Shown: positions 1 through 59,796 of the stretch, piece after piece
Layout: each line of letters begins with the position of its first letter
Position numbering within the stretch: position 1 is the first letter of the stretch
Origin: a virus
Strand: one strand, 5' to 3'
IMG/VR virus record: IMGVR_UViG_3300032214_001248
Coordinates: 1-59,796 of that record
DNA length: 59,796 nucleotides
Notes under the pieces: model-generated
Databases searched by the model: none
What the model was told of the DNA's origin: nothing
The model's input: the letters and a program-made list of their open reading frames with translations, nothing else
Translations under genes and position numbers: made by a program

Positions 1-360
1 AGCACTTAATGCTGCTCCAGGAACTTGTGCTGTAGTATCTGATGAATAAGTTAACTTATCCATTGTTGATCTTGGACCAGGAAAACCACCACCAAAGTAT
101 CCTGCTATTGAGTTTCCTGTTGCTGCAAGAGAAATACGAGCAGCACTTAATGCTGCACCAGGAACTGTTGTTCTTGTGTCGGTTGAATAAGCAACCTTAT
201 CCATTGTTGATATATCACCCGGCAAAATATTACCACCACCAAAGTACCCAGTATTTGGTGTGGCATCATTTATAAACACCTCTTCTGGAGGAACCCAGTT
301 ATTATCCCTAATTTCTGACAGTACTTCAGATAAAACAAAAGTCCCCCTAGTTTCAGCCAT
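1..360 (-). CDS. Kelch-like repeat virion protein, C-terminus beyond window
   Basis: The reading frame starts at an ATG (358-360, minus strand) and runs open off the left edge, so only about the first 120 residues are visible. After a short N-terminal segment ending in VPPEEVF it shows a repeat of roughly 47 residues with YFGGG, STMDK, a Y-S-x-D-T stretch, VPGAALSAAR and LAATGNS. A repeat with paired glycines and a hydrophobic strand is typical of kelch-like beta-propeller blades, and such proteins are common beside tail-fibre genes in T4-like cyanophages. Seen: repeat and open frame. Inferred: a virion surface or adhesion role. It overlaps the upstream gene (ending at 353) by 8 nt, suggesting one transcript. 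Confidence 0.75.
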   Translation of the reverse strand, partial: MAETRGTFVLSEVLSEIRDNNWVPPEEVFINDATPNTGYFGGGNILPGDISTMDKVAYSTDTRTTVPGAALSAARISLAATGNSIAGYFGGGFPGPRSTMDKLTYSSDTTAQVPGAALSA

Positions 361-859
361 TTTTTATAATTATCTTCTGAAAGAGTATAGAAGTATTTAG
401 ATTAGTAGCATAAGAATGCCATAAATCACTTCTAAATAAGACCATTCGATTGTATTTTGCAACAATATTTCCATACTCTTTCCATAAACTCAAATCAGAC
501 TTAAAAACTTCTGAAAGATTATTTTCAGTAATCTGATATTTATTTGCTTCTTCTGAAGTTGGAAATGTTTCCAGTCCTGTTGCAAGATGAGAATAAAATT
601 TAATTCCAGTCTCGCCAAAGGATTGCATTGGTAACGCCAAATAAATGACTGCAATCCAATCAGATGCAATATGAGCGACAACACCCAAATCACCACCAAC
701 TTCATTTGTTGCCGAAATGATTTCAATAGGATTTCCTATGACTTCTGTAAGTTTACTTACAGTTTCATTAGTAATCACACATCGATTCTCAAAAAAACCT
801 TTATGATATTGATGTGGAATATCATAAAGGTTATCAACTATAAAAATTTTCTCTCTCAT
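353..859 (-). CDS. DUF6445-like putative 2-oxoglutarate/Fe(II)-type oxygenase fold protein
   Basis: 168 residues. The central block (about 55-95) has an ASDW-IAVIYLALP stretch followed by GIKFYSHLATGLETFP, and the C-terminal block has NRMVLFRSDLWHSY. This layout matches DUF6445 proteins, distant relatives of 2-oxoglutarate/Fe(II) dioxygenases, in which an H-x-D pair and a distal His bind iron. Here the first site reads AHIASDW, so the expected H-x-D is not obvious and activity is uncertain; the distal His in DLWHSY is present. The start overlaps the stop of the 283-aa gene upstream as ATGA, implying translational coupling. Similar proteins sit in phage tail-fibre and glycan modules; the substrate is unknown. 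Confidence 0.55.
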   Translation of the reverse strand: MREKIFIVDNLYDIPHQYHKGFFENRCVITNETVSKLTEVIGNPIEIISATNEVGGDLGVVAHIASDWIAVIYLALPMQSFGETGIKFYSHLATGLETFPTSEEANKYQITENNLSEVFKSDLSLWKEYGNIVAKYNRMVLFRSDLWHSYATNLNTSILFQKIIIKNG

Positions 860-1707
860 TCTGGAGTATTATTTCCTTCAATTTGAGTTTGTGTTGCTGC
901 AGGTTTAATTGCCGCACCATAACCTAAATCAGTACCAGTGATTTTTTCGTAACCTCTCATAACCTTACTTTGAAGATCATTAATGAACTCCATTCTTCCT
1001 CTTGAATCCAAAAGTTTATCCATAGGTAGATAACCTTCCTTGAACTGATTTCGTGGATCAACCATTGAAGGAGCAGATGCACGACGCATTGCTTGTAGGT
1101 TTGCACCAGAAATACCAGTTTGTGCTGCCATCAGATCATCAAGTGCTTGTTCTGCAAGTCTTGTATCCCAATACTCTTGATTCTCTTCCAGGAACTGCTC
1201 TCTTGTTGGAGGAGTACCACCGTTTTGTTCAACCAGTTTCTCAAGCATACTATCCAGATGCTGAAGTTGGTGGAGACGATCACGGATTTCAAGTTCAGAA
1301 CCTTTGAGATAATGAGCCATCTCAAGTTCTTCTAGGTCATACCAACAAAGTTTTTTGCCACCACCAGGACCACCAGTTTCCCACATAATGGGTTGAGTTT
1401 TATCTTTTCCTTCCCACTTATACTCAAACTCACGAACTCTTTCTTTCATTTCAATGAGTTTTCCCATATATCCAGCAGCCATAATACGACGCTCTTTGAG
1501 AATATGCTCAAAGGATACGGAGATATTGTGAGTGTTTAGACCAATGAACTTTTCGATTTGGAAGTTAGTTCTTCCTTGAGCCATTTCTTTATCGCTTTCT
1601 TCCCAAGCAAAGACATTTTCTGATGCTTGCTTTAGATAATCGTCATTAAAAACAGCATCTTGAGCGTTAATTGGTGCATAAGTCAATGCAGTGATTTCTT
1701 CAGACAT
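856..1707 (-). CDS. Conserved T4-like cyanophage protein of unknown function
   Basis: 283 residues, soluble, with no signal peptide or membrane segment. The middle (about 80-180) is strongly charged and helical, with long runs of Glu/Lys/Arg and heptad-like leucines around LHQLQHLDSMLEKLVEQNGG, suggesting a coiled coil. The C-terminus (about 215-260) has MVDPRNQFKEGYLPMDKLLD. I do not recognise a named domain. Its place between a glycosyltransferase cassette and repeat-containing surface proteins, plus the 4-nt overlap with the next gene, suggest it is co-expressed with late structural genes, possibly as a virion or assembly protein. That role is inference. Confidence 0.6.
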   Translation of the reverse strand: MSEEITALTYAPINAQDAVFNDDYLKQASENVFAWEESDKEMAQGRTNFQIEKFIGLNTHNISVSFEHILKERRIMAAGYMGKLIEMKERVREFEYKWEGKDKTQPIMWETGGPGGGKKLCWYDLEELEMAHYLKGSELEIRDRLHQLQHLDSMLEKLVEQNGGTPPTREQFLEENQEYWDTRLAEQALDDLMAAQTGISGANLQAMRRASAPSMVDPRNQFKEGYLPMDKLLDSRGRMEFINDLQSKVMRGYEKITGTDLGYGAAIKPAATQTQIEGNNTPE

Positions 1708-1750
1708 AATTTTTTCAAGTTTGAAAATTTGTACTACTATATATGAACGT

Positions 1751-3445
1751 TTAACTAACTGAACTTTGTGCTAGAAGTTCGGTTGCCACTTGCTTACCCC
1801 ACTTTTTCTCAAAATGTCTACGATAATTTTTTTCTCTTGTTAAAGTTTTTTCCTTTGGTTCATTGCTTCTCCAGGTTGATTTTCCAGAGAAATGAATAAG
1901 ATAAGAATTGTAATTTAGATCAACATTAAATCCAAGTTGATTAACTCTTAAACGATAATCAACATCCTCTCCACCATTCTCAAAGTTTTCATCTAAAAAT
2001 CCAGCAGTGGATAAGATTTCGTGAGGAATATAGAAACAATGGAAACCAATGATTGATTTATTAATTTGTTCTGGATTTACATTCAGAGTCTTAACAAACT
2101 CATTCAACTCATTTTCTTTTCCTTCAAGGTCTTCTAGATCCATTACTGGTTCTATTTTAAGACTTCCATAATCTCCAACTAGTTTTTGATTGCAAAGTGG
2201 AACTAAAACAGTGTTTCTGGAATTGTAGTCTTGATTCCAATTTTCTGTAAAAACAACATCATTACTCAAACCAAAGAAGTCTACTTCATCAACCAGAGAA
2301 AGTTTCATTACAAAGTTCATATTCTCTGCAAATGTTTTTGGCGTATTATTTGCAATCAGAGTAATGTGCTCTCGATAATCTGTCAGAGAATACTGCCCAT
2401 CATTATCAATCAAGAAAAACTTATCCTTTTCTCCCAATTCAGTATTCTGAAAGAAAGATTTAAGTGCAAGATCAGTATATTTTTCAGTGCTCTTTGTACT
2501 TGTCATACAATAATATACTGGTCTCTTTTCAGTTTTATGATTTTGGACTGTATCAACTAGATTTTTCCATTGCTCTGCAATTTTCTTCCAATCATACTTT
2601 TCTGTTACATAATCTGAAATCAATTTAGAGACTTCCTGATAAAACTTTGGTTCTTTATCATAATAATCCAGTGCTAAACAACAAGCATCGGCAAACTGAC
2701 GAATAAAATTATCAGTAACTTTCCAACCTTTTGATGTATTCTCACCTTCAATTGGAATAACCGTCGCATTCTTTTCACCAGCAACCTCTGCAAGTGCTCC
2801 AATATCTGTAATAATTGGATATGCCCCACACTTCATTGCTTCAATCATCGAAACACCAAATGTTTCTTCCCAAATATTTGGATGAATAAAGAATGCTGCT
2901 TCCTGATAATGCCTAATCAACTCCTCACGTTCAATAACAGGGGAATATTCGACATTTGGGAGAGTCTTCAGATACTCATAAAGTTCAATAAACTGGTCAT
3001 TAGATGGTCCATAAAGAGACATAGAAGAGAAAATCTTAAACTTCACATCTTTATGAACTTGAGAAATCAAAGGAATAACCTTTGATAATACTTCAAGACC
3101 TTTATATGGAATTGAAGTAAAGATCATTGTCTTTGTTTTTTGAGTTGAATGTTGGAACATTTCAGCAACTCCATTTGGAATCACTGAAATTTTATGTTCA
3201 GGAACATTCAAAAATCTTACAAGTTGATCTTTGTTCCACTGTGAAGGTGAAACAATATGATCCACAGTGTTATGATCAAAGTTCAGAAAGACTGGTTGAT
3301 CATAAGCGTGATGTGCCCATATAATCTTGTATTGATGATTTGATTTTTTAATCTCTTCGGGTAAATGCGAAACAAAAACATTTTCTGGAAATGTATAGTG
3401 TTCTTGCAAATACAAATAAGACGTTTCAGTTGCACCAGATTTCAT
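1751..3445 (-). CDS. Two-domain glycosyltransferase (GT4-like N-half, GT2-like C-half)
   Basis: 564 residues. The N-half (1-300) has GT4/GT-B features: IVSPSQWNKDQL, ISVIPNGV, IPYKGLEVL, then HPNIWEETFGVSMIEAMKCG-YP, the usual donor-binding E-x-F-G-x-S-x-x-E-A element. The extreme N-terminus begins at the position of the acceptor-loop helix, so the first beta strand of a typical GT4 is missing. The C-half (about 315-560) looks like a GT-A/GT2 enzyme: YYCMTSTKS start, GLSNDVVF near the DxD position, and ENGGEDVDYRLRVNQLGF near the end. It probably transfers two sugars in succession, to a phage structural protein or host glycan. The gene starts 3 nt after the cysteine-cluster gene, so the two are likely co-translated. 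Confidence 0.8.
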   Translation of the reverse strand: MKSGATETSYLYLQEHYTFPENVFVSHLPEEIKKSNHQYKIIWAHHAYDQPVFLNFDHNTVDHIVSPSQWNKDQLVRFLNVPEHKISVIPNGVAEMFQHSTQKTKTMIFTSIPYKGLEVLSKVIPLISQVHKDVKFKIFSSMSLYGPSNDQFIELYEYLKTLPNVEYSPVIEREELIRHYQEAAFFIHPNIWEETFGVSMIEAMKCGAYPIITDIGALAEVAGEKNATVIPIEGENTSKGWKVTDNFIRQFADACCLALDYYDKEPKFYQEVSKLISDYVTEKYDWKKIAEQWKNLVDTVQNHKTEKRPVYYCMTSTKSTEKYTDLALKSFFQNTELGEKDKFFLIDNDGQYSLTDYREHITLIANNTPKTFAENMNFVMKLSLVDEVDFFGLSNDVVFTENWNQDYNSRNTVLVPLCNQKLVGDYGSLKIEPVMDLEDLEGKENELNEFVKTLNVNPEQINKSIIGFHCFYIPHEILSTAGFLDENFENGGEDVDYRLRVNQLGFNVDLNYNSYLIHFSGKSTWRSNEPKEKTLTREKNYRRHFEKKWGKQVATELLAQSSVS

Positions 3446-3448
3446 AAA

Positions 3449-3880
3449 TTACCTCCCTTTTGTTGATTTTTCTTTAATAATAAAGTCTAAAAATTCTTTT
3501 GACCCATAGTTTGTCCATCCACCAGAAATTTGAACTTTAATTGGTATAGTAGTTGTGTAATGATAATGGAATAACCAATTCAAAACTATAGAATCCATTT
3601 TTTGTCCGCATTCCAAAACCTCAAGATAATTACCACCAGACCATTTTCTTTTAGTAATAATAACTTTAGAAATGTTTGGTTTTAACCATTCTGGTATTTC
3701 CAAATTATCTAACCATTCGCATTTATAATTTTTGCAAGGATCATCTGGTCGATTTTCATAAATTGTACATTCACTTTCACATTTAAAATGGCAAGGTCTT
3801 CCAGATTGGAAATAGTGACCGTGTGCATCTCCAACTAACCACCCCTCACAGCAGGCAGTGCAACCATTACATCCTCTCAT
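3449..3880 (-). CDS. YkgJ-type cysteine-cluster (CxxCxxCC) metal-binding protein
   Basis: 143 residues. The N-terminus reads MRGCNGCTACCEGW, the C-x2-C-x2-CC signature of the YkgJ family (putative Zn or Fe-S binding). Further cysteines follow in RPCHFKCESECTIYENRP and DDPCKNYKCEW, giving the usual eight-or-more Cys pattern with the IYxxRP element. The rest (about 55-140) is a variable C-terminal half without recognised motifs. It lies between two glycosyltransferase genes with 3-4 nt gaps. Family function is not firmly known; a redox or metal role linked to the glycan cassette is inference. Confidence 0.8.
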   Translation of the reverse strand: MRGCNGCTACCEGWLVGDAHGHYFQSGRPCHFKCESECTIYENRPDDPCKNYKCEWLDNLEIPEWLKPNISKVIITKRKWSGGNYLEVLECGQKMDSIVLNWLFHYHYTTTIPIKVQISGGWTNYGSKEFLDFIIKEKSTKGR

Positions 3881-3884
3881 AACA

Positions 3885-4538
3885 CTAACCTTGATAAATG
3901 TGATAACCAGTGTGATTGAGTTTAATTGTTGGATCTAACCAAATATTATAACCGACTTGTTGTGCTCTATGAAAGAAACTTTTATCTTCCGACATAAAAC
4001 CATTTTGAGTTTGATGTTCTGCAAAGTAGTGATATGAATTATTCACCTCTGCAGAAGTATGTGGAGTATCTGAATGATAATCCGAAGGAATATACTTGAG
4101 ACCTGGATTTTGTTTTGCAATATCAAGAAACACTTGACGATGTATTAGAACAAATCCCATTCCATTTCCATTGATTCTCACCAAATCTCCTCGCCTTTGT
4201 TCTGGTTGAACAATATCTACACAGTATCGTTCTGGAATAATCTTCATTGGATAAGCACCAGAAACAATCGGAACTTGATGTGATAGTAATTTTAGCACAT
4301 CTTCCGAATTAAATCCAATGTCACTGTCCAAAAAGAACAAGTAATCGTGTTCTGTGTTGTTAATGAAAAAGTTTGCTACTTTGGACCTTGCTTGTGTAAT
4401 CAACGAAGAATTTGTCAGAGTTAATAGTCCATGAGGAATATCATTTCTGACAAATGCTTTAGCAAGATTAAACAACCCAAGAGTAGTTTTTTCACTCACA
4501 ATACCTCCCATACATGGAAGACCAATCATTATACTCAT
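3885..4538 (-). CDS. GT-A fold glycosyltransferase
   Basis: 217 residues. The N-terminus MSIMIGLPCMGG leads into a Rossmann-like half, then FFLDSDIGFNSEDVLKLL (about 68-85) carries the D-x-D sugar-nucleotide and metal motif. IVSGAYPMK and NGNGMGFVLIHRQVF follow, with SEDKSFFHRAQQVGYNIWLD as the probable acceptor/catalytic segment and a closing LNHTGYHIY. This order is typical of short phage and bacterial GT2-related enzymes. It heads the three-gene sugar cassette. The target (fibre protein, capsid or host surface sugar) cannot be read from sequence. Confidence 0.75.
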   Translation of the reverse strand: MSIMIGLPCMGGIVSEKTTLGLFNLAKAFVRNDIPHGLLTLTNSSLITQARSKVANFFINNTEHDYLFFLDSDIGFNSEDVLKLLSHQVPIVSGAYPMKIIPERYCVDIVQPEQRRGDLVRINGNGMGFVLIHRQVFLDIAKQNPGLKYIPSDYHSDTPHTSAEVNNSYHYFAEHQTQNGFMSEDKSFFHRAQQVGYNIWLDPTIKLNHTGYHIYQG

Positions 4539-4570
4539 ATTAGTTTTTTAATAATTATAGCACAAAATTA

Positions 4571-5383
4571 TTAGATTATAGCTTTTCCCGAAATCTGAAC
4601 GTGAATTGTTGATAATTGTTCAACTTTAATCCTGAGAACATCATTGACATTTAATCTCTTTGGAGTTTCCAAAAGTTCCACACTTGCATATTTTGGGACA
4701 ACCAAGTTATTTACAAGACTTCTAGTATTAATGCCACTTGTAACTGTGATAGAGATTGGATAACCACCTAGGTCCGTAGTATTTGTTAAACGAATTGATT
4801 GAAGAATGGATGCCTGTGTTGCAGTGTAAATTCCAATCGGAGCAGTTGTGCTAATGCCAGATTCCCCAAATCCTAATCCAAAATAATCTGTTGCAGTTTT
4901 TTCTTGATACGTCACAAAAACTTGAACACCACTATCAATACCAACACGATCAATGTCGGTTGCTCTCATTATAATTCTATCGGAGGGATTTAGAATTTGT
5001 GGTTGATTCAAAAGTTCAACTGCAGACCCAGTTGGAATTGGAATATTATAAGCAAAGTAACTTCTCCCTCCATTGACAAAATCAAATGCACCAATGACAT
5101 TGAGTTCTGTATTAAAACCAACATTAGATGCATGAATCGAATGAACAATATATTCTTTTCCTGCTGTTGAAGGAATTGTAAGAACTGTTACGCCAACTCC
5201 AGATATAATTGTATTTGTGGAACTTGTAATACCCGTGTTAAATGAACTACCATCAACAATAATACCTGTTAACTTGCTGCCATCGCCATAATATGTGGTA
5301 GTTCCAGTATTGCCAACACCTATAACATTGGTAACGTTTCTAGAATCGTCAATGACAATGGTTGCCCCTACGTTATATGACAT
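4571..5383 (-). CDS. Small tail-fibre-like structural protein
   Basis: 270 residues, rich in Thr, Ile, Val, Gly and Asn with alternating hydrophobic strands. The N-terminal YYGDGSKLTGI module also occurs as GDGSLITNL in the 1954-aa fibre gene (17.5-23.4 kb), which ties it to the fibre family. The rest is two similar beta-rich halves (about 60-160 and 165-270), each with a GSAVELL or YASVELL element followed by an LNPSDRI or LNVNDVL turn, so an internal duplication is likely. A late promoter lies about 30 nt upstream. A fibre, collar or fibre-accessory role is inferred. Confidence 0.65.
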   Translation of the reverse strand: MSYNVGATIVIDDSRNVTNVIGVGNTGTTTYYGDGSKLTGIIVDGSSFNTGITSSTNTIISGVGVTVLTIPSTAGKEYIVHSIHASNVGFNTELNVIGAFDFVNGGRSYFAYNIPIPTGSAVELLNQPQILNPSDRIIMRATDIDRVGIDSGVQVFVTYQEKTATDYFGLGFGESGISTTAPIGIYTATQASILQSIRLTNTTDLGGYPISITVTSGINTRSLVNNLVVPKYASVELLETPKRLNVNDVLRIKVEQLSTIHVQISGKAII

Positions 5384-5411
5384 CAGATTTAGAGTAAATG
5401 AATCCTAGGTT

Positions 5412-5419
5412 TATTTATC
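5412..5419 (-). promoter_or_regulatory. T4-type late promoter (GATAAATA)
   Basis: Minus strand reads GATAAATA about 30 nt before the 270-aa gene start, matching the NATAAATA late motif of T4-like cyanophages. The 157-nt gap between this gene and the 2256-aa gene holds no other feature I can support. Confidence 0.65.
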
Positions 5420-5540
5420 TACTCACCAGTCTGTAAACTTTTTTGAAATTTTTTAAAGTTACACTATAGGAATATTCTTTGTCTGTAGGTGACTTATATT
5501 CTGCTCAAGAAATTTTAGCAAAACTTATTTTGACTGATAC

Positions 5541-8500
5541 TTACTTCAAATTATCTACGATTTTTTGAAGTTTATCAATCTTTTCATTTTGCTCTTTAAT
5601 TGCTTCAATTAACACACCAATAATATTTCCATAAGATACTGATTTCAAACCACTATTACTAGTTTCAACTACTTCGGGAAGAACTTTTTCAATTTCTTGT
5701 GCAATAACACCAATTGAAGGTTTATTGTTATTTATCCAATCATAACGAACACCTTCAAGTTGTTTTACAAGGTCTATAGCATTTTCAATAGGTCTTATGT
5801 TGGTTTTTTGAGTTTGATCTGATAATGATGTTAGAATTGTTGCTGAAAGATTTCCTGTTGATGGATTAAACTGAAGATTTGTAGAAGAAACATTCACTGA
5901 AGAAATAGTTCCAGAAGTTGCATCCTCAAAAAGAATATATCTTGTTGCATCTGTGGAAGTATCATCACTTACGGACAGTGCAGTGGCAGTTGAATAAGTA
6001 TTACTGTCTATAGAACCATCTGCCTTTAAAAACTGACTTGAAGTTCCCCCTGGTCTTATAAAAGAGCTTGCTGTTACAACACCAGAAACATTAAGTTGTT
6101 TGGCAAATAATGTAGTACCAGTAACTGTAGTAATTCCAGCAAACGTTGAAATTCCAGATACATTAAGTGATCCAAGAGTTCCAACCGAAGTTAATGATGA
6201 ATTAACTACTCCAGAACCTAGAGTTGTTGATGTAAGAACTGAAGTATTGTTGATTTTATAATCATTACCCGTAGTAGCATTAAAACCACCTGAAGTTACA
6301 ATACCCGAAGCGTTTAATTGCTTGGTAAATAAAGTCGCTCCTGTTACTGTAGTAATTCCAGCAAACGTTGAAATTCCAGAGACATTTAATGAGTTTAATG
6401 TTCCAACCGAAGTTAATGATGAGTTAACAACACCAGAACCTAGAGTTGTTGCATTAAGAACTGAAGTGTTGTTAATTTCATAATCATTACCCGTAGTAGC
6501 ATTAAAACCACCAGAAGTTATGATTCCAGAAACTAATGTATTACCAACAACATGAAGTTTTGATGTTGGATTTGTAATACCAACTCCGAGATTACCAGAA
6601 GAAAGAATAGAAACTGTAGAAGATGATAAATTATTTCCAAAGGAGTTAATATATCCATCATATGTAATAACACCTAAACCAGTGTGAAAATAGATATCTC
6701 CAGTTGCTGCTAATCTGATATTATCTTGAATTGATGTTCCAGTATCATTACCTTTAAATATTAACAACTCAGACTTATCACTAGCACCATAAAGTCTTTC
6801 GGAAATTACTGTGTGATTATATCCACTATCTCCATTAGCACCAGGGAATCTGATTTGACTTTCCGAAAAAATTGAACAAGCTCCATTAGTAGTTAAAGAA
6901 GTTGCAGCAACAACAGTAAATGTATTTGAGTCTGTTACTGTTACTTGATTATAATATGAATCAACCGCAGTTCCTGTACTATAATCAATATAAACAGAAT
7001 CCCCAGTAGTTAATCCATGATTAGTACAAGTAACGGTTACAGTTGTTGTACCAACCATCACATATGTACCAGTTTTATTGGCAACACCAATTCTCAAATT
7101 AGTTCCTAAATCAGTGTATCCTGGTGTAGTAGTGTTTTTACCAACACTAAATCCAGCAGTAGTGTTTAAATAAGAACCCGAAGTATTATTAGAATCTAAA
7201 ACTAATCTTAGAGTGCCAGAACCATCTCTAGCAGCAAATTGCATATTATTTGAGGCATCTTGGTAGATACCAGCTTCATTTGAAATACCTGTTGTAACTG
7301 CTCTAACTAACCATCTTGCTGCAGATGCAGTTTGATTAGTTACATTAAATATGTTAATCGCAGTATTTGCTATAGCAACCGCACCGGATGTTAAATTAAT
7401 TGCAAGTGGTCTCAAACTATTGAAAGTCCCTGAAGGAGTTGTTCCAGCAGCACTTAATAGATGATAATACTCACTACCATCATTTCTTAAAATTACTGTA
7501 GGAACATTAGTTCCAGTATGTAAAAGTAATTGATTTCCTGCGTTTACAAACTGACCCAATCCAGCAACATCTAATTTTGCAGTTGGATTTGTGGATCCTA
7601 TACCCAAAGAACCAGAAATATAAGCACTAGCACCATTAACTTGAAGTGTCTGTGATGCTGTTCCTGTTGATGTCCCAGAACCAATCAATACAGGTCCATT
7701 AGTAAATGTAGAAATTCCAGTTATTCGGAGATCATTAAAATTATTAGGTGCATTTATAATTGCAGATTCAATTGTTGCTGTTGTTGTGGCGTCGAGGGAA
7801 GCAATATTCTGAAGTTGTCTGGAGGAACTAACGATTTCAGTGGCACCAATGTTTAATGAGTTGGTAGTTGTAATACCAAAATTATTAATGTTTTGTACTA
7901 ATAAATTAGTAGCAGTTGTAACTCCAAGAGTAGTTATTCCTGTTACAACAAGTCCTGCTGTAACAAGTCTAGTAAGAGTTCCAACAGAAGTTAATGATGA
8001 GTTAACAACACCAGAACCTAGAGTTGTTGCATTAAGAACTGAAGTGTTGTTAATTTCATAATCATTACCCGTAGTAGCATTAAAACCACTAGAAGTTACG
8101 ATACCAGAAACTAATGCATCACCAACAACATGAAGTTTCGATGTTGGAGTTATGGTCCCTATACCCGTATTTCCAGTTAAAGTTGTGGCAATTATAGTTC
8201 CACCAGTTCCTACTCTAAGAATTCCTGTTGTGGTGACACCAGATACATTAAGTGTTCCAAGAGTTCCAACAGAAGTTAATGATGAATTAACAACACCAGA
8301 ACCTAGAGTTGTTGCATTAAGAACTGAAGTATTGTTTATTGTATAATCATTACCTGTAGTAAGATTAAAACTACTAGAAGTTACGATACCAGAAACTAAT
8401 GCATTACCAACAACATGAAGTTTCGATACTGGATTTGTGGTTCCTATACCTGCATCTCCATTGTCAGTTACTACAAATACTCTACCATTAGTAGATATTC

Positions 8501-11500
8501 CTAAAGCATTTGCTACTCCTACTTGAAATCTTTGTAAAGGATTTGTAGTTCCTATGCCAGCATTTCCACTTTGTAAAAATCTTGCCCATTCAGTACTACC
8601 TTGTCCAAATGCCATTCCACCATTAGCACCATTTGGATTATATTCAATATATCCTTGTTCAGTTAAATCAGTTACGTTAACTAACTTTGTTGATGCACTA
8701 GTCCAACTACTTCCCGTCTCATTTCTTGTTGCTTTGATTCTCAAATATGTCGTATTATTATTGAGATAAACAAACTGTGCAACGGTAAGTGCAGAACCAA
8801 CAGTTCCTGGAAGTGTGATTCCAGTTCCAACGTTTGAAATAGTAGCATTCGGTGAGAGTTGTAAATTTGCTGATGGATTAGTAACACCAACTCCAAGATT
8901 ACCAAAAACATAAGCACCACCACTACTAACTTGGAGTGGTTGTGATGCTGTTCCTGTTGATGTTCCACTACCTATTAATAGAGAACCATTTTGTAAAGAT
9001 AATACTATAGTACCTGGATTATAAGCAAGATTAGTATTTGCTCTAATAGATCCTACACCAGAAACTCCTTCAAAGAAAGTTAAATATCTAGTTGCATTTT
9101 GAGTGTCTGATATGACTGCAACAGTAGCAGCACCACCTACTAATGTTCCAGTAATATTATCTACATAAAAATTTGACCATCTTTTACTTGGAGAACCAAT
9201 ATTATAAGTAGCGTCTATAGATGGCAGAACATCACCACCAAAAGTAGAAATGCCAGAAGTGTTTAATTGCTTGGTAAATAAAGTCGCTCCTGTTACTGTA
9301 GTAATTCCAGCAAACGTTGAAATTCCAGTAATATTGAGATTTTGTGAAGTTAAACTTGTTGCTCCCGCAATACCTAAAGTAGATACGCCAGCATTAATTT
9401 GTCCACTAAATGTTCTTGCCGTTACAACACCAGTAAAGTTTCCATCACCAACAACAAAAAGTTTAGAAGTTGGTGCATCAGATCCAATACCAAGATTAGT
9501 TCCGGTATTAATCGTGATCGTTCCAACACCAACAGTTGGTCCAATATTGATTTGAGTGAATGAACCAGAAGCACCACCAGTACCAAAGTTGATTGTTTTG
9601 GTTGTAGCAGCAGCAGAAACCCCAGTAGCAAGGTTGAGTATTTGAGAGGTGGTTGCTTGTCCTAATGTAATCGCACCAGTTTGCAATGCACCACCAATAG
9701 TAACTGTGCCTGTGGTGTATGATTGGGCAGTAAAGTTTTGAGTGGTTCCAGTATGAGCAATGTTGCCAGTACTAACAGTAATGTTCCCACTGAATGTTTG
9801 TGATAAACCAAGAGTTGCTACTGTATCATCGGCAGTAATTAATGGCAAATTAAGAGTTCTATTCGCAGCAATTGCAGCAGCGGCAATTCCATATTCAAAA
9901 GTGTTCGCTGGATTTCTTATTTTTAATTGAGAAGATAAGAATGTTGAAATTCCAGAGACATTTAATGAATTCAATGTTCCAACAGAAGTTAATGATGAGT
10001 TAACGACACCAGAACCTAGAGTTGTTGATGTAAGAACTGAAGTATTGTTGATTTCATAATCATTACCTGCCGTAGCATTAAAACCACTAGAAGTTACGAT
10101 ACCAGAAACTAATGCATTACCAATAACATGAAGTTTCGATGTTGGATTTGTAGATCCTATACCCAGAGAACCAAAGACATAAGCACCACCGCCATTAACT
10201 TGAAGTGGTTGTGATGCTGTTCCTGTTGATGTTCCACTACCTATTAATAGAGGACCATTGGTAAGTGTAGAAATTCCTGTTACAGTTACGTTTCTATCGA
10301 CATTTAAATCCGTATCGATATCTACTCTATTATTAAAGGTTGATAGTCCTGTTACAGTTACGTTCCTATCGACATTTAAATCAGTATCAATGTCTACTCT
10401 GCTATTAAAGGTTGATAGTCCTACTACAGTTAAGTTCCTATCGACATTTAAATCCGTATCGATATCTACTCTGCTATTAAAGGTTGATAGTCCTACTACA
10501 GTTACGTTCCTATCGACATTTAAATCCGTATCGATATCTACTCTATTGTTAAATGTAGAGATACCAGTTACCAATAATCTATCATCAACAGTTACCTGAC
10601 CAGCAAAAGAATCAATCGTTAAGATTCCGGATGTGGTATCAATCTCATTATCACCACTCACACCTATTTGGACATTATCAATATAGGCACCACCATTAGC
10701 ATCAATATAATTAGTAAATGTAGAGATGCCAGTTATAGTTGCATTCCTATCAACATTTAAATCAGTATCAATGTCTACTCTATTATTGAAGGTTGATAGT
10801 CCTACTACCGTTACGTTCCTATCAACATTTAAATCAGTATCAATGTCTACTCTATTATTGAAGGTTGATAGTCCTACTACCGTTACGTTCCTATCAACAT
10901 TTAAATCCGTATCAATGTCTACTCTATTATTAAATGTAGAGATACCTGTTACTAATACATCACCAACAACATGAATTTTTGATGTTGGATTTGTGGTTCC
11001 TATACCCACTCTAGATGCGGATAAAGGAACATAAACGTCGGAGTTGAAGGTTGATATTCCAGTTACTAATAATCTGTCATCAACAGTTACCTGACCAGCA
11101 AAAGAATCAATCGTTAAGATTCCGGATGTAGTATCAATTTCATTATCACCACTTATACCTATTTGAATGTTATCAATATAAGCACCGCCATTGGCATCAA
11201 TGTAATTAGTAAATGTGGAGATGCCAGTTACAGTTACGTTTCTATCGACATTTAAATCCGTATCAATATCTACTCTGCTATTAAATGTAGAAATGCCAGT
11301 TACTAATAATCTGTCATCAACAGTTACCTGACCAGCAAAAGAATCGAGAGTTAGAATCCCTGTGGTGGTATCAATCTCATTATCACCACTTACGCCTATC
11401 TGAACATTATCAATATAAGCACCACCATTAGCATCAATATAATTAGTAAATGTAGAAATTCCTGTTACAGTTACGTTCCTATCGACATTTAAATCCGTAT

Positions 11501-12311
11501 CGATATCTACTCTGCTATTAAATGTAGAAAACCCAACTACAATTACGTTCCTATCAACATTTAAATCCGTATCAATGTCTACTCTATTGTTAAATGTAGA
11601 GATGCCAGTTACTAATGAATCACCAACAACATGAAGTTTTGATGTTGGATTTGTGGTTGCAAGTCCAACATTACCAACTGTACTTACAACAAAGGGACTT
11701 GAATCCGGATTTGCAGCATCTTCAACAACTAATGGATTACCAGTACCTGTTTGAGTAATTCTGACTAAATCGGTAGATGTTGATCCTGAAAAGAGTCCCG
11801 CAATACCATCTGATTGTGGAACTACATGCAATTCCGCTCCCGGAGTGGTTGTTCCTATACCGACATTATCAGAGATATAAGCTCCGCCTCCATGAACTTG
11901 TAATTTTTGATTTGATGTTCCCGTCGAAGAATATGTTCCAACAACTATTGACCCACTTCTTACAAATACAGAAGTTTCAATTGTTGATATTCCAGTAACT
12001 CTAATGTCACCTCTTACATAAACAGCAGTTTGTCCTGTACTTACTGGAGATCGTATATCTAACAAATACCCAGGTAAGGACGTTCCAATTCCTACAGAAT
12101 TTCCAAGTCCCGTTGGTCCAGTAACAACAGAAAAGGTATTTCTGGATGAACCAACATATAAAGTTTTTGACCCAATATCTTCGGTAACTTCTAACTTATA
12201 TTGGGGAATAGTAGTTCCAATACCAACGCGGTCAACATCACCATCTGCAACAATAAGATTTGTATTAACTTCTAACCCGTTCTTTACGACAAAATTCTTA
12301 TTAATTGCCAT
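5541..12311 (-). CDS. Giant modular tail fibre with C-terminal S74 intramolecular chaperone
   Basis: 2256 residues. The N-terminal region has repeated VGIGTT-P and SKLHVVG units. Residues about 240-690 hold ten copies of RVDIDTDLNVDRN in roughly 24-residue units, interleaved with a longer TNYIDANGGAYID / SFAGQVTVDDRLLVTG block. Later come five TTLGSGVVNSSLTSVGTL units. The last 95 residues are an endosialidase-type chaperone (peptidase S74): LSDQTQKTNIRPIENAIDL, VRYDW, IGVIAQEIEKVLPEVV and a final coiled coil. S74 domains trimerise fibres and then cut themselves off, typically at the Ser of a Ser-Asp pair, here about 2164/2165. An AGGGGGAG ribosome site and a late promoter precede the ATG. 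Role: probable receptor-binding long fibre. Confidence 0.9.
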   Translation of the reverse strand: MAINKNFVVKNGLEVNTNLIVADGDVDRVGIGTTIPQYKLEVTEDIGSKTLYVGSSRNTFSVVTGPTGLGNSVGIGTSLPGYLLDIRSPVSTGQTAVYVRGDIRVTGISTIETSVFVRSGSIVVGTYSSTGTSNQKLQVHGGGAYISDNVGIGTTTPGAELHVVPQSDGIAGLFSGSTSTDLVRITQTGTGNPLVVEDAANPDSSPFVVSTVGNVGLATTNPTSKLHVVGDSLVTGISTFNNRVDIDTDLNVDRNVIVVGFSTFNSRVDIDTDLNVDRNVTVTGISTFTNYIDANGGAYIDNVQIGVSGDNEIDTTTGILTLDSFAGQVTVDDRLLVTGISTFNSRVDIDTDLNVDRNVTVTGISTFTNYIDANGGAYIDNIQIGISGDNEIDTTSGILTIDSFAGQVTVDDRLLVTGISTFNSDVYVPLSASRVGIGTTNPTSKIHVVGDVLVTGISTFNNRVDIDTDLNVDRNVTVVGLSTFNNRVDIDTDLNVDRNVTVVGLSTFNNRVDIDTDLNVDRNATITGISTFTNYIDANGGAYIDNVQIGVSGDNEIDTTSGILTIDSFAGQVTVDDRLLVTGISTFNNRVDIDTDLNVDRNVTVVGLSTFNSRVDIDTDLNVDRNLTVVGLSTFNSRVDIDTDLNVDRNVTVTGLSTFNNRVDIDTDLNVDRNVTVTGISTLTNGPLLIGSGTSTGTASQPLQVNGGGAYVFGSLGIGSTNPTSKLHVIGNALVSGIVTSSGFNATAGNDYEINNTSVLTSTTLGSGVVNSSLTSVGTLNSLNVSGISTFLSSQLKIRNPANTFEYGIAAAAIAANRTLNLPLITADDTVATLGLSQTFSGNITVSTGNIAHTGTTQNFTAQSYTTGTVTIGGALQTGAITLGQATTSQILNLATGVSAAATTKTINFGTGGASGSFTQINIGPTVGVGTITINTGTNLGIGSDAPTSKLFVVGDGNFTGVVTARTFSGQINAGVSTLGIAGATSLTSQNLNITGISTFAGITTVTGATLFTKQLNTSGISTFGGDVLPSIDATYNIGSPSKRWSNFYVDNITGTLVGGAATVAVISDTQNATRYLTFFEGVSGVGSIRANTNLAYNPGTIVLSLQNGSLLIGSGTSTGTASQPLQVSSGGAYVFGNLGVGVTNPSANLQLSPNATISNVGTGITLPGTVGSALTVAQFVYLNNNTTYLRIKATRNETGSSWTSASTKLVNVTDLTEQGYIEYNPNGANGGMAFGQGSTEWARFLQSGNAGIGTTNPLQRFQVGVANALGISTNGRVFVVTDNGDAGIGTTNPVSKLHVVGNALVSGIVTSSSFNLTTGNDYTINNTSVLNATTLGSGVVNSSLTSVGTLGTLNVSGVTTTGILRVGTGGTIIATTLTGNTGIGTITPTSKLHVVGDALVSGIVTSSGFNATTGNDYEINNTSVLNATTLGSGVVNSSLTSVGTLTRLVTAGLVVTGITTLGVTTATNLLVQNINNFGITTTNSLNIGATEIVSSSRQLQNIASLDATTTATIESAIINAPNNFNDLRITGISTFTNGPVLIGSGTSTGTASQTLQVNGASAYISGSLGIGSTNPTAKLDVAGLGQFVNAGNQLLLHTGTNVPTVILRNDGSEYYHLLSAAGTTPSGTFNSLRPLAINLTSGAVAIANTAINIFNVTNQTASAARWLVRAVTTGISNEAGIYQDASNNMQFAARDGSGTLRLVLDSNNTSGSYLNTTAGFSVGKNTTTPGYTDLGTNLRIGVANKTGTYVMVGTTTVTVTCTNHGLTTGDSVYIDYSTGTAVDSYYNQVTVTDSNTFTVVAATSLTTNGACSIFSESQIRFPGANGDSGYNHTVISERLYGASDKSELLIFKGNDTGTSIQDNIRLAATGDIYFHTGLGVITYDGYINSFGNNLSSSTVSILSSGNLGVGITNPTSKLHVVGNTLVSGIITSGGFNATTGNDYEINNTSVLNATTLGSGVVNSSLTSVGTLNSLNVSGISTFAGITTVTGATLFTKQLNASGIVTSGGFNATTGNDYKINNTSVLTSTTLGSGVVNSSLTSVGTLGSLNVSGISTFAGITTVTGTTLFAKQLNVSGVVTASSFIRPGGTSSQFLKADGSIDSNTYSTATALSVSDDTSTDATRYILFEDATSGTISSVNVSSTNLQFNPSTGNLSATILTSLSDQTQKTNIRPIENAIDLVKQLEGVRYDWINNNKPSIGVIAQEIEKVLPEVVETSNSGLKSVSYGNIIGVLIEAIKEQNEKIDKLQKIVDNLK
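10260..11600 (-). repeat. Tandem coding repeats of about 72 nt in the fibre gene
   Basis: The DNA encoding the ten DIDTDLNVDRN units is nearly identical between copies (plus-strand blocks of the type gacatttaaatccgtatc recur). Several 72-nt copies are directly adjacent; others are separated by a longer block of about 190 nt that is itself present three times. Such near-identity favours unequal recombination and copy-number change. Confidence 0.85.
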
Positions 12312-12344
12312 TTGGGTTCACTCTCCCCCTAGTTAGATTTTAAT

Positions 12345-12352
12345 TATTTATA
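12345..12352 (-). promoter_or_regulatory. T4-type late promoter (TATAAATA)
   Basis: Perfect TATAAATA on the minus strand about 35 nt before the start of the 2256-aa fibre gene, directly after the stop codon of the 1713-aa gene. It would give the giant fibre its own late transcript. Confidence 0.75.
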
Positions 12353-12353
12353 A

Positions 12354-15300
12354 TCAAAAATCAGGAACTCCTGGAGGGAGAATCCAAAAATTAGCCGTTG
12401 TATTGCTATATGATGTGCCGGAGAAGAATGAATTGGAAGAATCTCCATAGTATCCATAATAATAAGTAGTTCCTCCCCAGGAGAGAATAGAGTAATCTGA
12501 CCCATATCCAGGAGAAGAAAGATTATTTTCATCCCATGCCAAACAATATAACGGATATGCATATTGAACGAGTTGCCAATCAGTTAGACTAGTTCTAAGT
12601 CTAATATAATTTGCATTGAGCATTTTTCTAATATTAAAAGGTTGTGCTTTCGTAATGGACGTTGTTCTTCCATCAAGAGTAGCAGTCAAACGGTAATCTT
12701 GTGTTGCAGCAAGTTCTAAGAATCTTTGCCATCTTGCATCGTCAATACAAGTGTTTGTTCCTGGAAGAACCTTTCCAGTAGTTTTTGTAAGAGTTCTTGG
12801 GTCTTTTCCAACAGTGGCAGCAGAAAATACTAATATTCTCCCCGCAGAATCTTGATAAAAATCGCCAAAATCATTTTGAGTTTCACTTATGTACCTTATA
12901 ACAAATTTTGTAGATCTATCTACATTTCCACCAAGAGTTGTTTGCATGACACGTACAGATCCATCAGTATATCCAGACCCACCGCCGCCTCCAGAACCAA
13001 AGTGCCCAGCACCACCGTTTCCACCTGTTGCACCATTTCCTCCCATACCATTGTTTGCTGTTTCAGATCTTCCAGCAGTTTGATTTATAGCATATCCATC
13101 TTTATATCCTCTGTTAATCTGAGCACTATTTAAAATTTCGGTTCCATTGGATAATCTAAATCTCATTTTACCCAAATCTTCACACGCTGCTTTTCCTTGC
13201 TGCTTCCAATACTTACCCTTTGTACAAGAAATTGCCCTACCACCAAAGTTACCTTGTGCTCTTGAGTCCTCCGAATATATTGAAACTTCTGATGACGATG
13301 AACCAAAAATTCCATTTCCAGATAACTGCCCTGCCTGTATTGCTTGTCCACCACTTCCATTTTGTTGTCTACCTGATCCATTCCCACCACTTACGCCAAC
13401 TCCGCCACCAGATCCACCGTTACCAGTTCTTCCTTCACCACCACCTTGTCCAACACAAGCAATTAATTTTGCTTTTCTATATAACCAAAGAGCACCTTCT
13501 GATTTAATTCCACGTAAAATATACTCATCATCTTTGTTCATCAAAAATCTAATTTTTGAATAACCACCTTGTCCTCCACTATAAGTATAAAACCCTGTTC
13601 TTATACTTGCAGCAGACCCATACATTTCCACCTCAACATAGATATCTCTCTCTTTTGCATATAAACAAATAGTATCGGAAGATGTAATATTAGTATTGGA
13701 TATTAAATCTGAATATATTTCTCGGTTAGCTGCTGTTCTTGGTCTAAATATTGAAAATTCATTTTCAATGGAAAGATTCGTGAATTTGGAAGACATTGTT
13801 CCATCATCATAATAAACTTCCATCCCTAAAATAGCACGGGGAGATTCTGGAATAGTGGGATCTACCGCTGGAGTAACTTGATATATTGATACCACATTAT
13901 ATTCAACAGTATTTGTATATAATGGCGAATTGCAAGCCGTTGGATGTGATATCTTACATCTTAGTAAATTATAAGAAACATCATCTGTAGATATGGTAAG
14001 ATTTTTTGTCTTAGACCCACTAACGATGGTGATAGATTTTTCAATATATGTAGAAACCTCTGATTGAAGAGATATGCTAGAGTTTTGGTTTGGAGTAAAT
14101 TCTGCGGGATACTTATTGAGACCTTTATAAATTTTGAGGTCTTGCATATAACACTGTGGATAATTTCCAGCGACTGATAGAGTACTTTCCAATCCAATAT
14201 ATCCAGACGTATTTCCACCAAACCTTCCATTTAACCATAAAAAGATGCCTGTGGATTGTATTAATTTTCCATCAATATAAAATTTAACCGACGTAGAAGA
14301 TTTGGAAATTGCCAAATGTCGCCAAGTTCCAACTTTTAAATCACTGACGGTTCCAATTTGACGTATCCCAGATATATCCGCAAGATAAAATGTACCCCCT
14401 CCAGTACTATTTCTTATTAATGAAAAAGAAGTTCCACCATTGCCACTATAACCACCACCAACATTTATTAGAACTTCACGTAAATTTGTAGTCCATGTTG
14501 AAAATCTACACCATAACTCTATAGTAAAGTCTCCAGTTCCAAAATTAAAATCTTCACTTGCACTAACATTTAAATAATGACTTCCATTAAAATATGCAGC
14601 ACCCCCATAAAATTTTCCAACACCTTTATTCCACAGAGGAGATTTCCCGTAAGTTGACCCAGCAGTTATTGATTTTTTATTTGCAGATAAGTCAGTAAGT
14701 TTTAAAGTTCCGGTACCCTCATCCCATAAAGGTAAATCTAAAATAAGTGTCTTATCGACCATTCCAGATGATGGTACAATAAAGTCAGATGTATATTTTG
14801 CAATTCCATATACTTGGAAATCTTGTATGCCCCCAACCATAGGATATTCTTGAATTGCATTAGATGCCTTTCCAATTAAAACTGGGGAAGATGACTTGAT
14901 GTCTATATCTTTCCACGATTGAGTAGCAACTTTTTTCCCATCAATAAACAATCCAATAGACCCATCTTTTCTTGATACTGCTACATGATGCCAAGTATTT
15001 AAATTTAAAGTTCCACCAGAAACAAAAGTTCCCGCTACTGATGCTTCAAGTTGTGATGATGCATTTTTTCTAACTGTAAAAGAAGAAGAAACTCTATAAA
15101 CATTAAAGGAATTATTAAAATCGTTTGACCACCCATATAAAGAACTGCCTATTTTTCCGAAGATTGGGAAGTAAGTATAATCTCCGACTGTTACTCCAGA
15201 ATTTGATGAAGGTATAGGTTTATTGGTGTCTCTAGAACTATCGTAAATTGTATTTCCTGCCCAACGAATTACTAATTGTCTTGTGTTAGTATATGGATCA

Positions 15301-17495
15301 GTTTCCGTTGCTCCAGTTCTAGTGTACCATCCGTAAGATGTAGTTGGATATGTAGTTTCAGATCGTGCTGTTGTTGCTGCCCTCTCAGTTGCGTAAGGAC
15401 CGCAGGAAAATATTTCTTTAATTCCACTTTGCGTAAAATACACCCATGACTCTACAGTAAAATCACCCTTTCCAAAATTAAAATCAGAAATAGGAGATAA
15501 CTGAAGATATGAATTTTCACTAAAATATGCGTATCCGTTGTAAAATTTTCCTCCACCATTTACCCACAATGTACCTGTATTAGTAACTGTGTTTGGAACA
15601 TTGGTAAGATCAATTAAATCCAAAACAGAATCTGAATTTCTGTCCCACAAAGGAAGTCTTAAAAGAGCATTTGTTGGGTAACTATAGTTATTTGATGGAA
15701 TCTTTATTATTGTATTTGCTTCTTTTGTGCCGTCAACCAAATCGACACCATTTAATTGCCATTGATATAAAATTTGATTATCAGAATCATCATCCACTTC
15801 GGAATTGGCAGAAAAAGTTGCTTCGAATTCCTGAGCAGTTGAGGTTATTGGTTCAAAATCAAGTATTATTGAACCATCTTTGCCAGCTTCTGCTCCAACT
15901 TTGCGTTTTGTAGACCCCTCAGTAATCAGTGTTGGATGAAGATATCCAGAACCTCCACCACCACTACCATCCGTTAAGGATGCTGCATCAGAACTTATTA
16001 AACCTCCACCTCCACCATAATATCCACCACCACCTCCACCAGCTCCATTACCTCCAATAAGAACACCACCAGGACTTCCAGAGGTTCCATTGCCTCGTCC
16101 ACCTATACCACCGGAAGACTGAGTTCCTGCTTTACCACTTGCAATAAGAATGGATTCATTCCCAGAAAGACCTCCACCATTACCTCCAGTAGATACCTCG
16201 TCTTGAAAGTCAAATCCCTCCTTTACTCCATTTGTACGTATAGTAAAGGATCTTACATAACTGTTATATCCATTTGCACAGAACCAAACTCTAAATCCAA
16301 ATCTAGTTTTTTCTTCTATTCCACTATTGGTAATACTTTTATATCCCCCACCCGCAGTTTGTTGTGATATATTATCAATTTGGATGACATAACTATCATC
16401 TATAAAAGGAGTTTTGAAAATTATTTGATAATGCTTATATGATAAGTTATTGCTACATGGCAATCCATCCGCAGCACTTGCACCAACATAGTTTACAGTG
16501 ATATCTGGACTATTTTGAGTTAACTCGTGTCTGTTTATGCTATTATTAAATACATGATAAACAGTAGATTTATAATTAGTTCCTGGTAAAGTTCCGCCGC
16601 CACCACCGCCACCGGCAATTATTATGGCATTGCTTTGTGATACTGATCCAAGGAATATTCCACTATATCCACCACCACCTCCACCTCTAGTATTACTTCC
16701 CCCTCCACCATAACCAGGAGTTCCTAAAGAATTTCCTCCAGCACCACCAACAACCAATTTATATTCTTTATCGGCAAGGAGAGTAAGTTTACCTGAGGAA
16801 AGACCACCTTTACCACCAACAGATTTTACATCCCCAACATAAGATGAACCACCACCGGCACCAGAAACTTTAACATCAACTTCAACATCATTACTTGAAA
16901 TAATTGTATATACTTTTCCGGGATCAAAGTCGTTATAAAAAGGAGTGTCTTTCAGTTTGAGATATAAATCAGTTCCTGAATCGTCTATAATCCTTAAAAC
17001 AGATTCTTCTAGTGTAACAGATCTTGGATGTTGAGTGATTGTAATTTCCGGATACGCAGTTAATAATACAGTATTGGAGTTTATTGGGTCATTAATAGCA
17101 TTACCAGTAGATCTGGCAGTGCCAGCAGTAACATCGGAACCAGAAACTACATATGCTGAAGGGATATAATCCGCTTCTACAAAAAACTTATACTTATTAA
17201 GATAAACTGGAGAATCTATTGTTAAAGTATTAGTTGATGAACCAGAAATAGTTGCTCCATTAAAGGACCCATCAGTTAACTCAATTGTAGATGATTGAGT
17301 ATCTTGAGCGTACCATTTGTAAGAGATGTAACCAGTTGGGGTTGCCGAATTGGAAGGTGTTTGTGATGGAAAAGATGCCGTTGCAATTCCTACAAATGTT
17401 GCAATACCACAAACCGAAATTGGGGAAGGTTGTGTTATAAATGATAAAATAGGACCATTAAGATCAAGAGTAGTCTGCTTATTATTTACTGACAT
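12354..17495 (-). CDS. Large glycine-rich adhesin with two LamG/concanavalin-like domains
   Basis: 1713 residues. Two lectin-like (LamG/ConA-fold) domains are seen at about 655-920 and 950-1140. Each begins with an FNFGKGDFTVESWVYF or FNFGTGDFTIELWCRF strand and contains a WHHVAVSRKDGSIGLFIDG or WRHLAISKSSTSVKFYIDG strand pair. Glycine-rich segments (about 210-330, 430-530 and 1330-1510) with runs such as GGGGGGYSG and GSGGGGGSGY resemble the polyglycine receptor-binding tips of phage adhesins. The C-terminus is aromatic and tyrosine-rich. It lies 11 nt after the 1954-aa gene and is probably co-transcribed with it. Inferred role: surface-glycan binding adhesin. Confidence 0.8.
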   Translation of the reverse strand: MSVNNKQTTLDLNGPILSFITQPSPISVCGIATFVGIATASFPSQTPSNSATPTGYISYKWYAQDTQSSTIELTDGSFNGATISGSSTNTLTIDSPVYLNKYKFFVEADYIPSAYVVSGSDVTAGTARSTGNAINDPINSNTVLLTAYPEITITQHPRSVTLEESVLRIIDDSGTDLYLKLKDTPFYNDFDPGKVYTIISSNDVEVDVKVSGAGGGSSYVGDVKSVGGKGGLSSGKLTLLADKEYKLVVGGAGGNSLGTPGYGGGGSNTRGGGGGGYSGIFLGSVSQSNAIIIAGGGGGGGTLPGTNYKSTVYHVFNNSINRHELTQNSPDITVNYVGASAADGLPCSNNLSYKHYQIIFKTPFIDDSYVIQIDNISQQTAGGGYKSITNSGIEEKTRFGFRVWFCANGYNSYVRSFTIRTNGVKEGFDFQDEVSTGGNGGGLSGNESILIASGKAGTQSSGGIGGRGNGTSGSPGGVLIGGNGAGGGGGGYYGGGGGLISSDAASLTDGSGGGGSGYLHPTLITEGSTKRKVGAEAGKDGSIILDFEPITSTAQEFEATFSANSEVDDDSDNQILYQWQLNGVDLVDGTKEANTIIKIPSNNYSYPTNALLRLPLWDRNSDSVLDLIDLTNVPNTVTNTGTLWVNGGGKFYNGYAYFSENSYLQLSPISDFNFGKGDFTVESWVYFTQSGIKEIFSCGPYATERAATTARSETTYPTTSYGWYTRTGATETDPYTNTRQLVIRWAGNTIYDSSRDTNKPIPSSNSGVTVGDYTYFPIFGKIGSSLYGWSNDFNNSFNVYRVSSSFTVRKNASSQLEASVAGTFVSGGTLNLNTWHHVAVSRKDGSIGLFIDGKKVATQSWKDIDIKSSSPVLIGKASNAIQEYPMVGGIQDFQVYGIAKYTSDFIVPSSGMVDKTLILDLPLWDEGTGTLKLTDLSANKKSITAGSTYGKSPLWNKGVGKFYGGAAYFNGSHYLNVSASEDFNFGTGDFTIELWCRFSTWTTNLREVLINVGGGYSGNGGTSFSLIRNSTGGGTFYLADISGIRQIGTVSDLKVGTWRHLAISKSSTSVKFYIDGKLIQSTGIFLWLNGRFGGNTSGYIGLESTLSVAGNYPQCYMQDLKIYKGLNKYPAEFTPNQNSSISLQSEVSTYIEKSITIVSGSKTKNLTISTDDVSYNLLRCKISHPTACNSPLYTNTVEYNVVSIYQVTPAVDPTIPESPRAILGMEVYYDDGTMSSKFTNLSIENEFSIFRPRTAANREIYSDLISNTNITSSDTICLYAKERDIYVEVEMYGSAASIRTGFYTYSGGQGGYSKIRFLMNKDDEYILRGIKSEGALWLYRKAKLIACVGQGGGEGRTGNGGSGGGVGVSGGNGSGRQQNGSGGQAIQAGQLSGNGIFGSSSSEVSIYSEDSRAQGNFGGRAISCTKGKYWKQQGKAACEDLGKMRFRLSNGTEILNSAQINRGYKDGYAINQTAGRSETANNGMGGNGATGGNGGAGHFGSGGGGGSGYTDGSVRVMQTTLGGNVDRSTKFVIRYISETQNDFGDFYQDSAGRILVFSAATVGKDPRTLTKTTGKVLPGTNTCIDDARWQRFLELAATQDYRLTATLDGRTTSITKAQPFNIRKMLNANYIRLRTSLTDWQLVQYAYPLYCLAWDENNLSSPGYGSDYSILSWGGTTYYYGYYGDSSNSFFSGTSYSNTTANFWILPPGVPDF

Positions 17496-17506
17496 TATTT
17501 TTTACC

Positions 17507-20500
17507 TCAGTTTACGAAGTTTTGACCGACAACCACGGCATACATCCCAACACTTGACATGTTATTTCCATCAAATAATCGGAAAGAATAAATGTCACTT
17601 CTATTTGCAGTTGATGTAACAGTTGGAATTACTCCCCCACCAGGCCAATAAACTGGAATTGCATTTAATCCAATGTTCCTAAAGTCATCCAAATCAACAG
17701 TGTATCCACCAACTGAAGCTTGAGTTATCTTAATTGTAAATGAAGATGAATTTGCTGGTGGATTTATGACTACAAAATAATTTATATTCTGGGTTAGAGT
17801 CAATTCAAATGTCTGAGAAACTGAAAGATCAATAGTAACAAAATTAGATGCACTTGTCAGAGTAGTAACAGATTCTGTAAAAGTCTTAAGTCGTGTAAGA
17901 CCTTCAACATCTAATTTTGCTCTTGGGGTAAGAGTTCCAATTCCAATATTAGAACTGGATGTTATGAGAGCGGTTCCAGAAGTTCCAACAACCAAATTAG
18001 TTGATGTAATTATTCCGGCAGTGATTCTCCCAGAAGAACTTTGGAGATTATATGAAGTTGCTGTTATGATTCCACTTACATGAACATTATTTGCAGTAAT
18101 GAGACCTACAAATCTTGCTTGACCATTAACATAAATGCTTGTTGAAGCCATTCCAACTGCTCCAACCTCAAAAGCAAATCTTGGAACAGATGTTCCAATA
18201 CCAACATTTTTAAAGTCAGTGTTATAAACTTCATTGGAAGTATTGGTCCACCCACTAGCAGGTAAACTTAAATTTGTAATTAAAGAACCATCACCTACAA
18301 AATTAGATGCAGTTAAAATACCAATGATATTTAAATTTCCAGAAATGTTGGCATTTCCATTTATATTTAATTTAAATCCTCTATCAGTCGTCCCTATCCC
18401 AACTCCCCCAGAAGAAGTGACTGAGAACTGATTTGTTCCGGAATTTACTAATAATCTATTTGCTCCAGCAGTTATTGTATTAATTCCTAGAGTATCAAAA
18501 ATTGGAGAGTTTGAGACACTAGCCTCATTAATAGCACCAAAACGGAACCATGCATTTTCTTTCGTATAAATCCATCCAACAAATCCAGTTTTTGTTGGAT
18601 TATCAAGATAAACAACATCACCAGGGTTTCCCGCAGTTGTTGGTGTTGAGATTCCTACAGTGAATTTTCTAGAAACAACAGCATCACCCTGTAAATATAA
18701 AGAGTATGCCTCGATTCCTTTTGGTGAACTTGAGGTTAATTTATTTGTAAAAATTACTGGACCATTAAATTCAGAAACTGAATTTTTGTTTGAACCACCT
18801 GATATTGTTATAGCACGTCCAAAATTACCTTCAATTGCACTGATAACGTTAATGCTTGGAAAATCCGAAATGTCTTCACCAGTAATAGTTTGGATAGGGG
18901 TATCAAAGATTTCTTCTTGTCCAGTTACTGTACTTAGTTTTTTGTTTCCGGAATATGAAATACCCTTGTCATTCATTCCGGTATAGAAGTTTATACCACC
19001 ATTTTTTCTAGTAGACTGTCCTAAAAGTTCCTCTTGTGGAGAAATTTGTCTATCTTGTCTATCCGGAAATGCCGTTGAATAATTACCTGGACCAAATCCA
19101 ACATATTCAAATGTATGACTAGAAGCACGAGAAATAGAGTGTCTTCTAAGTTCTACTGGAAGAGTGCGAATTTTTCTTACAATAGAATTGCTAATGTGAG
19201 TAGATGCTTTTGTTCCAAGAACGCTTCTAAACACAGAAATTGGAGTTCCTGCACTAATATTATTAGGAACCGTCGATTTTACTCTTACAATTTCATCGTC
19301 GATTGCAAAATAATCTCCAATTCTTACATCCAAATTATCAATTCCACTGAGAGTGATGCTTTCCGTAGTAACATCACTTATTGCAGAATACAGGGTAGTG
19401 GTAATTCCTGCATAAATTGGAGTCATTCTGCCATTTAAATTTTCATTATCAATTGTAACAATACCTTCATTAGAAGTTACACCCCCTCTATAACCATAGA
19501 GTGTTCCAGTAGCTGTTGGCGATATTGTTCCTATTCCAATTTTAACTTTGAATGATGTAAGACTTACATTTTCTGTAACTACAAAATCTCCATTATAAAG
19601 TGATTGATTTGCCCCACCGATTCTAATTTTCGAATCAATCTTAAGTCCATGCCTATTTTGAGTTACAACCGTAGCGATTCCACTAACTCTATCATATGCA
19701 AGAGAACTAATCCGTAAAGTCTCTCCAGTTAAATATGCCGATGAATTTGAAGTTACAACTGATCCAATACCACCATTAGAAATCCAAGTGGAAAGTCCAA
19801 CAGAAGATTGGACACTAAAGCTCTTTGCTGCACCTACACTAACTCCGGTTATTCTATAAAGATTGTTAAACGATGAATAAGTTTCGGAACTTACGCCATT
19901 AATTCTTATAGAATCCCCAATATTATTATAAATTTTAGTTACATTTACATATGCAGTAGTAAATCCAGCAAAAGTTGATACACCAACAATCGCTAAAGAA
20001 TTTCCTATTCCATAAGCACTACCACCATCCATAATAACTACGTTGGTAATATTACCAGATGCATTGACTGTTATCTTTGCAGTTGCATGGTTTCCAGTAA
20101 TAGATGTTCCAATACCAACTAACCGAGCATTATAAAAATCTCCAGATGCTGCAAATCCATATCCAAGTCCACTGTTAGCAATTGAAACTTTAGTGATGCG
20201 ATTTAATCCATGATCAATTGAGGTATGAATAGTATGAATGGTTGAACTTGTTGAAACAATGTTTGTAATACCTACTCCAACACTCACATCAACGAAATTC
20301 TTAGAAATAGTTTCTTTTGTAATACTATTTCTTGGTTCATCAATTAAAGTTTCACCTATTAATGATGATTGTGCAAAAGACTTTGCCTCTATTGGATCTG
20401 ATACTGGATTATCCTTATCAAGTTGTGGATATAAGTTTTTCACATTTTGCGAAAACTTTTCATCTCCAAAATAGTTAATCGATGGAGTAACAGATGAATT

Positions 20501-23371
20501 TAAAACTGTTAAGTAGTAAATACCATCTTCAACTTGTGGCGTAAAATTTTGAACTTGCTCATTTCTAAGGATATAATATGTGTTATTATGTTCCTTTTTC
20601 TTAAAATATGGGAGGGTTGTGTCTCTAGAACTTGTATTATTTGCAAAAGTTCCTGGATTATCTAATAAACCGAAAGAAAAATGTTTCGTACTACTAATTC
20701 CGGTAACCGAGAATGTACCGTTAAATCCAGAATTTCCTATTCCACTTGGGTTTAAACTAGACTCTACATTTATTATTTCAATTTGAGAACCAACAGTTAA
20801 GTTGTGTGGAAGTTCCGTTGAAACATTTGCAGTATTACTTTGCCAATTTGCATTAGCAATAAATCTAAAATTTCTTTGGTCATTTACATTGCTAAGCGAC
20901 CCACTGCCAAAATAAGTTTGTATTTCACCATCAGTAGATCCTATAGAAGTATTTGATTCTTGTAGAATATAACCATCACTTGGTGGTCTTACATTGGATG
21001 CACCAACATCTTTTGGTATAACATATCTGACACGATATATTCTTTCGGATGAAGATCTATTGTCTTTTTTACGTTTGATATAAGTTCTCGATGTCGCTTC
21101 TCCAAGAGAAGTGGTCCCAAGTCCAACAATTACATTGTAAATTCCATTTTCAGTGCTTGCAGATGCTACTCTAACATACCACTGATTTCTTGTACTATCA
21201 AATTGAATTGGATGCCCAATATCGCCAGATATTTTATCAGAAACTCTACTTATAACTTTTAAAGCACCACCTTTAGTATTAAAAGTTATATTTTTTGAAT
21301 CAGTGTTTGTATGTGTAATAGAATCGCTTAGAGTCTTTGCAACTTTAATTTGAGTTGTTCCTATTCCAACATCATTTACATTTGTAATTGCATAATAAAC
21401 TAGATTATTTAAAAGTCCATCTGGAATTTTTCCAATATCACTTAAAAATCTAATTTTTTCGCCATTTTTTAGAGTATGTGCTCCAATAGTCAACACATTA
21501 CTAGAATTATTAGTAACGTTAAATGATTTCTCAGAACTTGTCTGAGATTCTGGCATTACAATTCTGGAAGAATATTCTGTTACTGTTCCCGATGAAGAGA
21601 CAAGTACATTCAATCTATCATTCTGTCTTGCACCTATGCGATATCCCTCAATTACATTATCTGGGTAAACATCAGAGTTTGTTTGTCCATAAAGATATAA
21701 ATTTCCAGTTGATCCAAAAGAAATTGTTTTTGCAACATCAATAGCATTGAATTCATAAGTAAATTCATCTAAGGAAACTTCTTTTGGTGGTATGATATGT
21801 GTGATGTATCCAAGATCATCTTGAGGGAAAGCATTTCTCTTAAACCCACTAGCAATTAATGCTTTAGAACCAAAGTTGGAGTTTGAGTTTGTGATGGACA
21901 TATCTCCACCACTTTCTGTGACAAAATGTTCTGCATAACCAATAGCAAAAATTGAAACGTTCTGAACAAACGCATCATTAACTGCTTTGATGTGGTAATT
22001 TCTCCACTCTGGTTTATGAACAGATCTAGAATTATTGCTTAAAGTCTCATTGCCCGGAACTGAGCTATCTTGATATAGTCCAGTATCTTCATCAAAAATA
22101 ACGAATGCTCTATCATCCTTTTGAAGCCCAATTCCTGTAAATTGGGCAATCACCATAGATTTAAATCCTGTTGCTTTATCACCATCAGCAAGAATTCCAC
22201 ACATTCCATATACGGAACGAAGAGAAATATTAAAAATATATGGAGATGCTGAACTTACAGTATCTGATTGTAAGGTAAGAGTTGCCCCTTCCGAAGTAGA
22301 TAATGCAAGAGTTGGTTCGTTTTGAACCTGATATTTAATTATGGTATCTGATATTTTCTCGGTAACTACAAATTGACCATCATATCCATCTGAAGTTACG
22401 CCTTCAATTCTAAAAGGAGTATCTACATCTAATCCGGGGACAGAATCTTCTGTAGTTACAGTAACCGTTGTGCTTGGAGTTATTCCGTCTCCAGATATAA
22501 TACTTGCTATACCTACAGTAAATCCTGTCGATCCAACAATGCGATATTCATCAATTTTTGGTTGAATATCAAGACCAGAACTTGGATAATCTGGTTCTAT
22601 CGGACGACCAGATGATTGCCCATAAACAAGACCGACTTTTTCATAATACATTTCAAGATCGGTTCTATCAAATTTTCTACCAGTAATATATTCATCATTT
22701 ATACTTACTTCATTTACGCCGTCTGCGTATTCAAAGCAAGATAATTTGTGGTGAGAAAAGTTGGGAACAAAAAGATTGGAAGTATAGTCAATATAACACT
22801 GTCCATTTGGATCTGCATCAAATAATGAAAACTGCCAGAAATAGCATCCACCAGTAACTCTGAAAATAGTTGATTTTTCAATATTATCATTTAGTGGATT
22901 TGGAACATATTTTGGTCTTATTTTAGTCTTTCTTAAGTCCAATCCAACAATTGAAGTTCCACGGGGGATGATAACACCACCATGAATACTGTTGAGTTTA
23001 TAAAGTTGATTTGACGGATTTGTTAAATCGAAATTTGTACTTAAATCATATGGTGGAAAATCATTTGTTATTGTTCCATCTCTACGAAGAAAAATACCTT
23101 CACCATCAGGAATCCATCCTGGACGGTTATCTACAATATGATCCCCAGGATAAAGAATAATTGTAGTTTTATTAAATCTATCGTTACTTAAACCTTTTTG
23201 ATATGAAAATCTTGCAGACTCTACTAATGCCCTCTGAATCGTTTTAAACGGACGAGTCAAAGAGTTACCTTGATTTTCAATACTATCAGTAGCATCTAAG
23301 TCATTGGGATTAACGTAAAGAACTGTTCCTCTTGCCGACTTCAGAAAATTATTAAGGCGTGAAAGACCCAT
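17507..23371 (-). CDS. Very large conserved cyanophage tail/baseplate structural protein
   Basis: 1954 residues. The N-terminus (1-80) MGLSRLNNFLKSARG-TVLYVNPND, then SLTRPFKTIQRALVESARFS and IILYPGDHI, resembles the entry of a right-handed beta-helix (pectin-lyase-like) domain. The middle has many beta-rich modules including VTTEDSVPGLDV and FKVKIGIGT. The C-terminal 300 residues carry VGIGTT, GFKLNINGNANISGNLN and GDGSLITNL units shared with the 2256-aa fibre. Proteins with this N-terminus recur in T4-like cyanophage structural clusters; I infer a baseplate-linked fibre, perhaps filling the place of T4 gp10/gp12, but homology is not shown here. A late promoter lies 31 nt upstream. Confidence 0.8.
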   Translation of the reverse strand: MGLSRLNNFLKSARGTVLYVNPNDLDATDSIENQGNSLTRPFKTIQRALVESARFSYQKGLSNDRFNKTTIILYPGDHIVDNRPGWIPDGEGIFLRRDGTITNDFPPYDLSTNFDLTNPSNQLYKLNSIHGGVIIPRGTSIVGLDLRKTKIRPKYVPNPLNDNIEKSTIFRVTGGCYFWQFSLFDADPNGQCYIDYTSNLFVPNFSHHKLSCFEYADGVNEVSINDEYITGRKFDRTDLEMYYEKVGLVYGQSSGRPIEPDYPSSGLDIQPKIDEYRIVGSTGFTVGIASIISGDGITPSTTVTVTTEDSVPGLDVDTPFRIEGVTSDGYDGQFVVTEKISDTIIKYQVQNEPTLALSTSEGATLTLQSDTVSSASPYIFNISLRSVYGMCGILADGDKATGFKSMVIAQFTGIGLQKDDRAFVIFDEDTGLYQDSSVPGNETLSNNSRSVHKPEWRNYHIKAVNDAFVQNVSIFAIGYAEHFVTESGGDMSITNSNSNFGSKALIASGFKRNAFPQDDLGYITHIIPPKEVSLDEFTYEFNAIDVAKTISFGSTGNLYLYGQTNSDVYPDNVIEGYRIGARQNDRLNVLVSSSGTVTEYSSRIVMPESQTSSEKSFNVTNNSSNVLTIGAHTLKNGEKIRFLSDIGKIPDGLLNNLVYYAITNVNDVGIGTTQIKVAKTLSDSITHTNTDSKNITFNTKGGALKVISRVSDKISGDIGHPIQFDSTRNQWYVRVASASTENGIYNVIVGLGTTSLGEATSRTYIKRKKDNRSSSERIYRVRYVIPKDVGASNVRPPSDGYILQESNTSIGSTDGEIQTYFGSGSLSNVNDQRNFRFIANANWQSNTANVSTELPHNLTVGSQIEIINVESSLNPSGIGNSGFNGTFSVTGISSTKHFSFGLLDNPGTFANNTSSRDTTLPYFKKKEHNNTYYILRNEQVQNFTPQVEDGIYYLTVLNSSVTPSINYFGDEKFSQNVKNLYPQLDKDNPVSDPIEAKSFAQSSLIGETLIDEPRNSITKETISKNFVDVSVGVGITNIVSTSSTIHTIHTSIDHGLNRITKVSIANSGLGYGFAASGDFYNARLVGIGTSITGNHATAKITVNASGNITNVVIMDGGSAYGIGNSLAIVGVSTFAGFTTAYVNVTKIYNNIGDSIRINGVSSETYSSFNNLYRITGVSVGAAKSFSVQSSVGLSTWISNGGIGSVVTSNSSAYLTGETLRISSLAYDRVSGIATVVTQNRHGLKIDSKIRIGGANQSLYNGDFVVTENVSLTSFKVKIGIGTISPTATGTLYGYRGGVTSNEGIVTIDNENLNGRMTPIYAGITTTLYSAISDVTTESITLSGIDNLDVRIGDYFAIDDEIVRVKSTVPNNISAGTPISVFRSVLGTKASTHISNSIVRKIRTLPVELRRHSISRASSHTFEYVGFGPGNYSTAFPDRQDRQISPQEELLGQSTRKNGGINFYTGMNDKGISYSGNKKLSTVTGQEEIFDTPIQTITGEDISDFPSINVISAIEGNFGRAITISGGSNKNSVSEFNGPVIFTNKLTSSSPKGIEAYSLYLQGDAVVSRKFTVGISTPTTAGNPGDVVYLDNPTKTGFVGWIYTKENAWFRFGAINEASVSNSPIFDTLGINTITAGANRLLVNSGTNQFSVTSSGGVGIGTTDRGFKLNINGNANISGNLNIIGILTASNFVGDGSLITNLSLPASGWTNTSNEVYNTDFKNVGIGTSVPRFAFEVGAVGMASTSIYVNGQARFVGLITANNVHVSGIITATSYNLQSSSGRITAGIITSTNLVVGTSGTALITSSSNIGIGTLTPRAKLDVEGLTRLKTFTESVTTLTSASNFVTIDLSVSQTFELTLTQNINYFVVINPPANSSSFTIKITQASVGGYTVDLDDFRNIGLNAIPVYWPGGGVIPTVTSTANRSDIYSFRLFDGNNMSSVGMYAVVVGQNFVN

Positions 23372-23401
23372 TTTATTAATACTTATAGTTCCGTTATGAG
23401 T

Positions 23402-23409
23402 TATTTATT
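23402..23409 (-). promoter_or_regulatory. T4-type late promoter (AATAAATA)
   Basis: AATAAATA on the minus strand, 31 nt before the 1954-aa gene and directly downstream of a strong hairpin, so late transcription of the fibre block begins afresh here. Confidence 0.7.
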
Positions 23410-23414
23410 CACAA

Positions 23415-23440
23415 GAAAACCTCCTACAAGAGGAGGTTTT
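23415..23440 (-). terminator. Rho-independent terminator
   Basis: Perfect inverted repeat with arms AAAACCTCCT and AGGAGGTTTT around a 5-nt loop, ending in T-rich sequence on the minus strand. It lies just after the Mom-like gene stop (23465) and separates it from the late fibre operon. Confidence 0.8.
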
Positions 23441-23464
23441 ACAAGTCACACGGAAGGGATTTGG

Positions 23465-24097
23465 TTAAGTATCGCCTTTTATATTATACCACTCTTGCTC
23501 TTGCCAAGTCAACTGTTGTTTGAGTTTCTTGTCGAAAACCATAAGATACCGATGTTTACGACTCCTATCACGCCACTCACCATCAGCACCCTTGATACTA
23601 CCTCGTGAATGTTTGGTCCCATCAGCATAATAGAAATCTTTTTTAGCGTCAGTTAAACCGTAGTACTGAAAATTACAAGCTCTGTATATAATTCCAGAGT
23701 GGTGATTAGAGTCAGCGTAACTAAGAACAGCACGAACTGTGGCATCTTTTTTAAACCTCTTAATGCAACGACTTACGAACCAAGACGTAATATTATATTC
23801 TTCTTTCTGAACTTCAGGATGAACACACAATCTTGATAACTCATAAAGTCCTTCCTGTTCATTTCTTTCTAGTCCAAACGCCCCTACTGCTATTTCTGGG
23901 ACGGGGAGACTAGTGAAAATAACCCCACCAAGACAACCCCCAATATTAAGAGGGCATTCCCAGTCAGAATGTTTGAAAAGTCCATAGTTATAACCCGATT
24001 TGTATGTTTTACTTTCATCCTTAAGATAATGATAAGTTAAAAGGAGTGGTTCAAGTTCTTTTTTCGACACTCTTTCTATGTAGTATTGACTTTTCAC
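23465..24097 (-). CDS. Mom-like DNA-modification acyltransferase (GNAT-related)
   Basis: 210 residues. It shows the order expected for phage Mu Mom relatives: GGCLGGVIFTSLP (about 53-65), LYELSRLCVHPEV (83-95), NITSWFVSRCIKRFKK (101-116), AVLSYADSNHHSGIIYRACNFQYYG (122-146) and a basic C-terminal half with RGSIKG and RKHRYLMVFDKK. Mu Mom, a GNAT-fold enzyme, modifies adenines in phage DNA and so blocks host restriction. Residues for acyl-donor binding cannot be confirmed by eye. It ends before a strong terminator and follows a 57-aa gene with a 13-nt gap. Inferred role: protection of phage DNA. Confidence 0.75.
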   Translation of the reverse strand: MKSQYYIERVSKKELEPLLLTYHYLKDESKTYKSGYNYGLFKHSDWECPLNIGGCLGGVIFTSLPVPEIAVGAFGLERNEQEGLYELSRLCVHPEVQKEEYNITSWFVSRCIKRFKKDATVRAVLSYADSNHHSGIIYRACNFQYYGLTDAKKDFYYADGTKHSRGSIKGADGEWRDRSRKHRYLMVFDKKLKQQLTWQEQEWYNIKGDT

Positions 24098-24110
24098 TTT
24101 TTAAGTATTT

Positions 24111-24284
24111 TTACTCATTTTGTTTGCATTCTAACATATATTCTACCGTGCTTGCTACATCATTCATAGCATCACGAAGAAATGGTTGTTGTCCCGATTC
24201 TTGTCTGCGAATAGGACGCGAACTGTCAGTAAGAGTCCAACGCCATTGCTTCATAGACTCACAGTACCAGAGTTTAATGTTCAT
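24111..24284 (-). CDS. Small conserved-type protein, 57 aa
   Basis: ATG at 24284, TAA at 24111. The product starts MNIKLWYCESMKQWRWTLTD and ends DVASTVEYMLECKQNE, a compact acidic/aromatic protein with no membrane segment. It ends 13 nt before the Mom-like gene and fills the space after tRNA-Thr. Normal amino-acid composition and tight packing support real coding. Function unknown. Confidence 0.65.
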   Translation of the reverse strand: MNIKLWYCESMKQWRWTLTDSSRPIRRQESGQQPFLRDAMNDVASTVEYMLECKQNE

Positions 24285-24306
24285 TTTGGAGTTTTAAAGA
24301 ACTCAG

Positions 24307-24377
24307 AGCCCCATAACAGAATTGAACTGTTCTCTGCAGTTTACAAAACTGCTGCATCACCACAATGCTTATAGGGC
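24307..24377 (-). tRNA. tRNA-Thr (UGU anticodon)
   Basis: A 71-nt cloverleaf on the minus strand: acceptor GCCCTAT/ATGGGGC, D stem GCAT/ATGC, anticodon stem GCAGT/ACTGC around loop TTTGTAA (anticodon TGT), T stem AACAG/CTGTT around TTCAATT, discriminator T, no encoded CCA. It reads ACA codons, frequent in this AT-rich phage. Confidence 0.88.
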
Positions 24378-24379
24378 AT

Positions 24380-24649
24380 TTAATCAACAGGTAACATTTC
24401 TGGATTTTCCAGTTCAAGTTCAAACATAAGAGGATGACATTCTTCAAGCATCAAGTAGTATGAGGATTGATAAAGGTCTTCTGGTTCAAAACGTCTTTCG
24501 TTATCTGCTAATTTGACTAACTCCAAGTCGAATAAAGAATCGTCTGGAAGTTCGTCAAAAGTAAAAGGAACTTGATTTATGAAGTACATAAGAACAATTT
24601 GTTTTCCGCGATTGTACCATACATATGCGGCATCTATTCTGTACTTCAT
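24380..24649 (-). CDS. Hypothetical protein, 89 aa
   Basis: 89 residues, acidic. It starts MKYRIDAAYVWYNRGKQIVL and its C-half is rich in Glu/Leu (DLELVKLADNERRFEPEDLY). No domain is recognised. A variant late motif (minus TCTAAATA, about 24673-24680) lies just upstream, and the stop is 2 nt before the tRNA-Thr 5' end. Unknown function. Confidence 0.65.
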   Translation of the reverse strand: MKYRIDAAYVWYNRGKQIVLMYFINQVPFTFDELPDDSLFDLELVKLADNERRFEPEDLYQSSYYLMLEECHPLMFELELENPEMLPVD

Positions 24650-24685
24650 AGAATAGTTCCTTTACTTTTGTTTATTTAGAGGAGG

Positions 24686-25150
24686 TTAACTTCTCTTGTT
24701 TTTACCTCTATATGTCTCGGTTTGAGCGTGACAGTTAGGGCAAAGAAGGCGAAGGTTTTCTAAACGATTATCGTGGTGATTTCCGTTTATGTGGTCTAAT
24801 TCAATAGGAGTAGGTTGACCTCTCCATTCTTTTATGCCACATTCTTCACATTTATGTTCTTTTATTCCTTCAATAATAAGTCTATTACGAAGTCTAAAAG
24901 ATTGAACTATACTGTTCTCTTTAAGATAATAGTCAACTGGTTTTTTTGGTCCAGTTTTCTTATCTTTATTCCACGCTTGTCCGTGGAAGTGAGAGGTATC
25001 AATACCCAACTTTGATATTCTTCTATGAGTTGTTTGGTAATTTCCCCCTGCTGGTATTATGTTAAGTTTTTGTAAAACTTGCCTAATACTACCAGAAGTT
25101 TTTACCGCCTCACGGAGTTCGTCTTCAGTATAGGTATATCGTATATTCAT
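24686..25150 (-). CDS. Freestanding HNH homing endonuclease next to the intron-bearing tRNA-Leu
   Basis: 154 residues. The N-terminal half (1-60) is a helix-turn-helix-like element (YTYTEDELREAVKTSGSIRQ and VLQKLNI). The C-terminal half is a classic HNH nuclease: CEECGIKEWRG (about 101-111), PIELDHINGNHHDNRLENL (116-134) and LLCPNCHAQTETY, with two CxxC pairs binding Zn and the DHINGN-N-H core. It lies 44 nt downstream of the tRNA-Leu 3' end. The leader is an 18-bp hairpin containing a late promoter. A likely target is the intronless tRNA-Leu or adjacent DNA, so the intron/endonuclease pair may move together. That is inference; the cut site is not visible. Confidence 0.9.
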   Translation of the reverse strand: MNIRYTYTEDELREAVKTSGSIRQVLQKLNIIPAGGNYQTTHRRISKLGIDTSHFHGQAWNKDKKTGPKKPVDYYLKENSIVQSFRLRNRLIIEGIKEHKCEECGIKEWRGQPTPIELDHINGNHHDNRLENLRLLCPNCHAQTETYRGKNKRS

Positions 25151-25194
25151 TTAAATGGTAAACTTTATGTTTATTTATAAAGTTTACCATTTAA
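25151..25194 (-). promoter_or_regulatory. 18-bp hairpin with embedded late promoter (TATAAATA) before HNH start
   Basis: Arms 25177-25194 and 25151-25168 are perfect complements (18 bp) around an 8-nt loop, touching the HNH ATG at 25150. TATAAATA on the minus strand (25172-25179) lies across the loop and the 5' arm. A late transcript beginning some 6-7 nt after the motif would lack the 5' arm and be unable to fold, whereas read-through RNA from the tRNA would fold up to the start codon. No good Shine-Dalgarno is seen. Confidence 0.75.
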
Positions 25195-25478
25195 TAGGGC
25201 GAGCGAGACTTGAACTCGCACGAGCATACGCTCAACAGATTTTCTTACCACTATAGTTTTCACTACCCTTTCAGTTTGTGGTCTGGACTATACCTTCACC
25301 ATACCTTTCGATTTAGGTGTTCCCCGTCTAGTCTCTACACCTTCAAGATTTCTCTTGCTTGGCTCGGTATTGCCATTTTACAGGTTTCACCGAATTTGAG
25401 GAATTACACTCATAAGGTTTCCCAAATGAGGCTCAATTTTCATAAGTCTGGTGTGTCTACCGATTCCACCACCGCCCC
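25195..25478 (-). tRNA. tRNA-Leu (UAA anticodon) interrupted by a group I intron
   Basis: The 5' exon (25444-25478) starts GGGGCGGTGGTGG with D stem GTG/CAC and ends CAGACTT; the 3' exon (25195-25243) starts AAAATCTG. Joined, they give anticodon loop CTTAAAA (UAA), a long variable arm with stem GAGC/GCTC, T stem GCGAG/CTCGC around TTCAAGT, acceptor GGGGCGG/TCGCCCT with G-U ends, and discriminator A73 as leucine tRNAs need. The intron splits the anticodon after U34, the same site as the cyanobacterial tRNA-Leu(UAA) intron. A C-U mismatch at 27-43 is the only weak pair. UUA is a favoured codon in AT-rich phage genes. Confidence 0.9.
25244..25443 (-). ncRNA. Group I intron (cyanobacterial tRNA-Leu type, IC3-like), 200 nt
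   Basis: Core elements in order: IGS with GAG pairing exon CTT (U-G wobble at the splice site), P3/P4-type TTCGGTGAAACC, Q-type AATACCGAGCCAAGC, R-type AGAGACTAGACGGG, S-type GGTATAGTCC (GACTA/TAGTC gives P7) and a terminal G. These match the plan of the Anabaena tRNA-Leu intron, but the intron is shorter (200 versus about 250 nt) and carries a short ATG insertion in the P1 loop. No ORF lies inside; mobility would depend on an outside endonuclease. Confidence 0.9.
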
Positions 25479-25484
25479 ATAAAA

Positions 25485-25504
25485 AACTCAGAGGAAACTG
25501 AGTT
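25485..25504 (-). terminator. Terminator over the stop codon of the 59-aa gene
   Basis: Arms AACTCAG/CTGAGTT (7 bp) with a 6-nt loop, followed on the minus strand by T6. It contains the stop codon of the 59-aa gene and lies just before tRNA-Leu, so tRNA transcription may need read-through or its own promoter. Confidence 0.65.
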
Positions 25505-25667
25505 GACTGTTACATTCTACCATATAAGTCGGAGGATGTAAACGGCAGTATTCATTAAACGTAATCTTCATTTCTTTATTGGTGAGATTACAGTTTTCTG
25601 CCGCTTTTGGAACGTTCCACTTTGCAGTGAAGAGCATTTCCATTGATTTTCTTGTTTCTGGACGCAT
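25488..25667 (-). CDS. Small protein, 59 aa
   Basis: ATG at 25667, TGA at 25488. It begins MRPETRKSMEMLFTAKWNVP, continues KAAENCNLTNKEMKITFNEY and ends with NSQLSFL. The AAENCNLTNKEMK-type segment looks like a helix-turn-helix (ecdysozoan-style terminase/transposase HTHs are similar in feel), but no family is assigned. Base composition and amino-acid make-up fit coding, and the terminator sits exactly at its stop. Unknown function. Confidence 0.7.
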   Translation of the reverse strand: MRPETRKSMEMLFTAKWNVPKAAENCNLTNKEMKITFNEYCRLHPPTYMVECNSQLSFL

Positions 25668-25726
25668 TTTAAAAAAAGTATCGTGTGAGAATTTTTGCCG
25701 GAGTTTTTTACCCCCAAAAATGGAAC

Positions 25727-25909
25727 TTAAAGTGGATTTGCGTATGAGAGTGTTTCCTCATCCACTGTAGCACGAACAAAGTCTAGCACATTCATAAACT
25801 CTTCGACTGTATCACATGCCACTTGCTTCTCTGACCCCTCACTGGAGTACAGGTACACTGTACGCTTGAGAGGGTCCACAACACAGCGTGAGAGGTACTC
25901 GTCTTGCAT
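25727..25909 (-). CDS. Small GC-rich hypothetical protein, 60 aa
   Basis: It starts MQDEYLSRCVVDPLKRTVYL and is followed by YSSEGSEKQVACDTVEEFMN and a C-terminus VDEETLSYANPL. DNA here is clearly more GC-rich than either neighbour, hinting at more recent transfer from a Synechococcus-like host. No membrane segment. No recognised domain; the N-terminal strand pair could be a small beta module. Confidence 0.65.
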   Translation of the reverse strand: MQDEYLSRCVVDPLKRTVYLYSSEGSEKQVACDTVEEFMNVLDFVRATVDEETLSYANPL

Positions 25910-25959
25910 TCGGTCGTCCGTTGATTACCCATGTATCATAGCACGGTCAGGGGGGCGTG

Positions 25960-26721
25960 TCAAGCCCTTATGCCATTGATCACATACTGAGAATTGTCTC
26001 CAGGGTAATCGGCAGGACTTGTTCCTTGATATTCTGGAATGTTTTTATCAACATCTTTTCTTTCCCCATAAACAACGTAAGTACAATTGATAGCACCACC
26101 AGCATTATTTTTTACAATTACTCTATTTCCCCATTCTATTTTTTCAACAAACAATTCCTGATAAACACCAATAGGCGTTAAAGTTACTCCAATAGTTTCT
26201 GCATCTACTAAGTCTCTCCAATATTCAGGAAGTTGAATAACATTATCATCAACCAGTCTACCTCTAACGTAAACTTCCGCTTCTGGACCTTCTATACAAA
26301 TATATCTGAGTCGATATCCTTCTTTTGATGGATGTAAAATATCAAAAGATTTTTTGCTATTCACCACACTGACTAAATTTGTCCAAGCAGTTCCGGCAAT
26401 AGTTTCAACATCTATACCATTTGCCGACATAATACCACTTATATCAACATCGCCATTAAAACCTGTTTGGTCTGCGTTTACATTGAATGTGGGAATATTA
26501 CCTTGACTTCTTTCTAAAGTAACAACAGAGGTGTCAAATCCATTCAAATGCATATAAACATAGTCAGCGGGTGATTCGACTACATTTGCAAGAACCATAG
26601 AAACATCATCAATATTCCAATATCCACTAAAAGGATCTAAAGAAAAATCATCATTATTTCTATAGTCTACATCAACCCCGGGTCCAGCAAAGGTTCCATA
26701 TTTTTGAAAAGTAAATGCCAT
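25960..26721 (-). CDS. Tail-associated structural protein, paralogue of the upstream gene
   Basis: 253 residues. Residues about 125-230 hold a module with FDILHPSKEGYRLRY, CIEGPEAEVYVRGRL, IQLPEYWRDLVDAETIGVTL, TPIGVYQELFVEKI and INCTYVVYGERKDVD. The same module appears in the 219-aa gene just upstream. Its N-terminal 120 residues differ (YNNDDFSLDPF and repeats like NVNADQTGFNGDVDISGIM that resemble fibre units), and it has a longer acidic C-terminus. Start overlaps the upstream stop as TAATG, so translation is coupled. The module recurs in cyanophage tail proteins near fibre/spike genes; exact place in the virion is unknown. Confidence 0.75.
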   Translation of the reverse strand: MAFTFQKYGTFAGPGVDVDYRNNDDFSLDPFSGYWNIDDVSMVLANVVESPADYVYMHLNGFDTSVVTLERSQGNIPTFNVNADQTGFNGDVDISGIMSANGIDVETIAGTAWTNLVSVVNSKKSFDILHPSKEGYRLRYICIEGPEAEVYVRGRLVDDNVIQLPEYWRDLVDAETIGVTLTPIGVYQELFVEKIEWGNRVIVKNNAGGAINCTYVVYGERKDVDKNIPEYQGTSPADYPGDNSQYVINGIRA

Positions 26722-27380
26722 TATTCATCAATCTCCACTTCTAAAGGTCTAACGTCTTTTCTCTCTGCAAAAATATGATAAAAGCAATTTATTGGCATAT
26801 TTGCCTTTGATTGTAAATGCACCTTTTCTTCATCAATTCTTTTTACAATAACATCTTGATGAGATCCAATTGGAGTTAAAGAAACTGTAATTGTTTCCAC
26901 ATCAACAAGCTCTTTCCAATAATCTGGAAGTTCAATATAGTTTCTATTTAATACTCTTCCTCGAATGTAAACTCCATTTTCTGGTCCTTCTAAGCAAGTA
27001 TGAACTAATTTTTTACCAGGTTTTGTTGGATGATCAATTACGAAATTTTTGATTGTTGCTTGAAGAACTCTTGTCCTTACAACTTCTGCTTCAATATATC
27101 TAGATTTGAGAAGTAAATCAACTCTTACAAAACTTTGAAATCTAGAATAAAGTTTTGACCATAAAGAATAAAATGGTGACCTAGAATCAGAATTAAAAGT
27201 TCTACCAACCATCATTGTAGCATCAGCATTGTCATATTCTTTAGCTGCACCGACTTGCATAGGACCTTCAACAAAAGCAGATCCATTAATTTTTCCTGGA
27301 CCAACCCCCATCATAGGTGGAAGTCCAGCACCAACCATCAACTGCCCACCTAATGCAAGATCATCAGAACATTGTGCCAT
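26721..27380 (-). CDS. Tail-associated structural protein with shared EGPE-x-YVRGR module
   Basis: 219 residues. The N-terminal 70 residues are small and glycine/methionine rich (GLPPMMGVGPGKINGSAFVEG). From about 110 onward comes FVIDHPTKPGKKLVHTCLEG, PENGVYIRGRVLNRNYIELP, DYWKELVDVETITVSL and INCFYHIFAERKDVRP, the module also found in the 253-aa neighbour. AAGGAGATAAAAA precedes the ATG as a strong ribosome site. Likely late structural gene in the spike/fibre block. Confidence 0.75.
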   Translation of the reverse strand: MAQCSDDLALGGQLMVGAGLPPMMGVGPGKINGSAFVEGPMQVGAAKEYDNADATMMVGRTFNSDSRSPFYSLWSKLYSRFQSFVRVDLLLKSRYIEAEVVRTRVLQATIKNFVIDHPTKPGKKLVHTCLEGPENGVYIRGRVLNRNYIELPDYWKELVDVETITVSLTPIGSHQDVIVKRIDEEKVHLQSKANMPINCFYHIFAERKDVRPLEVEIDE

Positions 27381-27391
27381 TTTTTATCTCC

Positions 27392-28051
27392 TTAAAATTC
27401 AGCTTGTTTAACTTGGAAGTTCCTACCTCCGTTTTTACCATCTTTATTTGCAACTGCATCTGTCACACCTCTTATTACAGAACTATAAATGCTTAGGCAA
27501 CTATTAGCAGCAATTTCTGCCTTTCCAGATGTTGCCAATTTATACATTGCTTTTGCATTCAATATCACCTTCTTTCCATCAAGTTCGATATTTTCCGTCG
27601 CTTTCATTCGGATGTTTCCTTTTGAACCACCCTCACCAACAGCAATCAGTTCAATATCAGTTCCTATTAGTCTAATTTTTCCGTTTAATGCATTAATATC
27701 TATATTACCATTCCAAGAACCAATGTAAAGAGAATCTTCGGTTTCAGTAAGGTCTTCTCCAGATTCAATAGATATCCTACCAGGTGCAGTAATTTGAGTG
27801 CAAGATTTTCTTGGACCTTCTTTATCCAAAGAAATAGAATGTCTTCCATCAGACGCTTGTAACAATACATCTGCAGTGCAATCTGCAGACTTATGAATAT
27901 GCCCAAAATTTATTGATCCATGGTCATTACCATAACGAAGTCCTGTATAGTTTTTCTTGGCGTTATTATTTTCTGGAAGAGATCCACTTGCATATGCAGC
28001 ACTTCTAGGCGATCCTGATCTATTATTAAATCTATTCTGGGAAGTTGCCAT
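27392..28051 (-). CDS. Beta-helix spike/needle-like structural protein
   Basis: 219 residues. After a polar N-terminus (SGSLPENNNAKKNYTGLRYG), the centre (about 75-190) has short beta-strand repeats: GRISIESGEDL, LYIGSWNGNIDINALNGK, IRLIGTDIELIAVGEGG, NIRMKATENIELDGKKVILN. This is the rhythm of gp5 C-terminal or VgrG/gpV needle triple-stranded helices. The gp5-like gene in this window has no such helix, so this may be the detached needle or a central-spike partner. That is inference. Confidence 0.65.
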   Translation of the reverse strand: MATSQNRFNNRSGSPRSAAYASGSLPENNNAKKNYTGLRYGNDHGSINFGHIHKSADCTADVLLQASDGRHSISLDKEGPRKSCTQITAPGRISIESGEDLTETEDSLYIGSWNGNIDINALNGKIRLIGTDIELIAVGEGGSKGNIRMKATENIELDGKKVILNAKAMYKLATSGKAEIAANSCLSIYSSVIRGVTDAVANKDGKNGGRNFQVKQAEF

Positions 28052-28083
28052 TACTATAAACTAATATACACTATTTAATCACC

Positions 28084-31000
28084 TTAAATAAGGTTCTCGG
28101 GAGTATTTGGAATATTAAGTTTTGGATTATTAGAACTGAGTTCTGTATCAGTACCAGACCTTTCAATAGCAGTTGGTGCAGAGGTAACCTTAGCATCAAT
28201 ACTTTCTTGTAGAGTATTATAAACTTGGACAAGTTCTCCTGGAGTCTCATAGAATCCAGCATATCTAACCCCATCTTTATAAAATACGGACCCATAATAT
28301 GCTCTACCATCAATATAACCATTCTGTTTAAGACCAACTAAATCTGTAACTTGAATAAGTTTTGCGGGATCTACAACAATGGGGTCTCTAACAGGTACAA
28401 GAACTGGTACTGCCTCAAAATTAATTCCCGTTTCAGTTTGAATTGTTATATTTGGGTATGATGTAAAACCAATACCAGGATTAACTGGTGTTACTTTAGT
28501 AATTCTACCAAAAGAATCGCATTCATAATCCAATACTGCCCCATTGTTGGGAGTGATTGTAATTCGGTCTTCTCCACATCTATGATTTATTCCAGGATTT
28601 GTGACTATTACATTTTCCAATATTAAAGTAACTGGATATGTATTAGTGCCTGTTGGACTTGGAACTATTGTTGGTGGTGGTATATATCCATTTCCTGGAT
28701 CTTCTACTATAATATCAGTAACAACTCCTCTACCACTTAATTTTTTAGGGCAAGGTGGTGGAATAAGAATGGCAGAAATTCCCATAGGATTTGATGACCA
28801 TGGAGTCTGTTTACTTGATGATTGAGATACCTCTTTGCGAATAACAAGTGCAAATCCCACTGGATTTTTCGTAAAAATATTAGTAAAGTCTGGAGTATTT
28901 TCCATTTCCACTACAATATCATAAGTTCCAGCAGTAACATTAACAGCATCGAATGGGGGACTGCCAGTAAATCCTCTTGCATCCAAGACTTTTACTCCAT
29001 TAATTAATAAAGACGCACTATTATCTGCTTGAAATGCTATTTTATACTGCCCATCTTCAGGAAATTTAACTCCCTTCCAAGTATAAGTTTTTTTACCATT
29101 TATTTCAGAATTATTAGAATCAAGTGGAGGTAGATATGGAGATATTGAATGATTATTCATAAAATCTCCCCATCTACTATCAGTATAATGGAAAAGACTT
29201 GGACCACTATATGTTACACCATCTTTTGATGTGCCACCAGTTAGCGTCTGTTGAACAGTTGAAGAAGATTTTCCACTACTTGTAACATCAGTTATTATTA
29301 ATTTAATATTTTCATCTGTACCTTGAGCATCGAGAAGAGCTAATTTGTTATTACTGAGTTTAGGAGTTCCTACGCCAGGTGAAGCACCAATAATTTGAAT
29401 TGGACCATAAGTCTTTCCAGCACTAAATTTTCCAGATTTTCTAATATTTTCTTTCTGAGGTAAATCAGATTTTCTATTAAAAGATACTTGTCCACTATCA
29501 GAAGGAACAACCATTCCTTTTGCAGCAATGCCATATATAAATGGTTGGTCACTAACTTCCATTATAAAGAATATTTCGCCACTTCCAGCTCCATCAACCT
29601 CAATATAATAATCTTTTCCCTTTTGAATAAATTTTGCTTTTATTTTTGATGGAGTAGTAATTGTACTTTGAGCATCAACTTGCCAATCTTTAGTTCTGAA
29701 GATTTTTTGATCTATTACACTAGAAGTTTCTATAGGTTCGTTATAAAGTTCTGCTGTAATAGTATGCCTACCTTTCGAAAGAAAAGTTTTTACTAATTTT
29801 GGAGATTCATTATTAAATCCGTCAAGGTTTGATATTTCTGTATTATCAATCAATATTCTACCTTTATTATCTCTAGTTCCCCGCACTCCATAAAATCCAT
29901 CATAAGGAATATCAATACTCCAAGAAGTAGAATATGTTGCACCAGAGTTATCGCTTCCTGGAGTATCCAAAGGTTTAACTGGAGAAATTGCATAACGATT
30001 CATAAATCTACTCCAACCAGGAGCTTCATATGTTCTCGTTGAAGTAGTACTATTGTTTGTAACTCCCGGAGAAGATTCCAATCTATATGTTAAATCATAT
30101 GTACTCCTACCACTGTTTTTTGCCTTTCTCTTATTTGAACTAGAAAAAGAACCAATAGATGTAGTTATTTGTATGTCATCATTATCATTACCTGATGTAG
30201 TGTAATCTGCAAAAATTTTATTTGAAGATCCAACACCACTTTCCTTATCTTTAGTTCCACCTTTTATCAAACCCTGTTCAACAGAGTTAAATTTGGAAGA
30301 ATCTTCTTTAGCTCTAACAATATAATTTAAATTTGGGGTTATAGTAATTTTTTCAACTCTTGATTTTTTATTTTTATCAGCACCATTTATAACAAATGTA
30401 TGCGAACCATCAACCGCTGTAAAGATAAACGATAAATCTTTTATTGCTCCTTGACCATAAACAGTAAAACTCACCTCTTTCTTTTGTTGAGTTGACGTTG
30501 GATTGTCTATAGTAATTGTTTCTGTTATTATTCTCGGGCTTGCAAATTTAACTGGATACCAACTTTGAGATATAGTAGGGAATCTTGTGGTCCAAATTGG
30601 ATTATTTGGGCATCTTCCCTCCTGTTCTGGAATTTGTTCTTGTGGAGGAGCTGGTTCGGGTGGTGCATTAATAGTTACAGAAACTCCCATTGGATTTTCA
30701 TTCCAAGACTTGGAAGATACTATTTTTTGTTCAACTGCTGATTGAGAACCTCCAGAAGAATCTGTTTTATTTTTAATATCTGTTATAATAATTTTTATAT
30801 TTTCGTCACTTCCAGCAGTGTCAAGAAGAGCTAACTTATTGCTATTGACTTTAGGAGTTCCTGCACCCGGAGACCCTCCATTAATCTGAATTGGTCCATA
30901 AGTTTTTCCTGCAGTAAATTTTCCAGTCTTTTTAATTGTCTCTTTTTGTGGAGTATCAGATCTCCTTTTAAAGGATAAATCATTACCATCTGAAGGTATA

Positions 31001-32229
31001 ACGACCTCTTTAGCAGCAAGACCTGCAATATAACTTTGATCATCAACATCCATTACAATTGTTACTTCACCGGTTCCAGTGCCACCAACTTCCAGAAAAT
31101 AACTTTTACCTTTTTGAATGAATTTGGGTTTAATATTACCTTTTGAATTAGAACTCTGACCTGCTGTTACTCTTGTTTCATATATTGGAGAATTTAAAAG
31201 ATCTATGCGAATGTTATGAATACCCTCTGTGATTGTTTTTCTAACATCACTAAGAGAATCTGCAAATCCACCCAAATCAAATACCTTTTCACCATCAACA
31301 TAAAGTTGGGCAACATTATCACACAATCCCCTAAAAACGTATTCCCCAGTCAAAGGAAAATGTTCATTCCACTCCATTGTGAAGAGTATTCCCGAATAAT
31401 CACTTCCCTTTACATTTGATGGAGAAACTGGAGAAACTGCATAGGAATTCATAAAATCAGACCAAGCACTACCAAAAGTAACATTATGCGTCTGATAAGG
31501 CGTTACTCTAGGATCACTTACAGTTATTTTGTTTGGTCTTCTTTTTCTAGTATCCCAGAATGGAGATCTTGCAAGAGCTCTTACAACCTTTTCATATTTT
31601 TCTACTTCAGTCTTTATGGGATCTAATCCTATATTCACATAAGCACTTGGTTCCCACGGGCCCAAATCCTCACCATTTGGGCCATATTTTCTACCAAATC
31701 CAACTTCGTTTGGATCACAAATTTCATATTCTTCAAAATCTTCTTCATCAGCATAAGTTTCAAATCCATCTGAAACCTCCCCAACTACTGCCTTAAGCAC
31801 AGCACCACTACCATAATAGCAATGATCATTTGCAGTCACCTGTGGGTCATATTGATATCCGTGCCCCCCACGAACTAAATCAACTGCCAATAGTGAACCA
31901 TCAGAACCAATAACTGGATTCGCCTGGGCACCCACTCCACCTCCACCATAAATTTGAATACTTGGAGGTCCGCAAGGTTTTTTCTGATTTAGTCCTTCAC
32001 AATCTTGATTTGACTCTAAATCAGACGGAGTAAGTCTATTAACCTCATTAAGACTCAGATATTGAAGGACACTGTTTCCATTTTTAAATACAAAAGTTGT
32101 ACCTGGATTATCTTTACCATATTCATTAGCTTCACATATGGAAACATCGCTAACATATCCCAACTTAGGATCGATGTATCCCAATCTAATATCATCTTTT
32201 GAAGGTTGTCCGAATAGATTACTTGCCAT
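28084..32229 (-). CDS. Large structural protein with three PA14-like modules
   Basis: 1381 residues. Three copies of a module start near residues 250, 740 and 1020: SAWSDFMNSYAVSPVSPSN, PGWSRFMNRYAISPVKPLD and SRWGDFMNNHSISPYLPP, each followed by a GEYVFRGLCDN/DGFYGVRGTRDN/DGQYKIAFQADN strand and an (I/V)DG/NG turn, as in PA14 carbohydrate-binding folds. Copies one and two are followed by GKTYGPIQI segments. The C-terminus has VEDPGNGYIPPPTI and YYGSVFYKDGVRYAGFYETPG. Likely a host-glycan binding tail or baseplate protein; late promoter upstream at about 32273. Confidence 0.8.
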   Translation of the reverse strand: MASNLFGQPSKDDIRLGYIDPKLGYVSDVSICEANEYGKDNPGTTFVFKNGNSVLQYLSLNEVNRLTPSDLESNQDCEGLNQKKPCGPPSIQIYGGGGVGAQANPVIGSDGSLLAVDLVRGGHGYQYDPQVTANDHCYYGSGAVLKAVVGEVSDGFETYADEEDFEEYEICDPNEVGFGRKYGPNGEDLGPWEPSAYVNIGLDPIKTEVEKYEKVVRALARSPFWDTRKRRPNKITVSDPRVTPYQTHNVTFGSAWSDFMNSYAVSPVSPSNVKGSDYSGILFTMEWNEHFPLTGEYVFRGLCDNVAQLYVDGEKVFDLGGFADSLSDVRKTITEGIHNIRIDLLNSPIYETRVTAGQSSNSKGNIKPKFIQKGKSYFLEVGGTGTGEVTIVMDVDDQSYIAGLAAKEVVIPSDGNDLSFKRRSDTPQKETIKKTGKFTAGKTYGPIQINGGSPGAGTPKVNSNKLALLDTAGSDENIKIIITDIKNKTDSSGGSQSAVEQKIVSSKSWNENPMGVSVTINAPPEPAPPQEQIPEQEGRCPNNPIWTTRFPTISQSWYPVKFASPRIITETITIDNPTSTQQKKEVSFTVYGQGAIKDLSFIFTAVDGSHTFVINGADKNKKSRVEKITITPNLNYIVRAKEDSSKFNSVEQGLIKGGTKDKESGVGSSNKIFADYTTSGNDNDDIQITTSIGSFSSSNKRKAKNSGRSTYDLTYRLESSPGVTNNSTTSTRTYEAPGWSRFMNRYAISPVKPLDTPGSDNSGATYSTSWSIDIPYDGFYGVRGTRDNKGRILIDNTEISNLDGFNNESPKLVKTFLSKGRHTITAELYNEPIETSSVIDQKIFRTKDWQVDAQSTITTPSKIKAKFIQKGKDYYIEVDGAGSGEIFFIMEVSDQPFIYGIAAKGMVVPSDSGQVSFNRKSDLPQKENIRKSGKFSAGKTYGPIQIIGASPGVGTPKLSNNKLALLDAQGTDENIKLIITDVTSSGKSSSTVQQTLTGGTSKDGVTYSGPSLFHYTDSRWGDFMNNHSISPYLPPLDSNNSEINGKKTYTWKGVKFPEDGQYKIAFQADNSASLLINGVKVLDARGFTGSPPFDAVNVTAGTYDIVVEMENTPDFTNIFTKNPVGFALVIRKEVSQSSSKQTPWSSNPMGISAILIPPPCPKKLSGRGVVTDIIVEDPGNGYIPPPTIVPSPTGTNTYPVTLILENVIVTNPGINHRCGEDRITITPNNGAVLDYECDSFGRITKVTPVNPGIGFTSYPNITIQTETGINFEAVPVLVPVRDPIVVDPAKLIQVTDLVGLKQNGYIDGRAYYGSVFYKDGVRYAGFYETPGELVQVYNTLQESIDAKVTSAPTAIERSGTDTELSSNNPKLNIPNTPENLI

Positions 32230-32269
32230 TCGATATATTAAATGCTAACTTCTTTGATTTCATTGTTAA

Positions 32270-32277
32270 TATTTATT
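32270..32277 (-). promoter_or_regulatory. T4-type late promoter (AATAAATA)
   Basis: AATAAATA on the minus strand about 40 nt before the 1381-aa structural gene, just after the gp5-like stop codon. Confidence 0.7.
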
Positions 32278-32284
32278 GCCCCAC

Positions 32285-34012
32285 TTAATATTTTAAATCT
32301 TCAGTGTTCTTTGCTGGTTGTGCAAAGTCAATTCCAGGAGAGAAAGTAATTTCAGTTGCAGATTGTACATTTTTAGCAACTGAACTATAATTTGGAAATT
32401 GTGCTTCCTCAGACGCACCACCACCCTTATGTAAGGTATAAAAATTAGAAACAGGGCAACTTGGTTTTAAGTCTCCCTTAAGAATATTTAACGCCACATT
32501 TTCAAATCTCAAAGCACTACTTAAACTGGAACTTATAGAACTTACATTTGCAGATATGTCGGACAAACTACTGCTTACCTCTGCAAGTTGAGAATTTATA
32601 TCAGATAAAAATGCATTTATTCCCTTTAAAACTTCATCAATACCATTATTAATATCATTTTGATTTGTTACAATAATATCAGCAACAAATTTTTCTACCG
32701 AACAAATAGGAACCTCGGGGGCATCTCCATTATAACCTGTGGTTGGATCATTATCTCTAGAAGGATTTTTTGTATCTAATATTCTATTTAATGCTGATCT
32801 AATTTGATCACATAACTTTCCAGCAATTTTGCTGAATAGGGAGTAAATTTTTTCTGTAATTTGCTCTTTAATATCGAGATATTGATGTCTTTGATTTGGA
32901 TACATCACATCAACAGTTTTTGACAGAGATTTATTAATTTTTTTAAGGATATATTCCAGCATCTTATCAAAAATAATTTTCATATATTTCGCTAGTTGGC
33001 AAGAATAATCAAAAATTAATTTCTTAATATCTTTTGATAAAATTTGAGAAGCAGCATCAATATAACTCTGTGCTGTTTGCAAAATTTTATCAATGTCCCT
33101 AGTAAGATTTTCTAATAAAATATTAATTGCCTTCAAGGCAGAACCCACTTGATCGCAGGGACTCATCAATACTCTTTTTTTCAAATATAATTCATTTCTT
33201 TTTGTATCTGCATTTGATTGAATATGATTATCATCGGGATTTTCAATTGCGGCACCAGGTTGAGAAGGAGATGTTGGCGAACTTGCTTCTTTACACCTTG
33301 CCCCTATTCCATCGGCAACTACCTTCTGAATAAATTTAGTCCTTTCATCTCCAGTCAATCCCCTAGCCTGTGCTTCTCTTATTGCACTTTGCTGATCAGC
33401 AAATTGTTGCGAATTCAATGATTTGTCAGAACGGAGACCAAACTCATTAATAGCAACTCCTGGCGGTGGAGGAGAGCACTCTTCAGATTGCGTATTTCCT
33501 TTTGGTTTTTGAACTCCTATTCTATCATCTGGAACTTTTGGTTTTGCACTTCCGACAGGGGGATCTTTTCCTTCAGAGTATCCACTAGTTGCTGCAAAGT
33601 TAGAATCATTATTACCAATTTTTGTTTTTAATTGAGTCTGTGCATTATTGCCCAGAACTCCCATAATTACAGGAACTTGTTGATCTTGTCCGTCGAGGAA
33701 AAATCCAAATACAAAATTTCCTTGGCGAAGATTTGGTGTTTGAGAAGCACCAGTTTGACCCCCACCCGCAGTAATCGGGTACATCACTTGAGCCCAAGGA
33801 AGTTGATCTGAAGAAATTACTTCCTCTTCTTTATCATGAAGTCCAATAATTCTTACTTTATATCTACGACCCCATCCAGGAATAGATTGGGGGGAATCAT
33901 GTTTCCCAGACGCAGCATTATCCCTCCAAGTTGAATCGTCAGCAATCTGACCTACCCACCAGTTAAAATGTGCTCCTAAGAATCCAGGATTAAATAAGTT
34001 TCCTTCACTCAT
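32285..34012 (-). CDS. 5: gp5-like baseplate hub/spike protein without lysozyme domain
   Basis: 575 residues. The N-terminal 125 residues match the gp5 OB-fold: NPGFLGAHFNWWVGQIADDS, GWGRRYKVRIIGLHD, LPWAQVMYPITAGGG, RQGNFVFGFFLDGQDQQVPV, IMGVLGNN. T4 gp5 would continue with a lysozyme and a beta-helix; here the remainder is helical, with long coiled-coil stretches (about 325-420 and 465-520, e.g. SSLSDISANVSSISSSLSSA) and no lysozyme motif. Lytic activity is seen instead in the 928-aa protein (35660-38446), and the needle may be the 219-aa protein. Start is coupled to the CP12 stop (TAATG). Confidence 0.8.
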   Translation of the reverse strand: MSEGNLFNPGFLGAHFNWWVGQIADDSTWRDNAASGKHDSPQSIPGWGRRYKVRIIGLHDKEEEVISSDQLPWAQVMYPITAGGGQTGASQTPNLRQGNFVFGFFLDGQDQQVPVIMGVLGNNAQTQLKTKIGNNDSNFAATSGYSEGKDPPVGSAKPKVPDDRIGVQKPKGNTQSEECSPPPPGVAINEFGLRSDKSLNSQQFADQQSAIREAQARGLTGDERTKFIQKVVADGIGARCKEASSPTSPSQPGAAIENPDDNHIQSNADTKRNELYLKKRVLMSPCDQVGSALKAINILLENLTRDIDKILQTAQSYIDAASQILSKDIKKLIFDYSCQLAKYMKIIFDKMLEYILKKINKSLSKTVDVMYPNQRHQYLDIKEQITEKIYSLFSKIAGKLCDQIRSALNRILDTKNPSRDNDPTTGYNGDAPEVPICSVEKFVADIIVTNQNDINNGIDEVLKGINAFLSDINSQLAEVSSSLSDISANVSSISSSLSSALRFENVALNILKGDLKPSCPVSNFYTLHKGGGASEEAQFPNYSSVAKNVQSATEITFSPGIDFAQPAKNTEDLKY

Positions 34013-34224
34013 TAGTCTTCATATATCTTACACTCTAATGCACCTGGGTTTTCGTCACAATATAATTCCAAAGCAGTTGGATCATGATGATCGTCTGGGT
34101 GATTCTCAACCCATTTTTCTAAAGACTCCAATTCACTTTCAGTATGTCTTCTTGATTGGGCAGATATGGTCGGGTCATCAAGTAAATTCTTGTCATGTTC
34201 GATGTGTTGTTCTACGCTTTCCAT
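34012..34224 (-). CDS. cp12: CP12-like Calvin-cycle inhibitor
   Basis: 70 residues, acidic and probably largely disordered. The C-terminus ALELYCDENPGALECKIYED matches the CP12 GAPDH-binding end (C-x2-NP-x-A-x-E-C-x2-Y-x-D), with the two cysteines (55 and 64) that form the redox-regulated loop. The N-terminal Cys pair of host CP12 is absent, as in other phage CP12s. Host CP12 binds GAPDH and phosphoribulokinase and shuts down the Calvin cycle; phage copies pair functionally with talC, zwf and gnd, all in this window. Unusually it is embedded between gp27 and gp5 and ends TAATG into gp5, so it would be made with late tail proteins. Confidence 0.85.
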   Translation of the reverse strand: MESVEQHIEHDKNLLDDPTISAQSRRHTESELESLEKWVENHPDDHHDPTALELYCDENPGALECKIYED

Positions 34225-34263
34225 AACTATGCGTAAAGTTACTATGACTATTTAACAACTTTA

Positions 34264-35634
34264 TTATGGATTATATTTTGGCGTGCCTTTTGTGCCAACA
34301 GAGTCTCTAACTGCGACTATTTTTGTAAACCCAGCAGTCTTTATATTAATATAATGACATATATCGGCAATTAAATAGTAACCACCCAAATATTCATCAA
34401 AATCTTGAATCTTTTTAGTTGAAAGTTCTGGAGTACTTACATAAATTAAATCCCCAGCATGTAAACTAAAATCAGCACGGTCAAGTGTTATCGTCGTTTG
34501 AGATGAAAAAAGTTGATTATATCTCATTGAAGACTGATTTAAAATATTTTTAGGATCAAAATTCTGTTCTTTCGATTTTTCTATTTGTTGTTTTGTACTT
34601 CCACTTGGAATTGATCCAGTATCAAGAAGCATATATTGTGTTCTTGAAAAATCTTTATTTCTTCCTTCCTTATCAAATTTTGGATTTATTTTCGGTAAAG
34701 ACTTTCCTGCTTTTTGAAGATTTTCTTCAGATCCAAGTTCAGTTGGTTGTCCCTGAGACTTTGGATTAATAACTTCATAGTAACAATTGAACGGATCAAA
34801 TAATATTGTTCTTGTGGAATACGTACCAGCTTCAAGTTTTGTTTGAATATCTCCCCCTGGAGTTGGTGGAATTATATCCACTATTTTTCCATCATATTCG
34901 GCAGGAAGATCTGCAGTTTGATTATAGATAAAACTTTTTATATTTTTCTTACTACCATTCTGTTCATTTTCAGATAACATTCCATCTATAGATTTAAACT
35001 TAAATCCATCCGATGTCTCAAAGAAAAGAAATCCGGCGGTATTTCCCTTTGCATTTTGTATACTAGGAACACTCCTTTTTGCTAACCAAAGAATATGATA
35101 AAAAGGTCTTTTTTGATTACCAAAAAAATTAAAAGTATTTTCAGTTTCTTCAATATCTAATTTTTTCTCTGTACTCAAAAGTTCAGAATCAGTTAAAACA
35201 TTTCTTACATGATCTGATATTTTTCCATCGTATCTTTTTCTAACAACACATTTATAATTGTCTATTGCTTCTGAGGAAATAAACTCAACACCAACTAAAG
35301 ACTTGGTAGTGTCTTTTGATAGTGGAGTAATAGAACTAATATTGACATTCAAATTTAACTCAACATCATTATAATCTCTTAGTTTTATTTGGGAATCAAG
35401 ACCATATTCTAAAGGCATTCCCTCAAGAAGTGTTTTATAAACTCCATCCTTTTTAACTGTATTACCCGTATCAGCATAAACTATCTGAACACGAATAGAT
35501 GGGTCCAAAATACTCTCATAATAATACAGATCTGTTATAATATCAGGAATGTCTTTAATAATTTTATTGTCTATAGATGAAATCAAAAACTCATCTATAG
35601 AAACTGACCTAGAATCTACTGTTTTCTGAGACAT
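34264..35634 (-). CDS. 27: gp27-like baseplate hub protein
   Basis: 456 residues. Sequence order fits T4 gp27-type hub proteins: VRKRYDGKISDHVRNVLTDS (about 131-150), FYHILWLAKRSVPSIQNA (178-195), AGFLFFETSDGFKFKSIDGM (201-220), and a C-terminal beta part LDRADFSLHAGDLIYV with GGYYLIADICHYI. gp27 forms the trimeric torus that carries gp5. It lies between the tail-lysozyme gene and CP12/gp5, as expected for a hub cluster. Start is 25 nt after the lysozyme gene stop. Confidence 0.8.
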   Translation of the reverse strand: MSQKTVDSRSVSIDEFLISSIDNKIIKDIPDIITDLYYYESILDPSIRVQIVYADTGNTVKKDGVYKTLLEGMPLEYGLDSQIKLRDYNDVELNLNVNISSITPLSKDTTKSLVGVEFISSEAIDNYKCVVRKRYDGKISDHVRNVLTDSELLSTEKKLDIEETENTFNFFGNQKRPFYHILWLAKRSVPSIQNAKGNTAGFLFFETSDGFKFKSIDGMLSENEQNGSKKNIKSFIYNQTADLPAEYDGKIVDIIPPTPGGDIQTKLEAGTYSTRTILFDPFNCYYEVINPKSQGQPTELGSEENLQKAGKSLPKINPKFDKEGRNKDFSRTQYMLLDTGSIPSGSTKQQIEKSKEQNFDPKNILNQSSMRYNQLFSSQTTITLDRADFSLHAGDLIYVSTPELSTKKIQDFDEYLGGYYLIADICHYINIKTAGFTKIVAVRDSVGTKGTPKYNP

Positions 35635-35659
35635 TTATATGAACACTTTTTTATACTAT

Positions 35660-38446
35660 TTAACCCTGCATATATGCATGATCACGCCAAGAACTTGAAG
35701 ATGGCATTGTAGGTGATGAAATAACTGATTGTTGTGGAGCAGGGACAGGAACCATAACAACTTCCGGTTCTGATTGCTCTACAATAACTTCTGCAGCAGA
35801 ACCAAGTTCATAATAAGCATAATTTCTCAAAACATTAATAGCTCCATCATAATTTGCTTTGTTTAATGCATCTAAAAATCCAGGGAAGTTTTGCTCTAAT
35901 GCTGATGTAGTGTCAGTATCAAGAACAAACTCAATACCTCTTTCACCAAGAATCGCACGAGTAAATCCTCTAACGAGACCACCTCTACCATAAGCAACGT
36001 GAACATGATTATCATGACCTGGATAACCGTCTTTTAATAATTGAATGGGTTTTACACCCTTCATTCTATTAAATTCTGCAATACCGGCAAGAATTTGTTC
36101 TTGATCACCATATCCACGACTTCTTCCATAACCACCAATATCAATTGCTCTAGATCCTTTAGAAGCATAATGGAGTGATCCAGGACTATGACCACTTTCA
36201 GGTGACCATGGCCTATGTTCTGGGTGTTGATGGACCCCTGATCCCCATCTCCCCAAACCCTTTGCATCTAAAAATCTTCCAAGTTCTCCAGCAAGTTTTG
36301 ACCCCCTTCTTGCATCAGAATTATTTGATAATTGTGTGTAACTTCCGCCAGTTGCTCCCACATCAGAAGATGGAACATAACTACCATACTTTGCAAGAAT
36401 ATCATTTGCATATTTCATTCTATTTTCAAATCCGGGCATTCCTGGTTTTTCCCCAGACCTTTCAAATCTTTCTAACCAAATTGCAGATGCATCTCTTGCA
36501 CTTGATGCCTTTTTAATTTCTCTCCAATCTCCTCTTTGTTCTGCTTCCCATTTTAATCCCACCAATTGTCCTTCTAAAGTATTTGGGTCTTTCCCAATAG
36601 AACTAATATAAGCAGAAACTCTTGGCCATCTATGTTGCTTATCCCATTGTGCTATTCCATGGTGACTGCCATTATCAGCTTTTGGATCAAATCCACTTTC
36701 TTGTTGCAAATTCCCAGCAATACCTGCTGCTTGTGCTCCAGTTAAACCTTGAGATATTAAATAGTGCATTGATTTTTCTGCACCAGTTGAACCAGAAAAA
36801 TCTTCAGGACCTTCAACTCCCATTTGACCAGAAGAAGAAACTTTTTCCTTTTCCTCCCCCACAATCGCATTTAATCCCAACTGTTTCATCAAATCGTTTA
36901 AAACATTACCAACTCTCGAAGAAACAGTCTCCTCTACTGATTTTGATATCACTTTAGTTAAATCTTCACCTCTCATAAACATTTCAGAATTTACCTCGCC
37001 ACCACCAGCAAATGCTCCACCAGTTCTCAATACCTCACTACTAAAAGTATTTCCCATCCAAGAGTTTAATCCCTTTCCAACATTTTCATAGTCAAGTGAA
37101 GATGGTTTATCACCTAAGAGTGTTTTTATTGCCAACCCAAAAATTGGTCCAAAGAAAGGAATATCGCCCGTCTTATCATAGAAATTTTTGGCATATCCCA
37201 AAGGATTCATCGTATCACTTTTAGATGACTCTGGAAACATTTTTTCTATTTCTTTGCCACCACCAACATCAGCACCTGGCTTTAATTTTGGCGGAGTAAT
37301 GCTTACTTCACGTTTTACTTTGGGTTTTTTAACTTCTCTTTTTGCAGGTCCACCAACAACCCTCCCACCCCTTGTAATAATTCCACCTTGAGCACGACCT
37401 TGAACTTTTTGTTGCTCCTGCTCTTTTTTTCCAAAGAAAATATCATAAAGTTTTCCACCAGCCCAATCACCAGCAAATCCACCCAGAATAGCTCCTATTG
37501 GTCCACCAAAACCAGTACCAATAGTACCAAGTATACCTGCACCTATTGCTTTGAATGCTGCCCTACCTAGTGGTTCTCCCAAAGCAATTGACAAACCAAA
37601 ATCAAGTAACCCCCCAATAATAGGAAGTCTTTTAGTAAATGGTCTTATAAACTTTAATATCGTTTTAGCACCACCTCTTCCAAATAATTTTGCTGCTAGT
37701 CTAGTAGCACCTCTAGATAATCCTCTTCTCCCAACTTTTGAAGGTGATGGTTTCTGACCCCTTTTAATATCTGGTCCAAAATCATCACCACCCAAATCAC
37801 CAAAAGCAAGTATAGCAATAATACTTGCTTCAATAACTTTACCCATTGCACCAACAAATCCATCAAAAACTTTGGTGAAATTATCTCCACCAAGATTTTT
37901 TAGAAGTGCTTTAGTGGAATCATATGCTTTATATCCCCAATCAACAAAAGTTACAAGACCGTTTAATAATTTTCCACCCCAATCAGTAACAAAATCAAGT
38001 GCTTGTCCCGCTAACTTTACAACTCCCATTAACTTAGGAAGTTGTGGTAATAATCTAACAACTACAAACCCAAGTAAAATATTAAATAAAAACTTCTTAA
38101 TTCTATCAAGAAAACTTAATTTTGGTACTCCAGGAAGTTTAATCTTTTTATCCTCTTCCTTCTCTGGTTTTGCTTCTAACTTTTCTTCTTTTTCAGTAAA
38201 CTTTTTTTGTTCTGCAAGTTTCCTTTTTTTAGCCTCTTCTGCTTGCTTTAATAATGTATTAGTCTTTACTAAATCATTAATCTTAATAACCTGCCTCTTT
38301 ATAATTCCAAGATTTCTATTAGAAAAAGAGTCATCTCCACTCGATAAAGATTTAACACTAATTTTTTTAGTGATAGCAGAAATGCCAGAACTTGGTAAAA
38401 GTTTTGCTGGATTTATTTTTACTGGAGGTAGTGATTTAGGTTCCAT
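35660..38446 (-). CDS. Tail protein with tail-lysozyme and M15-like peptidase domains
   Basis: 928 residues. An N-terminal coiled coil (about 50-110, Lys/Glu-rich) is followed by a hydrophobic helix (LFNILLGFVVVRLLPQL, about 112-128) and a glycine-rich hydrophobic part (about 295-335, GAGILGTIGTGFGGPIGAIL). Residues about 550-690 form a phage tail lysozyme: YLISQGLTGAQAAGIAGNLQ, QESGFDP (probable catalytic Glu), NGSHHGIAQWDKQHRWP. Residues about 720-825 look like an M15-type zinc peptidase: SPGSLHYASKGSRAIDIGG and GHDNHVHVAYG supply His, Asp and His. The C-terminus is polar. It probably opens the cyanobacterial cell wall during DNA entry, combining glycan and peptide cleavage. Confidence 0.8.
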   Translation of the reverse strand: MEPKSLPPVKINPAKLLPSSGISAITKKISVKSLSSGDDSFSNRNLGIIKRQVIKINDLVKTNTLLKQAEEAKKRKLAEQKKFTEKEEKLEAKPEKEEDKKIKLPGVPKLSFLDRIKKFLFNILLGFVVVRLLPQLPKLMGVVKLAGQALDFVTDWGGKLLNGLVTFVDWGYKAYDSTKALLKNLGGDNFTKVFDGFVGAMGKVIEASIIAILAFGDLGGDDFGPDIKRGQKPSPSKVGRRGLSRGATRLAAKLFGRGGAKTILKFIRPFTKRLPIIGGLLDFGLSIALGEPLGRAAFKAIGAGILGTIGTGFGGPIGAILGGFAGDWAGGKLYDIFFGKKEQEQQKVQGRAQGGIITRGGRVVGGPAKREVKKPKVKREVSITPPKLKPGADVGGGKEIEKMFPESSKSDTMNPLGYAKNFYDKTGDIPFFGPIFGLAIKTLLGDKPSSLDYENVGKGLNSWMGNTFSSEVLRTGGAFAGGGEVNSEMFMRGEDLTKVISKSVEETVSSRVGNVLNDLMKQLGLNAIVGEEKEKVSSSGQMGVEGPEDFSGSTGAEKSMHYLISQGLTGAQAAGIAGNLQQESGFDPKADNGSHHGIAQWDKQHRWPRVSAYISSIGKDPNTLEGQLVGLKWEAEQRGDWREIKKASSARDASAIWLERFERSGEKPGMPGFENRMKYANDILAKYGSYVPSSDVGATGGSYTQLSNNSDARRGSKLAGELGRFLDAKGLGRWGSGVHQHPEHRPWSPESGHSPGSLHYASKGSRAIDIGGYGRSRGYGDQEQILAGIAEFNRMKGVKPIQLLKDGYPGHDNHVHVAYGRGGLVRGFTRAILGERGIEFVLDTDTTSALEQNFPGFLDALNKANYDGAINVLRNYAYYELGSAAEVIVEQSEPEVVMVPVPAPQQSVISSPTMPSSSSWRDHAYMQG

Positions 38447-38449
38447 TTA

Positions 38450-40882
38450 TTAAAAGATTCCTAAAATTTTCTTACTTCTTGGTGCATTACTAGATGGACA
38501 AGTTGCCCCAAAGTTTGGAGTTCTTGGTCTCCCTCCAGATGATTTTGTTACTCCACCCTTTCCACTTCCAATTGGTTTTGTTCTAACAACAACAGGTTGT
38601 CTTGATGGTGGATCCAATTGTTTTGTTTTTGGTTTAGTTGGTGATATCCTAGCAGCATTTGCTTTTGATGCTAATTGAAGTTCTTGTCCCCTATAACCAG
38701 ATCCAAGTCCACCCATCCCACCAACACCACGATTCTTGTAATAGTTTCTTTCCTGAGATCTATGCGAATCTTGTATTATAGAATTTTTCTTAGCAACTAC
38801 AGACTGTTTTGATTTTGAATCATTTATCGCCTTCTTATATAAGTTTGCACCCAACATCTTTTTGATGTTATCTTCAGTCATTCCTTCTTTTCTATACTGC
38901 TCCAAATCAGTAATAGCAGCAAGTCTCATTGAGCGTGCATTTAACGTTTCTTGCCTTGCCCTTGCTCCCCTAGGATCAAAAAGATTTGTAAGTTGCTCTA
39001 AAAATCCATTCTTTCTTTCCGTAGGTCTTGCATATTCCGGTTGACCAGCACGAAATCTAAGATATCCAACAAATGGACCATCTGGACCCATCATTATTTT
39101 AGTTTTTGGTAAACTCTTATTATCTCTCTTTAACCCAAGACCACCAAGAACTCCACCACCTTTTCCTTGATATGACTTATTTCTAGCACCATATTTGTCT
39201 ACCTGTCCAGATAAACCTTTAGTAAAATTGGAAGAATAAATTATATCATTTCCTTTTTGTTGTGCAAAATAACGTTTACCTGCAATAGTAATTTCCGGTT
39301 CAACCATAATATCACCATATCTTGTTCCCTCTTTAACAGCGTCCTTAACTACAATCGAATCCCTACCATTATAAGTTGCTGCATAACCCTTACCAATATC
39401 AAATCCTTGCGTCCCCTTTAGAGATAGACCTCCTGAACTAAGTGCTTTTTGTGAGGCAAGTTGTTTTTCTATTCTCTGAATTCTTTGTTGGACTGATAAA
39501 GCAGCACCGGGAGACCCTCCACGACCACCAACGTTTTCTTCTTTTTTCTGAGTCTTTAATTCTTGTTCATTTTTTCTATAAGAGGAATCGCTAGATTTAT
39601 CTGTACCAACTAATCCTCCACCATAAGCATGTGCTGCTCCATTTATCATTTTGGGTCTATTTGTACCACCACCAGCAGCATTCATTGATTCAAGTGCTCC
39701 TACACCATATTTCTGAACAGCACCACGAGACATAACAAATTCACCATCAGTAAGCATAGCAGGAATCTTGTCAATTCCCTTTTGACCACTTACAAATCCA
39801 GGTCCACCACCAAAAAATCCAAATAGATTTTTGAGTTGTGCTAAACCACCACCAAAATACCCAGGTGTTTTTGGTTCTGATTCTTTTCCAAGATTTTCAA
39901 GTCCTGTAAAATTTTCAATACCACTACTTAAAGCCATAGTGGACCCAACAGTTGCTGCAACTGTCAGACCAGCACTTAATAACTTACCACCTTTTCCCCC
40001 AAGAAATCTAGCAACCCCCTTTGCACCTACAAGTTTAGCAGCAACTTGTACAAGTTTTAAAGTTCCTGCAATTACAAGTTTGGAAAGACCACCAACAAAT
40101 CTACCAAATTGAGTTCCAAATCTAATATAAAGTGCTAAAAGTTTTGGCCAATGATCACCAAAAAATCTAATAATAGACTGAACTTTATCTCTATTATCCT
40201 TATTACCAAACCACTCTAAAAGTAAAACAATAGATCTACCTATAAAAATCGCAGTTATAAAGTCAATAATTCTACTTAATAAAGATTTTACAGGTGCAAT
40301 AATTTTTTCAGCAACTTTTATTGCAGCAGAAAATCCTTTTTCTAATCTAGATTCTGCAAGACCCCTCTTGGCATCTTCCGCTTCTTTTCGCGTTCTTTCA
40401 GCAGAACTCTTTTGAACTTTATTTTGTAGTGTTAAATTTTTTATTATTTCGCCAAGAAGACCTACAATTTCTTTGGTGTCATCTTGACCCTTTATTTCAT
40501 CCGCTGCTGGAGGAAGTGCAAGTGGTCTTATTCCCGTAAGAAGTTTTTTCTTTTTAAGGTTAATACCAACAGCAGTTCCTTTTTTAAAACTTGCCGCTGT
40601 TATTTTCTTTACTTTAAATCTACCCTTTTTACCCTTTACCCTTTTCCACTCATCAGTTATCATTTCAACTTCTTCTGATGCAAGATTTTGCTTTGTCATT
40701 CTTGCAGCAGCCATTCTTTCTCTGAGAAGAGAAGAATATGTGTCATAATCAATATCAAATATATCTTCTAGCCCAAGCAATCTTAATATTCTTTCGTCTA
40801 TTTTTTCATTAATAAGAGCACTCCCATTCTTTGCCTTTGATGGCATTAATGCTGGCAAATTTTTAGAAGAATTGAGTGCCAT
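38450..40882 (-). CDS. Tape-measure/hub-type tail protein
   Basis: 810 residues. It is basic, with hydrophobic segments at about 210-235 (IIDFITAIFIGRSIVLLLEW) and 300-325 (LLSAGLTVAATVGSTMALSSG) and a long helical N-half. The element DKIPAMLTDGEFVMSRGAVQ (about 370-390) is typical of C-terminal regions of phage tape-measure proteins. It directly follows the gp26/small-ORF chaperone pair with a 20-nt overlap, the classic place for the tape measure. T4 gp29 is the functional counterpart, but homology is not proven here. Stop is 3 nt before the lysozyme gene. Confidence 0.65.
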   Translation of the reverse strand: MALNSSKNLPALMPSKAKNGSALINEKIDERILRLLGLEDIFDIDYDTYSSLLRERMAAARMTKQNLASEEVEMITDEWKRVKGKKGRFKVKKITAASFKKGTAVGINLKKKKLLTGIRPLALPPAADEIKGQDDTKEIVGLLGEIIKNLTLQNKVQKSSAERTRKEAEDAKRGLAESRLEKGFSAAIKVAEKIIAPVKSLLSRIIDFITAIFIGRSIVLLLEWFGNKDNRDKVQSIIRFFGDHWPKLLALYIRFGTQFGRFVGGLSKLVIAGTLKLVQVAAKLVGAKGVARFLGGKGGKLLSAGLTVAATVGSTMALSSGIENFTGLENLGKESEPKTPGYFGGGLAQLKNLFGFFGGGPGFVSGQKGIDKIPAMLTDGEFVMSRGAVQKYGVGALESMNAAGGGTNRPKMINGAAHAYGGGLVGTDKSSDSSYRKNEQELKTQKKEENVGGRGGSPGAALSVQQRIQRIEKQLASQKALSSGGLSLKGTQGFDIGKGYAATYNGRDSIVVKDAVKEGTRYGDIMVEPEITIAGKRYFAQQKGNDIIYSSNFTKGLSGQVDKYGARNKSYQGKGGGVLGGLGLKRDNKSLPKTKIMMGPDGPFVGYLRFRAGQPEYARPTERKNGFLEQLTNLFDPRGARARQETLNARSMRLAAITDLEQYRKEGMTEDNIKKMLGANLYKKAINDSKSKQSVVAKKNSIIQDSHRSQERNYYKNRGVGGMGGLGSGYRGQELQLASKANAARISPTKPKTKQLDPPSRQPVVVRTKPIGSGKGGVTKSSGGRPRTPNFGATCPSSNAPRSKKILGIF

Positions 40883-41042
40883 TCGATTGCTGTTGTTTTA
40901 GTTTTTCTTCTTCTAGATGTTGTTGTAGTAAGACAACATAGATGTCTCGTTCCCAAGGCATCATATTTTCAATTTCTGTCAAAGAATATTTATGGTACTG
41001 CATCAAGGCAAAATTAAGACGGAAATAACTTTCCAAATCCAT
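40863..41042 (-). CDS. 51: Small tail chaperone partner (frameshift extension of gp26)
   Basis: ATG at 41042 gives 59 residues; the same frame is open upstream through a GTG at 41048 to the gp26 stop region. It contains FALMQYHKYSLTEIENMMPW and ERDIYVVLLQQHLEEE, a short helical protein. T4 has gp51 in this place between gp26 and the hub genes; size differs (249 aa in T4), so the symbol is positional. The frame joins gp26 by a -1 shift at a T TTT TTC heptamer (41060-41066), so it may be made mostly as a gp26 fusion of 303 residues. It overlaps the tape-measure start by 20 nt. Confidence 0.6.
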   Translation of the reverse strand: MDLESYFRLNFALMQYHKYSLTEIENMMPWERDIYVVLLQQHLEEEKLKQQQSNGTQFF

Positions 41043-41053
41043 ATGCACTAGGG

Positions 41054-41773
41054 CTATGCGAAAAAACTTGCTAACCCTTCTAGAACAACTTCACTTTCAA
41101 CTTTAGTTTTTGGATTTACGACGGTAACCTTATGGGATAGTTTTGGCATGGTCTCAAAGAATTTTTCAATCTCTTTAAATTGTGACGAATTCATTTGCTC
41201 CAGAAAATCACTAAGTTCCTTCTTAGTTACATCAGCAGATGCCCAAACTTCATCTTCAGTATAAATTTTATCAATACATGAAGCAATTAAATCAAAAGAT
41301 TGCTCCATAGCATTCGTATCAGTAAAATCAAAATTATTTTTAATGAATTGATCAAGAGATGGATATTTCATTTCCATCATAATACTCTTATCAACTTTTA
41401 TTTTATTAGTGTGATCTTCATTTTTCTCAACTTTAATATCGTCAAGACTCAACTTAATTGTGGTTGTTGTCTCTTGATCATCGGGGCAAATAACATTAAC
41501 CTCAATATCTTCTCCTACAGATTTGCCCCTGATGTTAAGGAAAAGATATTCAATATCAAAAGTAGGTAAAGATTCTACTTTTATATTTTTTGTTATAACA
41601 CAGTTTTTAATAACATTCTTAATAGCATTAGTAATTTGCTTAGTGTCTTCACTCTCTAAAGCAATCACTAATACTTTTTCTTCCTTAACAAGAAAAGGTC
41701 TGTATTGAATTGTCTGTCCAGTTGAAGGCAACTCAAGTTCATAAGTTGGTGTAGCAATCTTTGGTAAGGGCAT
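41054..41773 (-). CDS. 26: gp26-like baseplate hub assembly protein
   Basis: 239 residues. The N-terminus MPLPKIATPTYELELPSTGQ then YRPFLVKEEKVLVIALES matches T4 gp26-family hub proteins. Middle: LPTFDIEYLFLNIRGKSVGE, which binds neighbouring subunits in relatives. C-terminus: EVVLEGLASFFA then TAG. The last codons contain the slippery heptamer. In siphophage terms it stands where the G protein of the G/GT tail assembly chaperone pair stands, just before the tape measure. Late promoter about 35 nt upstream. Confidence 0.8.
   Translation of the reverse strand: MPLPKIATPTYELELPSTGQTIQYRPFLVKEEKVLVIALESEDTKQITNAIKNVIKNCVITKNIKVESLPTFDIEYLFLNIRGKSVGEDIEVNVICPDDQETTTTIKLSLDDIKVEKNEDHTNKIKVDKSIMMEMKYPSLDQFIKNNFDFTDTNAMEQSFDLIASCIDKIYTEDEVWASADVTKKELSDFLEQMNSSQFKEIEKFFETMPKLSHKVTVVNPKTKVESEVVLEGLASFFA
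41060..41066 (-). other. Candidate -1 ribosomal frameshift site (T TTT TTC)
   Basis: In gp26 frame the minus strand reads AGT TTT TTC GCA TAG, so the heptamer T TTT TTC is in the X XXY YYZ phase. After a -1 slip the codons CGC ATA GCC CTA GTG CAT ATG are open and enter the next gene in its own frame. The site is two codons before the gp26 stop. Confidence 0.7.
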
Positions 41774-41802
41774 AATATCCTATAGGAAATTCAGTATAAA
41801 TT

Positions 41803-41810
41803 TATTTATT
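41803..41810 (-). promoter_or_regulatory. T4-type late promoter (AATAAATA)
   Basis: AATAAATA on the minus strand, about 30 nt before gp26, in the gap after the gp54-like stop. Confidence 0.65.
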
Positions 41811-41814
41811 GTAC

Positions 41815-42663
41815 TTAAGCAATGTTAGAATTTGCACCAACAGTAAATCCAGAAACAGTATTACCAGAACTTAATGCGGAGAGGTCAGGAACTCCACCAA
41901 CATTAAATCCACCTTCTAAAGATTGGTTATAATTTTGTGCCCAATTATATTCATTATTCAGAACAACCTGATTCTCAGAAGATAATGGCGTCTGATCCGC
42001 CACCTTATCATTATTTTTAGAAGATGGAGATAAAATATATCTTACATAAGTCATAGATACAGTACATTTTAATAAAGATGATGAATCATAAGATATTGGC
42101 ATAGAAGAAATTGAAATTGGAAATGCATCAATAAAATCATATGTCAAATTGGAAGCGTAATCTCTTTCAAATTTAACTACTTTTAAAGATCCCTTATAAT
42201 CATTTGGATACCTAACTCTATAGAAATATTGAGAATTTCTACTTCCTACAGGACCTAATAAATTTCCACCCGAATCTCTTTTCTGAGCAATACTCTCATT
42301 TACAATATATTTTATCCAGGTTTCAAAAAATCTAATTGGCATATAATTTTGTGCATCAACGTAAAAAGTTAAATCAATTCTATCATCATAGATTCTTCTA
42401 TAAACATGCCTCTCAGTAACTCCATGAAAATCATTATTAATTTCATGAGTTGCTAAAGAAGACCCGGGTAATGTTGCCTCAGAACATAACAAAGTTAGTG
42501 TTCCAGAGGTTGCTGGGGTATATGCTACGCCATTGTCTTTTAAATAATCTATAAAGTTTCCACTCTTTGTCGGATACCCTACCTCAACTTCAAAATGTGA
42601 AGTAAGTGCTGGTTTAAGAAGTAAATTTGCCTTTATATCAGATAAAGTTTTTGGAGTAGGCAT
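41815..42663 (-). CDS. 54: Tail-tube-fold protein, probable gp54-like tube initiator
   Basis: 282 residues. It contains LLCSEATLPGSSLATHEIN (about 60-78), FHGVTERHVYRRIYDDRIDL and FYVDAQNYMPIRFFETWIKY (95-125), and FIDAFPISISSMPISYDSSS LL (about 190-210), the pattern of gp19/gp54 tail-tube domains. T4 gp54 starts tube growth on the baseplate, together with gp48, which is encoded across the divergent gap here. The final 70 residues are polar and variable. Could instead be a gp19 relative; gp54 is favoured by length and by neighbours gp26 and gp48/gp53. Confidence 0.7.
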   Translation of the reverse strand: MPTPKTLSDIKANLLLKPALTSHFEVEVGYPTKSGNFIDYLKDNGVAYTPATSGTLTLLCSEATLPGSSLATHEINNDFHGVTERHVYRRIYDDRIDLTFYVDAQNYMPIRFFETWIKYIVNESIAQKRDSGGNLLGPVGSRNSQYFYRVRYPNDYKGSLKVVKFERDYASNLTYDFIDAFPISISSMPISYDSSSLLKCTVSMTYVRYILSPSSKNNDKVADQTPLSSENQVVLNNEYNWAQNYNQSLEGGFNVGGVPDLSALSSGNTVSGFTVGANSNIA

Positions 42664-42664
42664 T

Positions 42665-42672
42665 TATAAATA
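42665..42672 (+). promoter_or_regulatory. T4-type late promoter for the plus-strand block (TATAAATA)
   Basis: TATAAATA on the plus strand, 66 nt before the gp4-like ATG and starting 2 nt past the gp54-like start codon of the opposite strand. It is the only recognised promoter for the switch to the plus-strand operon. Confidence 0.7.
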
Positions 42673-42737
42673 CTTTTTGACCTTTATATATTATGTAGTA
42701 AGGTTGATGAGAAAAAATCACACAAAGGTTGGAAAAA

Positions 42738-43190
42738 ATGCCACGCGATTCAAAATACAATCAGGGATATTTTCATCCAAGAAATCCAGAAAAATATATT
42801 GGAGATTGTCAAAACATAGTATATCGCAGTGGTTGGGAACTCAAGTTTATGCAATGGTGTGATAGATCCCCAAACATTATAAAATATGGATCAGAGGAGT
42901 TTTGTGTTCCATATTACAATCCAGTAAAACAAAAAATATGCAGATACTTTCCAGATTTTATTATTGAAGTCCTAGAAGATGGTGGAAAAATTCAAAAATA
43001 TGTTATTGAAATCAAACCAAAAAAACAAACTGTTCCACCAATTCCGGGAAATAAAAAAACAAAGACATATATTAATGAAATTAGAACTTATGCCATTAAC
43101 CAATCAAAATGGGAATCAATTCAAGAATGGTGTAATGACAGAATGATTAAATTTCGTATAATCACAGAACAAGAATTGGGTATCAAGTAA
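42738..43190 (+). CDS. 4: gp4-like head completion nuclease
   Basis: ATG at 42738 gives 150 residues (an in-frame TTG 9 nt upstream is possible). Motifs: RNPEKYIGDCQNIVYRSGWE (about 16-35), LKFMQWCDRSPNIIKYGSEE, VPYYNPVKQKICRYFPDFII and YVIEIKPKKQT. The E..(D)..E-x-K layout is that of TnsA/PD-(D/E)XK nucleases and matches T4 gp4 (also called gp50/65), which finishes heads after packaging and lets tails join. Stop overlaps the next ATG as TAATG. Confidence 0.88.
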   Translation: MPRDSKYNQGYFHPRNPEKYIGDCQNIVYRSGWELKFMQWCDRSPNIIKYGSEEFCVPYYNPVKQKICRYFPDFIIEVLEDGGKIQKYVIEIKPKKQTVPPIPGNKKTKTYINEIRTYAINQSKWESIQEWCNDRMIKFRIITEQELGIK

Positions 43191-43576
43191 TGGCAGATGG
43201 TTTTGGAAAGTATACAAACATTCCCCCCAGAATGAAAGAACTCAAAAAAAGAATTAATGAATCAAATACAAAGGATCCTGAAGATTTGATGATGATCATA
43301 ATGGACGTGTTGAAGCAAGAGGTACTATATCCAGAACCAGGAAAATTTTATACGTTTATTTACAATCCAAAGACACCAGATATTGAATATGACCAACATC
43401 CACTGATTGCGTGTACTTCATTAGAAAGATGGGGATTTAAGGCAATCAATTTTCACTGGAGAGAGGGAAGGCAATATACGTGGGAAGAAATTGCAGGAAA
43501 ACTTCACGTTGTAAAATATGAAGAACTTGATGAGATGCTTTCTATTCAATATGCAAAATTCCGTCTAAATAAATAA
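43190..43576 (+). CDS. Conserved phage protein, 128 aa
   Basis: 128 residues. After a basic N-terminus with IPPRMKELKKRIN, it has FYTFIYNPKTPDIEYDQHPL (about 60-80), a K-T-x4-YD-x2-PL arrangement seen in several small phage structural or assembly proteins, then WGFKAINFHWREGRQYTWEE. No named family recognised. Coupled to gp4 by TAATG and ends at the late promoter for gp48. Unknown function, probably late assembly. Confidence 0.65.
   Translation: MADGFGKYTNIPPRMKELKKRINESNTKDPEDLMMIIMDVLKQEVLYPEPGKFYTFIYNPKTPDIEYDQHPLIACTSLERWGFKAINFHWREGRQYTWEEIAGKLHVVKYEELDEMLSIQYAKFRLNK
43568..43575 (+). promoter_or_regulatory. T4-type late promoter (AATAAATA) overlapping a stop codon
   Basis: AATAAATA on the plus strand overlapping the stop of the 128-aa gene and about 75 nt before gp48. 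The gp48 ATG is preceded by a strong GAGGAGG. Confidence 0.6.
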
Positions 43577-43649
43577 AAAACTTGACATAAATGTCTATCC
43601 GCTTAGGACAACACATCTTCATATGTCCCTTTAATGAGGAGGTTGTTTG

Positions 43650-45026
43650 ATGGCATATAATAGCGATGGAGCAAAAGGAGATACTAGTAATCCTTTCAAA
43701 TTAAATGGACAAAATTATAATGTAAAACTTGACTCTAATGTAAGTGGTGGAAACATTAAAGCATCCTCAATTACTTTGCAAAAAGAAGTAACCACAAGAA
43801 GTGGAAAATCATTTGCTGCATATGGTGAGAGTTTTGATGGTGGAAAAACATGGTCAGAACCAGGTTCTAAACCACCAAAAGCATTATCAGCAAGCAGTGG
43901 ACTTACAGAAAGTGAATTAAAGTCTCTCCAACCTGGAGGTGCTTTAAACAAACAAGTTTTATCTGCAGCAAATCAAACCGCAACAAAAGCAGGAGCAACA
44001 CCAAAACAATTAGAGCAAATTTCAAAAGGAAATGATTCTGGCATAAAACCTTCAAATCCAGATACAACTCCAGAGCAAGCAGCAACAGAAGCACAACAGC
44101 AAGAATTGGAAAAGGAAGCTGCAACTTATGCCAATGGAACAAGGTATGGTAAAGGAAGTTATGGGAATGCAAAATATCCCATCACTCTACAAGTAGAGGA
44201 ACAAGATTGTATAAAATTTAGTATAGTACAATATGTTGCATCGGGTCTTAAGTCTGCAGAAAGTGCAGCTGGAAACCGAATAGTATCAGTTAATAATGCA
44301 GGTATACCAGAACTTGGAAAAAGAGAAATTTTAGGAACTGTAGTGCTACCAATTCCAGGAGGAATATCAGATTCTAACGGAGTTGATTGGCAGGGAGATT
44401 CATTGAATGATCTATCAAAAGCTTTTGCTGACATAGCACAATCTGCCATTTCCGGTGGAGGAGCAGCGGCAGAAACAGCAACTAAGAGTCAAGTTGATAA
44501 AGCAAAGGGCAATACAGGTGACCTAACAAGTATTTTTACCTCAAAATTTACTGAAGCTGCGACTGGCACTGCAAATATAATGCAAAGACAATATGGTGCA
44601 ATAGTAAACCCAAACCTTGAGTTATTATTCAATAGTCCAAGTCTAAGGTCATTCTCTTTTACATTTAGATTGTCTCCAAGAGAAGAAAAAGAAGCGAAAG
44701 AAATAAGAAAGATTATAAGATTCTTCAAACAATCCATGTCAGTAAAAAGAAGTAGTAAATCTTATCTCCTAAAGTCACCACATACCTTTGCAATATCTTA
44801 TATAACTGCAAAAAATAGACAACATCCTTACTTAAATAAATTTAAAGAGTGTGCTTTGACACAGTGTAATGTCAATTACACCCCAGATGGAAACTATATG
44901 ACTTTTGCTGGAGAACCATCTATGACATCATATGAATTATCCCTACAATTCCAAGAACTCGTTCCACTATATGATGACGAATATGGCAACGAATCCCCAG
45001 ACCAAATAGATAGCATAGGTTTCTAA
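43650..45026 (+). CDS. 48: gp48-like baseplate tail-tube cap
   Basis: 458 residues from ATG at 43650 (GAGGAGG, 7-nt spacing; an in-frame TTG precedes it). The N-half is low-complexity Ser/Ala/Gln (KATPKQLEQISKG region) and the C-half is the conserved T4 gp48 part: IVNPNLELLFNSPSLRSF, FTFRLSPREEKEAKEIRKII, FFKQSMSVKRSSKSYLLKSP, HPYLNKFKECALTQCNVNYT and SYELSLQFQELVPLYDDEY. gp48 caps the baseplate and nucleates the tube with gp54. One nt before the gp53 start. Confidence 0.85.
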   Translation: MAYNSDGAKGDTSNPFKLNGQNYNVKLDSNVSGGNIKASSITLQKEVTTRSGKSFAAYGESFDGGKTWSEPGSKPPKALSASSGLTESELKSLQPGGALNKQVLSAANQTATKAGATPKQLEQISKGNDSGIKPSNPDTTPEQAATEAQQQELEKEAATYANGTRYGKGSYGNAKYPITLQVEEQDCIKFSIVQYVASGLKSAESAAGNRIVSVNNAGIPELGKREILGTVVLPIPGGISDSNGVDWQGDSLNDLSKAFADIAQSAISGGGAAAETATKSQVDKAKGNTGDLTSIFTSKFTEAATGTANIMQRQYGAIVNPNLELLFNSPSLRSFSFTFRLSPREEKEAKEIRKIIRFFKQSMSVKRSSKSYLLKSPHTFAISYITAKNRQHPYLNKFKECALTQCNVNYTPDGNYMTFAGEPSMTSYELSLQFQELVPLYDDEYGNESPDQIDSIGF

Positions 45027-45027
45027 A

Positions 45028-45696
45028 ATGCCAAGTTATTTTCGACAAATTCCAGACTTAGACTACGTTAGCAGAATCCCAGATGCTCAAATAGGAGATT
45101 ATGCTAGAGTCAAGAATTTATTTAGAAGAGGAAAATTAAGAGAAGATATTTTCCAAAATCTATCATTCTTTACAAAATATAAGATTGGAGGAGATGATAG
45201 ACCTGATAATGTTGCCTTCAAAATATACCAAGACTCTTCATTAGATTGGTTAGTTCTTATTTGCAATAACATTGTTAGTGTTCAAACAGAATGGCCTTTA
45301 AACGCAAATGATTTTGACGAATTTCTTCTTAGTAAATATGGAAGTTATGATACTCTTTATAATGGAATTCATCACTATGAGACTCCAGAAATAAAAAACA
45401 GTCAAGGAATAACAATTGTTCCTGCAGGACTACAGGTTCAATCAGACTATTCAGTTTCTTATTTTGATTTCTATACCGATATATCAGAAACTCTAACAAA
45501 CATAGCAATTCCAATTACAAACTATGAATATGAACAAAAACTTGAGGAGAATAAGAGAAATATTTTTATTTTAAAACCAGCATACTTGAATATTGTATTA
45601 AATGATATGAAAGAAATTATGGCATATAAAAAAGGGTCTTCGCAATATGTTAGCGAGACCCTTAAGAAAGGAGATAATATTAGACTTTATTCGTAA
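45028..45696 (+). CDS. 53: gp53-like baseplate wedge subunit
   Basis: 222 residues. N-terminus MPSYFRQIPDLDYVSRIPDA, then LFRRGKLREDIFQNLSFFTK, DRPDNVAFKIYQDSSLDWLV and LLSKYGSYDTLYNGIHHYET, a close match in order to T4-like gp53. It joins wedges into the ring. Its 3' end holds, on the other strand, the terminator hairpin of gp32, and its stop codon directly abuts the gp32 stop. Confidence 0.88.
   Translation: MPSYFRQIPDLDYVSRIPDAQIGDYARVKNLFRRGKLREDIFQNLSFFTKYKIGGDDRPDNVAFKIYQDSSLDWLVLICNNIVSVQTEWPLNANDFDEFLLSKYGSYDTLYNGIHHYETPEIKNSQGITIVPAGLQVQSDYSVSYFDFYTDISETLTNIAIPITNYEYEQKLEENKRNIFILKPAYLNIVLNDMKEIMAYKKGSSQYVSETLKKGDNIRLYS
45632..45663 (-). terminator. Terminator for gp32, inside gp53
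   Basis: Minus strand AAGGGTC / GACCCTT arms with an inner CGC/GCG pair and T6 after the stem. It lies within gp53 coding sequence on the opposite strand, 34 nt past the gp32 stop. Its stem shares AAGGGTC with the psbD terminator. Confidence 0.7.
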
Positions 45697-46644
45697 TCAA
45701 TCCTCAGCAAGACGTTGGAAGTAACTGAGAGCATCATCTTCATCCTCGTCAACTTCTTTAGTAACTACAGGAAGTGAAGGAGATTTGGAGCGAGCATAGG
45801 ACTGTTCCAGTTCTTCCACTACACGACTTTCGACACTAGGAGTTTGAGAATACGATTCATACTCGTCTTCTTGTTCAACTACATCACGAGATTGTGTTGG
45901 AGCAACTTTCTGACCAAGAACCATCTTCATACGACGCTCAAGTTCTTCATAGGACTTGAATTGATCAGGGGCAGTTACGGCAGCAAGAGAATACTCTTTC
46001 TTCCAAAGTGCTTCCAGAGCATCATCATCATCTAGAAGAGGTTGTACTGGACCAAATTCAGACTTGTCATAATTCCAATAACCATCTTTCTTGACAATCT
46101 TCAGTTTGAAGTTTGCACCTTGCCAGAAGTCAAAGGGATTAATAGGACTTTCATCTTCAAACTCAGGTTGCATTGCTTCCATAATCTTGTCAAAGATTTT
46201 CTTACCATACTTGAACAGAAAGACTTTACCTTCATTCTGAGGATTGGTAGGATCCTTTACAACATAGATGTTGGAGTAGTAAGACAGTTTACGCTTCTGC
46301 TTACGAACAGTTTCTTTATTTGTTTCTGTACCAGTGTTCCACAGTTCTCGGTTATATTCACCAAGTGGATCTTTGCCACCAATGGTTGTGAGAGAGTTCT
46401 CAATATACCAACCACCAGGACCTTGGAAGGCATGGGAGTACATTTTTGCCCAGGGAAGTTCTTCACCTTCAGGGGCAGGCAGGAAACGAATCACTGCGAA
46501 TCCGTTACCAGTTTTATCCATCTCAGGTTTCCAGAGACGCTCATCAGCACCACCAGAAGTAGTGCTCATTTTCTCAACTTCCTTTACAAGTTTGGAAGTC
46601 AAGGAACCCAGTTTGGATTGTTTTTTGAGATTTTCAAATGACAT
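45697..46644 (-). CDS. 32: gp32-like single-stranded DNA-binding protein, cysteine-free
   Basis: 315 residues. N-terminal basic LKKQSKLGSLTSKLVKEVEK mediates cooperative binding in T4 gp32. Core: IRFLPAPEGEELPWAKMYSH, GWYIENSLTTIGGKDPLGEY, LSYYSNIYVVKDP, GKVFLFKYGKKIFDKIMEAM, FDFWQGANFKLKIVKK. The acidic tail (DEDEDDALSYFQRLAED) is the protein-interaction region. The zinc site of T4 gp32 (His and three Cys) is missing: the protein has no Cys at all. GGAG ribosome site. It coats unwound DNA and recruits gp59 and the polymerase. Convergent with gp53, stops touching. Confidence 0.9.
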   Translation of the reverse strand: MSFENLKKQSKLGSLTSKLVKEVEKMSTTSGGADERLWKPEMDKTGNGFAVIRFLPAPEGEELPWAKMYSHAFQGPGGWYIENSLTTIGGKDPLGEYNRELWNTGTETNKETVRKQKRKLSYYSNIYVVKDPTNPQNEGKVFLFKYGKKIFDKIMEAMQPEFEDESPINPFDFWQGANFKLKIVKKDGYWNYDKSEFGPVQPLLDDDDALEALWKKEYSLAAVTAPDQFKSYEELERRMKMVLGQKVAPTQSRDVVEQEDEYESYSQTPSVESRVVEELEQSYARSKSPSLPVVTKEVDEDEDDALSYFQRLAED

Positions 46645-46692
46645 TAGATTTCTCCGTATTAGTGGGATTTGGCTTTTGTGTACTTCGTTATT

Positions 46693-47037
46693 CTACAGGT
46701 CTGAACCTGTTTTGTCAATCCTTTCCTTCATTGATTCAAGCATCTTTGACATATTGTTAAAGACAACATTCATATCAACATTAGAAGGAAGACCCATCAT
46801 AGAAGCAGATTCATAAATTCTCTCTTTCATTTTCTTTGCTTCAGGATCGTCAGATAAACTCATCCGAGTATAAAGAATCTTTTGTTTATCTAAAAGTCGT
46901 TCAAGAACATCAATATGATCCATTTTTTCCTCTTTGGTCATACGAGGAAAATTAAATACATTTTGATAAATGGTTTCCTGAAGTTCAGCAATCTCTGTCA
47001 TCTCTGCACGGACGACTTCGGAATTAAAAAAAGTCAT
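46693..47037 (-). CDS. DUF1825 family protein
   Basis: ATG at 47037 gives 114 residues (TTG 3 nt before is unlikely). MTFFNSEVVRAEMTEIAELQ, MDHIDVLERLLDKQKILYTR, MSLSDDPEAKKMKERIYESA, then a helical C-terminus, is the DUF1825 pattern shared by cyanobacteria and their phages. Function not established. It sits between gp59 and gp32, where T4 has none, and overlaps the gp59 stop (TGATG). A small hairpin (46695-46710) lies at its stop, upstream of gp32. Some annotations call proteins here gp33; I assign gp33 to 47642-47899 on order and C-terminus. Confidence 0.75.
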   Translation of the reverse strand: MTFFNSEVVRAEMTEIAELQETIYQNVFNFPRMTKEEKMDHIDVLERLLDKQKILYTRMSLSDDPEAKKMKERIYESASMMGLPSNVDMNVVFNNMSKMLESMKERIDKTGSDL

Positions 47038-47633
47038 CAATCTCCTAAAACTACTTCTTTCAAAATTTTCTTATAACGAAATACATCAATATGTAGGAAG
47101 GGTGAATACTTTCCCATACGCATAGAAGTTAGTTTCCAAACAGGATCATCCAACTTTTTATCAAACTGAGACTTATATCCAAGTATTCTATCCAGAATTA
47201 CCATTGCTTCCAAAGAAAGACGACTCTGTAAATGTTCTTTTAGAACTTGAGGATGCCTTCCTGTTTGAACTGAGAACATACTCTCAAAGTTTTTTTGTGT
47301 GAAAACATTTCCAATTTCTTCTTTAAAATTATAAGAAAGAGATTGAATACGCTTCTGCCATTGCTTGTATGTTGACTCACCTTCTTTAATAATCTCACCA
47401 ATCCATAGAGATTGTGGATCACTGCAGGAAACAAAGTTTGCAACAAAAAACTCCTCAACTTCTTTATCTGTTTTTTGTCTCGATACCTTTTCAAACCAAA
47501 ATCGATCACGTCGCTTATAGAAAGAATCCAATGATGCTCTAGTTTTCCCCGCGTATTTCAAATAGTCATAAGAATCTTTTGTAAAGTGATTCTTTAGTGC
47601 AATGTAAGTTTTATAACAATCAAAGGGCATCAT
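47037..47633 (-). CDS. 59: gp59-like DNA helicase loader
   Basis: 198 residues. MPFDCYKTYIALKNHFTKD, SFYKRRDRFWFEKVSRQKTD, KEVEEFFVANFVSCSDPQSL, KRIQSLSYNFKEEIGN match T4 gp59, the two-domain helical protein that loads the gp41 helicase onto gp32-coated forks. Gene order gp33-gp59-(DUF1825)-gp32 mirrors T4 33-59-32. TGATG coupling to DUF1825. Confidence 0.85.
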   Translation of the reverse strand: MMPFDCYKTYIALKNHFTKDSYDYLKYAGKTRASLDSFYKRRDRFWFEKVSRQKTDKEVEEFFVANFVSCSDPQSLWIGEIIKEGESTYKQWQKRIQSLSYNFKEEIGNVFTQKNFESMFSVQTGRHPQVLKEHLQSRLSLEAMVILDRILGYKSQFDKKLDDPVWKLTSMRMGKYSPFLHIDVFRYKKILKEVVLGD

Positions 47634-47641
47634 TCAATAAA

Positions 47642-47899
47642 TTAAAAAATTAATTTTGCTCGAGAAGTTTTCTTCAGAAAATTAAGTTCCATTGCCTCAT
47701 ACTTAATTTTGTCTTTAAGAGGTTTTGAAATCAGTTTAGGAACTGATTCCACATCAATACTATTCGATTCACAAAAGTGAATGATTGCATCAATATAACT
47801 CATATCTTCGTTAATTTGAACAAGATTCTCAATCTCTTGAGCGAATCTTGATGGACAGAAAAATTTACTTTCCAGTACCTTTTCTAATTCATTCTCCAT
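47642..47899 (-). CDS. 33: gp33-like late promoter co-activator
   Basis: ATG at 47899 gives 85 residues. Acidic start MENELEKVLESKFFCPSRFA, then EDMSYIDAIIHFCESNSIDV, ESVPKLISKPLKDKIKYEAM and an end KKTSRAKLIF. T4 gp33 bridges RNA polymerase and the sliding clamp, using a hydrophobic C-terminal clamp-binding tail; the final AKLIF fits that position. It is followed by gp59 and partly overlaps the exonuclease gene. With gp55 (outside this window) it would serve the NATAAATA promoters seen here. Confidence 0.75.
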   Translation of the reverse strand: MENELEKVLESKFFCPSRFAQEIENLVQINEDMSYIDAIIHFCESNSIDVESVPKLISKPLKDKIKYEAMELNFLKKTSRAKLIF

Positions 47900-48569
47900 T
47901 TTGCCCAGTATTGTGACGTACAAATTCTTTAATGTAGCGAACTAATAACTTAATATAATCCCCTTTGTTCCTTTTGTCAAATACTTTAACTTCACCAGAT
48001 GGAGTAACCATTAAAGTAATTAACTTAACTGGAGGAATTTTAGTCAATTCGTAGTATGCAGCAGCATAAAACATTTCTTGAACAAAGTAATTTTCAATCC
48101 AAGCTTCTGGTTTAATCTTATCTGAAGTCTTAAAGTCTATAACTGCAAGTTCTCCTTCATATTCAGCAATACAGTCTACTCTTCCAGCAAGTCCAAGATA
48201 TTCTGAATATAAAGTTCTTTCAATTGCATGAATATTATTTATCTTATCAAGATAAGGTTTAGCATGAATGAACATAATCTTTGTCATTGGTTGGTAATTA
48301 TTCCAATCCAATTCTTTATTTTCTAAGTAGTCTTGACAGACTTGGTGAAAATCAGTTCCTCTTGCAGTTGCTCTTTTAGTAATACGGTTTGCCTCTTCAA
48401 GACCAACTCTCTTTCTCCACTTAACGAAGACTTCCCGATTATAAAAACTTGTGACCGAAGTAATAGAAGGCACCCAGTCTCCATTGGGTAGGTTATAGAG
48501 ACGGATGCTTTCTGTTGTTTTACAATCTAGTTCAATATCACCCAGATAATTATGATGAATAAAACTCAT
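47889..48569 (-). CDS. RecB/MGME1-like PD-(D/E)XK exonuclease
   Basis: 226 residues. WVPSITSVTSFYNREVFVKW and RKRVGLEEANRITKRATARG, then TDFHQVCQDYL, form the N-part; the catalytic core is YLGLAGRVDCIAEYEGELAV and IDFKTSDKIK (about 118-150), with D..(E)..D-x-K, and YFVQEMFYAAAYYELTK after it. This is the Cas4/RecB/MGME1 single-strand exonuclease type. Likely in recombination or end processing of replicating DNA. ATGA overlap with PhoH. Confidence 0.8.
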   Translation of the reverse strand: MSFIHHNYLGDIELDCKTTESIRLYNLPNGDWVPSITSVTSFYNREVFVKWRKRVGLEEANRITKRATARGTDFHQVCQDYLENKELDWNNYQPMTKIMFIHAKPYLDKINNIHAIERTLYSEYLGLAGRVDCIAEYEGELAVIDFKTSDKIKPEAWIENYFVQEMFYAAAYYELTKIPPVKLITLMVTPSGEVKVFDKRNKGDYIKLLVRYIKEFVRHNTGQNGE

Positions 48570-49321
48570 ACTCCGATTTCCATTTTAGCAAGAATATACT
48601 CTTTAACAAACCCAGACCTTACAATATCATCAACACCAAATTCAATAATATCAATTGAAGGCATTACTCGCAAAACCTTCATAAAATCAATAATACCATT
48701 CTTCTCGTTTGTTTTGATTAGGTCAGATTGAGTAGCATCACCACAGAACATAATCTTAGAATTTTCACCAACACGAGTAATGATTGAATCCAATTCGTGG
48801 AAGTTTAAATTCTGAAACTCATCTACAATAATGATTGCATTGTCCAGAGTAGTTCCCCTAATAAAAGAAGTACTCCAAAAACTAATCGTTCCTTGTGTTT
48901 TGAGGTTTCCATAGAGCATTTCAAACGATGCTTCATCAGGCAACTCGAACATATACTTTACCATATTCTTATATGGAATCTGATAAAGAGAAGACTTGTC
49001 TTCATGATCTCCCGGAAGGAATCCAATTTCACGAGTAGCAACAAGAGACCTTACAATATAAATTTTTTCATAAGGACTTCTTTCATCAAGAACATCTTGT
49101 AAAGCATTATACAGTGTAATAAATGTTTTACCTGTACCAGCACACCCATAAGCAACGATATGTTTGTTCTGTTCGTAAGATTCGAATAATGTTTTTTGAT
49201 TTTCTGTAAGAGGTTCAACCTCTCTCATTATATCACAACTAATTGGTTTCTTACGCTTCATTTGTCTAGTAGTCATACCAACTCCGATTGGTTGGTCGGA
49301 TGTCCTTTTTCTTCTTGCCAT
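48566..49321 (-). CDS. phoH: PhoH-like P-loop ATPase
   Basis: 251 residues. Walker A VAYGCAGTGKTFITLYNAL (about 56-75), Walker B IIIVDEFQNLNFHELDSIIT and sensor SKIMFCGDATQSDLIKTNEK form a PhoH NTPase. Basic N-terminal extension MARRKRTSDQ. PhoH is phosphate-starvation linked in bacteria and nearly universal in marine T4-like phages; its phage role is unclear (RNA/DNA helicase-like, with T4 UvsW-like neighbours elsewhere). No Pho box visible upstream. Overlaps the exonuclease start (ATGA). Confidence 0.9.
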   Translation of the reverse strand: MARRKRTSDQPIGVGMTTRQMKRKKPISCDIMREVEPLTENQKTLFESYEQNKHIVAYGCAGTGKTFITLYNALQDVLDERSPYEKIYIVRSLVATREIGFLPGDHEDKSSLYQIPYKNMVKYMFELPDEASFEMLYGNLKTQGTISFWSTSFIRGTTLDNAIIIVDEFQNLNFHELDSIITRVGENSKIMFCGDATQSDLIKTNEKNGIIDFMKVLRVMPSIDIIEFGVDDIVRSGFVKEYILAKMEIGV

Positions 49322-49327
49322 ATAAAA

Positions 49328-49576
49328 TTAGATTGGTTTTACTTTTGATCCGGGAGCCTTTGATGCTTGATGTAGAACATCATTCCATCCTGGATGAGAT
49401 TTTTTCAGTCTATCATAAACTTCACCCAACTCTCCAGAACTTGGACAAGTAGATGGATCACTCCAATCACGATCCCATTCTGGATTATCTTTTTTCCATT
49501 GGTCCCAATCGTGAACACTCATTATCACATCTTTTTGTTCACCAGTGACTTTATTATAAACAGGGTACGTTGCCAA
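49328..49576 (-). CDS. Small conserved-type protein, TTG start
   Basis: 82 residues from TTG at 49576, supported by GGAGG at 7 nt spacing (no ATG fits). MATYPVYNKVTGEQKDVIMS, WDQWKKDNPEWDRDWSDPST, VYDRLKKSHPGWNDVLHQAS. The N-half has the layout of FmdB-like phage proteins (T-Y-x-V-x-N-K-x-TGE) but no cysteines for zinc. Unknown role; late promoter 27 nt upstream. Stop 6 nt before phoH. Confidence 0.75.
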   Translation of the reverse strand: MATYPVYNKVTGEQKDVIMSVHDWDQWKKDNPEWDRDWSDPSTCPSSGELGEVYDRLKKSHPGWNDVLHQASKAPGSKVKPI

Positions 49577-49602
49577 CTTTATGCCTCCATAGTGTGTAAG
49601 GA

Positions 49603-49610
49603 TATTTATT
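49603..49610 (-). promoter_or_regulatory. T4-type late promoter (AATAAATA)
   Basis: AATAAATA on the minus strand about 27 nt before the TTG-start gene; overlaps the stop of the 52-aa gene. Confidence 0.6.
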
Positions 49611-49764
49611 CAATAGTGATGGAAGGTGCATCATCGCACTCTACACAATCAATACATTCATCCATATCTGGATTTTCTTTAAGAAACTTTTGAAAATCTT
49701 CTTTACTTAAAAGAATTTTGAATATATGTCCAGTCAAATGATCTTTGATGCACCAACTTTTCAT
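49606..49764 (-). CDS. Small protein, 52 aa
   Basis: ATG at 49764 with GGAG ribosome site; the longer frame upstream lies in another gene remnant. MKSWCIKDHLTGHIFKILLS, KEDFQKFLKENPDMDECIDC, VECDDAPSITIE. The K-x-T-G-x-F/I-K pattern and EDFQKF-x2-NPDMD resemble the neighbouring 82-aa protein, so the pair may be distant paralogues. Acidic Cys-containing tail. Function unknown. Confidence 0.65.
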   Translation of the reverse strand: MKSWCIKDHLTGHIFKILLSKEDFQKFLKENPDMDECIDCVECDDAPSITIE

Positions 49765-49949
49765 TTTATCTCCGAAGAATAATTTGAGATTATTTTGTTT
49801 ATATGTTGTATAAAAGATGATAAATCCAAATCCATTTTCATAGAATTGCAAGTTGGACAACAAGAAACACAATTTTCATAGATATATCCTTTTGTATTAT
49901 CTTGTCTATCAATTTCCCAATGTGGAAATTTATTTATGTATTCACTACA
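49761..49949 (-). pseudogene. Remnant of an HNH endonuclease after thyX
   Basis: An open stretch of 62 codons without start codon, directly after an in-frame TAA, reads WEIDRQDNTKGYIYENCVSC and CPTCNSMKMDLDL, then FIQHINKII. This is the C-terminal part of HNH homing endonucleases (I-D-R-x-D-N-x-x-GY-x-x-N-C..C..CN..K). The first half of the nuclease is missing. Its stop overlaps the next ATG (ATGA). A CATAAATA late motif lies at its upstream end. Confidence 0.6.
49931..49938 (-). promoter_or_regulatory. T4-type late promoter (CATAAATA)
   Basis: CATAAATA on the minus strand just after thyX. A weak stem (GGAAAATTT with AAATTTCC, one bulge) brackets it; it would serve the remnant and the 52-aa gene. 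Confidence 0.5.
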
Positions 49950-49954
49950 TTATA

Positions 49955-50638
49955 TCAAATTTTCCATTCAATTTCAACACCACCCAATGCTTCTGCAGTC
50001 GTTGGAAACTGTTCACAGAATATTTCTTTACAAAGTTTAGCAATATCCATATGTTCTTTTTGAGTTCCATTTTTTTCACGAAGTGCGATGTATGTTATCC
50101 ATGACCTTACAGAACCGGTCATATAGAGGCGTGTGGGCGTTGCTAGAGGCAGAACGAACCTTGCACACTCCTTTGCCACGCCGTGCTCTAGAAGGCGGTT
50201 GTAGAGGCGTAGAGAGTGCTCAAAATGAACGCGGATATCTTCTGTTAGTGTCAGCTTCAAATAGTCTGGAATGTCGTCAATACTGTTCTGACGATTCTTA
50301 GTATCCTGACGGCGAAGTTCAGGAAGAGGAATAGATTTTCCTAGCAGACTTGCATCAGCATACCGCTGCGAAAATTCCTGAAATGTAAAACTCCTATGTC
50401 GAAGTATTTGAGCTGCTACACCGCGTGTAGTATTAATCTCAACAGTCATTGTTGCCTGTTCAAAAATACTCCAGTGTTGATGCTTAATACAATACTTAAG
50501 TAGTCCAGAGAAATTATCATTCTCTTGGTTATTTGGATTACTTACACGAGCACAATATGCCATGTGCTTCTCTGCATCAGGAGTAACACTAATTAGTTTT
50601 ACTTCTGGTTTCATTAGTTCGTAGTCTTCAAACTTCAT
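49955..50638 (-). CDS. thyX: FAD-dependent thymidylate synthase
   Basis: ATG at 50638 (MKFEDYE) gives 227 residues; an ATG two codons earlier is possible and longer starts overlap the upstream gene. Motif RHRSFTFQEFSQRY is the ThyX signature (RHR-x7-S). Others: HMAYCARVSNPNNQENDNFS, HWSIFEQATMTVEI, AKECARFVLPLATPTRLYMT. ThyX makes dTMP from dUMP with FAD, NADPH and methylene-THF, for phage DNA. Its 3' half is GC-richer than its 5' half, suggesting mosaic ancestry. Overlaps the 55-aa gene by 11 nt. Confidence 0.92.
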   Translation of the reverse strand: MKFEDYELMKPEVKLISVTPDAEKHMAYCARVSNPNNQENDNFSGLLKYCIKHQHWSIFEQATMTVEINTTRGVAAQILRHRSFTFQEFSQRYADASLLGKSIPLPELRRQDTKNRQNSIDDIPDYLKLTLTEDIRVHFEHSLRLYNRLLEHGVAKECARFVLPLATPTRLYMTGSVRSWITYIALREKNGTQKEHMDIAKLCKEIFCEQFPTTAEALGGVEIEWKI

Positions 50639-50795
50639 CGTCATAAAATACTTCGTCGTAATCTGAAATGTATCGGGAAATTTCTTCATATTGTGGAGGT
50701 TTGTATTCATCCACATCAGAATTAATTTCCGACTTAAGACATTCTACTAGAGATTCAAGATTTTGTACAATTAGCTTAAGCTTTTCTTTATCCAT
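50628..50795 (-). CDS. Small acidic protein, 55 aa
   Basis: ATG at 50795, TGA at 50628. MDKEKLKLIVQNLESLVECL, KSEINSDVDEYKPPQYEEIS, then a Tyr/Asp-rich tail (SDYDEVFYDDEV). It is helical then acidic and disordered. It lies between the terminator/early promoter unit at 50.82-50.85 kb and thyX, overlapping thyX by 11 nt; likely the first gene of that early transcript. Function unknown. Confidence 0.65.
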   Translation of the reverse strand: MDKEKLKLIVQNLESLVECLKSEINSDVDEYKPPQYEEISRYISDYDEVFYDDEV

Positions 50796-50818
50796 TCATA
50801 TCAACCCGGACAAAGGTA

Positions 50819-50847
50819 ATTATACACAAAAAAAGAGGGGTAGTCAA
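50819..50847 (-). promoter_or_regulatory. Sigma70-type early promoter (TTGACT-N17-TATAAT) nested in a terminator
   Basis: Minus strand: TTGACT (50842-50847), 17-nt spacer, TATAAT (50819-50824). The -35 element is made by the terminator stem and loop. It drives the 55-aa gene and thyX. Confidence 0.75.
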
Positions 50848-50853
50848 CCCCTC
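50835..50853 (-). terminator. Terminator of the 165-aa gene
   Basis: GAGGGGT/ACCCCTC arms with 5-nt loop TGACT, then T7 on the minus strand. The unit, together with the flanking promoter -10, recurs at 51.38-51.41 kb. Confidence 0.8.
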
Positions 50854-50858
50854 CTATA

Positions 50859-51356
50859 TTATGCCAAAGATTTAGATAGTTCTGAGAGAATGGAATACGC
50901 AGTATCCTGAGGAACATCAGTAAATTGAGCATTCATTTTTTTCCCCTGAATAATAATTACACACATATCATCCGAAGATGGTTCTGGGATAGTTCCAATA
51001 ATAGTTGAGGTTCCATCTTGATTTTCAGAAAAAACTAATTGTCCAATTACAGACTCTGAAAAAATATTAGGAAGTTTATTTCTATATCCATCCCAATCTG
51101 GAAGAAGTTTATGATTGTTAAATCTTGAAGAAATCATATCAGTAACTTTCATTGACTCAATTTCCGTGAAATAGGGCCAGTGCTTTTTAATAATATTTTT
51201 AATTCCTCTCAGACTTTTACTAGATGGAGTTCTTGCTACTTGACCCGCAAGTGCTTCTTTAATAATATTTCTCCACATTTTTAAAAATTCTGTTTCAAAA
51301 TGAGGATACTTTTCATACAAATCTTTAACTTTTAATCCAAGAGTTTTTGAAGCCAT
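50859..51356 (-). CDS. Hypothetical protein, 165 aa
   Basis: ATG at 51356 (MASKTLGLKVKDLYEKYPHF); a longer frame upstream would begin inside the terminator/promoter unit and is rejected. Helical N-half (FLKMWRNIIKEALAGQVART, SLRGIKNIIKKHWPYF) and a beta-rich C-half (LVFSENQDGTSTIIGTIPEP, DDMCVIIIQGKKMNAQF). No domain recognised. Own early promoter about 25 nt upstream and terminator at its end make it a single-gene unit. Confidence 0.65.
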   Translation of the reverse strand: MASKTLGLKVKDLYEKYPHFETEFLKMWRNIIKEALAGQVARTPSSKSLRGIKNIIKKHWPYFTEIESMKVTDMISSRFNNHKLLPDWDGYRNKLPNIFSESVIGQLVFSENQDGTSTIIGTIPEPSSDDMCVIIIQGKKMNAQFTDVPQDTAYSILSELSKSLA

Positions 51357-51378
51357 AGTAAAATAAAAAACTAAATCC

Positions 51379-51407
51379 ATCATACACAAAAAAAGAGGGG
51401 TAGTCAA
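51379..51407 (-). promoter_or_regulatory. Second sigma70-type early promoter (TTGACT-N17-TATGAT)
   Basis: TTGACT (51402-51407), 17-nt spacer identical to the first copy, TATGAT (51379-51384). Drives the 165-aa gene. Copy two of the terminator/promoter unit. Confidence 0.65.
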
Positions 51408-51414
51408 CCCCCTC
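51395..51414 (-). terminator. Terminator of the 106-aa gene (second copy)
   Basis: GAGGGG/CCCCTC stem with 7-8 nt loop, then T7 on the minus strand. Sequence matches the copy at 50.84 kb over 30 nt, with one extra C in the arm. Confidence 0.75.
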
Positions 51415-51418
51415 GTTC

Positions 51419-51739
51419 TCAATCTCTTTGTCTCCAGTCATCTGGTTTATCTTCAGTGAAAAAATCTATAATATCATCAACTGTATCAAATCCAGACACT
51501 CCTTTGGACTCGTGACCAATTCCACCAATATCAAGTTGGTTTAAAAAATCATCCAATCCACCTTCTTGCATATCGGGATTTTCTGCTTTCCGTCTTGCTT
51601 GACGAAGCAGTGTACCAGCACTTCTATTTGCCTGGGCAAGTTTCTCTGCCCAGATTATTTCGTTTAATTCTACTAATTCACCTTTTACAATTCGTTCACA
51701 TATTGCTTCTAGACGTAAACGATATTGAGTAGAGAGCAT
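51419..51739 (-). CDS. Hypothetical protein, 106 aa
   Basis: 106 residues. A helical basic N-half, MLSTQYRLRLEAICERIVKG, ELVELNEIIWAEKLAQANRS, AGTLLRQARRKAEN, and an acidic C-half with LDDFLNQLDIGG and DDIIDFFTEDKPDDW. A GGAG site and a late promoter precede the ATG, while the terminator/early-promoter unit follows its stop. Recurs as a small gene beside speD in related phages, as far as I recall; function unknown. Confidence 0.7.
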   Translation of the reverse strand: MLSTQYRLRLEAICERIVKGELVELNEIIWAEKLAQANRSAGTLLRQARRKAENPDMQEGGLDDFLNQLDIGGIGHESKGVSGFDTVDDIIDFFTEDKPDDWRQRD

Positions 51740-51759
51740 ATATTTCTCCAGATATAGTG

Positions 51760-51767
51760 TATTTATT
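51760..51767 (-). promoter_or_regulatory. T4-type late promoter (AATAAATA)
   Basis: AATAAATA on the minus strand about 21 nt before the 106-aa gene; overlaps the speD stop. Confidence 0.6.
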
Positions 51768-52093
51768 TACCGCTCAATATAACTCAGAGTATGATTCTGA
51801 GCATAAAGTTGTTGAATAATGATATCACAACCAATCTTAGGATTGCAATCACCACAAGTATAGACATCCACTGCCGCTTTACCTTCTTCAGGCCAGGTAT
51901 GAATTGAGATATGACTTTCTGAAAGCAAACAAATGACAGTGACCCCCTGCGGTTCAAACTTTTTTGAGATAGTCTGAATCACAGTGGCACCGCTGGCAGA
52001 TGCTGCGTTTTCTAGTAAGTCTATAAGACAACGCTCGTCGTCCAAAAGGACAAACGAGCATCCGTACAAGTTAAGTAAGTAATGCTTCCCCAT
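51767..52093 (-). CDS. speD: S-adenosylmethionine decarboxylase proenzyme
   Basis: 108 residues, the usual length of short bacterial SpeD. GKHYLLNLYGCSFVLLDDER, then LLSESHISIHTWPEEGKAAV and DVYTCGDCNP: cleavage between Glu and Ser in SESHIS makes the pyruvoyl cofactor; the His and Cys are the catalytic partners. It makes decarboxylated AdoMet for spermidine, which may balance DNA charge or change host photosynthetic membranes. speD is recurrent in T4-like cyanophages. Confidence 0.9.
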   Translation of the reverse strand: MGKHYLLNLYGCSFVLLDDERCLIDLLENAASASGATVIQTISKKFEPQGVTVICLLSESHISIHTWPEEGKAAVDVYTCGDCNPKIGCDIIIQQLYAQNHTLSYIER

Positions 52094-52094
52094 T

Positions 52095-52307
52095 TTACAG
52101 TGGATTCTCCTCCGCTTCCTTTATTAATGAACTGACAATATCTTCTGTTCCGTCCATCGTTTTGATAGCATACAGAGATGATTTTTTGTATTTTTTAATT
52201 TTTCTATATTGCTTTAAGATAATATCTATATTATCCAAATCTATAGTGATATTAGCATCTTTGCCAATTCTATTTTCTTTTCCTTGTCCACCAAATCCAG
52301 CAGTCAT
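52095..52307 (-). CDS. Small protein, 70 aa
   Basis: MTAGFGGQGKENRIGKDANI, TIDLDNIDIILKQYRKIKKY, then KKSSLYAIKTMDGTEDIVSS and an acidic end. Basic helical centre. Overlaps the upstream gene as ATGA; 1 nt before the speD start. No domain recognised. Confidence 0.6.
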   Translation of the reverse strand: MTAGFGGQGKENRIGKDANITIDLDNIDIILKQYRKIKKYKKSSLYAIKTMDGTEDIVSSLIKEAEENPL

Positions 52308-52612
52308 TTTCTTTTTTTCTTTTCAGGTGCCTTATATCCCCACAGTTTGGGGTTTACTCTTCCATATCCAAAATCAATTTTCTTAATAGAACCCGAACCA
52401 TACTTATCATAGTACATATCAAAAAGACTTACTTTTTTTGCTGTACGACAAAGATCAATAAACTCTTCCCCATCAACAACATACCAAACAAGATATGCAT
52501 CTGATGGGAATGAAGGATCGTTTGCTTGTTGTAGGGTTGTTTTTTCTAAAACAATTTCGCATCCATATTGGGCAGCAACAATTTTTTTAGATTCTTGTTT
52601 TTTTTCTGCCAT
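52304..52612 (-). CDS. Hypothetical protein, 102 aa
   Basis: Start ATG at 52612 (MAEKKQESKK) is favoured by GAAGGG 8 nt before it; an upstream ATG at 52642 overlaps the DUF6433-like stop (ATGA) and would add 10 residues. VAAQYGCEIVLEKTTLQQAN, SDAYLVWYVVDGEEFIDLCR, FDMYYDKYGSGSIKKIDFGY. A compact alpha/beta protein with a basic tail ending in KKKRK. Function unknown. Confidence 0.65.
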   Translation of the reverse strand: MAEKKQESKKIVAAQYGCEIVLEKTTLQQANDPSFPSDAYLVWYVVDGEEFIDLCRTAKKVSLFDMYYDKYGSGSIKKIDFGYGRVNPKLWGYKAPEKKKRK

Positions 52613-52638
52613 CTTTTTTCCCTTCTCTGCAACTACTG

Positions 52639-53214
52639 TCATGAACGACCACCCCATTGAATATCGGGATATGCATCTTTTACATTGTCAAAACTAATTT
52701 TATATTTATCTGTCAGTTTTTTATCTTTAACTAAACAGATAAGTTCTGCCTCTTTTGGATGCAAACCTTGCAAAATATTAATAAACATTGTTTCTCTACG
52801 GATAGAACTCAATCCATTATTACCACCCTTTACAAAATTATAAAACATTTGATATTCTTTTCGAATCGAAGATCTACCCTGATCCATAGATCCCAAAGAA
52901 TTTGAACTCAATTCATCCATTTTAGATACTGCATCTTGAACTTTAGAACTTAAAGTTCCACTATAAGATGTCTGTTCACCAGTACTTGCATACGGAACAT
53001 CACCTTCAGGAAGAAGAGTAATTATAGATTCATCAAAGTTCCAAATTAAAACAGTTTTAAGAGAGGGGTCATCATAAATTTTTAGGACTTCCACTTTCTT
53101 TGCGTTACTTCTTTGCTTTGATGCAAGTTCTAAAATTTCAAATATAAACGGATTAGTTGGAAGAGCTTCTATTGATTTTTCAGATGAGGTGCTCTTAGTT
53201 TTTGTTACAGTCAT
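52639..53214 (-). CDS. DUF6433-like conserved T4-type phage protein
   Basis: 191 residues from ATG at 53214. NPFIFEILELASKQRSNAKK, VEVLKIYDDPSLKTVLIWNF, DESIITLLPEGDVPYAST, then FVKGGNNGLSSIRRETMFIN and ILQGLHPKEAELICLVKDKK. This matches the DUF6433 outline found across T4-like phages. Function is not established; position among early/middle genes suggests nucleic-acid or regulatory work. Confidence 0.7.
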   Translation of the reverse strand: MTVTKTKSTSSEKSIEALPTNPFIFEILELASKQRSNAKKVEVLKIYDDPSLKTVLIWNFDESIITLLPEGDVPYASTGEQTSYSGTLSSKVQDAVSKMDELSSNSLGSMDQGRSSIRKEYQMFYNFVKGGNNGLSSIRRETMFINILQGLHPKEAELICLVKDKKLTDKYKISFDNVKDAYPDIQWGGRS

Positions 53215-53261
53215 AAATTTCAATTGCAATTGCCTAGATTTAACATATTTAGTTGTATTTT

Positions 53262-53495
53262 TTAATCGTCTTCTTCATCAAATTCTTCATCATCATCAAA
53301 ATATCCTTCTTCAAATCTAACGGAAACAACTTCATCGGGTATGATTTGTCCGTTTTCATCAAAAAACTCTGGGTGTAGATATGGAGTCTTTGATTCTAGT
53401 AGATGCCTATAAGTCAACCAACCTATTATACTACCAACCATAAAAAAGAGCAAAGTAAACATTATAGTAAATGTTATTGCATATGCGGTGTCCAT
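53262..53495 (-). CDS. Single-span membrane protein, 77 aa
   Basis: One N-terminal membrane helix, MDTAYAITFTIMFTLLFFMV then GSIIGWLTY (about 5-29), followed by HPEFFDENGQIIPDEVVSVR and a very acidic tail FDDDEEFDEEDD. GGAG ribosome site 8 nt before ATG. The tail is probably cytoplasmic. Function unknown; small acidic-tailed membrane proteins are common in cyanophages. Confidence 0.7.
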   Translation of the reverse strand: MDTAYAITFTIMFTLLFFMVGSIIGWLTYRHLLESKTPYLHPEFFDENGQIIPDEVVSVRFEEGYFDDDEEFDEEDD

Positions 53496-53512
53496 TTATT
53501 TTCTCCAGAGAG

Positions 53513-53722
53513 CTAATTTTTCTTAATATCAAAGTGAAATTCTATAAAGAAATGAAACTCTCTACGAAAGAGAGAAATCATTTTACCAAACTTCACTTGA
53601 AAAGTTTTTGGTTTTGATGACTCCCTCTTCCTCCTATTCCTAAGTAGTAATTCAACTCCCCGATTAATTTCGGGTTCAAATTTATTTAGTTTGTTTTTTC
53701 CTTCTTCCTGGTCGTTTATCAT
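53513..53722 (-). CDS. Hypothetical protein, 69 aa
   Basis: Start at 53722 (MINDQEEGKNK) is chosen; a longer frame starts inside the upstream gene. Acidic N-end, NRGVELLLRNRRKRESSKPK, TFQVKFGKMISLFRREFHFF and IEFHFDIKKN. Basic, with a beta-prone C-end. Overlaps the 119-aa gene by 41 nt. Function unknown. Confidence 0.55.
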   Translation of the reverse strand: MINDQEEGKNKLNKFEPEINRGVELLLRNRRKRESSKPKTFQVKFGKMISLFRREFHFFIEFHFDIKKN

Positions 53723-54041
53723 GATTATATTTCCAAGCGTCTTCGAGAATTGCATAAAGATAATTTCTTATCTTTCTTGCTTGTGGTTTCGGAATATGCC
53801 CATAACCTTCACGAAGTTGTTTATGAATTTCGTCGGCACCACCTTCCAGATATTCGTCAAGATCCATTACAAGATTACTGATTTCACTTGCAGTACTACT
53901 TTCAATAAACTCTTCTACCTCACGCCTAAGTGTTCCACGAATTTTTAGATAATCATAAAACTTTAAAACAAATTGTCCATTGAAAGCAAGATCGATTGCT
54001 TTTTCAACGTCAAAATAAACTTCGTGAAAAGTAGATTCCAT
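53682..54041 (-). CDS. Hypothetical protein, 119 aa
   Basis: MESTFHEVYFDVEKAIDLAF, NGQFVLKFYDYLKIRG, LDEYLEGGADEIHKQLREGY and KPQARKIRNYLYAILEDAWK, then a basic end KRPGRRKKQTK. Helical. Touches the glutaredoxin stop (shares one base), so co-translated. Not recognised. Confidence 0.65.
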   Translation of the reverse strand: MESTFHEVYFDVEKAIDLAFNGQFVLKFYDYLKIRGTLRREVEEFIESSTASEISNLVMDLDEYLEGGADEIHKQLREGYGHIPKPQARKIRNYLYAILEDAWKYNHDKRPGRRKKQTK

Positions 54042-54280
54042 CAGACTAGATTTTGCTCTTTAAGATATTGGACCGTATCTGAACAACCACCAAGATGTTC
54101 TTGATCATTCAAAACAACCTGAGGAAACGTAGAACCTTGTCCGAATTGAGCATAAAACCCATCACGTTCAAAGTGTTCACCAAGATTGTAAACAACATGC
54201 TCAAGGTTTGCTAATTGCAATACCTGTTTGATTTTGCTGCAATATGGGCAACCATCTTTTGAATAAATTGTAAATTTCAT
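54041..54280 (-). CDS. grx: Glutaredoxin
   Basis: 79 residues, normal phage length. IYSKDGCPYCSKIKQVLQLA holds the CPYC redox centre (Cys11/Cys14); GSTFPQVVLNDQEHLGGCSD holds cis-Pro and the GG-C/S-D glutathione site. Probably supplies electrons to ribonucleotide reductase for dNTP synthesis (with thyX). Confidence 0.9.
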   Translation of the reverse strand: MKFTIYSKDGCPYCSKIKQVLQLANLEHVVYNLGEHFERDGFYAQFGQGSTFPQVVLNDQEHLGGCSDTVQYLKEQNLV

Positions 54281-54304
54281 ATTTTTTAAAGTATATAAGG
54301 TAAT

Positions 54305-54568
54305 TTATACGATCACAGGTTCTGCCATTCTTTCTGGCAAAATATTTTGCGATTTAAGTTGATTGTCATCTTCCATTCTTGTTGATGGAATATTTACAAC
54401 TTGATCAAGAAGAATCTTAACTTGTCTATAAGTTCTCCCTTCCACAAAAGATACCATCACCATAGCATCCTGAACTGTTGCGGTATCGCAGATTTTTTTA
54501 CCATTTTTATCAAATACCGAATAATGATCAGTGTATTCAATCTGCTGAAGTTTTTGTATCTGATTCAT
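54305..54568 (-). CDS. Hypothetical protein, 87 aa
   Basis: Start at 54568 (MNQIQKLQQIEYTDHYSVFD) chosen; an ATG at 54592 is possible. KNGKKICDTATVQDAMVMVS, FVEGRTYRQVKILLDQVVNI, PSTRMEDDNQLKSQNILPER. Alpha/beta. Overlaps the 47-aa gene by 32 nt. Unknown function. Confidence 0.6.
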   Translation of the reverse strand: MNQIQKLQQIEYTDHYSVFDKNGKKICDTATVQDAMVMVSFVEGRTYRQVKILLDQVVNIPSTRMEDDNQLKSQNILPERMAEPVIV

Positions 54569-54680
54569 TTGATGTAGATGGTGGTTTTTCATTATAAGTC
54601 TTTTTTGGTGTGGTGTAAAGACCAGGCCAAGTGTCTCTAATAATTTCTGCAAGTTTATATGGAGTTGTTGAATTTATCAT
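54537..54680 (-). CDS. Small protein, 47 aa
   Basis: ATG at 54680, TGA at 54537. MINSTTPYKLAEIIRDTWPG, LYTTPKKTYNEKPPSTSNES. A short helical start and a disordered Ser/Thr/Lys tail. Overlaps the HNH stop as ATGA. Coding is likely from coupling and composition; function unknown. Confidence 0.55.
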   Translation of the reverse strand: MINSTTPYKLAEIIRDTWPGLYTTPKKTYNEKPPSTSNESDTKTSAD

Positions 54681-55048
54681 GAAGCATTATTTCTTCTTGG
54701 GCGATAACTATAAAGATTTGTTGGTTTTGGCGGTTTCATCCAGTCTTCTATTTTATTCAAACTATCTTCATTATAGAAGTCTTGTTGGACATACCATAAC
54801 TTCCAATACTCATGCCCTTTAGATTGATTGCAAGAATGACAACAGCACACCACATTTCTTGTGATATCTAAACCACCTTTTGATTGTGGAACAACGTGGT
54901 CTAATGTTAGATTTTCTTCAGAGTCACAGTAAGCACATTTGTGACTCCAACTTTCTTTTATGTGTTTTCTCCACAATCGTTTTGCTTCGGATGAACTTGT
55001 TGTCTGCAAATTAAACAAGTAATCTTGAGGCGACTGGAGAATATCCAT
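54677..55048 (-). CDS. HNH endonuclease
   Basis: 123 residues. Core KCAYCDSEENLTLDHVVPQS, KGGLDITRNVVCCCHSCNQS, KGHEYWKLW gives C-x2-C, L-x-DH-x-x-P, N, C-x2-C-N of the McrA-like HNH family with Zn. Late promoter 21 nt upstream and ATGA with the next small gene. Position between gnd and the glutaredoxin/small-gene block suggests a mobile insertion or a phage packaging/homing endonuclease. Confidence 0.85.
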   Translation of the reverse strand: MDILQSPQDYLFNLQTTSSSEAKRLWRKHIKESWSHKCAYCDSEENLTLDHVVPQSKGGLDITRNVVCCCHSCNQSKGHEYWKLWYVQQDFYNEDSLNKIEDWMKPPKPTNLYSYRPRRNNAS

Positions 55049-55068
55049 AAGTACATGCGACTTGTGAA

Positions 55069-55076
55069 TATTTATT
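55069..55076 (-). promoter_or_regulatory. T4-type late promoter (AATAAATA)
   Basis: AATAAATA on the minus strand directly after the gnd stop codon, 21 nt before the HNH start. Only a weak bulged stem surrounds it. Confidence 0.6.
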
Positions 55077-56099
55077 TTATCTTACATGATGCCCACCAAA
55101 CATATAACGCATTCCATTTAGGATTTTTGCTCCGAATGATCCGAGATTGCGTGAGTTAAATCTTTCAAATAGGGCAGTAGTAATAACAGGAGCGGGAACC
55201 CCCAAGTCCACAGCGGCAGAAACAGTCCAACGACCCTCACCGCTGTCGGATACGCCTCCAGAGAACTGTTCAAGGCGACCATCCCTGCGTAGCACATCAG
55301 CAGTAAGGTCAAGTAGCCAAGACCCAACCACGCTACCACGGCGCCATAACTCAGCAACTTCAGCAACATCAATATCATAGCAGTAACTTTCTGGGTCTGC
55401 CATAGGGGCAACCTCTGCGTCTCCTTCTCTAACATACTGAGCACCTGCGTTTGCATTCTTAATAATATTGAATCCTTCAGCATACGCTTGCATAATACCA
55501 TACTCAATACCATTATGCACCATCTTCACAAAGTGTCCTGCTCCAGGACCACCGCAATGCAACCAACCGTATTCGGCAGAAGTTACATCAGATGTTGGAT
55601 CCGTTCTATGGCAGGAGTGAATATCTGGGGAGAGGGCGGAGAATATCTTTGAACAAGTGGCGACTGCAGTATCTCCACCTCCAACCATAAGACAGTATCC
55701 ACGATCCAGACCATAAACACCACCGCTAGTGCCACAATCAATATATTGGATACCCATCTTTGCCAAACGTTCTGCTCTTTTCCGACTGTCTTTAAAATTG
55801 CTATTGCCATGATCAATAATAATATCTCCTTCACTACAATATCGTAGTAACTCATTGATTGTCTCCTCTACTGTTTCGGCAGGTACAACCATCTGAAAGA
55901 TACCTGGTTTATTTTGTCCCTTGACTACTTGAACAAGGCTTTGTATAGAATTTGCAACTCCATTAACATATCCGTTTTCGTAGGCTTCTTGTGCTTTTTC
56001 ATAGTTTCTCCGATAACCCCAAACTTCAATTCCTGCTTTCATCATACGACGGGACATACCTTCGCCCATCCGCCCAAGACCAATTAATCCTACTTTCAT
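55077..56099 (-). CDS. gnd: 6-phosphogluconate dehydrogenase, short decarboxylating type
   Basis: 340 residues. MKVGLIGLGRMGEGMSRRMM holds the Rossmann motif; DHGNSNFKDSRKRAERLAKM, GTSGGVYGLDRGYCLMVGGG and HCGGPGAGHFVKMVHNGIEY (catalytic Lys, HNGIEY) are all present. This is the short class (about 300-340 aa), distinct from the 470-aa host enzyme. It converts 6-phosphogluconate to ribulose-5-phosphate and CO2 with NAD(P)H. DNA is clearly GC-richer than zwf/talC, suggesting later capture. AGGAG ribosome site. Operon talC-zwf-gnd. Confidence 0.92.
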   Translation of the reverse strand: MKVGLIGLGRMGEGMSRRMMKAGIEVWGYRRNYEKAQEAYENGYVNGVANSIQSLVQVVKGQNKPGIFQMVVPAETVEETINELLRYCSEGDIIIDHGNSNFKDSRKRAERLAKMGIQYIDCGTSGGVYGLDRGYCLMVGGGDTAVATCSKIFSALSPDIHSCHRTDPTSDVTSAEYGWLHCGGPGAGHFVKMVHNGIEYGIMQAYAEGFNIIKNANAGAQYVREGDAEVAPMADPESYCYDIDVAEVAELWRRGSVVGSWLLDLTADVLRRDGRLEQFSGGVSDSGEGRWTVSAAVDLGVPAPVITTALFERFNSRNLGSFGAKILNGMRYMFGGHHVR

Positions 56100-56108
56100 T
56101 TTTTACTC

Positions 56109-57440
56109 CTATTTTAATTTGAGTGGATAGTCCCACTTAGTAACAAGTTCTGTTTTTTGAAATGGTCCCCAATTTCCTGGAGAATAAAGATATGGCATTG
56201 TCATAATACGACAATGATCTCCAGTACATAAAAGATCATCAACAATTCTCCAAGATTCCAACACTTCATCAGCATGAACGAAGTGTGATTGATCTTCATT
56301 TACTGCATCATAAAATAGTTTTACATATCCATCAATTGCTTTTTCTACTGGATAATGATACTGAAGAAGTGCTGATTCTACTTTATCATTTAGTCCAGGA
56401 GATTTAATGTCAATACGCATATCTAAATGAGGATCTGGTTGCAATCTCATTACAATTCTATCGTTGCATTCGTGCCCATCAAATAACTGTTGTGGGGGAG
56501 ATCTAAATTTAATTACAACCTCAACACAATTTACAGGCATTTTTTTACCCGTCATAAAGTGAAATGGAACTCCTTTCCATCTCCAGTTATCAACATAAAG
56601 ATCTCCAGCAACAAAAGTTGGAGTTTGAGAACCTGGTGTTACTCCTTCCTCATTTTTATATTCATCATATTGTCCAAGAACTACATTATCACCAAGTCTA
56701 GTTGCGGCAAGAACCTTAACTTTTTCTCTGCGAATTTCTTTTGCATCATTTTTACAAGGAGGTTCCATTGCAATCAATGCAAGTACCTGAAGCATATGGT
56801 TTTGAAGCATATCTCTCACGGCACCAGCAGTATCATAATACTGAGCACGACCTTCACAACCAATTGTTTCAGTTGCAAAGATTTGAACTTCTTCTACGAA
56901 GTTTCTATTCCAAAGTGGTTCAAGAAGAATATTGCTAAAACGAGTGGCAAGAATGTTATTAACAGTATCTTTACCCAGATAATGGTCAATGCGATATACT
57001 TGTTTTTCGCGTAAATATCCAGCCACCACAGATTGTAAGTGATTAGCAGATTGAAGATCGGTGCCAAAAGGTTTCTCAATAATGACTCTAGATTTTTCTG
57101 CGTCATCTAATTTACCTGCCTCTTTTAGATTGGTAATTGCATCAACATATCTTTCTGGAGGAACTGATAGAAAATAAGTGGTGTCATCATAAGAATCTAT
57201 CAGTTTTAAAGATTCTAAATCACTCAGATCACAAGAAACATAATCAAGTCTTTTAATAAACTCTTGCGAATAATTACCTAAAGTTTCAACCCAACTCTCC
57301 TTACTGTGTTTAGTTCTGGAAGCACCAATAATTTTAAACCCTTTTGGTAAAAGATTTTTCTTGTGAAGAGTGTAAAGTGCTGGTATAAGTTTCCTTTTAC
57401 AAAGATCTCCAGTTGCTCCAAATATTACTATTGATTTCAT
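56109..57440 (-). CDS. zwf: Glucose-6-phosphate dehydrogenase
   Basis: 443 residues, shorter than the usual 480-510. SIVIFGATGDLCKRKLIPAL binds NADP; VIIEKPFG, then RIDHYLGKDTVNNILATRF is the substrate site (RIDHYLGK). FVEEVQIFATETIGCEGRAQ and YYDTAGAVRDMLQNHMLQVL follow. First, committed step of the oxidative pentose phosphate pathway, producing NADPH. Overlaps talC by ATGA; 9 nt before gnd. Confidence 0.95.
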   Translation of the reverse strand: MKSIVIFGATGDLCKRKLIPALYTLHKKNLLPKGFKIIGASRTKHSKESWVETLGNYSQEFIKRLDYVSCDLSDLESLKLIDSYDDTTYFLSVPPERYVDAITNLKEAGKLDDAEKSRVIIEKPFGTDLQSANHLQSVVAGYLREKQVYRIDHYLGKDTVNNILATRFSNILLEPLWNRNFVEEVQIFATETIGCEGRAQYYDTAGAVRDMLQNHMLQVLALIAMEPPCKNDAKEIRREKVKVLAATRLGDNVVLGQYDEYKNEEGVTPGSQTPTFVAGDLYVDNWRWKGVPFHFMTGKKMPVNCVEVVIKFRSPPQQLFDGHECNDRIVMRLQPDPHLDMRIDIKSPGLNDKVESALLQYHYPVEKAIDGYVKLFYDAVNEDQSHFVHADEVLESWRIVDDLLCTGDHCRIMTMPYLYSPGNWGPFQKTELVTKWDYPLKLK

Positions 57441-58099
57441 TCTTTTTGATTATCAATAACTGCTTCCCAATCCTTCTGAAAGAGTTCTAGACCCTTATCA
57501 GTCATAATGTTCTTATACATTGCCCAGAATACAACTGGTGGAATTGTAACAACATCAGCACCATTGAGGAAAGATTGTTCTACTTGTCTTACATCACGAA
57601 GAGATGCTGCAAGAATTTGTGTTTCGGTAAATGCATGATCATACACCTTACGAATGTTCTTGATGAGTTCAATTCCATCCACAGAATTGTCCATCCAACG
57701 ACCTACGAAAGGTGAGATGAATGTTGCACCTGCTTTAGATGCAAGAATTGCTTGTGCAACTGAGAACACCAAAGTTACATTAACTTTAATTCCTTTATCG
57801 GAAAGTGTTTTACATACCTTAAGTCCTTCTACAGTACAGGGAACTTTAATTGTAACTGCAGGTGCAATTGTATAATAATCTTGTGCTTGTGAGAGCATTT
57901 CTTCGGCAGTATCGGCAACAACTTCAGCGGAAATGCTTTCTAAATTTGAAAATGTGGTGGAAATTTCTCCAATGACTTCTTGGAGTTGTCTTCCACTTTT
58001 GAGAATTAGAGATGGGTTTGTAGTGACCCCATCTAATAGTCCAGTATCATATGCTGGGCCAATCATTGAAACATCAGCAGTATCTAAAAAAATCTTCAT
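57437..58099 (-). CDS. talC: TalC transaldolase (phage type)
   Basis: ATG at 58099 (MKIFLDTADV) gives 220 residues; an earlier ATG adds 6. DGVTTNPSLILKSGRQLQEV, VTIKVPCTVEGLKVCKTLSD with the Schiff-base Lys, and VTLVFSVAQAILASKAGATF are typical of TalC/FSA-like enzymes, shorter than the host TalB. It links pentose phosphate and glycolysis and is known in cyanophages as an infection-time enzyme. A sigma70-like promoter precedes it, so it leads the talC-zwf-gnd operon. Confidence 0.93.
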   Translation of the reverse strand: MKIFLDTADVSMIGPAYDTGLLDGVTTNPSLILKSGRQLQEVIGEISTTFSNLESISAEVVADTAEEMLSQAQDYYTIAPAVTIKVPCTVEGLKVCKTLSDKGIKVNVTLVFSVAQAILASKAGATFISPFVGRWMDNSVDGIELIKNIRKVYDHAFTETQILAASLRDVRQVEQSFLNGADVVTIPPVVFWAMYKNIMTDKGLELFQKDWEAVIDNQKE

Positions 58100-58122
58100 A
58101 TAAAAGTAAAAACTCATAAGTA

Positions 58123-58151
58123 ATTATACGGAGTTCTTACTAAGGTGTCAG
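58123..58151 (-). promoter_or_regulatory. Sigma70-type promoter (CTGACA-N17-TATAAT) before talC
   Basis: Minus strand: CTGACA (58146-58151), 17-nt spacer, TATAAT (58123-58128), about 25 nt before talC. Five of six -35 bases fit. Suggests early transcription by host polymerase. Confidence 0.7.
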
Positions 58152-58189
58152 ATTTTGTTATGAATTGAAGACATAATAAGTCTCATATG

Positions 58190-58744
58190 TTAGGTAGAGT
58201 AACATTTGAGATTTTCTACTAATGTTTGGAGTTCTTGTAGGGAAGCGTCACATTTTATCCAATTTGCCCTTGAAGACACAACCCATATGTTATCTGGAGT
58301 ATAACCTTTTCCTGGATCTTTTTGATCTAAACTAGGATTTCTTGGATCTCTTTTATCATTTGTTGATACAAGAGGTATTCCAAGCAAAGGACAAATTTCT
58401 GGAATAACAATATCATCTATAGTTATAGTAAAAGGTATTCTCTTCCTTTTTGCTCTATGTTGAGCATTATGGAACATCTTATATCTTCTATCATCTACCT
58501 TGCGTGTTCCAGGTTCCTTTCTACTTCTTGGATTATTTGGAGATACTTCTCTCAACCTTTCCAATCTTAAACATCCACAGGATATTATTTTTCCAGATAC
58601 AATATCGTGCCTTCTTGTTTTAGTAGTTTTACCTCCACAAGAACAAGAACATTCACATAATACATACTTCTTACAAGGAGATTGATATTCTTTTTGTATC
58701 GTCAATCTATTAAAAGTCTGCCCTACTATACTATTTTTTATCAT
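58190..58744 (-). CDS. HNH-like homing endonuclease near psbD
   Basis: 184 residues. N-terminal zinc-type element ECSCSCGGKTTKTRRHDIVS and GKIISCGCLRLERL; basic centre KMFHNAQHRAKRKRI; C-terminal CPLLGIPLVSTNDKRDPRNP, SLDQKDPGKGYTPDNIWVVS, SRANWIKCDASL. The SLD-x2-DP-x-KGY-x-x-x-N...AN-x2-K block is shared by HNH-type phage and intron endonucleases. Start and Shine-Dalgarno lie in a hairpin whose loop holds a late promoter. Probably homing near psbD/talC; the site is not visible here. Confidence 0.75.
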   Translation of the reverse strand: MIKNSIVGQTFNRLTIQKEYQSPCKKYVLCECSCSCGGKTTKTRRHDIVSGKIISCGCLRLERLREVSPNNPRSRKEPGTRKVDDRRYKMFHNAQHRAKRKRIPFTITIDDIVIPEICPLLGIPLVSTNDKRDPRNPSLDQKDPGKGYTPDNIWVVSSRANWIKCDASLQELQTLVENLKCYST

Positions 58745-58799
58745 ACCTTCAATTATATCTATTATTATTTATAATTTTTATTTTTTTGAATGAAGGTAT
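58743..58799 (-). promoter_or_regulatory. Hairpin with late promoter in its loop (HNH-like gene)
   Basis: Arms ATACCTTCA (58791-58799) and TGAAGGTAT (58743-58751), 9 bp, with a 39-nt loop holding TATAAATA (58766-58773). The 3' arm includes the GAAGG ribosome site and the first two bases of the ATG. RNA from psbD read-through would fold; late RNA would not. Confidence 0.7.
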
Positions 58800-58811
58800 T
58801 ATAACATAAAA

Positions 58812-58833
58812 AAGACCCTTATATAAGGGTCTT
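58812..58833 (-). terminator. Terminator of psbD
   Basis: AAGACCCTT/AAGGGTCTT, 9-bp stem, 4-nt loop, then T6 on the minus strand, just after the psbD stop. A lone TATAAT follows but no matching -35 is seen. Confidence 0.85.
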
Positions 58834-58841
58834 GAAAATTA

Positions 58842-59796
58842 TCAAAGAGCATTCCCTCTCGGAAGAACTTCTTCTGGTAGAACCAGATTCATTTGAGGTT
58901 GGTCTACACTAAACATCCAAGCACGAATTCCTTCGTTGAGCAGTATATTTTTAGAATAAAATGTTTCAAACTCAGGATCTTCAGCAGCACGAATCTCTTG
59001 ACTTACAAAGTCGTAAGCACGCAGATTAAGAGCAAGACCGATGATACCGATACTGGAAGTCCAAAGACCCATAACAGGGACGAAAAGCATAAAGAAATGC
59101 AACCAACGCTTGTTACTGAAAGCAATACCAAAAATCTGCGACCAGAATCGGTTTGCAGTAACCATTGAATAGGTTTCCTCTTCTTGAGTTGGTTCAAAGG
59201 CTTTAAAAGTGTTTGCTTGTTCACTGTCTTCAAATAGCGTGTTTTCTACAGTTGCTCCGTGAATCGCACAGAGTAGTGCTCCACCCAGTATACCAGCAAC
59301 TCCCATCATATGGAAGGGGTTGAGCGTCCAATTGTGGAAACCCTGTAGGAAGAGCAGGAAACGGAAGATGGCGGCGACACCAAAGGAAGGTGCAAAGAAC
59401 CAACTGGATTGCCCTAGAGGGTACATCAGGAACACACTGACGAAGACTGCGATGGGTCCAGAGAAGGCAATCGCATTATAAGGACGAATGCCCACAAGAC
59501 GGGCAATCTCAAACTGCCTAAGCATAAATCCGATCAGACTAAAGGCCCCGTGGAGTGCCACAAAAGTCCAGAGTCCCCCAAGTTGGAACCACCTGACGAT
59601 ATCCCCTTGAGCCTCAGGACCCCAGAGCAGAAGAAGAGAATGACCCATAGCGTCTGCTGGAGTACTAACTGCCGCAGTAAGAAAGTTTGCACCCTCAAGA
59701 TAGGAACTTGCCAACCCGTGAGTATACCAACTCGTAACGAAAGTCGTCCCAGTAAGCCAACCACCAAGAGCAAGGTAAGCAGTGGGAAAAAGAAGA
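58842..59796 (-). CDS. psbD: Photosystem II D2 protein (5' end beyond window)
   Basis: The frame is open to the right edge, where it reads [20 protein letters not shown], so about the first 35 residues are missing; 317 codons seen. [20 protein letters not shown] and [13 protein letters not shown] hold the D2 chlorophyll, QA and iron ligands (H189, H197, H214 by D2 numbering), and [17 protein letters not shown]268. No intron interrupts it. D2 is a core subunit of photosystem II; the phage copy keeps photosynthesis going during infection. GC-rich, host-like. Confidence 0.95.

Follow-up and report, generated by a model that had tools for sequence, protein, structure and literature searches.

A frameshift in the tail chaperone genes is conserved in long-tailed phages, as in lambda gpG/gpGT (Xu, Hendrix and Duda, 2004; reviewed in PMC5009743), and a 2016 review described this G-T frameshifting as widespread 'except T4' (PMC5009743). 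That T4-like phages also have tail assembly chaperones (TACs) was reported by Vladimirov, Gautam and Davidson (2022, Virology 566:9-15), as cited in PMC12846349 and PMC10885494; the former (2025) credits these authors with poly-T slip signals in the TAC-N genes of T4-like phages, and the latter with a short gene plus a fused long gene in some of them. The stretch of DNA analysed here (59,796 nt, positions 1 to 59,796 of the IMG/VR virus record IMGVR_UViG_3300032214_001248, called the window in the following) belongs to a T4-like marine phage, a cyanophage, and an earlier note had proposed that its gp26 and gp51 are likely joined by a -1 frameshift and would thereby be recast as a chaperone pair of the G/GT type.

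All features of the locus lie on the minus strand. The tail tube gene (41815..42663; phrog_45 tail tube, E = 2.3e-36; PF23849) precedes gp26 (41054..41773, 239 aa; PF12322, E = 2.9e-75; phrog_150, E = 1.1e-79), followed by a 59-aa ORF (40863..41042; phrog_634 'baseplate hub assembly catalyst', E = 6.6e-27) and by a probable tape measure gene of 810 aa (38450..40882; phrog tail length tape measure protein, a weak match at 5.5e-5), the start of which overlaps the end of the small ORF, in agreement with the position before the tape measure given in the earlier note. With PF12322 in the first protein and phrog_634 and the C-terminus of phrog_150 in the second, the two ORFs belong to the T4 gp26 and gp51 families, whereas an NCBIfam search gave no useful match for either protein. 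The gene order is tail tube, gp26, gp51, tape measure, and two adjacent or overlapping ORFs located between the genes for tail tube and tape measure are a trait of frameshifted chaperone pairs, with the tape measure as the weak assignment in this row. The tape-measure-like gene is followed by a 928-aa protein (35660-38446) with a tail lysozyme domain (PF18013).

The 3' end of gp26 reads GCA AGT TTT TTC GCA TAG and holds the slippery heptamer T TTT TTC (41060..41066) in the expected phase; its last codon sits one codon ahead of the zero-frame stop TAG (41054..41056), an arrangement that suits simultaneous -1 slippage. The slip site of phage lambda is G GGA AAG and thus differs from the T TTT TTC of cyanophage gp26. 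From the heptamer onward the -1 frame (40863..41059, beginning as RIALVHMDLESYF...; TAC-C, or gp51 in other annotations) is free of stops and its peptide is conserved. It runs as ...SFF-RIALVH-MDLESYF... and continues via the 59-aa ORF, which is the same frame read from its first ATG. The fusion would read FF-RIALVH-MDLESYFRLNFALMQYHKYSLTEIENMMPWERDIYV... up to the stop codon ending at 40863 and comprise 238 + 65 = 303 residues, which agrees with the reading of the frame proposed before.

Conservation of the heptamer among relatives had been set in the earlier note as a point on which the proposal could fail, and the proposal withstood this test. For this comparison 218 non-redundant gp26 loci from viral contig scans and annotated phage records were used. 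A phased T TTT TTN was found at the gp26 3' end in 215/218, within at most eight codons of the stop in 211 of them and somewhat further upstream in four more (L182, L208, L227, L242), and the -1 frame past the gp26 stop was open in all 218. The 215 heptamer-bearing relatives span Kyanoviridae, Emdodecavirus, Menderavirus, Angelvirus and one Straboviridae vibriophage. The exact T TTT TTC occurs at the site in 177 of the 218 genes, and elsewhere in the same genes a phased T TTT TTC is met a single time among 49,895 codon pairs; the heptamer at the gp26 end is not due to chance. It is missing in three loci (L088, L090, L091), which have CTT TTY instead. These are vibriophage D510 and two Ackermannviridae, their -1 frame is still open, and they would use another slip site or mechanism. 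A scan of genome contigs turned up, for the most part, contigs of phage type from bins of marine metagenomes. One metagenome-assembled 'Heimdallarchaeota' chromosome (L366, CP070695.1) contained a fragment of a cyanophage-like gp26 with 66% identity across 148 residues, probably through mis-assembly.

The shifted frame behaves as a coding frame. Whereas the -1 frame is open throughout, a +1 frame without a stop over 45 codons occurs in only 1 of 211 relatives. The -1 residues right after the slip are Arg (163/211), I/V/L (207/211) and a small residue, followed by L/M (207/211), one variable residue and His (183/211), while the zero-frame codon at this place varies between A, G, V, S, E and stop. 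In the alignment, conservation of the -1 peptide already begins at the residue that directly follows the slip, ahead of any start codon. By this pattern the -1 frame is coding from the slip onward and under selection at the protein level. A gp51 block can be recognised in 173 relatives, 40 of which have no ATG, GTG or TTG between the slip and this block (for example S-CAM4, L094; Melnitz-3, L084; and L027). In these phages the conserved gp51 part cannot come from ordinary initiation of its own, so that the fusion is the only ordinary route to it. Because the conserved part lacks a start codon, gp51 has been missed or started late in the public annotations of S-CAM4 and Melnitz-3.

These counts bear directly on whether gp51 might be a separate protein, made from its own ATG by termination and reinitiation after the gp26 stop, with the T run being incidental. 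Databases do annotate gp51 as its own gene, and the window has an ATG 11 nt past the gp26 stop, at a place where Met is found in 74/211 relatives and is common in the clade of the window. Yet the Met is not retained outside this clade, a usable start is missing in the 40/173 relatives mentioned above, conservation of the -1 frame begins at the slip rather than at a start, and the third bases of the heptamer are fixed against codon preference, so that we regard a purely separate gp51 as very improbable. A combination of both routes, with a frameshifted fusion and some free gp51 in addition, overlaps with the reading that we prefer and is unlikely, though less so. Since the ATG is present and conserved across the close clade, extra free gp51 would be possible there; against this, no Shine-Dalgarno sequence precedes that ATG, although the tape measure start has none either, and Met may be merely the residue at that place.

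The third bases also bear on the idea that the needs of the protein, or of some other RNA signal, maintain the two Phe codons and that no slipping occurs. Phe-Phe is indeed nearly invariant in gp26, as this idea would have it. In the 75 closest genes, however, the first Phe codon is TTT in 75/75 and the second TTC in 75/75, with TTC making up about 30% of the Phe codons in these genes, and the preceding codon, which switches mostly between AGT and TCT, has T as its last base in every case. Separate fixation of TTT and TTC, retention of the preceding T through these swaps and the open, conserved -1 frame would all be left unexplained, and we give this idea hardly any credence.

We therefore favour, with a probability of about 0.93, that ribosomes slip by -1 at the end of gp26 and that gp26 and its fusion with gp51 are the short and long forms of a tail assembly chaperone; slippage itself, its rate and the chaperone function are what we infer from the sequences. 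Gp26 would then be the short form (TAC-N). A minority of ribosomes on AGT TTT TTC GCA TAG would step back one base at T TTT TTC, where re-pairing of tRNA-Phe is possible in both sites, would miss the stop, read the overlapping frame and add 65 residues (TAC-C, the 'gp51' domain). By analogy with lambda G and GT, the tape measure protein would be coated by many short and few long copies, which would also recruit the subunits of the tail tube. The G/GT-type assignment made in the earlier note is backed by the gene order, by natural fusions (T4 gp51, and phrog_150, which spans both halves) and, weakly, by the predicted fold. An AlphaFold2 model of gp26 had a mean pLDDT of 87, and Foldseek gave as its most probable PDB matches 2ob9 (probability 0.90), 3fgx (0.51) and 3klu (0.44), with E-values of 0.59-3.1, which are not significant. 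HK97 gp13 (2ob9), 3fgx and YqbN (3klu) are TAC-type structures (PMC9603447). In the ranking of solved structures matched by the gp26 model, the HK97 tail assembly chaperone came second, and it had the highest probability (E = 0.59). As the E-values are not significant, the matches weakly suggest a TAC fold for gp26 and are taken as support rather than proof. The model of the -1 product showed a small helical domain (mean pLDDT 85).

Two candidate stimulators accompany the heptamer in the close relatives. A Shine-Dalgarno-like AGGG (41075..41078 in the window, 8 nt before the heptamer) is found 8-9 nt ahead of it in 75/75 of them. The Gly codon involved is GGG in 18/18 cases after the Glu codon GAA, but in 5/57 after GAG (Fisher p = 3.5e-13, a value not corrected for relatedness). 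AGGG is not kept in some distant relatives. A general anti-Shine-Dalgarno reading of the motif fits incompletely, because AAGGA (GAA GGA), an even better match, never occurs. Downstream, pair counts among relatives indicate a covarying 5-bp hairpin that starts 10 nt after the heptamer (41036..41049), with 83.9% of cells paired and 44 double-changed cells compared with 12.2 in shuffles (0/500); slid versions of the hairpin scored lower. In the window itself the stem is degenerate, with one G-G mismatch. RNAalifold predicted no consensus RNA structure over the 76-sequence alignment and folding of the window region was no better than for shuffles, so a consensus structure was rejected and only the short hairpin is retained from the pair counts. 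Given the mismatched stem, the RNAalifold result and the loss of AGGG in some distant relatives, both elements may be lineage-specific aids at most.

Outside phages, the DUF6760 pair of bacterial contractile injection systems is likely the same frameshifted chaperone. More specifically, we consider it rather probable that eCIS DUF6760 (PF20546) is a TAC-C, joined by -1 frameshifting at a conserved xxG GGG GAR (GGGGGA) or a G run to a small zinc-ribbon, gp26-like TAC-N. Of 67 loci from bacterial genomes of four phyla (L394-L460), 64 (Actinomycetota, Cyanobacteriota, Chloroflexota, Bacteroidota) have DUF6760 in the -1 frame relative to a zinc-ribbon ORF that lies upstream and overlaps it; L433, with an upstream ORF that looks broken by a single-base change, would be the 65th if one base change is allowed. 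Two Bacteroidota loci (L395 and L396) carry the gp26-like part and DUF6760 fused in one ORF, with PF12322 at 2.5e-9 in the N-part and DUF6760 at 1.5e-6 at the C-terminus, together with sheath- and tube-like genes. Such genes were also recognised by eye around the pair in the ORF sequences of longer stretches from one cyanobacterial and one Chloroflexota genome. In 57/64 loci the upstream ORF carries a phased G GGG close to its end, against an expectation of 0.09 per 12 codons; of these 57, 41 read G GGG GAR and 25 lack a start codon able to serve DUF6760 alone. In the cyanobacterial loci L418-L426 the G run is closely followed by GCTACCCC around the upstream stop, so that GGGG...CCCC could pair across the stop.

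Against frameshifting in these systems, G GGG GAR is non-canonical and not of the form X XXY YYZ, and GGGGGA is able to serve as a Shine-Dalgarno sequence ahead of GTG in many actinobacterial loci. Five actinobacterial loci (L408, L410, L411, L413, L414) have no G run and an ATGA/GTGA stop-start overlap between the ORFs, which suggests translational coupling in place of frameshifting. Profile comparison gives weak homology between DUF6760 and the gp51 C-terminal part (E 0.0017, probability 15%), and a Pfam search of the small eCIS upstream proteins gave no direct PF12322 evidence (best 0.079); their link to PF12322 comes from the two fused Bacteroidota proteins and from weak profile matches. 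In a literature search, DUF6760 of contractile injection systems was not the subject of any paper, nor did anything relevant on frameshifting in these systems turn up; this lead looks newer than the cyanophage finding. If it is true, translational frameshifting would belong to the conserved steps by which bacterial protein-injection devices are built, a point of relevance to anyone recoding or re-expressing injection-system operons.

Our own literature searches for a gp26/gp51 frameshift, and for cyanophage frameshifting together with the baseplate hub, found nothing on point. The cyanophage finding is right but, in kind, already published, because Vladimirov et al. (2022), as represented in the papers citing them, identified the T4-like chaperone genes and are credited with the poly-T slip signals; on the same representation, their gp26/gp51 chaperones are the same proteins as those described here. 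The recasting of gp26/gp51 as a chaperone pair, put forward in the earlier note, is therefore supported but not new, with production of the fusion being deduced from sequence. The abstract of the 2022 study reportedly agrees with the citing papers on the T4-like chaperone genes. What is added here is the invariant upstream AGGG and the covarying downstream hairpin in the close clade, which may or may not be contained in that study.

Our results support the view that, in genomes of cyanophages, the labels 'baseplate hub subunit' for gp26 and 'hub assembly catalyst' for gp51 are mistaken and that the two represent one chaperone gene read in two frames. The gp26 and gp51 families are common to T4 and cyanophage. 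T4 gp51 matches PF12322 (3.9e-52) and reaches position 280 of 282 in phrog_150, the last 40 positions of which match the small ORF of the window; judged from these profiles, T4 gp51 is a paralogue of gp26 to which the C-terminal domain is joined. T4 genes 26 and 51 are divergently oriented neighbours on opposite strands (L081:7803-9229). A T-rich slip site is also described for the chaperone locus of phage Adele (Vandenendeviridae/Andersonviridae), with a -1 shift at GTTTTT into an open downstream frame (PMC12846349), although the virus families differ from cyanophage and the motif is shorter. T4, the classic model, would then have found a different solution, with a second gene in place of frameshifting: gene 26 supplies the short form and gene 51 the long one with no need for a frameshift, where the relatives compared here carry a single gene with a slip site.

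Follow-up and report, generated by a model that had tools for sequence, protein, structure and literature searches.

The question raised by this locus is whether one short DNA element can both end the transcription of a gene and begin that of its neighbour. The window, i.e. the whole 59.8-kb stretch of DNA that was analysed, is a virus record with relatives among the T4-like phages of Synechococcus and Prochlorococcus. An earlier note on it had pointed to a 30-nt element, repeated 560 nt apart, that nests a sigma70-type promoter in a terminator and may spread as a regulatory cassette. Each copy very probably combines an intrinsic terminator and an early (host sigma70-type) promoter in approximately 37 nt between same-strand genes.

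The two copies and their gene neighbourhood

The repeat itself is borne out: GGGGTTGACTACCCCTCTTTTTTTGTGTAT is present in exactly two copies in the window, both on the minus strand (50822-50851 and 51382-51411) and 560 nt apart, and no third copy is found in the 59.8 kb at up to 3 mismatches. By chance, 0 copies are expected (100 dinucleotide shuffles). The hairpin with its T7 tail, TTGACT, the 17-nt spacer and the TATAAT or TATGAT hexamer are likewise seen in both copies, as had been claimed. Copy 1 (50819-50855, minus strand) contains a hairpin at 50855-50833, formed by the 5' arm AGGAGGGGT (50855-50847), the loop TGACT and a 3' arm extending to 50833, with T7 at 50834-50828; its predicted promoter comprises the -35 hexamer TTGACT (50847-50842), a 17-nt spacer and the -10 hexamer TATAAT (50824-50819). 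Copy 2 (51379-51414, minus strand) contains a hairpin at 51414-51395, in which GAGGGG (51414-51409) and CCCCTC (51400-51395) enclose the loop GTTGACTA, with T7 at 51394-51388, and a predicted promoter with TTGACT at 51407-51402, a 17-nt spacer and TATGAT at 51384-51379. The layout is thus shared: the hairpin loop contains TTGACT, the 17-nt spacer is made up of the 3' arm and T7, and the -10 hexamer follows.

The predicted RNA hairpins have energies of -14.2 and -12.8 kcal/mol for copies 1 and 2, respectively (z -3.3 and -2.9), and the two copies are the best terminator-like sites of the 48-55 kb region, where 17 such sites were found vs 3.0 expected. They are also among the top promoter-like sites of this region, with 11/12 and 10/12 matches, respectively. 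The RNA starts predicted earlier, at 50812 and 51372, agree with a +1 at 7 or 8 nt past the -10 hexamer.

Each copy lies directly between two minus-strand genes. In the direction of transcription, A106 (51419-51739, phrog_507), which copy 2 would end, has its stop codon approximately 4 nt before the hairpin. Beyond copy 2 lies X165, a 165-aa ORF (50859-51356; phrog_18622, function unknown) that begins at ATG 51356, ends at 50859 and is present in some relatives and absent from others. Copy 1 is followed by the small gene B55 (50628-50795, phrog_878), which it would start; the ATG at 50795 lies approximately 17 nt past the predicted +1, and the end of the gene is overlapped by the frame of thyX (Thy1 family; 49955-50716, minus strand). 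A speD-like S-adenosylmethionine decarboxylase gene (51767-52093, minus strand) forms a conserved upstream anchor. Relatives of X165 are found in 10 IMG/VR contigs (69-95% at the amino acid level), while its homologs in S-SM2 and S-WAM2 (42-43%) occupy a different locus, beside mazG.

Three features elsewhere in the window were observed in passing. DNA resembling the cyanophage pentose phosphate genes zwf and gnd is found at 55000-57200, a Group I intron (RF00028) scores above the gathering score at 25262-25453 (minus strand) with a tRNA nearby at 24307-24377 (minus strand), and extensive direct repeats with spacings of 72, 222 and 285 nt, perhaps internal to a structural gene, occupy 6000-11700.

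Conservation of the terminator and promoter halves

Beyond the window, many contigs of marine phages and several isolates conserve the two halves jointly, which upholds, at the level of sequence, the claim that a single element unites a terminator with a sigma70-type promoter. Terminator function is suggested by comparative evidence throughout. Stem positions outside the search pattern are paired in 724 of 761 viral cells vs 72 of 168 cells from cellular genomes, and in an alignment of 29 sequences 98% of the stem cells pair. Non-Watson-Crick stem cells are more often G-U than A-C (86 vs 24), a bias indicative of RNA of the transcribed strand. Furthermore, the covariation score of the 29-row alignment is 0.368 compared to 0.177 after shuffling (reached in 0 of 500 cases) and drops once the partners are moved out of register. 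Stem register differs between phages and the stems covary, while TTGAC is fixed and stays in or at the loop. In the B55 leader, a supposed further covarying hairpin (CCT..AGG) was rejected, as its 5' half precedes the predicted +1.

For the promoter half, the searches fixed only the hairpin, TTGAC and T6, leaving the -10 hexamer free, and were carried out for three loop classes. With near-identical sequences removed and the remaining related sequences each counted separately, a -10 hexamer matching at least 5/6 positions is found at 16-18 nt in 80 of 92 distinct viral elements of the TTGACT class and in 81 of 101 of the GGGTTGACACCC class. The TTGACAA class supports a -10 less strongly, with 21 of 40 distinct viral elements at this threshold and 31 of 40 at 4/6 or better. 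Among control matches from bacterial and archaeal genomes the corresponding number is 3 of 43 (Fisher p 5e-20 against the TTGACT class). The spacer length peaks at 17 nt in viral elements, and at 16 nt as well in the GGGTTGACACCC class. A T4-type late promoter (TATAAATA, for which no -35 is needed) does not fit, as the hexamers are of the form TATAATTA or TATGATGG with a conserved TTGAC at 17 nt. The placement between genes is tight: across 214 distinct elements, the median distance is 7 nt from the end of the upstream frame to the hairpin and 19 nt from the predicted +1 to the next ATG. These counts argue that the overlap of the predicted terminator and promoter is not due to chance.

The exact 29-base pattern (28 fixed bases and one R) is present in 27 IMG/VR stretches. 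The pattern GGTTGACTACC-N14-TATRAT occurs in 98 stretches, mostly with clear hairpins built from different stems; a minority of the 98 are chance matches that have no stem or T-run. BLAST searches of phage records with the 47-nt element gave weak matches only, and most isolates surfaced only with TTGACA-class queries. The Prochlorococcus phages P-SSM2, P-HM1, P-SSM7 and P-TIM68 carry 2-3 elements each. When one -35 mismatch (TTCACA, TTTACA) is allowed, so that some weaker cases are included, nested promoters are found in 2 of 4 strong terminators in the window, 3 of 21 in P-SSM2, 2 of 10 in P-HM1, 3 of 20 in P-SSM7, 2 of 11 in P-TIM68, and 6 of 26 and 3 of 13 in two large IMG/VR records. By the same count, KVP40 has 2 of 58, with a different geometry, and T4, RB49 and Syn9 have 0; the element is not universal in cyanophages, as Syn9 lacks it. 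Variants were observed in P-SSM2 (L452:7242 and 8835) and P-SSM7 (L480, L486), with TTCACA or TTTACA within the loop of the terminator and a hexamer resembling a -10 at 16-17 nt.

A known RNA is located directly downstream of some elements. The manA RNA (RF01745) directly follows the element in six isolates (P-SSM2, P-HM1, P-SSM7, P-TIM68, S-SSM5 and P-TIM40), the first four of which have one element per phage just before it, and the first position of the manA model lies 4-11 nt past the -10 hexamer in all six, at the expected +1. As these isolates were picked because they carry the element, the match represents agreement rather than an independent survey. A further 14 IMG/VR loci with the same leader agree with the isolates. 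The manA motif is a transcribed RNA (Weinberg 2010; PMC2864571), unlike the promoter-terminator upstream of it. The present analysis thereby names a predicted upstream promoter for the manA RNA in six Prochlorococcus and Synechococcus phage isolates. As a side observation, the manA RNA that follows a nested terminator-promoter (L440-L444, L115 and the 14 IMG/VR loci) has a 5' end that fits the predicted start, and glutamine riboswitch (glnA) matches lie near manA RNA in three cyanophage-like contigs (L281, L293, L364). The window itself holds no manA RNA.

Either half might instead be taken alone. It is very improbable that the element is an ordinary terminator whose TTGAC loop overlaps a -10 hexamer by chance, with the downstream genes being served by read-through or other promoters. 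Promoter-like matches are indeed common in the AT-rich 48-55 kb region (38 found, 27 expected), but the proper spacing of the -10 in viral elements compared to the cellular controls argues against this reading, as does the start of manA RNA just past the element. Decoy words in the loops also fail to show the -10 enrichment, except for words that overlap TTGAC, and this control is flawed for CTTGA and ACTTG, which both do so. Operators are classically found as palindromes around -35 boxes, and the palindrome here could serve a phage or host regulator as a DNA operator or cruciform, with no terminator present. This is hardly credible given that the stem sequence varies freely with compensation, whereas an operator would conserve its sequence, that the T-run of the window copies is found on one strand only, and that G-U exceeds A-C mismatches. 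The combination of terminator and promoter is preferred over both.

Gene gain and loss between copies

Approximately 45 relatives carry the element at a single locus, where it precedes B55-thyX and follows A106 or speD; small, changing ORFs occupy the 2-1969 nt that separate it from A106. Twelve relative contigs have the order A106-element-B55 with a gap of 2-9 nt, a single copy of the element and no X165. In contig L020, the sequence that flanks copy 2 upstream in the window and the one that flanks copy 1 downstream are joined through one element. Where X165 is present, it is preceded by its own element in 9 of 10 contigs, and usually a second element lies behind it. The copies flanking X165 are closer to one another within than between genomes (sum 32 vs mean 54, 4 of 720 permutations, six genomes), with the likeness being absent in two of the six (L120 and L122). 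Such within-genome likeness is as expected if the copies recombine, and we infer that recombination between copies caused the gain or loss of X165, with either direction being compatible.

The suggested spread as a cassette is upheld only in a restricted sense, as the exchange of genes at the borders of the element. In favour of it, the copies bracket a gene for which 12 relatives have an empty site, and flanking copies are alike within a genome; against it, there are only approximately 2-6 copies per genome, and these lie mostly at one fixed locus upstream of B55-thyX in relatives. Spread throughout the genome was rejected, with 2 copies in the 59.8 kb and 2-6 per related genome: the element is a few-copy feature and not a freely spreading cassette. 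Movement of X165 with its element to new loci was likewise unsupported, since the S-SM2 and S-WAM2 homologs lie beside mazG and a pattern search found no element next to them.

Proposed working and relation to known elements

Polymerase arriving from the upstream gene would make a G+C-rich hairpin with the loop UUGAC(U) and, once the U-tract is reached, the RNA would be released. As duplex, the same DNA would provide TTGACT, a 17-bp spacer (3' arm and T-run) and TATAAT for initiation in early infection, with the new transcript beginning approximately 7-8 nt past the -10 hexamer, downstream of the hairpin, and having a leader of approximately 17 nt to the next ATG. Each gene would then be its own transcription unit within a very small gap. 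The coupling of hairpin folding to promoter use that the earlier note proposed does not follow from this layout: the hairpin belongs to the old transcript and the new start lies downstream, so that the overlap means a common sequence without necessarily implying common control. Since copies of one sequence recur at gene borders, homologous recombination between them could add or remove the gene that they enclose, as for X165, with the expression of its neighbours unharmed.

Two further readings would add to this explanation and are not alternatives to it. Polymerase ending in the T-run may stay parked on the nested promoter and re-initiate on the next gene, which is a possible but unlikely addition. 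Single-molecule work showed that E. coli polymerase is retained after termination and re-initiates at nearby promoters (PMC6978380, PMC6978322), and the geometry would place a terminating polymerase over the promoter. However, this support comes from the E. coli and not a cyanobacterial polymerase, and the sequence does not require such a step, as compact genomes and recombination suffice for the overlap. If true, promoter output would rise with upstream transcription, and the early genes would form a relay of separate transcripts and not an operon; the element offers a natural substrate for asking whether a terminated polymerase re-initiates in place. More doubtful still is a translation-sensitive gate, in which the upstream stop codon lies in or by the hairpin and a ribosome trailing closely prevents its folding and permits read-through. 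The TGA within TTGAC is the stop codon of the longest upstream frame in 46 of 214 elements, although some of the short frames may not be genes; this matches the GenBank annotation for P-SSM2 regA (L440:2508) and a P-TIM68 gene (L443), in which stop codon, predicted -35 box and putative terminator loop share bases. Against the gate, the stop codons in the window lie approximately 4 nt upstream of the hairpins, and the overlap elsewhere may be mere compaction.

The composite terminator-promoter resembles a class of phage elements known as PeSLs (promoter-early stem-loops), reportedly described in 2010 by Arbiol in the T4-like phages RB49/phi1 and said to have been described in KVP40/nt-1 and T4/PST by Comeau in 2014. 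A PeSL is a repeated sigma70-type promoter with a stem-loop terminator, located between phage genes at sites of gene gain and loss. A high density in hyperplastic regions is typical of RB49/phi1. Recombination between copies, with mini-circles as the product, is also ascribed to PeSLs; for the window element it has indirect support in the likeness of the copies flanking X165 within genomes. The window element agrees with this class in its sigma70-like hexamers at proper spacing (TTGACT-17-TATAAT/TATGAT, with relatives peaking at 17), in its terminator-type stem-loop overlapping the promoter (hairpins, T7 and covariation) and in flanking a gained or lost gene (X165 present or absent, the empty site and the gap of 2-1969 nt). 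It differs from RB49/phi1 in density, with 2 copies in the window and 2-6 per related genome, although density is not defining. As read from their sequences, the hairpin of RB49 elements falls within the spacer, surrounds the -10 or precedes the -35 entirely; in KVP40 elements the 5' arm contains the -35 and the tail is weak. In the window element, by contrast, the loop contains the -35, and the spacer consists of the 3' arm and T7. Hairpin-promoter geometry was not taken as PeSL-defining, as RB49 and KVP40 already differ mutually, but being unlike either makes the window element a variant. Judged by the comparative evidence, this is a genuine composite of terminator and promoter that has been conserved, and it is best regarded as a PeSL variant.

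PeSLs are also described in PMC4503421, according to which they are few in cyanophage S-PM2. No earlier description of the loop geometry was found in the literature searched, which left out Arbiol 2010 and Comeau 2014. In the same phage group, cyanophage sigma70 promoters (BPROM) and terminators (TransTermHP) have been predicted (Sullivan 2010; PMC3037559), and in the portions of that paper bearing on them they are separate features, with no mention of a nested element. The archaeal virus HGTV-1 has a PeSL-like motif, with a promoter-like sequence and an inverted repeat, repeated before many genes (review, PMC3950731); unlike the window element, its promoter is of the archaeal TATA type, and the review describes no -35 within the loop of a terminator. 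With the present element, the PeSL concept would extend to marine cyanophages in a more compact form, whose terminator loop doubles as the -35 box and whose terminator tail doubles as the promoter spacer; in uncultured marine phages, the element may provide a simple means of locating early promoters and points of gene exchange.
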